This document shows, one piece after another, positions 1 through 41,188 of a stretch of 41,188 nucleotides of DNA. The notes under the pieces were generated by a model. The model was not told the origin of the DNA. It was given only the letters and a program-made list of their open reading frames with translations, and ran no database searches. Position 1 is the first letter of the stretch. The number at the start of each line of letters is the position of its first letter. Both the position numbers and the translations under genes were made by a program. Origin of the DNA: Bacteroidota bacterium (GTDB taxonomy: Bacteria > Bacteroidota > Ignavibacteria > Ignavibacteriales > Melioribacteraceae); assembly GCA_021824635.1 (NCBI GenBank), contig JAKAKD010000006.1:1-41188 (forward strand), given 5' to 3'.

Positions 1-1
1 G

Positions 2-388
2 CGGCTAACCGAGAAATCTCCCATACCAATAATTGCAGACGAATCTATGCAGAGGTTGAGCGATATTGAGAAAATTAAAAATTCATTCACCGGTATAAAT
101 ATCAAATTGATGAAATGTACCGGGATGAATGAAGCCGATAAGATAATTAAAGTTGCACGGCAACATGGACTTAAAATTATGCTTGGCTGTATGACCGAAA
201 CCTCTTGTGCAATTTCAGCTGCTGTTCAATTTGCATCTTTAGTTGATTATGCTGATCTGGACGGCAATATGCTCATTACGAATGATCCTTTTAAAGGAAA
301 GACTATAGAAGAAGGAATTTTACAAACATCTGATAAAGACGGGCTAGGCATTGAATTAAAAGAAGAAATTGATTTTACTGAATTGTAA
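2..388 (+). CDS. Dipeptide epimerase (enolase superfamily), C-terminal part
   Basis: Only the C-terminal ~128 residues are present; the frame is open to the left edge, so the start lies outside the window. Enolase-superfamily dipeptide epimerases (L-Ala-D/L-Glu epimerase type) interconvert the alpha-carbon configuration of dipeptides, often from peptidoglycan turnover. The fragment shows the metal-ligand stretch IPIIADES, then INIKLMKCTGMNEA with the family's lysine-containing strand, and the C-terminal signatures LGCMTETS and DLDGNMLITNDPF. These are characteristic of the dipeptide epimerase subgroup rather than of muconate cycloisomerase or enolase. The exact dipeptide specificity cannot be read from this fragment. 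It is followed after 80 bases by a membrane hydroxylase with its own Shine-Dalgarno sequence. Confidence 0.85.
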   Translation, partial: RLTEKSPIPIIADESMQRLSDIEKIKNSFTGINIKLMKCTGMNEADKIIKVARQHGLKIMLGCMTETSCAISAAVQFASLVDYADLDGNMLITNDPFKGKTIEEGILQTSDKDGLGIELKEEIDFTEL

Positions 389-468
389 AAATTGCTTGCA
401 GTGATGCTGTTTAATCTTCTTTCTCAATTGATTATATTTTCACTACCAAATATATGAGGAGGAATAAC

Positions 469-1125
469 ATGCCAAAGAATTATGTCTCTAACAAAGATGA
501 AACTGTCCGCATGTTTGAGAATGATTTTTTGGAAGCGCTATCGCGTGTCCATTGGACTGTGCCTCTATGGTTATTTATTCCGATAATATCCTTTTTTATG
601 TACGAAGGTTTTTACGTTTTCTCTTTACCATTTATGAAATCTGTCTTTTTAATTGTATTCGGATTATTTGTTTGGACCTTTACTGAATACAGTCTGCATA
701 GATTTGTCTTTCACTATCAGCCGAAAAGCAACTCGGGAAAGCGGTTGCATTTTATTGTTCACGGCGTTCATCACGATTATCCAAAAGATTCAAAACGATT
801 GGTTATGCCGCCATCGGTTAGTATTCCGCTTGCCTCATTGTTTTTTATTCTATTTAATTATTTGTTTAGCAATGCTAATGTGTTTCCATTTTTTGCCGGA
901 TTTTTGATTGGCTACTTATTTTATGATATCAGTCATTATGCCATTCATCATTTTAATATGCACAGCAAATTTTGGCTTTGGATAAAAAATCATCATTCAA
1001 AACATCATTATCAAAATCCAAATTTAGGTTACGGCGTTAGTCAACCGACATGGGATTATGTTTTCGGGACAGCATTCTCGGCAAAGGAGAATTCTATACA
1101 AAATGAAACCGAACAAATTAAATAG
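469..1125 (+). CDS. Fatty acid hydroxylase / sterol desaturase family membrane protein
   Basis: A 218-residue integral membrane di-iron oxygenase of the fatty-acid-hydroxylase superfamily, which hydroxylates or desaturates lipid or carotenoid substrates at the membrane. Histidine clusters are clear: H77xxxxH82 (HRFVFH), H94xxxH98xxH101H102 (HFIVHGVHH), then HYAIHHFNMH and NHHSKHH near the C terminus. Hydrophobic segments lie near residues 22-60 and 115-145. An upstream in-frame ATG exists at 454, but AGGAGG at 457-462 sits six bases before the ATG at 469, so 469 is chosen. Length and motif spacing resemble bacterial fatty acid 2-hydroxylases more than beta-carotene hydroxylases. The substrate cannot be decided from sequence alone. 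Confidence 0.85.
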   Translation: MPKNYVSNKDETVRMFENDFLEALSRVHWTVPLWLFIPIISFFMYEGFYVFSLPFMKSVFLIVFGLFVWTFTEYSLHRFVFHYQPKSNSGKRLHFIVHGVHHDYPKDSKRLVMPPSVSIPLASLFFILFNYLFSNANVFPFFAGFLIGYLFYDISHYAIHHFNMHSKFWLWIKNHHSKHHYQNPNLGYGVSQPTWDYVFGTAFSAKENSIQNETEQIK

Positions 1126-1174
1126 GCTCAGAAAATTATTCTTTAAGAAAAATTTAAGATAGGAAAATGAGCAA

Positions 1175-2839
1175 ATGCTTCATCGTGTTAAAATAATTTT
1201 TTATTTCATTCTTTTAGGTGCACTACCGGGTTGTACATTAAATCTTAAAGCCGAACCTGAAATATTCGTTCGTTTTAATCAAGCTGGATTTACTCCGAGT
1301 GATATTAAGACAGCTGTCGTTCTTTCAACAAATAATCTTGAAGGAAGATCTATCTCGCTAATGGATGGCAAGAACGGGAAAAAAATTATTTCGATTTTGT
1401 TCGGAATGAATCAAGGGGCTTATGGAAATTTTCCTTTCACATATTTATTAGACTTCAGTCAAATCAAAAATATTGGAGACTATTATTTTCAGTATGCTAA
1501 GCAGAAGACTTATTCATTCAAGATCAGCGAAAATGTTTTTAATGGAATTGCAGATTCGCTGCTTCAATTTTTTCGAATTCAAAGATGCGGCTACACAAAT
1601 CCATTTCTTCATAAAATTTGTCATATCTCAGATGCCACAAGTCTTATTGACGGAAGACAAACAATTGCAAAAACAATTGATGTTACCGGCGGTTGGCACG
1701 ATGCCGGTGACTATGTGAAATTTCTGAACACGACAGCTTTTTCAACTTATCTTTTATTGTTCTCTTATGATTTTGACCCGGTTAGATTTGGATTTGATGA
1801 TAACAAAAATGGTATTCCCGATATTCTTGAAGAAGCAAAAGTTGGTTTAGACTGGATGCTGCGGTGTTACTACGGCAAGAATAAATTAGTAACACAAGTT
1901 CAAAATTTACGCGATCACGATGTTGGATGGCGTTCACCAGAAGACGATCCGCTTGGATTTGACAGGCCTGCTTTTGTCGGTATGGGAAAAAATCTTATCG
2001 GAATTTATTCTGCGGCAATGGCGCTGGCATCTAGAATATGGCGCGATAAATTAAATTATCCGGAATTTGCAAATCAATGTTTAAATACTGCGGAAAATAT
2101 TTATTCGATTAGAAATATAGCCGCTAACGTTGATAGCAGCGGCAGCGGTCAATATGTTGATTCTAGATTCGAAGGTAAGCTTGCTCTTGGAGCTGTTGAA
2201 CTTTACATTACAACCTCAAAACCACATTATCTAAATGATGCTTCTGTTTATGCAGATTCAGCCGGATCGGATTATTGGTGGAGTTGGGGAAATATAAATT
2301 CACTGGCAGACTACCGTTTAGCTAAATTCGTTCCCCGGTTTTCCGGATACATTAAAAAAAATTTGAATGAGTTTAATAAAAATAAAAACAACAACCTTTT
2401 TAGTAAGGGGACAGCATTAAGCTGGGGAACAAATGTTACATTATTAGGTATTACTTTGCAAAACATTCTTTATAAAAAATTGACTAACGACGCACAATTC
2501 GATTCTGTTGCTGTGCTGCAAAGAGATTTTATTCTTGGAAGAAATCCGTGGGGTGTAAGTTTTATCTTTAATATTGGAAAAAATTTTACAATTAATTTCC
2601 ATCATCAAATAGCTAAAATAAAAGGGAGACTTCCGGGCGGATTTGCCGCAGGTCCGGCTACAAAAGAATTTGTTGATAAATCGAAAATTGTTTTCGAGAA
2701 AGCAGATAAATATGCTAAATTTCAAACGAAGGAATCCTACTATAGAGATGATAGAATGGACTATATAACGAATGAACCGACTATAAGCGGAAATGCCACC
2801 GCGATCTTTGTTTTCGGAAATTTATCATCCAGTAAGTAA
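1175..2839 (+). CDS. Glycoside hydrolase family 9 lipoprotein (endoglucanase-like)
   Basis: A 554-residue predicted lipoprotein (signal segment, lipobox LPGC with Cys20) with an N-terminal Ig-like cellulase domain (about residues 28-115, starting FVRFNQAGF) followed by an (alpha/alpha)6 GH9 catalytic domain. The catalytic pair is seen in GGWHDAGDY (Asp176, Asp179), and the general acid is Glu534 in YITNEPTISGNA. GH9 enzymes cleave beta-1,4 glucans by inversion; some relatives act on chito-oligosaccharides. One oddity is that the conserved substrate-site His-x-Arg is FHHQ here, with Gln replacing Arg, so classical cellulase specificity is uncertain. It probably faces the periplasm or outer-membrane surface. 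The gene lies 154 bases upstream of an exopolysaccharide-like cluster on the same strand and may trim that polymer (inference). Confidence 0.85.
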   Translation: MLHRVKIIFYFILLGALPGCTLNLKAEPEIFVRFNQAGFTPSDIKTAVVLSTNNLEGRSISLMDGKNGKKIISILFGMNQGAYGNFPFTYLLDFSQIKNIGDYYFQYAKQKTYSFKISENVFNGIADSLLQFFRIQRCGYTNPFLHKICHISDATSLIDGRQTIAKTIDVTGGWHDAGDYVKFLNTTAFSTYLLLFSYDFDPVRFGFDDNKNGIPDILEEAKVGLDWMLRCYYGKNKLVTQVQNLRDHDVGWRSPEDDPLGFDRPAFVGMGKNLIGIYSAAMALASRIWRDKLNYPEFANQCLNTAENIYSIRNIAANVDSSGSGQYVDSRFEGKLALGAVELYITTSKPHYLNDASVYADSAGSDYWWSWGNINSLADYRLAKFVPRFSGYIKKNLNEFNKNKNNNLFSKGTALSWGTNVTLLGITLQNILYKKLTNDAQFDSVAVLQRDFILGRNPWGVSFIFNIGKNFTINFHHQIAKIKGRLPGGFAAGPATKEFVDKSKIVFEKADKYAKFQTKESYYRDDRMDYITNEPTISGNATAIFVFGNLSSSK

Positions 2840-2844
2840 TTTTA

Positions 2845-2876
2845 TTGTTGTACTATAATGATTCAACAACTTTTTT
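2845..2876 (+). terminator. Weak hairpin with T-run after the GH9 gene
   Basis: TTGTTG (2845-2850) and CAACAA (2864-2869) form a perfect 6-bp stem with a 13-base loop, followed by CTTTTTTATT. The stem is short and AT-rich, so this is a possible weak terminator separating the GH9 gene from the next cluster. It is judged by eye only; no folding energy was computed. Confidence 0.3.
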
Positions 2877-2993
2877 ATTCTCACTTTAGGATTTTAAAAC
2901 ATAGAAAAATGCTGATTTTCTTCTGATTTATGAGGTTTTACTGGCATATTTGTTGGTTTTAATCAGCAGTCTAAAATCTATTAGGTAAATGTT

Positions 2994-4250
2994 ATGCTTG
3001 GTTCAATAAGACGAATACCATCTGGCTTTTCTTTCATTGATAAAAATTGGGGTGGAATTTATAAAGGTGGAAGTTACATGCTGGTTGGTCCTCGTAAATC
3101 GGGAAGAACGCTTATAGGTCTGCAGTTTGCACTTGAAGCTGCAAAATCTTCTGAAGTATGTCTTTATTTTACTTTGATGCGTCCTAAAGATTTAATGATT
3201 CAAGCCGCTTCTCTGAATTTTGATATCCAATCTTACATGAATCAAAATCTCATTATAGTTGTTCGTGTTGCACCGCCGAATGGAATTTATGACATGTATA
3301 ATCCCGATGATTATTTAGTCGAATATTTGAACGATATAGTTACTGTGGTAGATCAATACCATCCGTCAAGAATAATTTTTGATGAGCTGACTCCCTTTGT
3401 TGGATTTAAGAATTTAGATTATTTACAAGCCGCATTTGTTCGTACATTAGAAACTATTGAAGAGAAAGACATTACAAGTTTGTTTATTATCAGTGAACCG
3501 GCTACAAAAAAAGCTTTTTCAATTGTTGAAGGTCTCTCTCAAAATGTAACCGGAACAATTGAATTGAAAAAAGAGGGAGAAACAAGAGAAGAACGGTTTC
3601 AAGGAGGAAAAGTTACTATTACACCTAATGTAGGGCATACCGAAGGACAGTTTACAGATAATTACAGAATTGAACCATATAAAGGAGTAACAACGGACCT
3701 CACTCCGCTCACAAAAACTATTGAAGAACTTCCTTCAATGCCTAGAGGCCGCAGCTTTAATAAGCCGACAAGAATAGATGTTCCCTCTGAGCCGTACGCG
3801 TTTTCGAATGTTTATAATTATAATGATTTTCTTCTGATACTTAATAATCAAATAGCGCTTTTTAAGAGTACGGGACAAAGTTTTAATCTTATCTCTTTCA
3901 GATTAGATCCGGCAGCACCTCTGAGAGGTTTGTTGACAATACAACAGTTGCAGAATGCTATCCGCCTTTCTACTAGCAAGAAGGACAAAATTTGTATCGT
4001 TGATAATAAAGTTATTGTTCTTTTGGTTAGAGGAAGCTTAAAGAGTTCTTTAGAACTAATGTCGAACATGCAAAACAATTTGCCAAGTCATGATCAAAAC
4101 TATATTAGTGTAGTATTAGACTTTATTTCCATATATAATATTGAAGTGGATGAACGTATAGAAAATGCAGAATCTATGATGGAATTAATTAATAATTCTG
4201 ATGCCGATTCTATGCAGAATTATCAGCCGCTCAATAAATTTATAGGGTAA
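2994..4250 (+). CDS. KaiC-like RecA-superfamily protein with degenerate ATPase site and divergent C-terminal domain
   Basis: 418 residues. Residues 1-225 have the KaiC/RecA-superfamily layout: IPSGFSFIDKNWGGIYKGGSY, a P-loop-like LVGPRKSGRT (residues 30-39) and a Walker B-like RIIFDE. The P-loop lysine is Arg38, and the paired catalytic glutamates usual in KaiC (as in FEE) are replaced by FTLMRPKD, so ATP hydrolysis is doubtful. Residues ~273-380 form a second alpha/beta domain whose hydrophobic pattern (FLLILNN, FNLISFRLD, KVIVLLVR) recalls a GGDEF-type fold without its signature; that assignment is tentative. It is the first gene of the exopolysaccharide-like cluster and its stop overlaps the next start by one base, which suggests co-translation. 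A regulatory or scaffold role is inferred. Confidence 0.7.
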   Translation: MLGSIRRIPSGFSFIDKNWGGIYKGGSYMLVGPRKSGRTLIGLQFALEAAKSSEVCLYFTLMRPKDLMIQAASLNFDIQSYMNQNLIIVVRVAPPNGIYDMYNPDDYLVEYLNDIVTVVDQYHPSRIIFDELTPFVGFKNLDYLQAAFVRTLETIEEKDITSLFIISEPATKKAFSIVEGLSQNVTGTIELKKEGETREERFQGGKVTITPNVGHTEGQFTDNYRIEPYKGVTTDLTPLTKTIEELPSMPRGRSFNKPTRIDVPSEPYAFSNVYNYNDFLLILNNQIALFKSTGQSFNLISFRLDPAAPLRGLLTIQQLQNAIRLSTSKKDKICIVDNKVIVLLVRGSLKSSLELMSNMQNNLPSHDQNYISVVLDFISIYNIEVDERIENAESMMELINNSDADSMQNYQPLNKFIG

Positions 4251-7200
4251 TGAAAACATATTTGAAAATACTTCCGTTCCTCATTTTCATTTCTGTAGTT
4301 ACAATCCATTCTCAAAACAAGTCCGACGTATATAAAAGCCAAGGCGAAAATTTAATGCGTCAAGGTAAATACCAAGATGCAATTGATCAGTTTAATAAAT
4401 TCATTGCCGCCGATCCTAATCACGCAGAAGGATATCATTTACGCGGACTTTGTTATGAACGGAGCCAGCAATATGAATATGCTGTTATTGATTTACGAAG
4501 AGCTAGAAAATTACAGCCTGGTAGTGACGAAATAAGAAATGATTTAGACCGCGTGGTTGCTGTTTGGTATAAACAATTAAATAAGAGTATTGAAGGACAC
4601 AAACGAGATATTCTGGCGGATCCGAATAACGCTATCAGCTATTTAGAAATTGGTAAATCATATAGATGGTTGGAAGATTGGAGAAATGCTGAAGAATGGT
4701 ATGATGAATATTTGAAACGAGACGAAAACATATCGGAAGATGAAATAATCAGGTACACAGAAATTCTTTCTAAAACCGGATCAATTACAAAAGGGGAGAG
4801 AGTTCTAAAAAAATATACCGAGCTGCATCCGGATGATTGGCGTTTATGGAGTAGATACGGTTACTTTTGTTTATGGCTTGGAAAATTTCAGATTGCGGAA
4901 AATGCTTTTAAATCTTCACTTAGAATTAAACCAAATTACCAGGAAGCTAAAGAGGGATTAAACCTTTCCAAACGGCAAGAGTCTTTAACTCAAAATCAAG
5001 AAAAACAAAAAGTTGAAGAAAATACAGAGTCTCAAATTGATAGTGCTTTCCGGCTTCTGAATGACGAACCGGAAAATTACCAGCTTCGTTTTGATCTAAT
5101 AGATAGACTTATTTCAGCTAATCGTTATGAGGAAGCTTATCAACAACTTCAATATCTTTCTCCGGTACATAAAGATGATGAAAAATACAAATCCCAATTT
5201 AAAATTGTTACTGACTACCGCGATAGTACTTTTAACCGGGATGTAAATCATTATACCGAATTGCTGAAAAAAAACCCGTTGGATAAAGAAGCCGTTATGA
5301 AACTGGCTGCTGCATATGGAAATCTTTTCTATTATAACAGTGCAATTGAAATATTAGAAGAGTATCTGCAAGATATTCCAGCTGATCAAGATTTGGATGC
5401 TCGATTCGAATATTCTCAATATTGCGCATGGGATTATGAATGGGAAAAAGCTACTGTACAAATTGATAAACTGTTAGAACTAGCTCCCAGCAATTTAGAT
5501 TATCAGCTTTTGCGAGCTCAGATTTGTATTATGACAGTTGATGATCTTGAACTAGCTGAAAAATATTTACTGAATGTTTTTAGCAGTCGTTCTAATGATG
5601 TTACCGTGTTAACGGCTTTAACAACTCTCTATGTCTGGAAGAATAATTATTCTGAGGCAGAGAAATATTTGAATCTAGCAAAACAAATTGCACCTAATAA
5701 TCCGGAAGTTGAAAGAACAGAAAAGAATTTCATCTCGCGCAAAGCCGAATACGATGAGCAATTATCTTTACAATCTTTGAAAGTTGATGCTAATAATTTA
5801 TTCAATGAAGGGAAATGCGAAGATGCTTTTGAAAAATATAATAAATATGTTTCAAAGCAATCAGTAATTACGCGTGATGAACTGATTGAATATGGGAACA
5901 TCTGCTCATGTGCCCAAAAATATACTCAGGCAATCGAAGCTTACAGCAGAGCTCTGGATCAACAATATGATTATTCTCTTTCTATTAAACGTGCAGTAAA
6001 TTATTACTATGATCAAAATTATACTAAAGCAGGCGAAGAACTGGAATTGTTAAGTAAAGAGAAGTCTGATGATGAAGCGCGCTTGGCTTTAGCTGATGCC
6101 TACACTTCGACATTCCATTTGAACAAAGCTGAAAAAATATACCGAGACCTTAGACTGAAAGCTGAGGACGATAAACAAAAACAACTGATTGGTGAACGGA
6201 TGATTTCATTGGGTGAAAATTATGTCGAGGATAAAAAATTAGAAAATGCGGAAAAAATATTTGATGAAATCAATAGATCTATTACCGATTCGTCTCTAAA
6301 AAGAGATCTAAATCAAAAACTTATTTTTTTAGGCGATGCTTATGTAATGAATGAAAGATACGGTGATGCAAAACGTATCTATTATAATTTGCTAAATGAG
6401 TCTAATGACGCTGCGGAATTAGAAACCGTAAAAGAAAGAATAAATTGGTTGCCGCCTTCTGCTTTAAGCCGCGGGATTTCTGATATTAAAAATTTCTTCT
6501 CAATATTTTTACCAAGCAAGAGTGGCATTTTGCCATTCTCTAATTACTATAGTGATAATCAAAAATTTAGGTTATGGAATTATGGAATAAAAGCAGAAGC
6601 AGATTTTTTCAGCTTTCTATCTCTGGGAGCGTCTGTAACACGTGCGAATCTAAATAATTCTGTTTTAGATAAAGACTTCACGAATCTGAAAGGGATAGCG
6701 GGAATTTCTTTCTCGAAATATATTTCTCTAAAAGGAAGTTATGGCATTTGGGAAATATTCGGAGAGCAGAATAAAAGTATTGCAGATATTACATTTAAAT
6801 ATGAAACAGAAAATGATTTATCCGCAATTCTTTCTGTTGGTAATGATGATCTAAGGATGACGAACTATTCATCTAATCTGATTATGTCTCGGATTAATAT
6901 TGATTACTACAGTTTGAATCTTATTTATAACTATAATGGATTGTTCAAAATTTCCGGTGATTATAAATATTTTAAGCTTAGTGATGGCAATGAAGGTAAT
7001 GATTTCCAAATTAGATTAGGCAGAAAATTTTTCGATGATGGTATTTTTGGATACGAATACTTTTTCTCTGACTATGCATTTATTTCATCGCGCTATTATT
7101 CACCACAGAATTATGATTCACATTGTCTTTGGGGAGAATGGAACTGGACTTTTACGGATTTAAAATTGAAAGTCGCCGGAAAAATTGGCTATGTACCTTT

Positions 7201-7360
7201 AGCGGATTATATTCTTGAAGAAATATCTGGTGAAGCAGTTTATAATTTAATCTCCAATTTGAGCATTGAAGGTAAAATTGGTTATGGTAATAATTCCAGA
7301 TACGGTAATAGTTACAAAAACATATCCGCTTCACTAAACGCTTATTGGAGAGTTTTTTAA
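4250..7360 (+). CDS. TPR protein fused to an outer-membrane beta-barrel (PgaA/BcsC/PelB-like exporter)
   Basis: 1036 residues. An N-terminal signal peptide (hydrophobic residues 5-20, probable cleavage near HSQ) precedes a long alpha-helical region (about 25-740) of tetratricopeptide repeats, clearest at 28-100, 120-250, 340-500 and 515-720. After a linker, residues ~760-1036 alternate hydrophobic and polar residues with many Tyr, Phe, Gly and Asn, and the protein ends in Phe, as outer-membrane barrels do. Synthase-dependent polysaccharide systems use exactly this plan: a periplasmic TPR scaffold plus an outer-membrane pore (PgaA, BcsC, PelB/AlgK-E). The next genes encode a processive glycosyltransferase and a deacetylase-fold protein. 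It most likely guides and exports the polymer. Sequence alone does not separate a BcsC-type from a PgaA-type barrel. Confidence 0.8.
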   Translation: MKTYLKILPFLIFISVVTIHSQNKSDVYKSQGENLMRQGKYQDAIDQFNKFIAADPNHAEGYHLRGLCYERSQQYEYAVIDLRRARKLQPGSDEIRNDLDRVVAVWYKQLNKSIEGHKRDILADPNNAISYLEIGKSYRWLEDWRNAEEWYDEYLKRDENISEDEIIRYTEILSKTGSITKGERVLKKYTELHPDDWRLWSRYGYFCLWLGKFQIAENAFKSSLRIKPNYQEAKEGLNLSKRQESLTQNQEKQKVEENTESQIDSAFRLLNDEPENYQLRFDLIDRLISANRYEEAYQQLQYLSPVHKDDEKYKSQFKIVTDYRDSTFNRDVNHYTELLKKNPLDKEAVMKLAAAYGNLFYYNSAIEILEEYLQDIPADQDLDARFEYSQYCAWDYEWEKATVQIDKLLELAPSNLDYQLLRAQICIMTVDDLELAEKYLLNVFSSRSNDVTVLTALTTLYVWKNNYSEAEKYLNLAKQIAPNNPEVERTEKNFISRKAEYDEQLSLQSLKVDANNLFNEGKCEDAFEKYNKYVSKQSVITRDELIEYGNICSCAQKYTQAIEAYSRALDQQYDYSLSIKRAVNYYYDQNYTKAGEELELLSKEKSDDEARLALADAYTSTFHLNKAEKIYRDLRLKAEDDKQKQLIGERMISLGENYVEDKKLENAEKIFDEINRSITDSSLKRDLNQKLIFLGDAYVMNERYGDAKRIYYNLLNESNDAAELETVKERINWLPPSALSRGISDIKNFFSIFLPSKSGILPFSNYYSDNQKFRLWNYGIKAEADFFSFLSLGASVTRANLNNSVLDKDFTNLKGIAGISFSKYISLKGSYGIWEIFGEQNKSIADITFKYETENDLSAILSVGNDDLRMTNYSSNLIMSRINIDYYSLNLIYNYNGLFKISGDYKYFKLSDGNEGNDFQIRLGRKFFDDGIFGYEYFFSDYAFISSRYYSPQNYDSHCLWGEWNWTFTDLKLKVAGKIGYVPLADYILEEISGEAVYNLISNLSIEGKIGYGNNSRYGNSYKNISASLNAYWRVF

Positions 7361-7662
7361 AAACTCATGAATGTTGATTCTTCCTTTTTGTTTGTATAAA
7401 GTGGATACTATTACTAAAAATGATTTATAAGATTATTCTATGCTCTTTCTTTAAGAGTTACTTTTAACTTATTCTCTTGCAACAAGTTAATAAAAAAACT
7501 ATATTCGTTTTAAATTTGTTTCCTAATGAGTCAAAATTACTATTAATTTAATCTTGGAACATCTACAAGCTGGAATAGTGTTGAAATTTAGATTAAATCG
7601 CTTGATTTAATGGCACCATCTTTGTTTAATTAAATTGATTAATATCTGATGCAAGAATAATA
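7361..7662 (+). other. 302-base gap inside the exopolysaccharide cluster
   Basis: No credible open frame is seen on either strand. The region is very AT-rich and carries a perfect inverted repeat at 7592-7611, listed separately, plus AT palindromes such as TTTAATTAAA near 7626. It probably holds an internal promoter and leader for the glycosyltransferase operon, but no confident -35/-10 pair could be assigned. Confidence 0.5.
7592..7611. promoter_or_regulatory. Perfect inverted repeat, candidate operator
   Basis: ATTAAATC (7592-7599), spacer GCTT, then GATTTAAT (7604-7611) is an 8-bp perfect palindrome with a 4-base centre, 51 bases before the GTG start of the glycosyltransferase. No T-run follows, so it is less like a terminator and more like a dimeric regulator site. 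The high AT content makes chance occurrence possible. Confidence 0.35.
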
Positions 7663-9102
7663 GTGGACTCAAAAAATCAAAAATATCAGATTGCTCTCGA
7701 TAACAGAGAAGTCAAGCCGCCAAAAAGAAATCTTGGGACTGAAAAACTAAGAGTTATTTTCATTTCAGGATTTTTTTCTCTCTTATTAATTATCACTATA
7801 GTACTTACAGTTCCGTTAACGGTTCTAACATGGAGCGGATTATTTGTTTATTCATCCATCGTTTCGTTGGTTATCTTTTTGTTTATCTTATTAATCAGAT
7901 ACTTCGGCATTCTTTTCATGGCCTATTTTTACAACACAAGATATACGGTTCAAACTAAAGAGGGGTATTATCCTTTCATATCGATTATAGTCCCGGTGTT
8001 TAATGAAGGAGTTGTCTTAAGATATTCAATTGAATCGTTACTCGATATTGACTATCCGAATTATGAAATTATCATTGTAAACGATGGTTCAACCGATGAT
8101 ACTGCTGTTGTTGGTGAATCGTTAGTAGGTAATCAGAAAGGCAGAAACGGAATTATTAAAGTGTCGATGATTAACAAACCGAATGGCGGTAAAGCCAAAG
8201 CATTGAATGCCGGAATACAATATTCTGAAGCTCAATTTGTTTTGTGTATGGATGGAGATTCTCAATTAACTCCAAATTCTTTAAGAATGGCTGTAAGACA
8301 TTTTATTGATCCGGCTGTTGGAGCAGTAGCTGGTAATGTTAAAGTACAAAATAGGAAAAAAATTCTGACCGATCTTCAAGCCCTTGAATATTTAGAAGGT
8401 TTGAACATGGCACGCAGCGCACAAGGATTTATTCAAATGGTAAATATTATTCCTGGTCCCATCGGTTTATTTAGAAAGACAGCATTGAGGGATGCGGGTT
8501 TCTATTCGAGTGACACATTTGCAGAGGACGCTGATGTAACTCTTAAAATCTTAGCCCATGGTTGGAGAATTGTATATGAGCCAAATGCTATTGCTTATAC
8601 TGAAGCTCCGAGCACAATATATCAGCTATTAAAACAAAGATATAGATGGACAAGAGGAATTCTTCAAGCAATTAGAAAACATAAACGATATCTTTTCAAC
8701 CCTACTGTAAATTTTAATAATAGTCTGATTATGTGGTCAATGTTTTATGAAGCATTAATTTGGCCAGCAATGAATATCTTTGTAAATCTTTATTTCATTA
8801 TTATTGCTATCTTTTATGGGTTATCAAGTTTTATCTTTTTATGGTGGATAGGAATTGCAGTCTTAGACCTAATGGCAGCCGTATATTGTGTGGCGGCAGA
8901 AAAAGAAGAATTCAGGTTAGTACCGTACGCAATTATTTATAGAATTGTTTTTATTCTTTTAATTGATGTTACAAAAGCTATGGCTACAGTTGAAGAATTT
9001 CTTGGTGTAAGGATGACCTGGGGAAAATTAGAAAGGACTGGTTTGGGCAATTCTCCAGGGTCATCTTCCAAAACGGTCCCGGTTACGGTCGCTTCAAAAT
9101 AA
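7663..9102 (+). CDS. Processive family 2 glycosyltransferase (PgaC/BcsA-like polysaccharide synthase)
   Basis: 479 residues with a GTG start; the upstream frame is closed by TGA at 7636 and no better start exists. It is an inner-membrane GT2 synthase polymerising a nucleotide-sugar donor into a beta-linked polysaccharide while moving it across the membrane. Two membrane segments lie at ~30-52 and 57-85. The GT-A domain follows, with DGSTDD (Asp141 onward), DxD at Asp197-Asp199, the base motif AED (Asp289) and QRYRW (Q325xxRW329), all the residues of an active processive enzyme. Further membrane helices cover ~360-440. There is no PilZ domain, so this is PgaC-like rather than BcsA-like. The product sugar (GlcNAc, glucose or other) cannot be told from sequence. 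Confidence 0.88.
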   Translation: MDSKNQKYQIALDNREVKPPKRNLGTEKLRVIFISGFFSLLLIITIVLTVPLTVLTWSGLFVYSSIVSLVIFLFILLIRYFGILFMAYFYNTRYTVQTKEGYYPFISIIVPVFNEGVVLRYSIESLLDIDYPNYEIIIVNDGSTDDTAVVGESLVGNQKGRNGIIKVSMINKPNGGKAKALNAGIQYSEAQFVLCMDGDSQLTPNSLRMAVRHFIDPAVGAVAGNVKVQNRKKILTDLQALEYLEGLNMARSAQGFIQMVNIIPGPIGLFRKTALRDAGFYSSDTFAEDADVTLKILAHGWRIVYEPNAIAYTEAPSTIYQLLKQRYRWTRGILQAIRKHKRYLFNPTVNFNNSLIMWSMFYEALIWPAMNIFVNLYFIIIAIFYGLSSFIFLWWIGIAVLDLMAAVYCVAAEKEEFRLVPYAIIYRIVFILLIDVTKAMATVEEFLGVRMTWGKLERTGLGNSPGSSSKTVPVTVASK

Positions 9103-9127
9103 CAAAAAGATTTTAATAGAGGTTTTT

Positions 9128-9616
9128 ATGGAATTAATTCCAATACTTTCTCTCATAATTTTGGTTGCAACAATTTCCACATTCATACTATCTGTGGGAG
9201 CTTACATTCTTTACAAAGTAAGAGAACGTAAAGGTGTTGCAACTCAAGCCCCACAACCGGCTGCATTACCAGCTGAGCTGTTAGCTCCAGCTCCTCTTAT
9301 GTCGGAGCAGAGACTTACACCGGAGCGTAGAACATTTGATATACCGCAGCAAGAGTTTGGTTTTGAATATCAACGCCAACCTTCAAATATACCATACGAA
9401 GATTCGTCACGCGGTCCAGAATTAAGACCGACCTTTGTTGGAACATCACCACCTACATATGGTGAGAGGTATCAAAGACCAACAGGAGAATCATCTCATT
9501 TTAATGAAACGGAACGACCGGGTCAAAAGAAAAAATTTATGCGTTATACAAATGAAGGTTATGTCGATCCATCGAGTCAAGATCGCAAACAAGAGGATAA
9601 TTTGAGGTGGCGGTAA
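9128..9616 (+). CDS. Small membrane protein with disordered Pro/Gln-rich tail
   Basis: 162 residues, not recognised as a known family. One transmembrane helix (about 4-29) is followed by a basic stop-transfer segment KVRERKG, which predicts an outside N terminus and a cytoplasmic tail. The tail (about 35-162) is low-complexity, rich in Pro, Gln, Glu and Arg, and looks disordered. A Shine-Dalgarno AGAGG precedes the ATG. It sits between the glycosyltransferase (25-base gap) and the deacetylase-fold protein, whose GTG start lies inside this gene's last codons. The position and small membrane nature match PgaD or other synthase accessory subunits, but no sequence relationship is visible; the comparison rests on context only. 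Confidence 0.7.
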   Translation: MELIPILSLIILVATISTFILSVGAYILYKVRERKGVATQAPQPAALPAELLAPAPLMSEQRLTPERRTFDIPQQEFGFEYQRQPSNIPYEDSSRGPELRPTFVGTSPPTYGERYQRPTGESSHFNETERPGQKKKFMRYTNEGYVDPSSQDRKQEDNLRWR

Positions 9617-11505
9617 AAGAAGCCAAAGGGCTTAGGGTAAATTATCTTATAATTTTTCTCAGCGGGTTAGTCCTTCTAATCTCCGCCATTCTAGTTTTTC
9701 TTCTCATAGTGAAAAATATTTATGGTAATTATGAGCTGAGAGAAATTCTACCTACAAAAGAAAATTTAAAATTCCTATCAAGCGAGAAAAGAGCTAAAGT
9801 TGGAATTTTATATTCCAAATATACCGAGAATATGCTAAACCCCGGAAGCACATGGTTAAAGGACAACGTTGATACTTGGAAACAGAAGATTAAAGATGCA
9901 AAGCTTGATTATGATGTAATTTCAGACCAGACTATAGAACTCGGTGAACATTTCGATTATAAATTAATTGTGTTGCCTGGTTCTAAATCATTGAGCGATA
10001 AAGAAATAATGCAGTTGAAACGTTATGTTGAAAATGGCGGAAGTATTTTTGTTACCGGCGGACCTGCTACTTATTCTGATGAGGGGAAATGGAGAGGGTG
10101 GGATTTCTTTAAAGAAGTTTTTGGAATGAATTTTAATCGCGAAATTAAACCGGAAGAATATTATAAAGTTCATACATTACGCGGTGACCTACCTATTACC
10201 GCTCAGATTCCTACCGGATACGCATTAAAGGTTGCAACTTGGGACCGTCCGATCTATGCCGAAGTAGTAGAACCAAGAACAACACAAGTAAGTTTTTGGT
10301 ACGACTTTAGGCGGGAAGCAGGATTAGTTAGAGAAGAAATTCAAAAGAGTGCCGGCATTTCTTACGGAACTTATGGTAAAGGTAGATTTGTTTGGTACGG
10401 ATTCGAGATTAATTCAGTGATCGGTGTTCAAAAAGATTATATTTTTTTTGAGAGACTTTTTAATAATTCAGTTAATTGGTTGATTTATCAACCCACGGCA
10501 TTTGTAAAAGATTGGCCTGCTCAATATGATGCTGCATTAGTTTTAGTCCCAACTATAAAAGATCAGCCGGGAAATATTTACAATCTCACTACGATTCTTA
10601 ACAAATCTAAAACACCGGTGACATATTTTATAGATCCAACTGTAGCAATTAAAAATCCGGGTTTTGTAAAATCATTAACTAAAAACGGTGAGTTAGGTGC
10701 TATAATTGATCTAGGATATATTGAATCTCCGCAGGATACAGTAAACAAATTATTTAGTAAAGAAGTCCAGTTCTCAACATTCAAGTTTGTGACAGATACA
10801 TTAAGTAAGATCAGTGGTAAGTCTGTAAAAGCCATCATGCCTTTAAATGGTTATTATGATGATAACACATTGCAAGCTATGGCGTCTCAGAATTATGAAT
10901 TCTTAGTTACTGACTCACTTACCGACCGTTCAGTACCGGAGATTAGAGTTCGAAATAATAAACCGATAATGATCATTACAAAGACAGCCCGTGATGATTA
11001 TGAGGTTGTGCGTAATTATGGTCTGGTGAATACTAATTTTCAGCGTTATACTTATGAAGAGGATGTTGACCGTATTTTATTTGAAGGAGGGCTTTATGTT
11101 TTTAAGGTTCATACTGATTACCAATTGCAGCCACAATATTCTTCTGTAATTAGCGACATATTAAAGTATGCTGTTAATAAAAAAATGTGGATTACATCTC
11201 TAAAAGAATTGCAAGCTTGGTGGATGAAACGGCAGGGTGTTGAAGTTAGATATGAAACAAGAAGTAAGCGCCGAATTGCGGTTGAGTTCACAAATCCAAG
11301 AAATGAAAAAATTGATGAATTGGTAATTCAAGTTAACCTTAACAAAAAAGTTACAAATGTTGAAGTATCTTCAGACATTATTAATACTAAAATTCCTAAA
11401 TACAAATTGTCTAGCGAAGGGCAAACTATCTATTTCTATCTTGAAAAGATGGAAGCACATGAATCACGTTCGTTACTTGTTGATTTTGATAATGTTGAAA
11501 ATTGA
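9607..11505 (+). CDS. Membrane-anchored protein with GATase-like and degenerate NodB-like domains
   Basis: 632 residues. GTG start overlaps the previous gene by ten bases, with AGAGGA at 9592-9597 well placed. A single N-terminal membrane anchor (~12-36) leads into an alpha/beta domain (~55-290) resembling class I GATase/ThuA-like folds: AKVGILYSKY, FDYKLIVLPGSKSLSD and GGSIFVTGG. Residues ~305-540 resemble a NodB polysaccharide deacetylase barrel (YDAALVLVPTIKD, TPVTYFIDP, NGELGAIIDLG), yet the TFDD motif is LVPTIKD and the HxxxH pair is absent, so metal-dependent deacetylation is unlikely. A beta-sandwich-like tail (~545-632) ends the protein. By position it corresponds to PgaB, but it may bind or guide the polymer rather than modify it (inference). 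Confidence 0.65.
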   Translation: MAVKEAKGLRVNYLIIFLSGLVLLISAILVFLLIVKNIYGNYELREILPTKENLKFLSSEKRAKVGILYSKYTENMLNPGSTWLKDNVDTWKQKIKDAKLDYDVISDQTIELGEHFDYKLIVLPGSKSLSDKEIMQLKRYVENGGSIFVTGGPATYSDEGKWRGWDFFKEVFGMNFNREIKPEEYYKVHTLRGDLPITAQIPTGYALKVATWDRPIYAEVVEPRTTQVSFWYDFRREAGLVREEIQKSAGISYGTYGKGRFVWYGFEINSVIGVQKDYIFFERLFNNSVNWLIYQPTAFVKDWPAQYDAALVLVPTIKDQPGNIYNLTTILNKSKTPVTYFIDPTVAIKNPGFVKSLTKNGELGAIIDLGYIESPQDTVNKLFSKEVQFSTFKFVTDTLSKISGKSVKAIMPLNGYYDDNTLQAMASQNYEFLVTDSLTDRSVPEIRVRNNKPIMIITKTARDDYEVVRNYGLVNTNFQRYTYEEDVDRILFEGGLYVFKVHTDYQLQPQYSSVISDILKYAVNKKMWITSLKELQAWWMKRQGVEVRYETRSKRRIAVEFTNPRNEKIDELVIQVNLNKKVTNVEVSSDIINTKIPKYKLSSEGQTIYFYLEKMEAHESRSLLVDFDNVEN

Positions 11506-11570
11506 GTCTAATATCTCTATCAAAACTGATTCTCATTCATTAAATTATGGATCATAAAAAAAATAAATAG

Positions 11571-12818
11571 ATGAACCACTCCAAAAAAAAAATATTTAGT
11601 TATTCTATTCTGATAATATTTCTAGTCGGTTTTTTGTTCGGCTGTGTTGAATCAGTTACGGATACTCAGACGTCTACTACACCTACAATTGACTTGTTTA
11701 GTCCCAAGACAGGTGATACTGTAAAGGTGGGGCAAAATGTAGTTAATTATCAAGCTGCAGACGGCGCAAGCGGACAAGGATTATCTTATTACGAACTCTA
11801 CGTAAATAAAACATTCGTTAAAAAATATACTCAGCCAACAGATGGCAATCCTATAATCTATTTAGAAGTTGACTCTGCTCTAATTCATACAAAAATTAAT
11901 TATAGCATTAAAGTGTATAACAAAGGCGGCAAATGGAAAGAAAGTAAATTACAAGAAGATATTTATGTTAAGGACAAGATACCTCAAGCCCCGACCAATT
12001 TAGTGCTTTCTCGTTATGGCAATAATTCGGTTATTCTAAAATGGGACCCATATTTACCCAAAAATGCCGATGGTTTTGAATTGTGGAGAAGAGATGTCAT
12101 CAATGGAGTTGAAATTCCATTTAGGAAAATTAAAAACCTTCCTGTTAGCTACTTAAGCTATACAGACGGAAATTTGTCGCAGTATCAAGAATATTCCTAT
12201 TATTTAAAAGCTTATAATGAATCTGGTTCTTCTGCAAGCAATATCGTCAGCACAAGTTCGTTGCCGGACGGTCCTTGGAATCTGCAAGCCGAAGCAATTG
12301 GGGCTAGTTCAGTTCATCTTAAGTGGGTTGACTTTGCCTTAAATGAAACCGCTTTCCAGATTGAAAGAACTAATCCAACAACAAATGAGTTTAAAATTCT
12401 TAAAATAACTGAAGGTCCTAACATTACTGAATATTATGATAATTCGGTTTCTGCTAGTACAGCTTACAGCTACCGTGTTGCGTATTTTACTCAATCAACT
12501 ATGAGCTCTTATTCTAACATAGTTACTTTAACAACTTTCCATGCCGATGTTTCTGCACCATCAGAGTTGACTTCGACATTTGTTGCAGAAGGATTACAAC
12601 TTTCTTGGAAAGATAATAGTCAAAGTCTCTCTAAAGGAACAATAATTGAACGTCAGACAGGAACAAATGATTTTGTTGAGATTGGAAATGTAAGTTCTGA
12701 TAAAACTTCTTTTATTGATCGTTCTCCAGTTAGCGGAGTTACATATTATAGAGTTAGACAAATATTAGGCACAAAAACCTATACCCCATATTCAAATATT
12801 CTAAGAGTGATATTTTAG
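11571..12818 (+). CDS. Fibronectin type III repeat lipoprotein
   Basis: 415 residues. A signal segment with lipobox LFGC (Cys25) predicts a lipoprotein. An Ig-like domain (~38-138, PTIDLFSPKTGDTVKVGQ) precedes three fibronectin type III domains (~140-230, 232-325, 328-415), each with the usual start such as APTNLVLSRYGNNSVILKW and an NIV-type ending strand. No catalytic domain is present. FN3 and Ig modules on bacterial surface proteins commonly mediate carbohydrate or protein contacts. Lying between the deacetylase-fold protein (65-base gap) and the sensor kinase (5-base gap), it may tether the exported polymer at the cell surface or join the export complex. This role is inferred from context. 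Confidence 0.8.
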   Translation: MNHSKKKIFSYSILIIFLVGFLFGCVESVTDTQTSTTPTIDLFSPKTGDTVKVGQNVVNYQAADGASGQGLSYYELYVNKTFVKKYTQPTDGNPIIYLEVDSALIHTKINYSIKVYNKGGKWKESKLQEDIYVKDKIPQAPTNLVLSRYGNNSVILKWDPYLPKNADGFELWRRDVINGVEIPFRKIKNLPVSYLSYTDGNLSQYQEYSYYLKAYNESGSSASNIVSTSSLPDGPWNLQAEAIGASSVHLKWVDFALNETAFQIERTNPTTNEFKILKITEGPNITEYYDNSVSASTAYSYRVAYFTQSTMSSYSNIVTLTTFHADVSAPSELTSTFVAEGLQLSWKDNSQSLSKGTIIERQTGTNDFVEIGNVSSDKTSFIDRSPVSGVTYYRVRQILGTKTYTPYSNILRVIF

Positions 12819-12823
12819 AAAAT

Positions 12824-15800
12824 ATGACGAACAATGTTAAGACAAATACTTTACAACAAAATCTGAGCGGGACACCTTCTGTAATAATTGATAAAGGTGG
12901 AAAGATTATTGCCCTTAGTCCGGAATTCAGAAAACTTGTTCCATCATCGAATGCTCAATCGAACTTTTTTGAGCTATTTGATGAAGATAAATTACTTACT
13001 CTCCAAAGAATATTTATTGATGTAAGAAAATATGAAACGATCTCCAAGGATATAATTCAATTTGAATCCGAATTAGGTCCCTCTAATTATGAAGTTGTTA
13101 TTTCTCCAATGAGAAGTGAGAATAATATCTACTTCCTAATAAATTTCACTGATTCAACTCAAAGCAGGAAAAGTTCGGAAACTCATAAACTGTGGGTTGC
13201 CTCAACCGAACTGGAAAAAATTGTTGACAATAAAAGAATTATCTCTGTTATTAATAAAATAAAGTTAACATTTCCTTTTACTTTTATTGAGAGAGCAAAA
13301 GTTCAAAAAGAAATTAATGAACTAGACGAATATTTTTGGATTAAAGACACAGTAAGCAATTACCTTCTTGTTAACGATAAGTATGCAGATTCTCTCGGCT
13401 TCAAAACAAACCAACTAGAAAACAAGAGGGAAGAGGATTTTCTTCCAAAATATTTAACTAATCTTTATAGAACAGTTGATTCATATATTATTGATTCAAC
13501 CAATTCGGTTATTATAGACAGCAATTCTTCACCCATAACTGCTGGAACCGTTCGTAATCTTTCTATTGTACAATTTCCTCTTTGCGATTTAGACAACAAA
13601 GTAGTGGCAATAATAGGTTTTTCACAAAAATATGAACGAATGCCTGCCGAACAGAGCCAAGCTAATATTAATTACTATATGAGAGAAGTTCCTTCTGCTG
13701 TAATTTTCTTTGACAAGGAATTTAAAATCTCCGCATATACAAATGAATTTTTACGTCTCATGAGTATTAGCGAAAAAGTAGACATAATGGGAGAAGAGAT
13801 AACTAAAATATTTGAGAAAGGTTTTATACCATTTGTTGAAGAATATTTAAAAGAAGATAAATTAACTTCCGAACGGATTTACAATTACGTATTCCTAGAA
13901 AAGAAACAACTGAACGCTGAAATCCGTTTGAAAAAAATATTTGATGATAATAATGAATACTTTGGAACTAGAATTTCTTTAACACAGAATGTTGAGCGCG
14001 ATTCAGAAATTGAAGCTAAAGCGAAAATGTATGATGCGATTATTCAATATTCGCATCAGGCTATGTTCATATACGATATAGAAAATCTAAAATTTCTGGA
14101 AGTTAATGATGAAGCATTGAAATTATATGGATATAAGAGAGGCGAATTTTTGAACATGGATTTGACTGATCTTTATGCGCCTGAAGATATACAAACTATA
14201 ATTCAGTCTGGCGAAAGTAAGTCAATACCAGGGAGTTACAGCGGTCCTTGGCGCCATAAAAAGAATGATGGATCTTCTGTACTGGTAGAAATTAATAGAT
14301 CAGCTATAGATTTCAATGATAAAAAATGTCATTTAAATATTGTTCGTAATGTTTCTGAACAAGCTGAACTTAAAAAGAGAAGCCAGATACTAGAGGCAAC
14401 TTATGAATACACAAGCGACCCTATAATTATTACTGATAAAGATGGCTTCATTACAGAAATAAATGATCCGGTAACCAAACGATTGGGCTATTCTAAAAAA
14501 GATTTACAGACACGCCCTTTCATAACTTTAGTCTCTGATGATGACCGTGCAAAGATTAATAAAAATATTTTTCATTCTGGACTTCTCAAAACAGTAAATC
14601 TCGAAGTTGGATTTAAAAAACCTTCTGGAACTTTTCAAAAAGCCATGGTTATTGCTGTTCCTATCAAAGATTACAGCGGGGATATTGATTCATTCAGTTT
14701 GATAATAAAACTTATTGATGAGCCGGTTGTTTCTAAAGATGTCAAGCATTTGCAAGATGATTCCTCACAGAAAATTGATCCTCCGTTTCTATCGAATGTC
14801 TTTCATGAAATACTCACACCAATAAATGTAATTCTTGGTTTTACTCAAGAATTAGGTGATAGCATTCCAAATCCAAACGGTGAGCAGAAAGAGGCAATAG
14901 ATATAATAAAAGAGAATCAAAAACTTCTACTTCAGGTAATGGACAATGCTGTTGAGTTTTCTACATTAGAGCAGAAGTTAATTAAGTTTAGACCGGAAGA
15001 GATAAAGTTCATAGATATTATAAACGAACTGAAAGAAAATACACGTAAAACAGCGGAAGACAAAAAAGTTGAAATAGCTTACGGGAAAATATCTTCTTCG
15101 TTACAGTTAGAGACTGACAGATCGAAATTCTTATCACTCTTAAGCTTGTTTGTAAAATTCGCAATTCAAATTACAAAAGAGAATTCTGTTTATCTCTCTT
15201 CCGGAATTTATGACACTAACTATTGTGCTGTTCGAATAAAAGATACACGTAATGCAATAACGCCATACTTATTAAAAGCGCTAACGGAAATATTTTCTGA
15301 AGATGAAAATATGAGCAGAAGGAATTACGGTTTTTCTCGGTTCTCTGTTAAACTAGCGAAAAAATTAATTGATTTACTTTCTGTTCGTAAAGAAGTTATT
15401 ATGAAGGAAGGTGAACCGCAAGAATATGCTCTCGTCTTTCCTTTAAAATTTATTATTGGCGATAAAGAAAAGATGGAAGTCGAAAATGTTGTAGCGGCTA
15501 AAAAAATAGAGTCGAAACCGCAAAGTCAGCCAGTTGTGGTAAAACCACTTTCTGAAAAAAATGTTGTTGAAAAAATAATTGAAACAGAAAAAAAACAGTT
15601 CGACCTTTCTCAAATCTCTTGTTTATATCTGGAAGATCAAGTTGATTCACAAATGCTATTTAAAGTTCAGTTGAAAGATCTGAAAAGCATCGAATTTGCT
15701 CCAAGTTTTGAGAGCGCATTACCGTTGCTAAAAACTAAAAAGTTTGATTTTATTGTGATGGATATTAATCTACAGGGGGAGTATAATGGACTTGACGCTT

Positions 15801-15973
15801 TAAGAATCATTCGTAAAATGCCCGGCTATAAAGATATACCAATAATAGCATCAACAGCATATGTGCAACCAGGAGCTCGCGATAATTTTATCTCAGCCGG
15901 TTTTACTGAATTTGTCTCTAAACCATTATTACGAGACAAACTTTTGGAAGTCATTAGAATTCTATTTTCATAA
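12824..15973 (+). CDS. Multi-PAS hybrid histidine kinase with degenerate ATPase domain and C-terminal receiver
   Basis: 1049 residues, no obvious membrane helix, so probably cytoplasmic. About five PAS-like domains occupy residues ~15-110, 165-275, 285-395, 405-520 and 525-640. A HisKA-like helix pair follows with H-box FHEILTPIN (His661). The ATPase-like region (~750-880) is degraded: the N-box reads FLSLLSLFVKFAIQIT without its Asn, the G1 box DxGxG reads DTRNAI (from Asp807), and the G2 box reads YGFSRFSVKLA. A low-complexity linker leads to a receiver domain (~930-1049) that looks intact: acidic LED, phospho-acceptor Asp980 in MDINL, STAY and SKP. It probably cannot autophosphorylate and may accept phosphate from another kinase. 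Placement suggests control of the polysaccharide cluster. Confidence 0.8.
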   Translation: MTNNVKTNTLQQNLSGTPSVIIDKGGKIIALSPEFRKLVPSSNAQSNFFELFDEDKLLTLQRIFIDVRKYETISKDIIQFESELGPSNYEVVISPMRSENNIYFLINFTDSTQSRKSSETHKLWVASTELEKIVDNKRIISVINKIKLTFPFTFIERAKVQKEINELDEYFWIKDTVSNYLLVNDKYADSLGFKTNQLENKREEDFLPKYLTNLYRTVDSYIIDSTNSVIIDSNSSPITAGTVRNLSIVQFPLCDLDNKVVAIIGFSQKYERMPAEQSQANINYYMREVPSAVIFFDKEFKISAYTNEFLRLMSISEKVDIMGEEITKIFEKGFIPFVEEYLKEDKLTSERIYNYVFLEKKQLNAEIRLKKIFDDNNEYFGTRISLTQNVERDSEIEAKAKMYDAIIQYSHQAMFIYDIENLKFLEVNDEALKLYGYKRGEFLNMDLTDLYAPEDIQTIIQSGESKSIPGSYSGPWRHKKNDGSSVLVEINRSAIDFNDKKCHLNIVRNVSEQAELKKRSQILEATYEYTSDPIIITDKDGFITEINDPVTKRLGYSKKDLQTRPFITLVSDDDRAKINKNIFHSGLLKTVNLEVGFKKPSGTFQKAMVIAVPIKDYSGDIDSFSLIIKLIDEPVVSKDVKHLQDDSSQKIDPPFLSNVFHEILTPINVILGFTQELGDSIPNPNGEQKEAIDIIKENQKLLLQVMDNAVEFSTLEQKLIKFRPEEIKFIDIINELKENTRKTAEDKKVEIAYGKISSSLQLETDRSKFLSLLSLFVKFAIQITKENSVYLSSGIYDTNYCAVRIKDTRNAITPYLLKALTEIFSEDENMSRRNYGFSRFSVKLAKKLIDLLSVRKEVIMKEGEPQEYALVFPLKFIIGDKEKMEVENVVAAKKIESKPQSQPVVVKPLSEKNVVEKIIETEKKQFDLSQISCLYLEDQVDSQMLFKVQLKDLKSIEFAPSFESALPLLKTKKFDFIVMDINLQGEYNGLDALRIIRKMPGYKDIPIIASTAYVQPGARDNFISAGFTEFVSKPLLRDKLLEVIRILFS

Positions 15974-16038
15974 ATCGAATGCCATCCTAATTACTTTAAT
16001 AATTATCAATCTACTTTACTCTGTTACAAAATCAAAAA

Positions 16039-17337
16039 TCAATCCACATCATTTACAAACATCACCAACAAAGCGGCTATAAACATTGAAACACCTCCGG
16101 CAAGTAATGCGTAGATAGCTTCATTCCCCATGAAATGTCGTACTAAGAAACCAAGAATTGCGGCAGCAGTTATTTGTGGAATGACAATAAAGAAGTTGAA
16201 AATTCCCATATACACGCCCATCTTATCTGATGGGATTGAGCCAGCAAGAATAGCATATGGCATAGAAAGAATTGAAGCCCAAGCCAAACCAATCCCAAGT
16301 TCGGAAATAAGAAGTAAGTTTGGATCTTTAATGAAGTAAAAAGAGATAAGACCAAGACCGCCAAAGATCAAACTAATCATGTGTACTGTTTTCCGTGAAG
16401 TCTTTTTAGCAATCCATGGAATTAAAAAAGCAGTAAGAGCTGCAAAGCCGTTATATACTGCGAATAAAATTCCAACCCAGTTTGCACCTTCATTATATGA
16501 AGTGCTTGTGGGATCACTTGCGCCATAGATATGGTGTGTAACCGCTGGGGTGGAATAAATCCACATCGCAAAAAGGGCAAACCAAGAGAAGAATTGGACA
16601 AATGCGAGCTGAACCATAGTCTTTGGCATCTCAAGAAAAGATCTAAAAATTTCTATAACTCCTTTTACTAACCCCTTATTTTCTATCTTATTACGTTCAA
16701 ACAGTTCAATGTCTTCCGGTGGGTATTCTTTGGTCCTAAACACAGTCCAACCAACTGCTGATATGAAAGCAAATGCGCCGACATAAAATGAGTATCTTAC
16801 TGAAGGAGGAATTTCCCCTTGAGGAGCTGTATTACTTATTCCAAGCCAATTAGTAAAAATATATGGCAGTGCTGATGCAACAATTGCTCCGGTGCCGATG
16901 AAAAAACTTTGCACGGCAAATCCAGTAGTACGTTGATCCGATGGAAGAATGTCTGCTACAAGTGCCCTGAAAGGTTCCATTGAAATATTAATTGAGGCAT
17001 CCATCATCCAGAGCATTCCTGCAGCAACCCATAAGGCAGGAGAGTTTGGCATAATAATCAAACCTAACGATGCAAGTATTGCACCAACTAAAAAATATGG
17101 ACGGCGTCTTCCGAGTTTTCCCCAAGTTCTATCGCTTAAATAACCTATAATCGGTTGAACAATCAAACCAGTTGCAGGTGCTGCAATCCACAGTATGGGA
17201 ATTTCATCTATACTGGCACCTAAGGTTTCAAATATTCGGCTTACATTCGCATTTTGAAGTGCAAATCCGAATTGTATTCCCAGGAATCCAAAACTCATAT
17301 TCCAAACTTGCCAAAAGCTTAATCGTTTTTTCAACAT
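16039..17337 (-). CDS. MFS sugar transporter, SLC45/sucrose-transporter-like
   Basis: About 432 residues with around twelve hydrophobic segments. The cytoplasmic loop GYLSDRTWGKLGRRRPY after helix 2-3 and MEPFRALVADILPSDQRT in helix 4-5 are typical of the GPH/SLC45 branch of the major facilitator superfamily, which symports maltose, sucrose or other glycosides with H+ or Na+. A TTG twelve bases upstream (17349) is an alternative start; ATG at 17337 is preferred, though no clear Shine-Dalgarno precedes either. The gene is convergent with the sensor kinase (65-base gap) and divergent from the isoprenoid operon. It is a single-gene unit; the substrate is not determinable here. Confidence 0.85.
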   Translation of the reverse strand: MLKKRLSFWQVWNMSFGFLGIQFGFALQNANVSRIFETLGASIDEIPILWIAAPATGLIVQPIIGYLSDRTWGKLGRRRPYFLVGAILASLGLIIMPNSPALWVAAGMLWMMDASINISMEPFRALVADILPSDQRTTGFAVQSFFIGTGAIVASALPYIFTNWLGISNTAPQGEIPPSVRYSFYVGAFAFISAVGWTVFRTKEYPPEDIELFERNKIENKGLVKGVIEIFRSFLEMPKTMVQLAFVQFFSWFALFAMWIYSTPAVTHHIYGASDPTSTSYNEGANWVGILFAVYNGFAALTAFLIPWIAKKTSRKTVHMISLIFGGLGLISFYFIKDPNLLLISELGIGLAWASILSMPYAILAGSIPSDKMGVYMGIFNFFIVIPQITAAAILGFLVRHFMGNEAIYALLAGGVSMFIAALLVMFVNDVD

Positions 17338-17558
17338 AACTTTGTCCAATTGATTAATAATTTGAGGAACAATTTAACCGAATGTTGATTAAAAATCTTA
17401 AGAAAATTTACGAGTTATAGAAAATAGCCAAGGTAAATTCTTGATAAACATCTGATCGTAACTAAGTTTCTAATATTGATGATCACTTTGGATTGTCAAA
17501 TCAGAGAATCTCAGCTAAAAAATTTTTATTTTGTTTCTGAAATTAATTTTTAAATATA
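17338..17558. promoter_or_regulatory. Divergent intergenic region with presumed promoters for the transporter and fni
   Basis: About 220 AT-rich bases lie between the minus-strand transporter and the plus-strand isopentenyl diphosphate isomerase gene, so promoters for both must lie here. TTGATA at 17441-17446 could be a -35 element but no good -10 lies at the right distance. The ATG at 17559 has no Shine-Dalgarno, only AT-rich bases, as is common in Bacteroidota-like genomes. No operator is evident. Confidence 0.4.
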
Positions 17559-18599
17559 ATGGCTCAAGATAAAATATCGCAACGTAAAAAAGACCATCTT
17601 CAACTTTGTCTCAAAGAAGAAGTTATGTTCAAAACAAAAACAAACGGTTTAGAGAATTACGAATTTGAACATAACGCTCTGACGGAAGTCGTATTTAATA
17701 AAATAGACCTCTCAACCAGTTTTCTTAGTAAGAAAATTAGCTATCCTTTTTTAATTTCCTGTATGACTGGTGGAACAGATAAAGCTGAAAAAATCAATGA
17801 ACAATTAGCTATCGCTGCGAATATTCTAAACATTCCTATCGGTGTCGGCAGCCAAAGGAGTGCTTTGGGAAATAAAAGCCACCACTCTTCATATAGAGTA
17901 GTGAGACAAACTGCCGGAAAAGTTCCTGTTCTCGGAAATATTGGCGCTGCTCAAATTGCAAAACTAAAAAATATAATTGATGAGATAAAATTGCTGATTG
18001 ATCTTATTGAGGCAGATGCTATGGTGGTTCATCTAAATCCCCTTCAAGAATTATTACAACCTGAAGGAGAGCCGGATTTTAAGGGATTGCTAAAAAACTT
18101 AGAGAAGATATGTTCAAAAATCCATGTCCCAATAATTGTCAAAGAAGTTGGATCTGGAATTTCAAAATCTGTTGCAAAAAAATTAGTAGATATCGGAGTA
18201 GATGGAATTGATGTTGCTGGAGCAGGAGGAACTAGTTGGGCTGCAGTAGAGTTGATGAGAAAGAATGAAGAAGATATTTTTTTCAGAGAATGGGGATTGC
18301 CAACTTCTTATTGCATTAGAACAGTGAATGAATTAAAGAAAAACTCCCGGTTTACATTAATTGCTTCTGGCGGAATTAATAATGGAGTGGATATTGCAAA
18401 ATCTATTGCTCTTGGCGCTGATCTAGCAGCATCCGCAAGAATTATCTTACATGAAGTAACAAAGAATAGTTCTGACGGTGTAGTGGAATTAATTGAAGGA
18501 TGGTTCCTAACTGTAAAAAAAATAATGTTTTTAACCAATTGTGATAATATTTATAAACTAAATAAAGTAGGACTGATAAAAAAAAGGGAATTATATTGA
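17559..18599 (+). CDS. fni: Type 2 isopentenyl-diphosphate delta-isomerase
   Basis: 346 residues, the usual length for the FMN- and NADPH-dependent type 2 enzyme that interconverts isopentenyl and dimethylallyl diphosphate. Family motifs are plain: RKKDHLQLCL near the N terminus (phosphate contact), SCMTGGTDKAEKIN, GVGSQRS, HLNPLQELLQPEG with the catalytic Gln and metal-binding Glu, VKEVGSGIS, DVAGAGGTSW and ASGGINNGVD for FMN phosphate binding. It starts an operon whose next gene, a prenyl diphosphate synthase, consumes both isomers. The stop TGA overlaps the TTG start of that gene, implying coupled translation. The protein is cytosolic. Confidence 0.93.
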   Translation: MAQDKISQRKKDHLQLCLKEEVMFKTKTNGLENYEFEHNALTEVVFNKIDLSTSFLSKKISYPFLISCMTGGTDKAEKINEQLAIAANILNIPIGVGSQRSALGNKSHHSSYRVVRQTAGKVPVLGNIGAAQIAKLKNIIDEIKLLIDLIEADAMVVHLNPLQELLQPEGEPDFKGLLKNLEKICSKIHVPIIVKEVGSGISKSVAKKLVDIGVDGIDVAGAGGTSWAAVELMRKNEEDIFFREWGLPTSYCIRTVNELKKNSRFTLIASGGINNGVDIAKSIALGADLAASARIILHEVTKNSSDGVVELIEGWFLTVKKIMFLTNCDNIYKLNKVGLIKKRELY

Positions 18600-19588
18600 A
18601 AACGGATTCAGCTAAATATGGAATTGTGTACAAGAATGAAATTGCCAAAATTGAAAATAAATTGAGCAGGCTTATACTAGATAAGAAACCGAAATCGCTT
18701 TATGATCCATGTTCATATATATTAAGTGGCGGAGGAAAACGGTTACGTCCGTTCCTTCTTCTAATTTCTGCAAAGGCTGTTGGTGGAGATTTTAAAGATG
18801 TCTATAATGCTGCAACTGCAGTTGAAGTGCTTCATAATTTTACTCTTGTTCATGATGACATTATGGATAATTCAAACAAAAGACGTGGACGACCAACACT
18901 TCACAATAAATATGATTTGAGCACAGCTATCCTTGCAGGGGATAGTTTAATTGCTCTGGCATATGAAAGTCTTCTTAAAGATTCAAAACAACATACTGCC
19001 GAAATTGTTTCTACTTTTACTCGCGGAGTAATAGAAGTATGCGAAGGACAAAGTCTGGACAAAGAATTTGAAATACGTCAGAGTGTTTCTATTAATGAAT
19101 ACAAAAAAATGATCTACAAAAAAACAGCGGCACTAGCTCAAATGTGCTGTTCGGTCGGGGCTCAATTGTGCGGCGCAAGTAAGGAACAAATTAAAATCGT
19201 TTCCGATTATGGAAAAAATCTTGGTATGGCATTTCAGATTCAAGATGATCTGCTTGATATAATGGCTGAAGAGAATCAATTTGGAAAAACTGTAGGCAGC
19301 GATCTGCTTGAAGGGAAAAAAACATATCTGTTTTTACGCGCACTCGAAAAAGCAAAAGGGAAAGAAAAATCCGCTCTACTTAATGTTATAAAGAAAAAAG
19401 GAATTGAACGAACCGAGATAGACAAATACCGCAATCTTTATATAAAATTAGATGTTTTAAAAGATGCCGAGCGGGAGATAATGAAATACACTAAATTAGC
19501 TTTAAAAAATTTATCACAATTGCCAAATGATGATGGGAAAAATTTAATGCATTGGTTGGCAAACATCCTAATTAATAGAGACAAATGA
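18596..19588 (+). CDS. Polyprenyl diphosphate synthase (trans-type)
   Basis: 330 residues. It condenses isopentenyl diphosphate onto allylic diphosphates. The first aspartate-rich motif is DDIMD, followed by RRGRPTLHNKY; the second is DDLLD, and GGGKRLRP lies near the N terminus. Start is TTG at 18596, overlapping the fni stop as TTGA; GGGA lies a few bases upstream and no internal Met would keep the N-terminal motifs. Chain length depends on residues just before the first aspartate motif (AVEVLHNFTLVHDD). There is no bulky aromatic pair immediately before DD, consistent with geranylgeranyl or longer products, so the exact product (GGPP, hepta- or octaprenyl) is left open. Confidence 0.9.
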   Translation: MKTDSAKYGIVYKNEIAKIENKLSRLILDKKPKSLYDPCSYILSGGGKRLRPFLLLISAKAVGGDFKDVYNAATAVEVLHNFTLVHDDIMDNSNKRRGRPTLHNKYDLSTAILAGDSLIALAYESLLKDSKQHTAEIVSTFTRGVIEVCEGQSLDKEFEIRQSVSINEYKKMIYKKTAALAQMCCSVGAQLCGASKEQIKIVSDYGKNLGMAFQIQDDLLDIMAEENQFGKTVGSDLLEGKKTYLFLRALEKAKGKEKSALLNVIKKKGIERTEIDKYRNLYIKLDVLKDAEREIMKYTKLALKNLSQLPNDDGKNLMHWLANILINRDK

Positions 19589-19848
19589 TTGAACGTAAAG
19601 TTAAGATTATAAACAATGCTGGATTGCATACGCGTCCGGCTGCAAATATTGTTAAATTAGCATCAAAATATAAATGTGAATTTTCCTTGATTAAAGATGG
19701 CTTGAACATCAACGGGAAAAGTATAATTGGTGTTATGACTCTTGCCGCAGAAAAAGGTTCGGAGATCACACTGGTCTTTGATGGAATTGATGAAGAACTT
19801 GCCGCAAGTGAAATAGTAGATTATTTTAACAGAGGATTTGACGAGTAA
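19585..19848 (+). CDS. ptsH: Phosphocarrier protein HPr
   Basis: 87 residues. HPr relays phosphate from PTS enzyme I to sugar-specific enzymes II or to regulators. The active-site His15 is in GLHTRPAA, and Ser46 lies in NGKSIIGVMTLAA, the site used by HPr kinase in organisms that have one. The start ATG overlaps the stop of the prenyl synthase as ATGA, and enzyme I follows four bases after this stop. It is unusual that ptsH-ptsI are embedded between isoprenoid genes and a phosphosugar isomerase with no enzyme II in sight, which hints at a regulatory rather than transport phosphorelay, although enzymes II elsewhere in the genome cannot be excluded. Confidence 0.93.
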   Translation: MIERKVKIINNAGLHTRPAANIVKLASKYKCEFSLIKDGLNINGKSIIGVMTLAAEKGSEITLVFDGIDEELAASEIVDYFNRGFDE

Positions 19849-19852
19849 TTAT

Positions 19853-21601
19853 ATGAAATCTGAAAGTGAAAATATTTTAAAGGGAATTGGTGCGGCACCT
19901 GGCATTGCTATTTCCCAAGCTTTTATTTACAAAAAAGAAAAAGAAGAAATTACTAACGAATCAATCACCGATATTGATGAAGCGCTTGAGAATCTTGATG
20001 TTGCTCTCGAAAAATCCAAAAAAGAGTTAAGAAAAATTTTCTCTTTAGCGGTTGATAAACTTGGAGAAAAACGAGCTGCAATTTTTGATGCTCAGATAAT
20101 GATTCTTGATGACCCAATTTTAGTTTCAACTCTGCAAAATAGAATAAAGAATGAGATGCGTATTCCCGAATACATTGTAAATGATGAGATTTCCAAGTAC
20201 ACCGACTTGATGAACCTATCGCACGAGCCATATATGAAAGAACGCTCGCATGATATAGAAGATATCAAAAATAGAATCGTTCGAAATCTTAAAAAGAAAA
20301 AATGGAAATCAAAAATAACCAGCGATGTTGTTGTTGTTACTTCAACTGTTTCACCATCAGATACTGTATTATTTTCCCGCGTTAATGTTAAAGGCTATGT
20401 TACGGATTTTGGAGGTCTAACATCACATGCTGCAATTGTAGCTCGTTCACTTAACATTCCTGCTGTTGTAGGATTGCATGATGCTTCCAATAGAATTAAA
20501 GAAGGGGACTTGCTGATTATTGATGGATTTAAAGGAGAAGTTTTTGTTAATCCCGATGAAAAGCAACTTCATTACTATCAGAAAAAAATCAGTCAGTTGC
20601 AAAAGCAAGATACTGAATTAAATAAACTTCGTGAACTTCCGGCAAAAACTTTGGATGGGAAAGAGATTCAGCTCTTTGCAAACCTTGAACTTATTGATGA
20701 AATAGAATTAATTACTCGTAATGGTGCAAAGGGTATAGGTCTAGTTCGTACCGAACAATTGTTTGAAGAATATGAAGCTTTTCCGGATGAAGAAGAACAA
20801 TACAAAGTTTATAAAACTATTGCGGAAAGAATTTATCCTGAGACAGTAATAATCCGCACTTTTGATATTGGCGGCGACAAAGTTTTGCCTGTTGATTTGA
20901 AAGAGCCAAATCCGTTCCTTGGATGGCGAGGAATTAGACTTCTTTTGGACAGTCCTCAACTTTTCAAATCACAAATCCGTGCAATTCTTAGAGCAAGCTC
21001 TCATAAGAATTTAAAATTGATGTTGCCGATGATAACTTCAATTAGCGAAATCAAAAAATCCAAAGAAATTATTAATGAGTGTAAAGAAGAATTAAAAAAA
21101 GAAGATTTTGCTTTTGACAAACACATGGGTGTTGGAATAATGGTTGAAGTTCCTTCGGCGGCTGTTTTGATAAGAGATTTTGCCGAGGAAGTAGATTTTG
21201 TTAGCATCGGTACAAACGATTTAATTCAATATATTCTTGCTGTTGACCGAGGCAATGAGATTGTATCTAGCCTTTACCAGGAATTTCATCCGGCTGTTGT
21301 AAGAACTTTACACCACATAATTAGTGAAAGTAAAAATGCCGGAACGATGGTTAGTATGTGCGGAGAGATGGCAGCTGATCCGTTTGCAGTTCCATTATTA
21401 GTCGGCCTTGGTCTGGACTCGTTAAGCGTTTCTGCTTCTGCAATTCCGCTTATAAAAAAAATTATTAGAAATCTTACCTACAAAGAGCTACAATCTCTTG
21501 CTACTGAATGTCTCGCATTCAAAACTGAAAAAGAAATTAATAACCGTATGAGACGCTTCTTTAATGAAAAAGAAAAAGATCATATTAAAAACTTATATTG
21601 A
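19853..21601 (+). CDS. ptsI: Phosphoenolpyruvate-protein phosphotransferase (PTS enzyme I)
   Basis: 582 residues, normal for enzyme I. It takes phosphate from phosphoenolpyruvate onto a histidine and passes it to HPr. The N-terminal HPr-binding region begins LKGIGAAPGIA; the phospho-His is His192 in GGLTSHAAIVARS. The C-terminal PEP-binding barrel shows GIGLVRTEQLF, RTFDIGGDK, NPFLGWRGIR, SIGTNDLIQY and MCGEMAAD, the last holding the catalytic Cys. No GAF domain precedes it, so this is enzyme I rather than the nitrogen-type PtsP. A TTG fifteen bases upstream is in frame, but the ATG at 19853 fits the family N terminus better. Downstream lies the phosphosugar isomerase, eight bases away. Confidence 0.93.
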   Translation: MKSESENILKGIGAAPGIAISQAFIYKKEKEEITNESITDIDEALENLDVALEKSKKELRKIFSLAVDKLGEKRAAIFDAQIMILDDPILVSTLQNRIKNEMRIPEYIVNDEISKYTDLMNLSHEPYMKERSHDIEDIKNRIVRNLKKKKWKSKITSDVVVVTSTVSPSDTVLFSRVNVKGYVTDFGGLTSHAAIVARSLNIPAVVGLHDASNRIKEGDLLIIDGFKGEVFVNPDEKQLHYYQKKISQLQKQDTELNKLRELPAKTLDGKEIQLFANLELIDEIELITRNGAKGIGLVRTEQLFEEYEAFPDEEEQYKVYKTIAERIYPETVIIRTFDIGGDKVLPVDLKEPNPFLGWRGIRLLLDSPQLFKSQIRAILRASSHKNLKLMLPMITSISEIKKSKEIINECKEELKKEDFAFDKHMGVGIMVEVPSAAVLIRDFAEEVDFVSIGTNDLIQYILAVDRGNEIVSSLYQEFHPAVVRTLHHIISESKNAGTMVSMCGEMAADPFAVPLLVGLGLDSLSVSASAIPLIKKIIRNLTYKELQSLATECLAFKTEKEINNRMRRFFNEKEKDHIKNLY

Positions 21602-21608
21602 GGAAAAA

Positions 21609-22637
21609 ATGAATTTACAAGAAATGATGTCGAAATTGGATACAGAAAATCAATTCAAAGTATTAACTGATTCATACCAACAAATAGAATATGCTTGGAA
21701 TAATGATTTTGATGTATCGTCAATTAATAAATCAAAAATCAAAAATGTAATTGTAACCGGACTTGGCGGTTCAGCAATTGGCGGTGAACTTCTTCAGAAC
21801 TTTTTTAGGAATGAACTTAATTATCCATACCTGGTTAATAGGAATTACGAATTACCTCCTTACGCCAATGAAGAAACTCTTGTTATTGCATCTTCATATT
21901 CTGGCAACACTGAAGAGACAATAGCTGCCTTGAACCAGGCAATAAGTAAAAAGTGCCAGATTGTTTGTGTCTCAACCGGTGGCAAAATTGAAGAGATTGC
22001 TAAAAAGAATAATATTCCGTTTGGCAAACTTTTAAAAGGATTTCAACCGCGATTCGCACTATGGATAAATTTTTTCACTTTGCTAAAGACACTTCATTCA
22101 TTAAAATTAGTGCCGGATCAGACGGAGAATGTTCGTCAAGCTATTGATTTGTTAAAACGCAAAGGTGCCGAATATTCAAAACCCACAAATGAAGCTTTAG
22201 ATATTGCTGAAAAATTGTTGGGCTTTGTTCCGTTGATTTATTCGGTCAGCGATTATACTTCAGCAGTAGGTACACGTTGGAAAGGTCAATTCAATGAAAA
22301 CGCTAAACAGCATGCGTTTTTTGGTTATTTGCCTGAGCTTAACCATAATGAAATTTTGGGTTGGGAAGGTTACAAACCGACAATGAATTTTAAATTGATA
22401 AATATTATTGACAGCGATTATCATCAGCAGGTAAAGAAAAGATATGAACTGACTTCTGAAATGGTCAGAAAAGCCGGCGCAGAAATAATTGAAATCAAAA
22501 GCGGTGAAGCTACTGCAAAATTACGTTTGATTGATTCAATTTTTCTTGGCGATTGGGCAACATACTATTTAGCATTAATGCGCGGATTTGATCCGTCCTC
22601 AATTGATAGTATTAACTATCTAAAAGCACATCTATGA
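21609..22637 (+). CDS. Bifunctional phosphoglucose/phosphomannose isomerase
   Basis: 342 residues with two SIS domains. It interconverts glucose 6-phosphate or mannose 6-phosphate with fructose 6-phosphate, linking glycolysis to GDP-mannose and cell-surface sugars. Motifs: VTGLGGSAIGGELL and SSYSGNTEET in the first SIS domain, then GTRWKGQFNENAKQHAF and NHNEILGWEG in the second, typical of the archaeal/bacterial PGI/PMI family. An in-frame ATG at 21564 lies inside ptsI, but GAGG at 21600-21603 sits a few bases before the ATG at 21609, which is therefore chosen. It is the last gene of the fni-to-isomerase operon and is followed by a hairpin terminator. Confidence 0.88.
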   Translation: MNLQEMMSKLDTENQFKVLTDSYQQIEYAWNNDFDVSSINKSKIKNVIVTGLGGSAIGGELLQNFFRNELNYPYLVNRNYELPPYANEETLVIASSYSGNTEETIAALNQAISKKCQIVCVSTGGKIEEIAKKNNIPFGKLLKGFQPRFALWINFFTLLKTLHSLKLVPDQTENVRQAIDLLKRKGAEYSKPTNEALDIAEKLLGFVPLIYSVSDYTSAVGTRWKGQFNENAKQHAFFGYLPELNHNEILGWEGYKPTMNFKLINIIDSDYHQQVKKRYELTSEMVRKAGAEIIEIKSGEATAKLRLIDSIFLGDWATYYLALMRGFDPSSIDSINYLKAHL

Positions 22638-22645
22638 TAAAATAA

Positions 22646-22710
22646 TGGCGGAAATATTTTTTGGCATTATTAATTCCACCTCAAATTATTTCCGCCAATT
22701 TTTATTTTTT
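22646..22710. terminator. Bidirectional hairpin terminator between pgi/pmi and polA
   Basis: TGGCGGAAATA (22646-22656) pairs perfectly with TATTTCCGCCA (22687-22697), an 11-bp stem with a 30-base loop. A T-rich run (ATTTTTATTTTTT) follows on the plus strand. It lies between two convergent genes, so it can stop transcription from both sides. The loop is long for a classic terminator. Confidence 0.65.
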
Positions 22711-22717
22711 GTTTTCA

Positions 22718-25558
22718 TTAATGAGCATCAAGCCAATTATCGCCAACTCCGGTTTCCGCAACGACAGGCACATTCAAAGGAAGAGCATTTTCCATCAACT
22801 CTTTAATCATAGGTTGTAAATCTTTGATCTCATCTTTGTGAGCGTCAAAAACCAATTCATCATGAACTTGCAGAACCATTTTTGTCTTGGTTTTTCTCTT
22901 CTCAAGTTCCGCATGAATTTTTATCATAGCAATCTTAATCATATCCGCAGCAGTTCCTTGTATTGGCATATTGATAGCCACACGAGCTTCAAATTGTTGA
23001 ACTACCCGGTTCTTGCTGTTAATATTTTTTAGAAATCTTCTTCGTCCATAAAGTGTCTCTGCGAATTCTTTCTTCTTGGCACTTGCTACGCAATCATCCA
23101 TAAATTTACGGACGCTTGAAAACGATGAGAAATAATCATCAATAATTTTTTTTGCCTCTCCTTGAGTAATTCCTAATCGGGATTTTAGACCAAATGGACC
23201 AAGCCCATAAAGAATTCCAAAATTAACTTCCTTTGCTTTACGGCGCATATCGGGTGTAACATCTTTCGGATCAACTTTAAAAACTAGTGCTGCTGTTCTT
23301 CTATGAATGTCTTCTCCATCTTTAAAAGCTTTTGTCAATGTTACATCTCCGCATATGCTTGCCATAATGCGTAATTCAATTTGACTGTAATCAGCAGAAA
23401 GAATGAGATGATCTTTATCGCGCGGAACAAATGCTTTGCGAATCTCTTTACCAAGTTCTGTTCTGATAGGAATATTTTGAAGATTCGGATCGTTACTTGA
23501 AAGCCGTCCGGTTGAAACTGCCGCTTGATTATATGAAGTGTGCAATCTTCCTGTAGAAGGATGAATTAGCAGCGGCAATGCATCGGCATAAGTTGATTTG
23601 AGTTTGGAGACTTGTCTGTAATCTGAAATTACATCAATGATCGGGTGCATACCTTTCAACAGTTCAAGGGTTTTTGCGTCTGTAGAAAATCCGGTTTTTG
23701 TCTTAGACGGAGGAACAAGTTTTAACTTTTCAAAAAGAATTTTTTGCAGCTGTTGTGTAGAATTGATATTGAAATTTTCTCCGGCATGTTTTATAATTTC
23801 TGCCGAATAGTCATCAAGATTTTTTTGCAAAAATTCGCTGAATGCTTTTAAGCTTTTTTTATCAATCTTAATTCCTGTCCGTTCCATATCTTCAAGTACG
23901 GGAACAAGTGGAAATTCAATCTCGTAAGCAATTTTTTCAAGGTTTTCTTTTTTTAATTCCTTTCGCAATAATTCATAAAGCCGAAAAGTTATATCTGCAT
24001 CTTCACCGGAATAATCTGATAGCTGGTTAGGATCAACCTCAAAAATTTTCTCCGGAGTTTTTTTAGAACCAATTAATTCAGTAAGAGGAATTGGGCTGTA
24101 TCCTAAATATTTTTTTGACAGTTCATCCATTCCATGTTTTTCGTCTGCATCAATTACATAACTTGCAAGCATCGTGTCAAAGTAGAAATTCTTAACATTG
24201 ATTCCGAAATGCTTCAACACACCAATATCAAATTTTCCATTCTGGCAGACTTTTTTAATTTTTTCATTTTCAAAAACCGGTTTGAAAATTTTCACAAAAT
24301 CATCCATTGGTAAGCGGTCGCTCAAGTCAGATTCAAATAGTGAAGCTGATTGCGTAGCGGGATTAGTCGCAACAAAAAATGCTTCTTTAGGTTTCATTGC
24401 AAAAGCACATCCGGCAAGCTTAACGTTTAGTGTATCTAGTCCGTCGGTCTCTGTATCGAATACAAACAGTTCGCACTCGGAAAGTTTCTGCAATAATTCT
24501 TTTGCTTCTTTGTATGATAAAATTAATTTGTATTTAACTTTGGTTTTATCAAAGACGCTCATTTCCTTTGTTATCTCTTCAATTGCAGATTCATCTTTGA
24601 CCGGTTTTTCAACTATTTCTAACGGCTTCTCAATCTCTTTATCAACAAAAAGTTTTTTTAATTTGTTGGAGAATTGTTTGAATTCAAGCTCAGCAAAAAT
24701 TTTGAATAATTTTTCTAAATCCGGATTGTGGAATTTTGCTTCATCAAAATTCATGTGGAATGGTGTATCTGTTTTAATTGTCGCAAGTTCTTTGGAAAGG
24801 AATGCGTTCTCTTTATTCTCAGTCAGTTTGTTTACAATTCCGGCTTTCTCAATTTGGTCGAGATTTTTATAAATATTTTCTAATGATTTGAATTTTTGAA
24901 TTAGAGGCACCGCTGTCTTAGGTCCAATTCCCGCAACACCGGGAATATCATCGCTCGAATCTCCGACAAGAGCGAGATAGTCAATCATCTGAATCGGCTC
25001 GAACCCCATTTCCTCACGAACTTTATCTTCATCAAGAATCACAATTTCATCGGTAGACTTTCCCGGTTTAACAACTCTAATGTTTGGAGAGATGAGCTGT
25101 ATGTAATCTTTATCCGGAGTGATTGCGTAGCAGTCAAATCCTTGCTGTTCGGCTTCCTTCACAGCAGTACCAATCAAATCATCTGCTTCGTAACCGGGTA
25201 AAATATAAAGAGGAATATTAAACGCTCTAATGATTTCTTGAATGCGCTTGATCTGAGGAATCATGTCTTCCGGCATTGCTTGACGTGATGATTTGTAATT
25301 CTCATAGCGCTCATGTCTAAAAGTTTTTTCTTTTGAATCGAACCCTACAGCAAGGTAATCCGGTCTTGTATCTTCAATGATCTTAAAAAGTTGATTGAGG
25401 AATCCAAATACAGCAGATGTTGGTTCACCGGCAGATGAAGTCAGCGGACGGGATATAAAAGCATAATAACCTTTATATGCCAGCGCCATTGCATCTATAA
25501 TTACAAACTTAGGTTTAAGGAGCGGATTGTTATTGTATGATTTTTCCATCAAACTCAT
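22718..25558 (-). CDS. polA: DNA polymerase I
   Basis: 946 residues with all three classical domains. The 5'-nuclease domain (~1-300) shows VIIDAMALAYKGYYA, YEADDLIGT and GDSSDDIPGVAGIGPKTA. The 3'-5' proofreading domain (~345-540) keeps its metal ligands: FDTETDGLD (Asp368, Glu370), CQNGKFDIGVL and YSGEDADIT. The polymerase domain (~560-946) shows LILSADYSQIELR, the O-helix RRKAKEVNFGILYGLG and QVHDELVF. It fills gaps in repair and removes Okazaki primers. The retained exonuclease residues make it a proofreading Pol I, unlike some relatives with a dead exonuclease. It is convergent with the upstream operon and divergent from the secreted nuclease-like gene, transcribed alone. Confidence 0.96.
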   Translation of the reverse strand: MSLMEKSYNNNPLLKPKFVIIDAMALAYKGYYAFISRPLTSSAGEPTSAVFGFLNQLFKIIEDTRPDYLAVGFDSKEKTFRHERYENYKSSRQAMPEDMIPQIKRIQEIIRAFNIPLYILPGYEADDLIGTAVKEAEQQGFDCYAITPDKDYIQLISPNIRVVKPGKSTDEIVILDEDKVREEMGFEPIQMIDYLALVGDSSDDIPGVAGIGPKTAVPLIQKFKSLENIYKNLDQIEKAGIVNKLTENKENAFLSKELATIKTDTPFHMNFDEAKFHNPDLEKLFKIFAELEFKQFSNKLKKLFVDKEIEKPLEIVEKPVKDESAIEEITKEMSVFDKTKVKYKLILSYKEAKELLQKLSECELFVFDTETDGLDTLNVKLAGCAFAMKPKEAFFVATNPATQSASLFESDLSDRLPMDDFVKIFKPVFENEKIKKVCQNGKFDIGVLKHFGINVKNFYFDTMLASYVIDADEKHGMDELSKKYLGYSPIPLTELIGSKKTPEKIFEVDPNQLSDYSGEDADITFRLYELLRKELKKENLEKIAYEIEFPLVPVLEDMERTGIKIDKKSLKAFSEFLQKNLDDYSAEIIKHAGENFNINSTQQLQKILFEKLKLVPPSKTKTGFSTDAKTLELLKGMHPIIDVISDYRQVSKLKSTYADALPLLIHPSTGRLHTSYNQAAVSTGRLSSNDPNLQNIPIRTELGKEIRKAFVPRDKDHLILSADYSQIELRIMASICGDVTLTKAFKDGEDIHRRTAALVFKVDPKDVTPDMRRKAKEVNFGILYGLGPFGLKSRLGITQGEAKKIIDDYFSSFSSVRKFMDDCVASAKKKEFAETLYGRRRFLKNINSKNRVVQQFEARVAINMPIQGTAADMIKIAMIKIHAELEKRKTKTKMVLQVHDELVFDAHKDEIKDLQPMIKELMENALPLNVPVVAETGVGDNWLDAH

Positions 25559-25582
25559 CTTATCTCGTTAGTTTATTTTAAT

Positions 25583-25590
25583 TATATTTT
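25583..25590 (+). promoter_or_regulatory. TAnnTTTG-like -7 element candidate before the nuclease-like gene
   Basis: TATATTTT at 25583-25590 matches the Bacteroidota -7 consensus TAnnTTTG at all but the last base and lies 53 bases before the ATG at 25643, in the 84-base divergent gap with polA. No clear -33 TTG is present, so support is weak. Confidence 0.2.
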
Positions 25591-25642
25591 CAGTAGAGAA
25601 TATAAACAGATTCACACAATAACTACAAAGCAAGAGGAACAA

Positions 25643-26668
25643 ATGATCCGCAGAATATTCTTCATTTTCGCATTGTTTATCTCTTTGACTGTAAGTGGTC
25701 AAAATGTAAAGAAAGATTCGTTTTATGTTGCAAACTGGAATCTAGAAAATCTTTATGATACTGAAGATGATACGCTTAAAAATGATGATGAATTTTTACC
25801 AGGATCAGATAAACGATGGAACAATGAAAGATATGATCATAAAATTGATAACATTACTAAAGTTCTAAATTATATGAATCACGGCTGCGGTCCGGATATT
25901 CTTGCAATGGAAGAAGTTGAAAACATAAATGTTGTTAAAAAGCTGATCTACAATATGAGAGACCGCGATTACATCGTCGCTCACCGGGGTTCACCCGACC
26001 GTAGAGGAATTGATGTTGCATTGATGTACGATAGAAATATATTTACCATTGATAGTCTCGCTGCACTTCATGTTGAATTACCGAATGGCAATCCTACACG
26101 TGATATTCTTCACGTTGTATTGATTCATAAAAAGAGTAAAGAAAAAATCCATATCTATACAAATCACTGGCCGTCTAGAACTGGCGGAGCTGAGAAGTCG
26201 AATATTAACCGTGTTACTGCCGCCGAGGTTTTGAGAAAAAGCTTAGATACTTTAGCGCAAACATCTCATAACAGCAATGTAATTATACTTGGCGACTTCA
26301 ATGATGATCCTAATAATGAGTCGGTTGAGAAAATTTTGGGTGCAAAAGATTTTGAATGTAAGAAACAACCGGAAAATATTTTTCTAAATCTCGCTTATAA
26401 AAAGTTTTCAAATAATGAAGGCTCTTATCTCTATAAAGGTAAGTTTGATATGATAGATCAGATAATTATCTCATCAACATTTCTGGATGGGAAAAAGTCT
26501 GAATATGATTGTAATTCATTCGAAGTTATTAAACCGCCCTTCATGGTATTTGAAGAAGGAAAGAGAAAGGGAGGGGCAATTCCAACTTATGAAGGGAAAA
26601 AATATATCGGTGGGTTCAGCGACCATTTTCCGGTTGGAGCAAAATTTATTTTTAAGAATAAAAAATGA
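25643..26668 (+). CDS. Secreted endonuclease/exonuclease/phosphatase family protein
   Basis: 341 residues with an N-terminal signal peptide (RRIFFIFALFISLTVSGQ). The EEP fold uses a divalent metal to cut phosphodiesters or phosphomonoesters; members include DNase I, exonuclease III and sphingomyelinase-like enzymes. All key motifs are present: NWNLENLYD, MEEVEN (metal Glu), NHWPSR, GDFNDDP and the terminal SDHFPV with its catalytic Asp-His. The YDTEDD and NHWPSR forms are common in secreted Bacteroidota-type proteins annotated as putative extracellular nucleases. It has a good Shine-Dalgarno (AGAGGA) before the ATG. The ATG of the following oxidoreductase overlaps its stop. Substrate unproven. 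Confidence 0.85.
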   Translation: MIRRIFFIFALFISLTVSGQNVKKDSFYVANWNLENLYDTEDDTLKNDDEFLPGSDKRWNNERYDHKIDNITKVLNYMNHGCGPDILAMEEVENINVVKKLIYNMRDRDYIVAHRGSPDRRGIDVALMYDRNIFTIDSLAALHVELPNGNPTRDILHVVLIHKKSKEKIHIYTNHWPSRTGGAEKSNINRVTAAEVLRKSLDTLAQTSHNSNVIILGDFNDDPNNESVEKILGAKDFECKKQPENIFLNLAYKKFSNNEGSYLYKGKFDMIDQIIISSTFLDGKKSEYDCNSFEVIKPPFMVFEEGKRKGGAIPTYEGKKYIGGFSDHFPVGAKFIFKNKK

Positions 26669-27354
26669 AATCTGAGAAAATATTTTTATTGTTTGGATCT
26701 ACCGGAGATCTTGGGAAAGTTGCGGTAGAATATTTCTTAAATAAAGATTATGATTATTTCTACCTCTTTGCCAGGCGCGGGTTTGAAATAGAAAGCAAAA
26801 AAAATAATGTTACTGTTGTTAGCGCCGGTGATTTTAATAAAGAAGATAATGTCATTGAAGCGTTTTCGAAAATTAAAAAAAATAACAACGCTGCTTATTA
26901 TCTGTTTAGTACAGTTGGCGGATTTAAAGGTGGAAAAGCAATTTCTGATACTAGCTATGAAGACTTTATGAGCATGATCAATATAAATCTTTATACATCA
27001 TTCTTGATTGCTAAACATTTTGTAAAATTGGTGCAAGGAACAAAAGGCGGATCAATCTGTTTTACGAGTGCTCTTTCAAGTCTAAAACCGGAGACTAATA
27101 AAGCAGCTTACAATATTTCTAAAGACGGGTTAAATTTACTGGTTAAAACACTTGCACTCGAAGGTATTTCAATTGGAATTAGCGCGAACGCTGTTGCGCC
27201 GTTTATCATTGATACTGAGTCGAACCGCGAGTGGGTTGAAGATAGTACTCAACTTGTAAACCCGAAAGAGATTTGTTCTGTTGTCCAGTCTTTATTTGAG
27301 AATTACAAACAAACAACGGGAAATATTATTGTTTTACCCGGCTCAATACAATAA
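26665..27354 (+). CDS. Short-chain dehydrogenase/reductase family protein
   Basis: 229 residues, a typical SDR length. The Rossmann nucleotide-binding motif near the N terminus is GSTGDLGK, in place of the classical GxxxGxG, and the catalytic Tyr-Lys pair appears as YNISKDG, preceded by FTSALSS with the active-site Ser. The Asn of the tetrad is in ININLY. Cofactor is NAD(H) or NADP(H); the substrate is unknown. Its start overlaps the stop of the secreted EEP protein (ATGA), so the two are co-transcribed, but no functional link between them is evident. A divergent or sugar/quinone-directed SDR are both possible. Confidence 0.82.
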   Translation: MKSEKIFLLFGSTGDLGKVAVEYFLNKDYDYFYLFARRGFEIESKKNNVTVVSAGDFNKEDNVIEAFSKIKKNNNAAYYLFSTVGGFKGGKAISDTSYEDFMSMININLYTSFLIAKHFVKLVQGTKGGSICFTSALSSLKPETNKAAYNISKDGLNLLVKTLALEGISIGISANAVAPFIIDTESNREWVEDSTQLVNPKEICSVVQSLFENYKQTTGNIIVLPGSIQ

Positions 27355-27415
27355 AAATATAAAGTAATTAGTTATTTTGACCAACGTAAAAACAAGAGTT
27401 AATATTGGAGGAATT

Positions 27416-27868
27416 ATGAACTTAACGGAAAAGATAAATCAAGATTTGAAAGAAGCAATGAGATCGGGCGATAAAATACGGCTTGAAACAATTCGTTCTA
27501 TACGAGCGTTGATTTTAGAATTTGAAAAAAGCGGTTCGGGAAAAGAGCTTACGCCTGAAGAAGAAATTAGAATGCTTACAACGGCTGCAAAAAAACGGAA
27601 AGAATCTATTGAACAATTCCGTCACGGCGGCAGAATTGAGTTAGCGGAAAAAGAGGAGGCAGAATTAAAAATAATTGAAGAGTATCTGCCGAAGCAGCTC
27701 TCAATAGATGAAATTCTGGCGGAGGTCAAAAGAATTGCTGAAGAAGTCGGGGCTAAGACAAAAGAAGATTTTCCTAAATTGATGCCGGTAGCTGCAAAAT
27801 CTCTTAAGGGAAAAGCAGATGGAAAAGTTGTGAAGGAAATTGTTGAAAAAGTTCTGAGCGGCAATTGA
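27416..27868 (+). CDS. GatB/YqeY domain protein
   Basis: 150 residues of the YqeY family, related to the C-terminal helical domain of GatB, the tRNA-binding part of the Asp-tRNA(Asn)/Glu-tRNA(Gln) amidotransferase. The pattern LKEAMRSGDKIRLETIRSIR, AAKKRKESIEQF and EEYLPKQLS is diagnostic. Precise cellular role is unsettled; binding to tRNA-like substrates is presumed. An in-frame TTG at 27377 would add 13 residues, but GGAGG at 27407-27411 points to ATG 27416. Its stop overlaps the TTG start of the CvpA-like gene as TTGA. The YqeY-CvpA-MutS2 order suggests a housekeeping operon. Confidence 0.9.
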   Translation: MNLTEKINQDLKEAMRSGDKIRLETIRSIRALILEFEKSGSGKELTPEEEIRMLTTAAKKRKESIEQFRHGGRIELAEKEEAELKIIEEYLPKQLSIDEILAEVKRIAEEVGAKTKEDFPKLMPVAAKSLKGKADGKVVKEIVEKVLSGN

Positions 27869-28422
27869 ATTATCTCGATTACATAATTTTTATTGTCGTC
27901 ATTATCGGCTTTCTTCTGGGTTTCAAAGACGGATTAGTAAGAAAGATAATCGGTTTAATGGGTCTTGTACTTGGAGTCTTTCTCGCATTTCAATTTTCTA
28001 ACAAAGTGGGAAAATTATTAACACCGCTTTTTAACAATGATGAATATTTATCAAGTGTTATTGCTGGTATAGCAATTTTTTTAATTGTAATATTAATTGC
28101 TTCATTAGTTAAACGGGTTGTGCATCCATTTGATAAAGTAAACCGGTTTCTTAATCAATTTCTTGGCGGCGTTATTGGCGCTGTTCAAATAACTTTTTTC
28201 CTTAGCGCTGTATTTCTATTCTTAAATATTTTCAGCTTTCCTAAAAGTACTCAAAGGAATAGTGCTTGGAGTTACAATTTCGTTCTAAATCTAATCCCTA
28301 AATCAATAGATTTTGTTTTAGGAAAGGATACTAAAGCTTCAGACTATATTATAAAATATATCGAAAAGAAAGACTCCGACTCAACTTCACAAATAGACAC
28401 ACTTCAGATTAAAAAGAAATGA
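27865..28422 (+). CDS. CvpA family membrane protein
   Basis: 185 residues with four hydrophobic segments (about 5-20, 28-48, 65-85, 98-122) and a charged C-terminal tail. The opening NYLDYIIFIVVIIGFLLGFKDGLVRKIIGL matches the CvpA/colicin V production family, which is needed for colicin V export in E. coli and linked to envelope integrity elsewhere. It begins at TTG overlapping the previous stop, and its own stop overlaps the ATG of mutS2 (ATGA). The CvpA-MutS2 pairing occurs in many bacteria and here supports the annotation. Biochemical function is unknown. Confidence 0.85.
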   Translation: MNYLDYIIFIVVIIGFLLGFKDGLVRKIIGLMGLVLGVFLAFQFSNKVGKLLTPLFNNDEYLSSVIAGIAIFLIVILIASLVKRVVHPFDKVNRFLNQFLGGVIGAVQITFFLSAVFLFLNIFSFPKSTQRNSAWSYNFVLNLIPKSIDFVLGKDTKASDYIIKYIEKKDSDSTSQIDTLQIKKK

Positions 28423-30767
28423 TTACTCAAGAGATACTAGAAAAATTAGAATATAAAAAAGTAATTGCCTTAATTGCTAAATATTGTATAACTGAAAACG
28501 GTAAGAATGATGTTCAAACATTACAGCCTCTGGATGATATTTATCTGATCAAGAAAAACAGCATGCGGGTTAACGAAGCAAAAGAAATTCTAATTAAAAA
28601 CGACGTTCCGCCTATTGAATACTTACCTGATTTAAGCGAAGTTATTTCGCGCAGCCGAATTGAAGGAACAGTTCTGCAAGCGAAACAGATTACCGATATT
28701 TTAAAACTTGCTGAAATATCCCGTAAACTTTTTCAATTTCTGAAACCCAAAGACGGCGGGCAGACATTCTTAAATGAATTGACTGAAAGACTCTTTGTTG
28801 ATAAAGTTTTTGAGCACTTCATTGGAAGAGTATTTACCGACAATGGCGAGATCCGCGACGACGCAAGTACAAAACTCCGTGAAATTAGAATTGAGATTCG
28901 CGAAAAAGAAGCATCGCTAAGAAAGCAGGTACAAAAACTCTTGAAGCAGTTAAGCGATTCTTATCTGGTTCAAGAAGAATACATAACTCAGCGCGATGGA
29001 CGAATTGTTCTTCCCGTCAAAGCAGAACATAAACGACATGTAAGGGGATTTGTACATTCCGAATCATCAACCGGGCAGACTGTCTATATCGAACCGGAAG
29101 AGACTCTTGAACTTAATAACGAAATTCTTTCTCTCGGTTTTGCTGAGAAACGGGAGATAGAAAAAATTCTTAAAGGACTAACCGAACGAATCGGTTTAGT
29201 AAATTCAGAATTGAAAAATTCTCTCTCCGCAATCGGAGAAATTGATTCAATCTTTGCGAGAGCAAAATATTCTATAGAAATAATTGGTTCTCATCCGGCT
29301 TTTGATTTGGCAAAACCTTTTAAATTAATTGATGCGCGCCATCCATTGCTAATTAAACGGATTGGTTACTCTAAGACTGTACCAATGGATTTAGAAATGG
29401 ATAATGTAAATATTGTTCTTATCACCGGACCTAACGCAGGCGGAAAAACTGTTACGTTGAAAACTACCGGTTTGCTGGTGATTCTTGCTCAGGCTGCAAT
29501 TCCAATTCCGGCTCATCCGGATTCAAATTTTTTAATATTCGAAAAAGTTTTGGTTGATATTGGCGATGCGCAATCTATTGAAGATGATTTGAGTACATTC
29601 AGTTCTCATTTAAAAAATATTAAATACATTATTGAAGAAGCAGATGAAAAAACTTTAGTGGTTCTTGATGAAATCGGAACGGGAACAGATCCGGCAGAAG
29701 GCGCTGCAATTGCTTCAGGTATGCTTATCACGCTTCGTGATAAAGGCGCAAAAGTTCTTGCAACAACACACCACGGCAGTTTAAAACTTATAGCTAATCA
29801 GCTCGAGAGATTTCAGAATGCATCTATGGAATTTGATACAGAACATCTCCAGCCGACATATAAATTCAACCAAGGTACACCGGGCTCAAGTTATGCATTT
29901 GAAGTAGCAAATAGAATTGGTTTCGATGAAAAATTTATAGCTCTTGCTAAAGAATATCTGGATACGGACAAAACAAAAATTGAGGATTTTCTTGTTTCGC
30001 TCGAAAAGAAATCTCAACAGTTGAAAGAACAACTCAATAAACTTGAACGGGAGAATTCTCGCCTTAAAGGATTAACAAACCTTTATCAAGGAAAGATTGA
30101 GCAACTTGAAAATCAGAAGAAAGAAATTCTTGCGAACACAAAAGAGAAAGCAGAAACATATTTGAGCGAAGTAAATAAAAAAATTGAAACAGCAATAAAG
30201 AATATAAGAGAATCTCAAGCTGATAAATTAGTTGTCAAAGAAGAGAAAAAGAAAATTGAAGAGATTAAAAAAGAAAGTCAGATTGTATTTAAGAAAGAGA
30301 AAAAAACTGTCCCCGATAAAATCGAATTAAAAGTTGGTGATTACGTAAAAATAAAAGAGACGGATTCTGTAGGAGTTATTGAAGAAATTGATCAACAGAA
30401 AAATAAAGCGGTGTTGAGTATCGGTTCAATAAAAATGAAAACAAAATATTCTGATCTAATCCCGTCAAAAAAATCAGAAGTCGAAAAGCCGTCTTCAAAA
30501 TCTTTTAGTGTTGAGCAAAATGAAATCAGTTACCGGTTGGATCTACGCGGCAAACGTGCTGACGAAGCTGAATTTGAGATTATAAAATTTATTGATAATG
30601 CTTATATGGCAGGTGTAGACCGTGTAGAAATTTTACACGGTAAAGGCACCGGCGCTCTTAAGCAACTTGTTCATGGATTACTTAGAAATAACGGTTCAGT
30701 AAAAAATTACTATTTTGCAAATATCGAATTCGGCGGAGAAGGAATTACAGTCGTTGAATTAAAGTAG
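28419..30767 (+). CDS. mutS2: Endonuclease MutS2
   Basis: 782 residues, the family's normal size. It lacks the mismatch-reading domain of MutS and is implicated in suppressing recombination and in rescue of collided ribosomes. The core helices (~1-300) end in the ABC-type ATPase: Walker A GPNAGGKT (Gly337-Thr344), DLSTFSSHLKN as signature, LVVLDEIGTGTDP as Walker B and an H-loop TTHHG. A long coiled coil (~510-620) leads to a KOW-like beta domain (~640-690) and a C-terminal Smr nuclease domain (~705-782) with LDLRGKRADEAE and LHGKGTGALK. All motifs look functional. It overlaps the CvpA-like gene and is followed six bases later by the biotin carboxylase gene. Confidence 0.95.
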   Translation: MITQEILEKLEYKKVIALIAKYCITENGKNDVQTLQPLDDIYLIKKNSMRVNEAKEILIKNDVPPIEYLPDLSEVISRSRIEGTVLQAKQITDILKLAEISRKLFQFLKPKDGGQTFLNELTERLFVDKVFEHFIGRVFTDNGEIRDDASTKLREIRIEIREKEASLRKQVQKLLKQLSDSYLVQEEYITQRDGRIVLPVKAEHKRHVRGFVHSESSTGQTVYIEPEETLELNNEILSLGFAEKREIEKILKGLTERIGLVNSELKNSLSAIGEIDSIFARAKYSIEIIGSHPAFDLAKPFKLIDARHPLLIKRIGYSKTVPMDLEMDNVNIVLITGPNAGGKTVTLKTTGLLVILAQAAIPIPAHPDSNFLIFEKVLVDIGDAQSIEDDLSTFSSHLKNIKYIIEEADEKTLVVLDEIGTGTDPAEGAAIASGMLITLRDKGAKVLATTHHGSLKLIANQLERFQNASMEFDTEHLQPTYKFNQGTPGSSYAFEVANRIGFDEKFIALAKEYLDTDKTKIEDFLVSLEKKSQQLKEQLNKLERENSRLKGLTNLYQGKIEQLENQKKEILANTKEKAETYLSEVNKKIETAIKNIRESQADKLVVKEEKKKIEEIKKESQIVFKKEKKTVPDKIELKVGDYVKIKETDSVGVIEEIDQQKNKAVLSIGSIKMKTKYSDLIPSKKSEVEKPSSKSFSVEQNEISYRLDLRGKRADEAEFEIIKFIDNAYMAGVDRVEILHGKGTGALKQLVHGLLRNNGSVKNYYFANIEFGGEGITVVELK

Positions 30768-30772
30768 GACTA

Positions 30773-32269
30773 ATGATAAAAAAAATATTAATAGCTAACC
30801 GCGGTGAAATTGCTCACAGAATTATAAAAGCATGCCGGGAATTAGGCATAACTTCTGTGGCAATCTATTCTGAAGCGGACAAAAACGCACTTCATGTTCG
30901 GAGAGCGGATGAAGCGTATCTCATCGGTCCTTCTCCTGCAAATGAATCTTACCTTAACAAAGAAAAAATTATTAAGCTCGCAAAAGAGATCGGAGCCGAT
31001 GCTATCCATCCGGGATATGGGTTTGTTTCTGAGAATCCGGAATTTATACGCATGGTTGAAGAATCCGGAATTATTTTTATAGGACCATCCTCAAAATCTG
31101 TGAAAATGATGGGAGAAAAAACTTCTGCAAGAAGATTGATGAAGCTTAATAACGTTCCAATTGTTCCTGGAACGACTGAACCGATAAAGAATATTGAAGA
31201 AGGGAAAAAAGTATCGTCAGAAATTGGTTATCCTGTAATGCTGAAAGCAGCATCCGGTGGCGGCGGTAAAGGGATGCGCAAGATTGACCGTGAAGAGGAT
31301 TTTGAAGAATCGTATAACCGTGCAAAGAATGAATCACTCAAAGCCTTTGGCAATGATGACGTTTACATTGAAAAATTTATTGAACATCCTAAACATATTG
31401 AAGTCCAAATATTAGCCGATAAGTTCGGAAATTATATTCATCTATTCGAACGTGAATGTTCAGTACAGCGCCGTCATCAAAAAGTTATTGAAGAGGCGCC
31501 TTCGATTGCAGTTGATGAAGAAACGCGGAAGAATATTACTCAAGCTGCGGTCAATGCAGCTAAAGCTTGTAACTACTACAATGCCGGTACAATAGAATTC
31601 TTGATGGATAAAGATAAAAAGTTTTACTTTCTTGAAATGAACACACGGCTTCAAGTGGAACATCCCGTTACTGAAATGATAACCGGTGTTGATTTAGTAA
31701 AACAACAAATTAAAATTGCTAACGGAGAAAAGATTACTCTAAAGCAAGAGGACTTAAAAATTCACGGACATGCAATAGAATGTAGAATTTATGCCGAAGA
31801 TGTTGATAATAATTTCGCTCCTTCGACCGGAAAAATTATTCATCACCGCCTTACTTCAGGTCCGGGAATTAGAATTGACCGAGGAATTGATGTTCTAAGT
31901 GAAGTACCGATTTACTATGATCCAATGCTTTCGAAAGTTATTGCTTGGGGAATTGATAGGGAAGAAGCATTGGCGAGAATGAAACGCGCTCTTGGTGAAT
32001 ATCAAATCAGCGGTGTAATTACTAATATTCCGGTTTTCAACTGGGTACTGAAACAAAAAACATTTCTTGACGGAACGTTCGATATTAATTTCCTTGATAA
32101 TGAATTTATGCCTCTTGTTCCGGATAAGTGGAAAGATGAATCGTCAAATGACTATGAAGAAATTGCCGCAATTCTAGGAGCGCTTCTCAAGCATAAAGAA
32201 TTTCAGAACACACTTTCAAATAATAATATTTCCGAAAACAATTCATGGCGATCGCAGTTATATGAATGA
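30773..32269 (+). CDS. Biotin carboxylase subunit of an acyl-CoA carboxylase
   Basis: 498 residues. It carboxylates protein-bound biotin with ATP and bicarbonate. The N-terminal domain begins KKILIANRGEIAHRII; the ATP-grasp shows KAASGGGGKGMR, and the active region has FERECSVQRRHQKVIEEAPS and EMNTRLQVEHPVTE. A C-terminal extension of about 50 residues beyond the AccC core resembles the alpha subunits of propionyl- or methylcrotonyl-CoA carboxylase. The carrier domain is a separate gene whose start overlaps this stop by eight bases. The carboxyltransferase subunit is not in the window. Acetyl-, propionyl- or methylcrotonyl-CoA are the candidate substrates; propionyl-CoA type is favoured weakly. 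Confidence 0.92.
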   Translation: MIKKILIANRGEIAHRIIKACRELGITSVAIYSEADKNALHVRRADEAYLIGPSPANESYLNKEKIIKLAKEIGADAIHPGYGFVSENPEFIRMVEESGIIFIGPSSKSVKMMGEKTSARRLMKLNNVPIVPGTTEPIKNIEEGKKVSSEIGYPVMLKAASGGGGKGMRKIDREEDFEESYNRAKNESLKAFGNDDVYIEKFIEHPKHIEVQILADKFGNYIHLFERECSVQRRHQKVIEEAPSIAVDEETRKNITQAAVNAAKACNYYNAGTIEFLMDKDKKFYFLEMNTRLQVEHPVTEMITGVDLVKQQIKIANGEKITLKQEDLKIHGHAIECRIYAEDVDNNFAPSTGKIIHHRLTSGPGIRIDRGIDVLSEVPIYYDPMLSKVIAWGIDREEALARMKRALGEYQISGVITNIPVFNWVLKQKTFLDGTFDINFLDNEFMPLVPDKWKDESSNDYEEIAAILGALLKHKEFQNTLSNNNISENNSWRSQLYE

Positions 32270-32762
32270 ATTTATTGTTACAATTAATAATCATAAGCAT
32301 ATAGTTAAAATTCTGAGCGATGGTAAAGTGCGTGTTGACAGCCGTGAAGTTAGAGCGGAAGTTTCTCAAATCACAAACAATTCTTATGTGATTAGAATTA
32401 ACGATAGCGTTTTTGAAATCACATCGGAAAAACTTAGTAAAGACAGATTTGGAATTGTAATTGATGCTTGTTATTTCGACGCAACGGTTCGGACACAACT
32501 TCAAGAAACTGCTAACGATCTTCAGAAAAGCCAGAGCAAATTAAAACATCATTCCGACGTTAAAGCTCCAATGCCGGGACTCATATTAAAATTAAAAAAG
32601 AAAGTCGGCGAAGAAGTAAAATTAGGTGAGCCAATTTTGATTTTAGAAGCTATGAAGATGGAGAATGAATTACGTTCTCCTGCCGGTGGAATCTTAAAAA
32701 AAATATTTTATAAGGAGGGACAGTCTGTAGAGAAGGGCTCAATTATTCTCACAATTGAATAA
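32262..32762 (+). CDS. Biotin carboxyl carrier protein subunit
   Basis: 166 residues. The C-terminal biotinyl domain (~95-166) carries Lys132 in EAMKMEN, 34 residues from the C terminus as is usual, with VKAPMPGLI before it. This lysine is the biotin attachment site for the carboxylase encoded just upstream. The N-terminal ~90 residues form a small beta-rich region like the linker/BT-type domain of split propionyl-CoA carboxylases, and differ from the Pro/Ala-rich linker of AccB. Start ATG lies inside the preceding gene (eight-base overlap), so the two subunits are made together. The protein is cytosolic. Confidence 0.92.
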   Translation: MNEFIVTINNHKHIVKILSDGKVRVDSREVRAEVSQITNNSYVIRINDSVFEITSEKLSKDRFGIVIDACYFDATVRTQLQETANDLQKSQSKLKHHSDVKAPMPGLILKLKKKVGEEVKLGEPILILEAMKMENELRSPAGGILKKIFYKEGQSVEKGSIILTIE

Positions 32763-32772
32763 GAAAACTTAT

Positions 32773-32802
32773 TTGCTTTTCAAATACAATTACTTATATT
32801 TT
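32773..32802 (+). promoter_or_regulatory. Candidate promoter for the fadL-like gene
   Basis: TTGCTT (32773-32778) and TATATT (32795-32800) are spaced by 16 bases, a fair sigma-70-type pair. The same place reads TATATTTT, one base off the Bacteroidota -7 consensus TAnnTTTG. It lies 32 bases before the GTG start of the FadL-like protein, in a 71-base gap after an apparent operon end. Confidence 0.35.
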
Positions 32803-32833
32803 CCACGAAATTTCAAAAACAAGAGGAGGTTGT

Positions 32834-34111
32834 GTGAAGAAATTATTTACTCTAATTATCATCTGTGGGTTATTTGTTAACAGCGCCTATGGAAGCGGTT
32901 TTCAATTGAATGAGCATGGTGCCCGTGCAATGGCAATGGCTGGTGCATTTACAGGTTTAGCAAACGATCCATCAGCAATTTATTTTAATCCGGCTGGTAT
33001 TACTCAATTAAAAGGAACACAGTTTTTAGCCGGCGTAACATTGATTATTCCTACTTCATCTTATACAGCTCCAGCACCGCTAAAAACACTGACCGATATG
33101 AACAGCCAGGTATTTAATCCAATAAATTTTTATGTAACACAGCAAATCGGTGATAAATTAGCTGTTGGTCTTGGTATTAATAATCAATACGGACTTGGAA
33201 CAAAATGGGATCAAAACTGGGTTGGTCGTAGTTTAGCAGTTGAAACCGAAGTTCAAACTTATTTTTTCACTCCGGTTGTAGCTTATAAGTTATTAGAAAA
33301 TTTATCTGTAAGTGCCGGACCGGCAATTGCAGTTGGAACAGTTAAAATTTCTAAAAAAAGTCCTAATGCTGTTAATCCTCTAGGTCCAGAATTTTTAACA
33401 ACTATGGACGGAACCTCTGATGTTGCAATTGGTTTTACAGCCGGTATTCTCTATAAAGCTTCAGAACAATTACAACTTGGTTTAAGCTATAGAAGTGAAA
33501 TGACATTTAATTTCTCCGGAACAGCATCAAGTAATCCGGCTAGTTTTACCTTCGTTCATCCTGTTTACAAAGTGCCTGTTACAGTACCTTGGCCAAATGG
33601 TGATATAAAAGCTCCATTAACAACACCACAAAATTTAACTTTCGGTCTTGCTTATATGCCGAGCGATAACTTCACAACAACATTTGATTTTCAATATGTA
33701 GGTTGGTCAAGTTATGATAAACTAGCTGTTACTTTTGCAAACTATAATCCTGCAAGCCCAACTTTCACTGGTTCTTATACCAGTTCAGTTGATAGAAATT
33801 ATGAAAATTCATTTATCGTACGCTGGGGTTTTGAATATAAACCTACAGACAACTTTGCTTTAAGAGGCGGTTTACTATTTGATAAGAACCCAATTCCTGA
33901 CCAATATGTTGATCCAACTTTACCGGATGCAAATAGAATTGGTGTTAATATCGGCTTCGGCGGAAAGTTAACAGATCATTTAGGAATTGATGTTTCTTAT
34001 ATGTATTTAATGTTTGCTGACCGTGACATCGAAAATTCAAAATTTGGATTTAATGGTACATACAGCAGTTCTGCACAGTTATTCGGTCTTAACTTTTCAT
34101 ATAGTCTCTAA
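32834..34111 (+). CDS. FadL/OmpP1-type outer-membrane transporter
   Basis: 425 residues with a signal peptide (MKKLFTLIIICGLFVNSAYG). The mature N terminus GSGFQLNEHGARAMAMAGAF and NDPSAIYFNPAGI is the FadL hatch/plug signature; the rest alternates as a beta-barrel. FadL-family porins admit long-chain fatty acids or other hydrophobic molecules through the outer membrane. The GTG start is supported by GAGGAGG a few bases upstream. The strong spacing, a likely own promoter and a perfect hairpin terminator after the stop suggest a highly expressed single-gene unit. The ligand is not known. Confidence 0.9.
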   Translation: MKKLFTLIIICGLFVNSAYGSGFQLNEHGARAMAMAGAFTGLANDPSAIYFNPAGITQLKGTQFLAGVTLIIPTSSYTAPAPLKTLTDMNSQVFNPINFYVTQQIGDKLAVGLGINNQYGLGTKWDQNWVGRSLAVETEVQTYFFTPVVAYKLLENLSVSAGPAIAVGTVKISKKSPNAVNPLGPEFLTTMDGTSDVAIGFTAGILYKASEQLQLGLSYRSEMTFNFSGTASSNPASFTFVHPVYKVPVTVPWPNGDIKAPLTTPQNLTFGLAYMPSDNFTTTFDFQYVGWSSYDKLAVTFANYNPASPTFTGSYTSSVDRNYENSFIVRWGFEYKPTDNFALRGGLLFDKNPIPDQYVDPTLPDANRIGVNIGFGGKLTDHLGIDVSYMYLMFADRDIENSKFGFNGTYSSSAQLFGLNFSYSL

Positions 34112-34126
34112 AAAAATCATTTTATT

Positions 34127-34162
34127 GCAAAGGGATGGTAAGCCATCCCTTTGCTAATTTTA
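34127..34162 (+). terminator. Strong hairpin terminator after the fadL-like gene
   Basis: GCAAAGGGATGG (34127-34138), loop TAAG, CCATCCCTTTGC (34143-34154): a perfect 12-bp stem with a 4-base loop, followed by TAATTTTA. It is the clearest intrinsic terminator in the window, although the T-run is short. The next gene begins at 34170, so that gene needs its own promoter or read-through. Confidence 0.8.
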
Positions 34163-34169
34163 TACGGAT

Positions 34170-34646
34170 ATGCTTGTGAGACCAATTAATTACTTTTTGA
34201 TCTTTTTTACTGCACTTCTTATAGCTTGCTCTGCTTCAGAAGAAACTACACAACAGCAACCTAAAAAAGAACCGGAAGTATATCTTTTTGATGATGCGAA
34301 CAAACACGATACAACTAAAGTAGAAATTCCTAAGCAAGTTGAGCCCAAAAATGTAGAACCGGAAAAAGTAGAAAATAAACTGCCAGAAAATAAAGAAGCT
34401 GTACAAACAGTTAAAAAATTTTATGTTCAAGTTGGTGTTTTTACTTCCCAAGATCGCGCTCAAGCTTTCGTAGCAGAAAATCAAGCCAAGATTGATTATG
34501 TGATGACGATTACCTTACGTGATAATGATAAAAGATTTGTTGTTCGCTTGCAGCCATTTGCAACACGTGAAGAAGCTGAAAAAGTTAGAAATAGTATTTG
34601 GCAAATCCCTTCATTTAAGGATGCATTCATAATCACTCTTGAGTAG
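34170..34646 (+). CDS. SPOR-domain lipoprotein
   Basis: 158 residues. The signal segment ends in lipobox LIAC (Cys20). A charged, proline-containing linker (~25-82, rich in Glu, Lys, Val) leads to a SPOR domain (~84-158) with FYVQVGVFTSQDRAQAF and the second repeat half FVVRLQPFATREEAEKV. SPOR domains bind denuded glycan strands of septal peptidoglycan, so the protein probably localises to the division site or to remodelled wall. It directly follows the FadL terminator, with no Shine-Dalgarno before ATG 34170; GTG 34176 is an alternative start. It is separated from ssb by a 178-base AT-rich gap. Confidence 0.85.
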   Translation: MLVRPINYFLIFFTALLIACSASEETTQQQPKKEPEVYLFDDANKHDTTKVEIPKQVEPKNVEPEKVENKLPENKEAVQTVKKFYVQVGVFTSQDRAQAFVAENQAKIDYVMTITLRDNDKRFVVRLQPFATREEAEKVRNSIWQIPSFKDAFIITLE

Positions 34647-34647
34647 C

Positions 34648-34670
34648 ATTCTAATATTCTAACATTCTAA
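34648..34670 (+). repeat. Three direct copies of ATTCTAA with an 8-base period
   Basis: ATTCTAA occurs at 34648-34654, 34656-34662 and 34664-34670, separated by single bases T and C. The array begins two bases after the stop codon of the SPOR lipoprotein and is followed closely by TTGACA (34674-34679). It could be a regulator-binding array or a chance feature of AT-rich DNA. Confidence 0.5.
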
Positions 34671-34824
34671 AAATTGACAAAGACTGCCCTTAGATATTGA
34701 TTTCTAATTGCAGAATCATCATTTGATAATTAATTTATTCGCGTCATTATTCGTTTTTTGTAATTTCAACTAATAATGATAAATTTAGAATAGGAAACAT
34801 CTCTAACAAACAAAGGTGAATAAT

Positions 34825-35262
34825 TTGGCATTTTCATTAAACAAAGTGATGCTGATAGGTAATCTTGGAAATGATGCTGAAACACGCTTCACTACAAATA
34901 ATTTGTCTGTCACATCTTTCTCAATTGCAACATCAAACAGCTATAAGGGTAAAGACGGCAATTGGGTAAATGAAACAACATGGCACAACATAGTTTCTTT
35001 TAACATTCCAGATTTCTACAAAGAATCTCTTAAAAAGGGAAAAAAGTTTTATGTTGAAGGGCGTATTCAAAAAAGAGATTATACCGATAAAGAAGGTGTT
35101 AAACGTTACGTTACTGAAGTAATTTCTGAAAAACTTATTCCTCTAGATGGCAGAGAAGGAGGAAGCGGGGATTATAGCAGCGCTGAAAGAACCGGAAGCT
35201 TCTCAGCCCCAGCAGAACCAGATAATTCTTCTGCCGGACAAGATGACGATCTTCCATTTTAA
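34825..35262 (+). CDS. ssb: Single-stranded DNA-binding protein
   Basis: 145 residues. An OB fold (~1-110) starting AFSLNKVMLIGNLGNDAETR is followed by a flexible Gly/Ser-rich tail and the acidic tip DDDLPF, which recruits repair and replication partners. SSB coats single strands during replication and recombination. A GTG at 34816 would add MNN, but AAAGGTGA at 34812-34819 is a good Shine-Dalgarno for the TTG at 34825 and homologues begin MAFSLNKV, so TTG is chosen. It is preceded by a regulatory-looking 178-base gap and followed 34 bases later by a CorC/HlyC-like gene. Confidence 0.93.
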   Translation: MAFSLNKVMLIGNLGNDAETRFTTNNLSVTSFSIATSNSYKGKDGNWVNETTWHNIVSFNIPDFYKESLKKGKKFYVEGRIQKRDYTDKEGVKRYVTEVISEKLIPLDGREGGSGDYSSAERTGSFSAPAEPDNSSAGQDDDLPF

Positions 35263-35296
35263 TCTGAATGTTGAACAAGGTAGGATAAAATATTAG

Positions 35297-36577
35297 TTGG
35301 ACTATAGTTTATATTCTAAAATTCTGCTTTTACTTATTTGCTTTTTATTTTCTGCTTTTTTTTCCGGTTCAGAGGTGGCTCTATTTTCTTTTAATAAAAA
35401 GAAGATAAAAGAGTTTAAAAAAGAGCATCGAATAATTGGCGGATATATTCAATTGCTTATAGATCACCCTAAAAGATTGCTCGTTACAATTCTTTTGGGG
35501 AATACTATTGTGAACGTGGCTGCCTCAATTATTGCAGTAGTTATTGCGCTGCAAGTCGCTGCTACGTTTAAGATTTCAGATGAGATTGCACTTTTTGTAC
35601 AGATTATTTTACTCACAATACTAATTTTACTTTTCGGCGAAACCACTCCTAAACTTTGGGCTCAGAAATATCCGCTTCAATTTGCAAAATTGGTTGCCAT
35701 ACCGCTCTACTGGATCAGCATAATATTTTATCCGGTCTCTAAAATATTGACAGACCTTTTAGTCTTTGCAACATCACGTTTTAACTTTGATAAGTCTAAA
35801 TCGGTTCTTCAGGGAACTGAAATAACCGATCTTGCTGATTTAAGTATTGAAAAAGGAACCATTGAAGAAGGGGAACATGAATTAATTCATGGAATTGTTT
35901 CTTTTAAGACAGTAACAGCGCGTGAAATTATGACTCCGCGAGTTGATATTACGGCTGTTTCTGTAGATGAAAGTTTTGACGAATTGATGAATATTATAAA
36001 TGAATCGGGACACAGTAGGATTCCGCTATATGAAAATAGTCTGGATAAAATTATTGGTATAATCTACGCAAAAGATATTCTGCCATTTTTGAAAAACCCC
36101 GAATCAAGAAAAACACTTTCGTTCAGAAGTATTGCCCGTGAAGCTTTATTTGTACCGGAAACAAAACTGATTAACGAACTCCTCCATGAATTTCAAGAAA
36201 AGAATATGCATCTTGGAATTGTTGTGGATGAATACGGCGGAACAGCAGGGCTGATTTCTCTCGAAGATATTCTTGAAGAAGTTGTCGGCGAAATTCGTGA
36301 TGAATATGACAAAGAAGAAAATGAAATCTCTAAATTGAGCGATAACAGTTACCTTATTCTTGGCAAGGTTTCAATAGATGAATTGAACGAACTCCTTGAC
36401 CAAGATTATTCGTCTGAAAACGATGATTACGATACTGTAGGAGGATTTATTTTTAACCATGCCTGCAGCATTCCACAGCAAGGTTTTCATTTCATTAACA
36501 ATAACTATAAATTTACCGTGAAAGAAGTGGTTAACAATCGAATCAATAAAGTACTTGTCGAAAAAATCACAAACTGA
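35297..36577 (+). CDS. CNNM/CorC (hemolysin-like) membrane protein with CBS domains
   Basis: 426 residues. The N-terminal DUF21/CNNM membrane domain (~1-185, three to four helices, including the segment FFSGSEVALFSFNKKKIKEF) is followed by a pair of CBS domains (~205-330; REIMTPRVDITAV, GIVVDEYGGTAGLISLEDILEEVVGEI) and a C-terminal CorC_HlyC transporter-associated domain (~340-426, YDTVGGFIF). Members take part in magnesium or divalent cation efflux and are often called hemolysins without haemolytic proof. It starts at TTG, as no in-frame Met precedes the conserved membrane segment. A small membrane protein and an MCE protein follow closely. Confidence 0.9.
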   Translation: MDYSLYSKILLLLICFLFSAFFSGSEVALFSFNKKKIKEFKKEHRIIGGYIQLLIDHPKRLLVTILLGNTIVNVAASIIAVVIALQVAATFKISDEIALFVQIILLTILILLFGETTPKLWAQKYPLQFAKLVAIPLYWISIIFYPVSKILTDLLVFATSRFNFDKSKSVLQGTEITDLADLSIEKGTIEEGEHELIHGIVSFKTVTAREIMTPRVDITAVSVDESFDELMNIINESGHSRIPLYENSLDKIIGIIYAKDILPFLKNPESRKTLSFRSIAREALFVPETKLINELLHEFQEKNMHLGIVVDEYGGTAGLISLEDILEEVVGEIRDEYDKEENEISKLSDNSYLILGKVSIDELNELLDQDYSSENDDYDTVGGFIFNHACSIPQQGFHFINNNYKFTVKEVVNNRINKVLVEKITN

Positions 36578-36586
36578 TTTTTGTAA

Positions 36587-36964
36587 ATGAAAAAAGGATG
36601 CTTCATAACTTCAGTAGTATTATTCACCGTTATTGTTGCGGCTGTTGTTTATGTGATTAAGTATAAAAAAGATTTCTTGAAAGAATTTTCAAAAAATAAA
36701 ATGATGGACTTTGCAATGGATGAATTTGACAAGAAACTTACTGAGGTCAAAGCATCTGTATACAAAGATTCGCTTCAAAGCCAACTTCATGAATTCTTTA
36801 ATCAGAATAAACATCTTCCATTTGATTCCGCTATGGCAAGAGTTCAAGGCGTCATAAGCGAAGCACAGCATATTGTCAGCGATAAAAAAATAGATTCACT
36901 CGATTTCAACAATTTCAAAAATTATTTAATACGATATGAAAGATCAGAGAAAAACAGAAATTAA
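36587..36964 (+). CDS. Small single-pass membrane protein, unknown
   Basis: 125 residues, not recognised. One N-terminal hydrophobic helix (~7-25) is followed by a basic KYKKDF turn and a mostly helical, charged domain (~30-125) with heptad-like spacing of hydrophobics. The N-terminal Cys5 and helix could also be an uncleaved signal anchor. It starts nine bases after the CorC-like gene and its last 29 bases overlap the start of the MCE/MlaD gene in another frame, which argues for a shared operon and translational coupling. A link to lipid transport with the MCE protein is possible on context alone. Confidence 0.7.
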   Translation: MKKGCFITSVVLFTVIVAAVVYVIKYKKDFLKEFSKNKMMDFAMDEFDKKLTEVKASVYKDSLQSQLHEFFNQNKHLPFDSAMARVQGVISEAQHIVSDKKIDSLDFNNFKNYLIRYERSEKNRN

Positions 36965-37844
36965 AGTTGGAGTTACTGTATTCTTCGGATTACTAATTTT
37001 CCTTTGGGTTTTAGGATGGGCAAAAAATTGGACCATCAACGCACATAGGAAAGAAGTGAATGTTGAGTTTAGCTCTGTGGCTGGATTAGAAGTTGGCGAT
37101 CCGGTAACAATTAACGGTGTCAGAAAAGGTTACGTTGATGAGATCACTATTCAAGGAAGTAAAGTTAAAACTTTGCTGAACCTAGAAAATGATGTTGTTC
37201 TAAAAAGTGATGCTAAATTTTCCGTCATGATGTTAGATCTAATGGGAGGGAAAAAAGTTGAAATTAATCCAGGTGTAGATTTAACTGATTTAGACGATAA
37301 AATTATTCATCATGGTGAATTTGTCGGCGACATCGCTTCGGCTATGGCTATGCTCGGAACTGTTCAGAATGATTTGGTTGAAGTTATACAAGAAGTTAAA
37401 ATCACTCTTAGTACACTTAATAAAACATTGACTGATCAAAAATTTAATGACGATCTAAAAACTTCCGTTTCAAATCTCACATTGCTTACGGATAATCTTA
37501 ACAAATTGGTTCTCAATAACAAAGAGGAAATTAATCAACTTTTGAAATCGGGAACTGAGTTAACAAAAAATGCAAACGACTTTTTAAAGACTAACCGCGA
37601 TTCAATCTCACAAACAATTTCCTCTATCAACAATGTATTGAAAGTTTCTAAAGATCTATTGGTAAAAGTAAATGACTTTATGGATAAGACAGACAAGAAC
37701 CAGAATAATCTTGGCAAAATGCTGAACGATCCGGATTTGATGAACGACCTTAAAACTACAATACAACAAGCTAAAGAACTTATCAAAATCCTAGTTGATC
37801 AGTTGAAATCAAAAGGCGTGGAAGTCAATGCTCACATTTTCTAA
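36936..37844 (+). CDS. MCE/MlaD family lipid-transport protein
   Basis: 302 residues. A membrane anchor (~12-31, VGVTVFFGLLIFLWVLGWA) precedes an MCE domain (~38-120) with FSSVAGLEVGDPVTINGVRKG, the MlaD signature, and MMLDLMGGKKVEINPG. Residues ~140-300 are a long alpha-helical stretch rich in Asn, Leu and Lys, probably coiled coil. MCE proteins form hexameric rings or tubes that carry phospholipids between inner and outer membranes, normally with MlaE/MlaF-type permease and ATPase. Those partners are not in the window. The start lies inside the preceding small membrane gene. Confidence 0.88.
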   Translation: MKDQRKTEIKVGVTVFFGLLIFLWVLGWAKNWTINAHRKEVNVEFSSVAGLEVGDPVTINGVRKGYVDEITIQGSKVKTLLNLENDVVLKSDAKFSVMMLDLMGGKKVEINPGVDLTDLDDKIIHHGEFVGDIASAMAMLGTVQNDLVEVIQEVKITLSTLNKTLTDQKFNDDLKTSVSNLTLLTDNLNKLVLNNKEEINQLLKSGTELTKNANDFLKTNRDSISQTISSINNVLKVSKDLLVKVNDFMDKTDKNQNNLGKMLNDPDLMNDLKTTIQQAKELIKILVDQLKSKGVEVNAHIF

Positions 37845-38106
37845 ATCCAGACAGACATTATTTTTTATTCTTCTCCTATTCTCTACAGTATATTCTTTTA
37901 ACGGAAACCCTGAACGAGCAAAACTCGGAATGGTTGTAACTGCAAGTGATCTGGCGACTTCTGCCGGTGTTCCGAGGACAGTTGCCGGATTAATCTATAC
38001 TCTTCAAAAATACGGCACTATGAAGCTCCTTGAAGGAATTTTAATTGATTTGAGCACAAAGACATTTTTTGGCACTTCAGATCCGCGCGGATTGGCTGGA
38101 TGGTGA
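37828..38106 (+). CDS. Small secreted protein, unknown
   Basis: 92 residues, not recognised. A clear signal-peptide-like segment (SRQTLFFILLLFSTVYSFNG) precedes a mature part of about 65 residues with no motif I can name; it has hydrophobic patches around VVTASDLATSAG and VAGLIYTL. It overlaps the end of the MCE gene by 17 bases and its stop lies two bases before the acpS start, so its reading frame fills the space exactly, which supports a real gene. No strong Shine-Dalgarno is visible. It could be a partner of the MCE protein, but this is context only; a non-coding frame remains possible. Confidence 0.55.
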   Translation: MLTFSKSRQTLFFILLLFSTVYSFNGNPERAKLGMVVTASDLATSAGVPRTVAGLIYTLQKYGTMKLLEGILIDLSTKTFFGTSDPRGLAGW

Positions 38107-38107
38107 A

Positions 38108-38494
38108 ATGGTTCTTGGTATTGGTATAGACATCATAGAAATTGAACGCATTCAAAAAAGTGTTGACGAATACGGTGATGCTTTCTTAAAAAAAATTTAT
38201 ACTAAAACTGAAGTTGATTACTCACTCTCCAGGGCAAATAAATACCAACATCTTGCAGCTCGTTTCGCGGCAAAAGAAGCTATTTACAAAGCACTTTCAA
38301 ATGATACCAATACTGTTTACAGCTGGCAGGATGTTGAGATATACAACGAACTAAACGGACTTCCAAAAGTAAAATTTTATGGTGCTCTCAAAGATTATCT
38401 AAATCACGGTAAAGAGTTGAAAATCTCTATGAGTCACTCCGAAAACTACGTTACATGTGTAGCAATTCTATCTTCTACAAAAAAATCAGAATAA
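38108..38494 (+). CDS. acpS: Holo-[acyl-carrier-protein] synthase
   Basis: 128 residues, the normal AcpS size. It transfers the phosphopantetheine arm from CoA to the serine of acyl carrier protein, activating fatty acid synthesis. The two metal/CoA motifs are present: GIGIDIIEIERI near the N terminus and RFAAKEAIYKAL, and the family's SMSHSENY. The ATG at 38108 is preferred to an in-frame TTG at 38069 because homologues start at VLGIGIDI, and GGATGGTGA lies just upstream. It is followed by an 83-base gap before mnmA. The preceding MCE and small secreted genes are likely in the same operon. Confidence 0.93.
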   Translation: MVLGIGIDIIEIERIQKSVDEYGDAFLKKIYTKTEVDYSLSRANKYQHLAARFAAKEAIYKALSNDTNTVYSWQDVEIYNELNGLPKVKFYGALKDYLNHGKELKISMSHSENYVTCVAILSSTKKSE

Positions 38495-38530
38495 TCTGAA
38501 CCATCTTCTCTCATCCTTAAACTATTTCTT

Positions 38531-38538
38531 TATATTTG
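38531..38538 (+). promoter_or_regulatory. TAnnTTTG-type -7 element candidate before mnmA
   Basis: TATATTTG matches the Bacteroidota -7 consensus exactly and lies 39 bases before the GTG start of mnmA. A -33 TTG is not obvious at the expected distance; CTTAAAC is the nearest candidate. It supports, weakly, a promoter in the gap after acpS. Confidence 0.3.
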
Positions 38539-38577
38539 TTGTTAAGTTTATAAGAAATATCCTCGGAAAGGGAATAA

Positions 38578-39681
38578 GTGAACGAAAAACGAGTTATAGT
38601 GGCAATGAGCGGCGGTGTTGATTCTTCGGTCGCTGCTGCACTTCTACATAAACAAGGGTACGAAGTAATTGGTGTAACAATGAAGACTTGGGGATTTATG
38701 GAAGTCGGCGGAGCGCCAAAACATGAATCCGGCTGCTGTTCATTAGACGCAATATTTGATGCAAAGAACGTTGCAACTTCATTTGGTATACCTCATTATA
38801 CAGTTGACTTCACAAAAGCATTTGAAGAAGCTGTAATAGATAATTTTGTTGATGAATACATTAACGGAAGAACTCCTAATCCATGTGTTGTCTGCAATAG
38901 AAAAATTAAATGGGAAGAACTTCTGAAGAAAGCAGACTCACTTGATGCGAAGTATGTTGCAACCGGTCATTATGCATGTGTGGAGCATAATGCTTCAATG
39001 AATCGTTACTCATTAAAATATTCTACGGATCAAAGGAAAGATCAAACTTATGCACTATGGGGATTGACTCAAGAAAGTTTAAGTCGAACACTATTCCCAT
39101 TGTGCGGGTACACAAAAGATGAGGTACGCAAGCTTGCTGTTGAATTCGGTCTTAAAACTGCTAACAAACCGGACAGTCAAGAAATTTGTTTTGTTGCCGA
39201 CGATAATTATGAAAGATTTTTGAGAGAAAGAGCGCCGGAAGTAGTTGACAAAATTAAAGGAGGAAAACTAGTTTATCATGGAGAGACTGTCGGACAGCAT
39301 CGTGGTATTCCATTCTACACAGTTGGACAAAGAAAAGGTCTTGGAGTAACTCTTGGTAAACCAGTCTATGTCAAGAGTATAGATCAAGAATCGAATATAG
39401 TTGAGATTGCAGACAAGGATGAATTGCTTGAAGATGTCTGCATTGCAAATGAGATTAATTATGTTAGCAAATATGAATTAAAGAAAGATGAAATTGTTTT
39501 TGGAAAGATAAGGTACAACGATAAAGCATCCCGGGCAGTTGTTGTTGAAGCAGATGAAAAAGAAATTAAAATAAAATTTTCTGAACCTAAAAATGCAATA
39601 ACACCTGGTCAATCTCTGGTTTTGTATGATGAACAAGGATATGTCCTTGCGGGAGGCATAATCAAGAAAAAAGCGGATTAG
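38578..39681 (+). CDS. mnmA: tRNA-specific 2-thiouridylase
   Basis: 367 residues. MnmA adds sulfur to U34 of the Lys, Glu and Gln tRNAs, using ATP to adenylate the base and a persulfide cysteine. The PP-loop AMSGGVDSSVAA is at the N terminus; catalytic Cys103 and Cys106 lie in NPCVVCNRKIKW, and Cys204 lies in DSQEICFV. The central motif TGHYA and the C-terminal beta-barrel (VGQRKGLGV onward) are intact. Start is GTG, with GGGA upstream. It stands alone after a candidate promoter; the HNH gene follows 99 bases later. Confidence 0.94.
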   Translation: MNEKRVIVAMSGGVDSSVAAALLHKQGYEVIGVTMKTWGFMEVGGAPKHESGCCSLDAIFDAKNVATSFGIPHYTVDFTKAFEEAVIDNFVDEYINGRTPNPCVVCNRKIKWEELLKKADSLDAKYVATGHYACVEHNASMNRYSLKYSTDQRKDQTYALWGLTQESLSRTLFPLCGYTKDEVRKLAVEFGLKTANKPDSQEICFVADDNYERFLRERAPEVVDKIKGGKLVYHGETVGQHRGIPFYTVGQRKGLGVTLGKPVYVKSIDQESNIVEIADKDELLEDVCIANEINYVSKYELKKDEIVFGKIRYNDKASRAVVVEADEKEIKIKFSEPKNAITPGQSLVLYDEQGYVLAGGIIKKKAD

Positions 39682-39780
39682 ACTTTCATTATTCTAATCT
39701 AATTACGATATTTGCAACGTTTGAGTCAAGGTAATAATTATAAAACCTGCTTTTTGAAAGCATAATACTTACGGAGGTAA

Positions 39781-40317
39781 GTCTTCGAACGCAAATTTGG
39801 AACAAACGGATCACTTAACGCAAGAGTTCTTCTTCTTAATCAAAGCTACGAACCCCTCACAATCTGCAATGTAAAAAAGGCAATCGTACTTATTTTTCTT
39901 GGTAAAGCTGAATTAGTTGTCAACAATGAAAAAAAAGAGGTTCATTCAGTTTCAAAGTCATATCCTTGGCCTAGCGTTGTTCGTTTGAATGATTACATAA
40001 AAGTTCCTTACAAGAAAATTATTCTTACCAGAAGAAACATTTTAAAACGCGATGGACACAAATGTGCATATTGCGGCAGAGCTGATTTGCCTTTGACAAT
40101 TGACCATATTATTCCAAGATCAAAAGGAGGGGATGATAGCTGGGAAAATTTAGTAGCAGCCTGTCTTCCTTGTAATAACCGAAAGGGCAATAGAACTCCT
40201 GAAGAAGCAAAACTTAAAATGAAAATCAAACCTTATGCACCTAATCATATCATGTTTATCCGTAATAATGCGGGACGTTTGGAAGACACCTGGAAACAGT
40301 ATCTATTCCAATCGTAA
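39781..40317 (+). CDS. HNH endonuclease with no canonical start codon
   Basis: The frame is open from 39781 after a TAA at 39778. Residues homologous to this short HNH family appear from about 39817 (NARVLLLNQSYEPLTIC, then KKAIVLIFLGKAE and SYPWPSVVRLNDYIKVPYKK), followed by CAYCGRADLPLTIDHIIPRSKGG with the HNH metal site and CLPCNNRKGNRTPEEA. No ATG, GTG or TTG exists in frame before TTG 39985, which would cut off the conserved N-terminal part. A strong GGAGGT at 39773-39778 just precedes the frame. A non-canonical start or a sequence error near 39780-39790 is suspected. HNH proteins cut DNA; this subgroup is chromosomal in many Bacteroidota-like genomes, without known target. Confidence 0.75.
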   Translation, partial: VFERKFGTNGSLNARVLLLNQSYEPLTICNVKKAIVLIFLGKAELVVNNEKKEVHSVSKSYPWPSVVRLNDYIKVPYKKIILTRRNILKRDGHKCAYCGRADLPLTIDHIIPRSKGGDDSWENLVAACLPCNNRKGNRTPEEAKLKMKIKPYAPNHIMFIRNNAGRLEDTWKQYLFQS

Positions 40318-40335
40318 TCTCAATTAATTTTTCAT

Positions 40336-40343
40336 TATTTTTG
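40336..40343 (+). promoter_or_regulatory. TAnnTTTG-type -7 element candidate before trpS
   Basis: TATTTTTG matches the Bacteroidota -7 consensus exactly and lies 36 bases before the ATG of trpS, in a 62-base gap. No convincing -33 TTG is seen. The start has no Shine-Dalgarno. Confidence 0.25.
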
Positions 40344-40379
40344 CACATCAAATTAATTATTCAATAAAGTCCTCGGCTT

Positions 40380-41188
40380 ATGGCAAAGAAAAGAATACTT
40401 AGCGGTATGCGTCCAACCGGTAAAATGCATTTAGGCAATTATGTCGGCGCGCTCGAAAATTGGATCAAGTTGCAAGATGAATATCAGAACTATCATCTTG
40501 TAGCAGATTACCATGTTTTAACAACTGATTTATCCACTGAAGAAATTTATTCTAACACAATTGAAATGGTGACTGATTGGCTCGCTGCCGGTTTAGATCC
40601 GGAAAAATCACCGATTTTCCGTCAATCCCAAATAAAAGAACATACGGAGTTGTTCTTAATCTTTTCTATGTTGATTACTAAAGCACGGCTCGAACGTAAT
40701 CCAACCTTGAAAGAACAAGTGCGTGATCTGAATATAGAAAATTTGGTTTACGGGCATCTAGGTTACCCAGTTCTGCAAGCGGCAGATATCTTGTTGTATA
40801 AAGGTGAAGTGGTTCCTGTTGGTGAAGATCAATTGCCTCACATTGAAATTACACGCGAGATTGCTAGAAAGTTTAATACTCAATATGCTCTGGATAATCC
40901 CGTATTTCCTGAACCTGAAGGAATGATAACTAACTTTGCACGTTTACCTGGACTTGATGGTCAGAGGATGAGCAAATCGGCTGGAAATACGATTTATCTT
41001 TCTGATCATCCGGATGTAATTATTCAAAAACTTCGTAAAGCAGTTACTGATCCACAAAAATTAAGAAAGAACGATCCCGGCAGACCGGAAGTATGTTTAG
41101 TTTTTACGTATCATAAAAAATTTAATCCGGGTGAAATTCCGGAAATAGATACAAATTGTAGAAGCGGTGCTCTTGGATGCGTTGATTG
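40380..41188 (+). CDS. trpS: Tryptophanyl-tRNA synthetase, N-terminal part
   Basis: About 269 residues are seen before the right edge; the remaining C-terminal part is outside. It charges tRNA(Trp) with tryptophan. The class I signature HIGH-type motif is in SGMRPTGKMHLGNYVGALENW, and the second signature is RMSKSAGN within FARLPGLDGQRMSKSAG. KGEVVPVGEDQLPHIEITREIA is also diagnostic. The ATG at 40380 gives the usual N terminus. The gene is truncated only by the window end, not by mutation. Confidence 0.94.
   Translation, partial: MAKKRILSGMRPTGKMHLGNYVGALENWIKLQDEYQNYHLVADYHVLTTDLSTEEIYSNTIEMVTDWLAAGLDPEKSPIFRQSQIKEHTELFLIFSMLITKARLERNPTLKEQVRDLNIENLVYGHLGYPVLQAADILLYKGEVVPVGEDQLPHIEITREIARKFNTQYALDNPVFPEPEGMITNFARLPGLDGQRMSKSAGNTIYLSDHPDVIIQKLRKAVTDPQKLRKNDPGRPEVCLVFTYHKKFNPGEIPEIDTNCRSGALGCVD

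Follow-up and report, generated by a model that had tools for sequence, protein, structure and literature searches.

Described Systems and Gene Content of the Locus

The best-studied synthase-dependent polysaccharide systems are under c-di-GMP control; their components include the GH8 endoglucanase BcsZ and, in the Pel system, a GT4 synthase and PelG. According to one source (PMC7439463), Escherichia coli BcsE is predicted to combine a RecA/KaiC-like domain carrying a degenerate Walker A motif with degenerate REC and GGDEF domains, BcsF docks BcsE at the membrane, and both BcsE and PelD provide a c-di-GMP link in known systems. In PelA (PMC12022489), an alpha/beta domain of the ThuA/IFT52-like type is followed by a deacetylase and then by a beta-rich domain.

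The locus described here, found in a 41,188-nucleotide stretch of DNA from a member of the Melioribacteraceae (the window), is a variant of the known synthase-dependent kind, and the view that the cluster is undescribed agrees with the lack of any matching named operon in the literature searched. The original prediction comprised seven co-directional genes, from one for a KaiC-like protein to one for a hybrid kinase; all seven open reading frames and their domain assignments were borne out on the + strand, but the unit begins earlier, as the gene for a GH9 glycoside hydrolase (positions 1175 to 2839, + strand) also belongs to it. An Rfam search gave no match, and promoter- and terminator-like sites were not above the level of shuffled sequence. 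The reading that we favor, and consider fairly probable, is that of a synthase-dependent secretion machine for what is probably a beta-glucan, run by a scaffold of pseudoenzymes.

Like the Bcs system of E. coli, the locus encodes a GT2 synthase, a candidate TPR exporter, an endoglucanase, an adaptor with RecA/KaiC-like and GGDEF-like parts and a poor Walker A motif, and a short membrane protein. However, the PilZ domain of BcsA is missing from the GT2 protein, BcsB is unmatched (the profile of the GATase-NodB protein, the sole candidate, compared with E. coli BcsB gave E = 0.33, and searches of Pfam and NCBIfam assigned none of the eight proteins to a BcsB family), and the hydrolase is of family GH9, with no profile match to BcsZ (E = 0.2). 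Membership in the pga, bcs, or pel operons was considered and rejected on the BcsA PilZ domain, BcsB, BcsZ, the PgaC cut-off, and the hydrolase and deacetylase features of PelA.

Conservation of the Gene Order

The cluster is conserved in Ignavibacteria-type bacteria. In 50 related loci from 49 genomes (L041 and L044 being the same contig of G041), scored with gene-order profiles that were built from these same loci, the KaiC-like gene is followed by the TPR/barrel gene in all 41 testable cases, 49 of the 50 loci have the GT2 gene directly before that of the small membrane protein, and the latter is followed by the GATase-NodB gene in all 50; a GH9 gene lies immediately upstream of the KaiC-like gene in 38 of the 41 loci with a visible upstream gene. 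Forty of these loci were hand-picked for diversity and the other 10 came from the 11 loci of a scan for close relatives (L031 was left out); the alignments discussed below include the duplicate locus and the window. In distant families of the phylum, the KaiC-like, TPR, and GT2 genes were found in order in 10 of 13 loci (7 of 8 in family f40 and 3 of 3 in f28), and GH9 is absent from this conserved core. The distant loci lacking a clear order are L099, at a contig end, and L097 and L103, where long open reading frames in the reverse frames hide genes; in L101 the contig end leaves just a fragment of the KaiC-like frame, and of the GATase-NodB copies in L102 the second alone was labelled. Among 146 relatives, the KaiC-like and GATase-NodB proteins occur together in 116, both are lacking in 15, and one alone is present in 15, with weak matches in G050 and G120 scored as absent.

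Chance falls far short of explaining this conservation of gene order among relatives. The gene-order check that accompanied the original prediction revealed the expected conserved neighborhood, seen in the 50 loci and as a core in the distant families; the cluster is co-conserved as a unit and its degenerate modules are retained across wide distances, which supports the proposal that the set is selected rather than decaying. Homologs were sought within the phylum, with one additional all-species scan for close relatives and a search of plasmids; the plasmid search with the GATase-NodB protein of the distant ortholog L095 found no relative. A GT2 match in Prevotella was considered as a further cluster and rejected, being a fused protein in a different gene context.

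Synthase, Hydrolase, and the Nature of the Polymer

The processive GT2 synthase (7663 to 9102, + strand; Glyco_trans_2_3, 2.4e-30) would polymerize a nucleotide sugar and move the chain across the inner membrane. Its catalytic motifs, D141, DGD197-199, ED288-289, and QRxRW325-329, are invariant in 49 of 49 aligned rows. The best NCBIfam profile is PgaC_IcaA (TIGR03937), at 207.6 bits and below its cut-off of 422.3, followed by NodC at 107.3 bits; in hhalign comparisons PgaC (1.9e-36, against 1.3e-12 for BcsA) was the nearest of the three E. coli proteins tested, and by sequence the synthase is closer to PgaC and YaiP than to BcsA. The extended motif QRxRWxR is common to the synthase and BcsA (QRIRWAR), whereas PgaC has QRLRWAQ. 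The predicted echo of PgaABCD therefore holds for the synthase only, as neither PgaB nor PgaD showed a detectable relation and the exporter is not close to PgaA.

The GH9 protein (Pfam Glyco_hydro_9, 2.4e-75), which carries a CelD_N Ig-like domain and, from a signal read in its sequence, is probably exported, retains D176, D179, and E534, presumably the catalytic Asp, Asp, and Glu, in 27 of 27 rows. Among solved structures, endoglucanases come closest to it (best, 105.9 bits), and 3h7l and 5dgq, which we take to be relatives of the Vibrio/Photobacterium type that act on glucosamine chains, reach only 38.5 and 31.8 bits. The enzyme would trim or proofread the chain in the manner of BcsZ. Judged from these sequences, a beta-1,4-glucan-like or cellulose-like chain is the most likely product; since the synthase is nearer to PgaC and YaiP than to BcsA, this reading rests mainly on the GH9 protein. 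The profile and hhalign scores of the synthase, together with the NodB-like fold of the periplasmic protein, would also suit an amino-sugar polymer (PNAG- or chitin-like), the locus being then a pga-type variant in which deacetylation was lost and the NodB-like domain only binds the chain. That alternative appears rather unlikely, given that the synthase misses the PgaC cut-off and shares its QRxRWxR motif with BcsA and that the hydrolase is a GH9 enzyme nearest to endoglucanases, with far lower scores for the two glucosamine-type structures.

In Melioribacter roseus (PMC3534657), cell-bound CMC-degrading bands of 55 to 65 kD are assigned by size to GH9 proteins that include Mros0757 (62.4 kD). 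The locus labelled M. roseus (L039) encodes a GH9 protein of 62.75 kD, which counts in favor of the beta-glucan reading. The same source counts GH9 proteins of M. roseus as cellulases, and on this ground the cluster could be a cellulose degradation locus, with the GH9 and KaiC-like proteins serving polysaccharide uptake and the GT2 gene incidental. This is very improbable in view of the position of the GT2 gene directly before that of the small protein in all but one of the 50 loci, the intact synthase motifs in every row, and the GH9 census of 27 genomes, 13 of them cluster-bearing within the order; in 4 of those 13 (G000, G007, G041, and G053) no GH9 besides that of the cluster was found. 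Some cluster-less genomes also carry GH9 genes, which, like the absence of GH9 from the core of the distant families, counts against the beta-glucan reading.

Periplasmic and Export Components

The GATase-NodB protein (9607 to 11505, + strand) is predicted to consist of a membrane-anchoring helix, a ThuA/GIFT-like alpha/beta domain, a NodB-like pseudo-deacetylase, and a beta-sandwich, as seen from a structural model and from weak Pfam matches to GH42M/ThuA/IFT52-GIFT and NodB. The original prediction held that such a fusion has no match in the classical systems; contrary to this, the order of alpha/beta domain, deacetylase fold, and beta-rich domain, read from secondary structure in the model and from fold matches, is the one in which the last three PelA domains stand; the PelA structure 9cgy is among the fold matches (rank 23; rmsd, 16.9), with low TM-scores of 0.28 (by query) and 0.23 (by target). 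Unlike PelA, the protein lacks the N-terminal hydrolase domain, only a helix preceding the alpha/beta domain in the model, is helix-anchored, and has lost the His pair of the metal site; the Pel system differs further in its synthase, which here is a GT2 enzyme. No His was found at positions 368 to 371 in any of the 51 rows, the motif having been placed by our own reading of the alignment; the acidic residue at 319 is kept in 36 of the 51 and His502 in 50. The GATase-like domain is assigned to the ThuA/GIFT/GH42-trimerization type, members of which need not ever have been enzymes. Anchored by its single helix, the protein would serve to hold or guide the periplasmic chain and would not deacetylate it.

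The candidate exporter (4250 to 7360, + strand) has a clear TPR part, with matches to TPR families, that aligns with BcsC at E = 3.7e-8, as a generic TPR, and with PgaA at E = 0.0044 over 53 columns. Its C-terminal part, which gave E = 0.007 with BcsC and 0.016 with PgaA, is a putative outer-membrane barrel on the evidence of its position and a C-terminal Phe, and the protein would export the chain. Of the pair expected of a synthase-dependent system, the inner-membrane synthase has its motifs intact and the exporter has an evident TPR part and a putative barrel; the locus is probably such a polysaccharide cluster, as originally proposed. The lipoprotein with FN3/Ig-like domains (11571 to 12818, + strand; fn3, 3.2e-6; LFGC lipobox read in the sequence) would be an accessory component.

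KaiC-Like Protein and the c-di-GMP Question

The first gene after GH9 (2994 to 4250, + strand) encodes a KaiC/RecA-like domain (residues ~1 to 235; KaiC, E = 8e-20) and a predicted degenerate GGDEF-fold domain (~274 to 405). The RecA part is recognized in the predicted model and in fold matches, with KaiC as its best solved relatives. The RecA-like domain is common to both proteins; KaiC, however, has two such domains, as against one here with a fused GGDEF-like domain, and the altered Walker A motif (GPRKSGRT) has Arg in place of Lys at position 38 in 32 of 43 rows, the other 11 having Lys. The C-terminal GGDEF fold was seen from the topology of the model. In the window protein Pfam found no GGDEF match; among three distant orthologs scanned, one (L095) matched GGDEF_2 at E = 7.4e-4, below the cut-off. 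Against DgcT, hhalign scored this domain at 30.1 over 129 columns; none of 12 other E. coli proteins scored above 17.9, and none of 100 shuffles above 21.5.

A degenerate RecA-like NTPase followed by a degenerate GGDEF domain is the feature of the BcsE family, and the window protein has both. In its modeled architecture, the KaiC-like protein is the BcsE plan minus the middle domain, the relation being undetected in sequence (profile comparison with E. coli BcsE, E ~0.7); it has 418 residues, against 523 in BcsE, and its model has no third domain, so that the REC domain of BcsE is missing. The claim that the head gene has no counterpart in classical systems was thus not supported. The I-site motif RxxD, placed by alignment reading, is likewise missing in the window lineage, whereas 7 of 9 distant orthologs retain it, though GGDEF was found in just 1 of the 12 genomes searched in the families with these RxxD-bearing proteins. 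The protein would act in the cytosol as a noncatalytic adaptor.

Across the order that conserves the cluster, no EAL domain was found in any of 29 genomes of relatives, no PilZ in any of 20, and no canonical GGDEF motif in any of the 18 GGDEF-family proteins read (PF00990 had one match each in 27 of the 29 genomes), and control of the cluster by c-di-GMP is therefore unlikely, as far as these searches for EAL, PilZ, and GGDEF indicate.

Small Membrane Protein, Kinase-Like Protein, and Signaling

The small single-helix membrane protein (9128 to 9616, + strand), which is the best marker for searches farther afield, has a highly conserved helix (MELIPILS.IILVATISTF; minimum identity to the consensus among 51 cluster rows, 71%), a variable tail, and the C-terminal motif KFMRYT.EGY...WR; in a draw of genomes from the phylum, it was seen only in those positive for GATase-NodB. 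Profile comparison with BcsF found no detectable sequence relation. The adaptor is probably docked at the membrane by this protein, much as BcsF docks BcsE.

The multi-PAS hybrid histidine-kinase-like protein (12824 to 15973, + strand), with PAS, HisKA, and receiver matches, keeps the phosphoacceptor His661 and the receiver Asp980; as originally predicted, the synthase and the receiver thus retain their key residues. The set of N-, G1-, and G2-box motifs by which the HATPase domain of an active histidine kinase is recognized was not found: with the N-box placed by our own reading, its Asn is absent at 779 from all 46 rows and present at 775 in 2 of them, and G1 Asp807 is kept in all 46 rows, with Gly at 809 in none and at 811 in 12. 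HATPase_c fell below the Pfam cut-off in all nine full-length proteins scanned. Matches to whole-protein kinase models such as LuxQ and TorS nevertheless extend over the degenerate ATP domain, though with scores far under the cut-offs of these models. The kinase-like protein has probably lost the ability to use ATP, and a different kinase would then supply the phosphate; signals would enter by PAS sensing and by a phosphorelay that runs over His661 and Asp980. Of the three modules originally listed as having lost their residues, the NodB-like domain did lose its His pair and the KaiC-like domain is partly altered, whereas the GATase-like domain was perhaps never an enzyme; the list overlooked the GGDEF-like domain and the HATPase domain of the kinase.

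In five genomes, the KaiC-like and kinase genes occur without the GT2 and exporter genes between them: G120 and G144 keep the small protein, G140 keeps it together with GATase-NodB, and the pair stands alone in G014 and G046. The rest of these genomes yielded no GT2 of cluster-ortholog strength: the best match had E = 2.8e-25, whereas five controls gave 9.1e-242 or lower. The module may therefore have another or a wider role. Taken further, the KaiC-like, small membrane, and kinase-like proteins could form a general signaling module, with the synthase cluster as one output of several. We regard this as unlikely, because KaiC-like and GATase-NodB proteins go together in most of the 146 relatives, the five genomes are just 80 to 94% complete, G014 and G046 are so diverged (KaiC-like, 151 and 186 bits; kinase, 371 and 319 bits) that they may represent a separate family, and two of the three genomes that have the small protein show a changed helix in it. 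That helix is 35% identical to the consensus in G120, where the tail motif is kept, 68% in G144 (23 of 34 by hand count), where the tail motif is altered, and 85% in G140; the idea of a helix-synthase pairing gave mixed results in these three genomes.

Returning to the secretion machine with its pseudoenzyme scaffold, its control part might tentatively be seen as a pseudoenzyme-built synthesis switch independent of c-di-GMP, in which, in a lineage that yielded no functional c-di-GMP enzymes, a BcsE/PelD-like adaptor with a degenerate GGDEF domain fused to a degenerate KaiC domain is wired to a degenerate kinase and a conserved helix; such a switch would outlive the synthase and may control other outputs. 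Degenerate KaiC, GGDEF, HATPase, and NodB domains stand here against a strictly kept synthase, hydrolase, phosphoacceptor His, and receiver Asp, and the cluster makes the nonenzymatic role of such domains directly testable. As the only GH9 gene found adjoins the synthase cluster in 4 of the 13 cluster-bearing genomes, cellulose degradation should not be deduced in these bacteria from the mere presence of a GH9 gene. The cluster may reveal a way of switching polysaccharide secretion that dispenses with the usual messenger.

Gene organization of the cluster

All seven open reading frames (ORFs) of the original prediction were found where they had been placed, and domain scans upheld the assignments of their products: a KaiC-like protein (2994-4250), a TPR/barrel protein (4250-7360), a GT2 synthase (7663-9102), a small membrane protein (9128-9616), a GATase-NodB protein (9607-11505), an FN3 lipoprotein (11571-12818), and a kinase-like regulator (12824-15973). 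The seven genes are indeed co-directional (forward strand), and adjacent ORFs either overlap by at most 10 bases or are separated by at most 302 bases, the largest gap being that between the TPR/barrel and GT2 genes. The same-strand GH9 gene upstream (1175-2839) is part of the unit, beyond the seven genes originally proposed; downstream lies an MFS gene on the opposite strand (16039-17349). The ORFs scanned in the 16039-41188 region look like housekeeping genes, with products that include an MFS transporter, an FMN dehydrogenase, a polyprenyl synthase, a PEP-utilising enzyme, DNA polymerase I, a MutS2-like protein, a biotin carboxylase, a FadL-type porin, and a HUP protein of the tRNA methyltransferase type. 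A fatty-acid hydroxylase gene (PF04116; 454-1125, forward strand) lies upstream of GH9; its relatives occur near GH9 or KaiC-like genes in 18/50 loci, some of them cut at the locus end, and many other loci begin within GH9, so the hydroxylase may be a ninth conserved neighbor.

Conservation of the gene order

The search for the same gene order in other genomes that was proposed with the original prediction found the order kept across 50 loci, 40 of them hand-picked and 10 taken from the 11 of a close-relative scan; as L041 and L044 are one locus entered twice, these represent 49 genomes. With each gene pair scored only in loci that show its second member and something upstream of that member, GH9 precedes the KaiC-like gene in 38/41 loci, which is followed by the TPR/barrel gene in 41/41; the GT2 gene precedes the small-protein gene in 49/50, which is followed by the GATase-NodB gene in 50/50; the latter, or its tandem paralog, precedes FN3 in 44/44, and FN3 precedes the kinase gene in 43/49. 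The TPR/barrel and GT2 genes are directly adjacent in 26/47 loci and separated by one gene in 18/47. The intervening gene (18/50 loci, one counted twice) codes for 403-465 aa and was of the GDSL/SGNH type in both cases scanned (L035:6533-7813 and L056:5654-6940, one of them under the Pfam cut-off); its product may be an acyl-modifying enzyme. In the window this gene is missing, and the 302-base gap (7361-7662) lies in its place. The invariant Trp codon of the small-protein gene provides the NTG of the first possible start of the GATase-NodB gene (9605-9616), so that the two ORFs share 10 bases in 50/50 loci when each is taken from its first start codon. A second, diverged GATase-NodB protein is encoded in tandem after the first in L062, L063, L065, L066, L067, L070, L075, L077, L107, and several loci of the distant family f40. 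GATase-NodB matches in four genomes, three of them from one genus (G089 [= L068], G096, G119, and G129), each contain one in-frame TAA, which may be a match-start effect or a break.

Among 146 relatives, the KaiC-like protein was detected in 125 (E<=1e-30), the GATase-NodB protein in 124 (E<=1e-3), and the small protein in 120. Both the KaiC-like and GATase-NodB proteins were scored in 116 genomes, neither in 15, GATase-NodB alone in 6, and KaiC-like alone in 9, with the weak GATase-NodB matches of G050 and G120 scored as absent and unlisted genomes assigned by elimination. In a phylum-wide draw of 395 genomes, 50 encode the GATase-NodB protein (E<=1e-15) and 47, all of them among these 50, the small protein (E<=1e-5); the remaining three belong to family f28, where a longer TM-plus-tail protein occupies its position. 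In f40, the small protein retains the helix and a tail motif (FWEYTDEGFVPV vs KFMRYTNEGYVDP in the window). In distant families, labels in KaiC-TPR-GT2 order were obtained for 10 of 13 loci (7/8 in f40, 3/3 in f28, and neither of the two from f41 and f50, one each). GATase-NodB comes later in 9 of the 10; in L102, the second copy alone was labelled. No GH9, FN3, or kinase was seen in these 13 loci, save two 16-bit FN3 matches on the opposite strand.

Loci lacking GATase-NodB or the synthase

Loci were inspected in six of the nine KaiC-only genomes and in G140, whose locus lacks GT2. G120 and G144 retain the KaiC-like protein, small protein, and kinase; G140 retains these and GATase-NodB; G014 and G046 retain only much diverged KaiC-like and kinase proteins; G012 has a divergent KaiC-TPR-GT-kinase set; and G009 shows a contig end bearing GH9, KaiC-like, and TPR genes. 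Searches of the rest of G012, G014, G046, G120, G140, and G144 gave no GT2 match of cluster strength (best E values, 8.0e-35 to 1.5e-21; five positive controls gave 9.1e-242 or better). Part of the regulatory set can thus outlive the synthase and exporter, with the caveat that G014, G046, G120, G140, and G144 are 80-94% complete, although the G140 locus lies on a single contig.

Degenerate modules

The N-terminal half of the KaiC-like protein is KaiC by domain scan and fold matches. Its Walker A motif reads GPRKSGRT, and the Walker Lys position is occupied by Arg in 32/43 aligned sequences and by Lys in 11/43, so loss of this residue is common but not universal, and the original view of a module stripped of its key residues holds here only in part. 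The structure model (mean pLDDT, 78.9; pTM, 0.56) places a second domain at 274-405, whose helices and strands follow the order known from GGDEF domains. The best 50 fold-search matches were all KaiC-type, so this domain was outside the reach of that search. Pfam GGDEF_2 matched the distant ortholog L095 at E=7.4e-4, its 20.2 bits falling short of the curated threshold of 24.5; it matched neither the other distant orthologs scanned (L100 and L104) nor the window protein. A first profile attempt with 43 sequences from the order alone found nothing (E=0.42). In hhalign, 52 C-terminal domains aligned to the E. coli cyclase DgcT with a score of 30.1 over 129 columns (12 other E. coli proteins, <=17.9; best of 100 shuffles, 21.5). 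Aligned singly, 18 GGDEF-like proteins of the lineage scored no higher than the shuffles (best, 19.7); combined with DgcT as a nineteenth row into one profile, they aligned over 97 columns with E=0.0058. The KaiC-like protein shares the architecture of BcsE, as outlined in PMC7439463, minus the REC domain; BcsE itself was not detected by profile comparison. The I-site RxxD is absent from the KaiC-like proteins of the window lineage and present in 7/9 distant orthologs.

In the model of the GATase-NodB protein (mean pLDDT, 85.6; pTM, 0.86), a single helix is followed by an alpha/beta domain, a NodB-like domain, and a beta-sandwich. The fold search matched NodB-type deacetylases, GH42 enzymes, and ThuA-like proteins, with PelA (9cgy) at rank 23 with a low global TM; Pfam matches were GH42M, ThuA, and IFT52-GIFT, the latter two under their cut-offs. 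PelA, as described in PMC12022489, has an alpha/beta domain (top DALI hits including ThuA-like proteins and IFT52), a deacetylase, and then a beta-rich domain. The proposed loss of key NodB residues holds for the metal-binding His pair, placed by alignment reading at 368-371, where none of 51 sequences has His (D368 in 49, G370 in 50), but not for the acid at 319 (36/51) or His at 502 (50/51). These retained residues could possibly support a different chemistry; the protein is best read as a putative chain-binding pseudo-deacetylase.

The kinase-like regulator adds a degenerate module absent from the original prediction. Its His661 and Asp980 are kept in 46/46 sequences. In the N-box, as placed by alignment reading, Asn occurs at 779 in none and at 775 in two of the 46; in the G1 box, Asp807 is kept in 46/46 and the glycines are mostly lost; the G2 box is altered. 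The highest HATPase_c score among nine full proteins was 20.4 bits, so that all nine stayed under the cut-off of 26.4; whole-kinase models still match across this region, at scores far under their own cut-offs. With its ATP-binding domain degenerate by these motifs, the regulator is probably incapable of self-phosphorylation in the usual way.

Cyclic di-GMP signaling

EAL was found in 0/29 relatives and PilZ in 0/20. PF00990 matched above cut-off once per genome in 27/29; none of the 18 matching proteins inspected has a GGDEF-type motif; in the G000 copy, the residues near that position are ISEKVF. Control of the cluster by c-di-GMP is therefore unlikely, judging from these three families. The G000 copy, a GAF-like protein (L112; C77:35000-42000), is the sole GGDEF-family match found in that genome; proteins of this type constitute a second conserved, apparently degenerate GGDEF protein.

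Synthase, hydrolase, and overall reading

The GT2 motifs are invariant in 49/49 sequences and the GH9 residues in 27/27. Among three E. coli proteins tested, GT2 is closest to PgaC, with a score far under the PgaC cut-off; the best GH9 alignments are to endoglucanases. In a search of 27 genomes, 4 of the 13 cluster-bearing members of the order (G000, G007, G041, and G053) showed no GH9 other than that of the cluster, and GH9 also occurs in 5 of 10 cluster-less genomes (one a weak match). For M. roseus, a zymogram in PMC3534657 includes cell-bound bands at 55-65 kD that degrade CMC; on the basis of size, these were attributed to GH9 proteins, one of them of 62.4 kD. We infer that the latter is the 62.75-kD GH9 of locus L039, recorded as M. 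roseus.

With moderate confidence, we regard the cluster as encoding synthase-dependent secretion of a beta-glucan-like polymer, with a scaffold of pseudoenzymes in control; the polymer identity is the weakest step. Titles or abstract openings in the open-access literature searched yielded no description of this gene set. Synthase-dependent secretion is already known; the combination of parts seen here would be a new variation on it.
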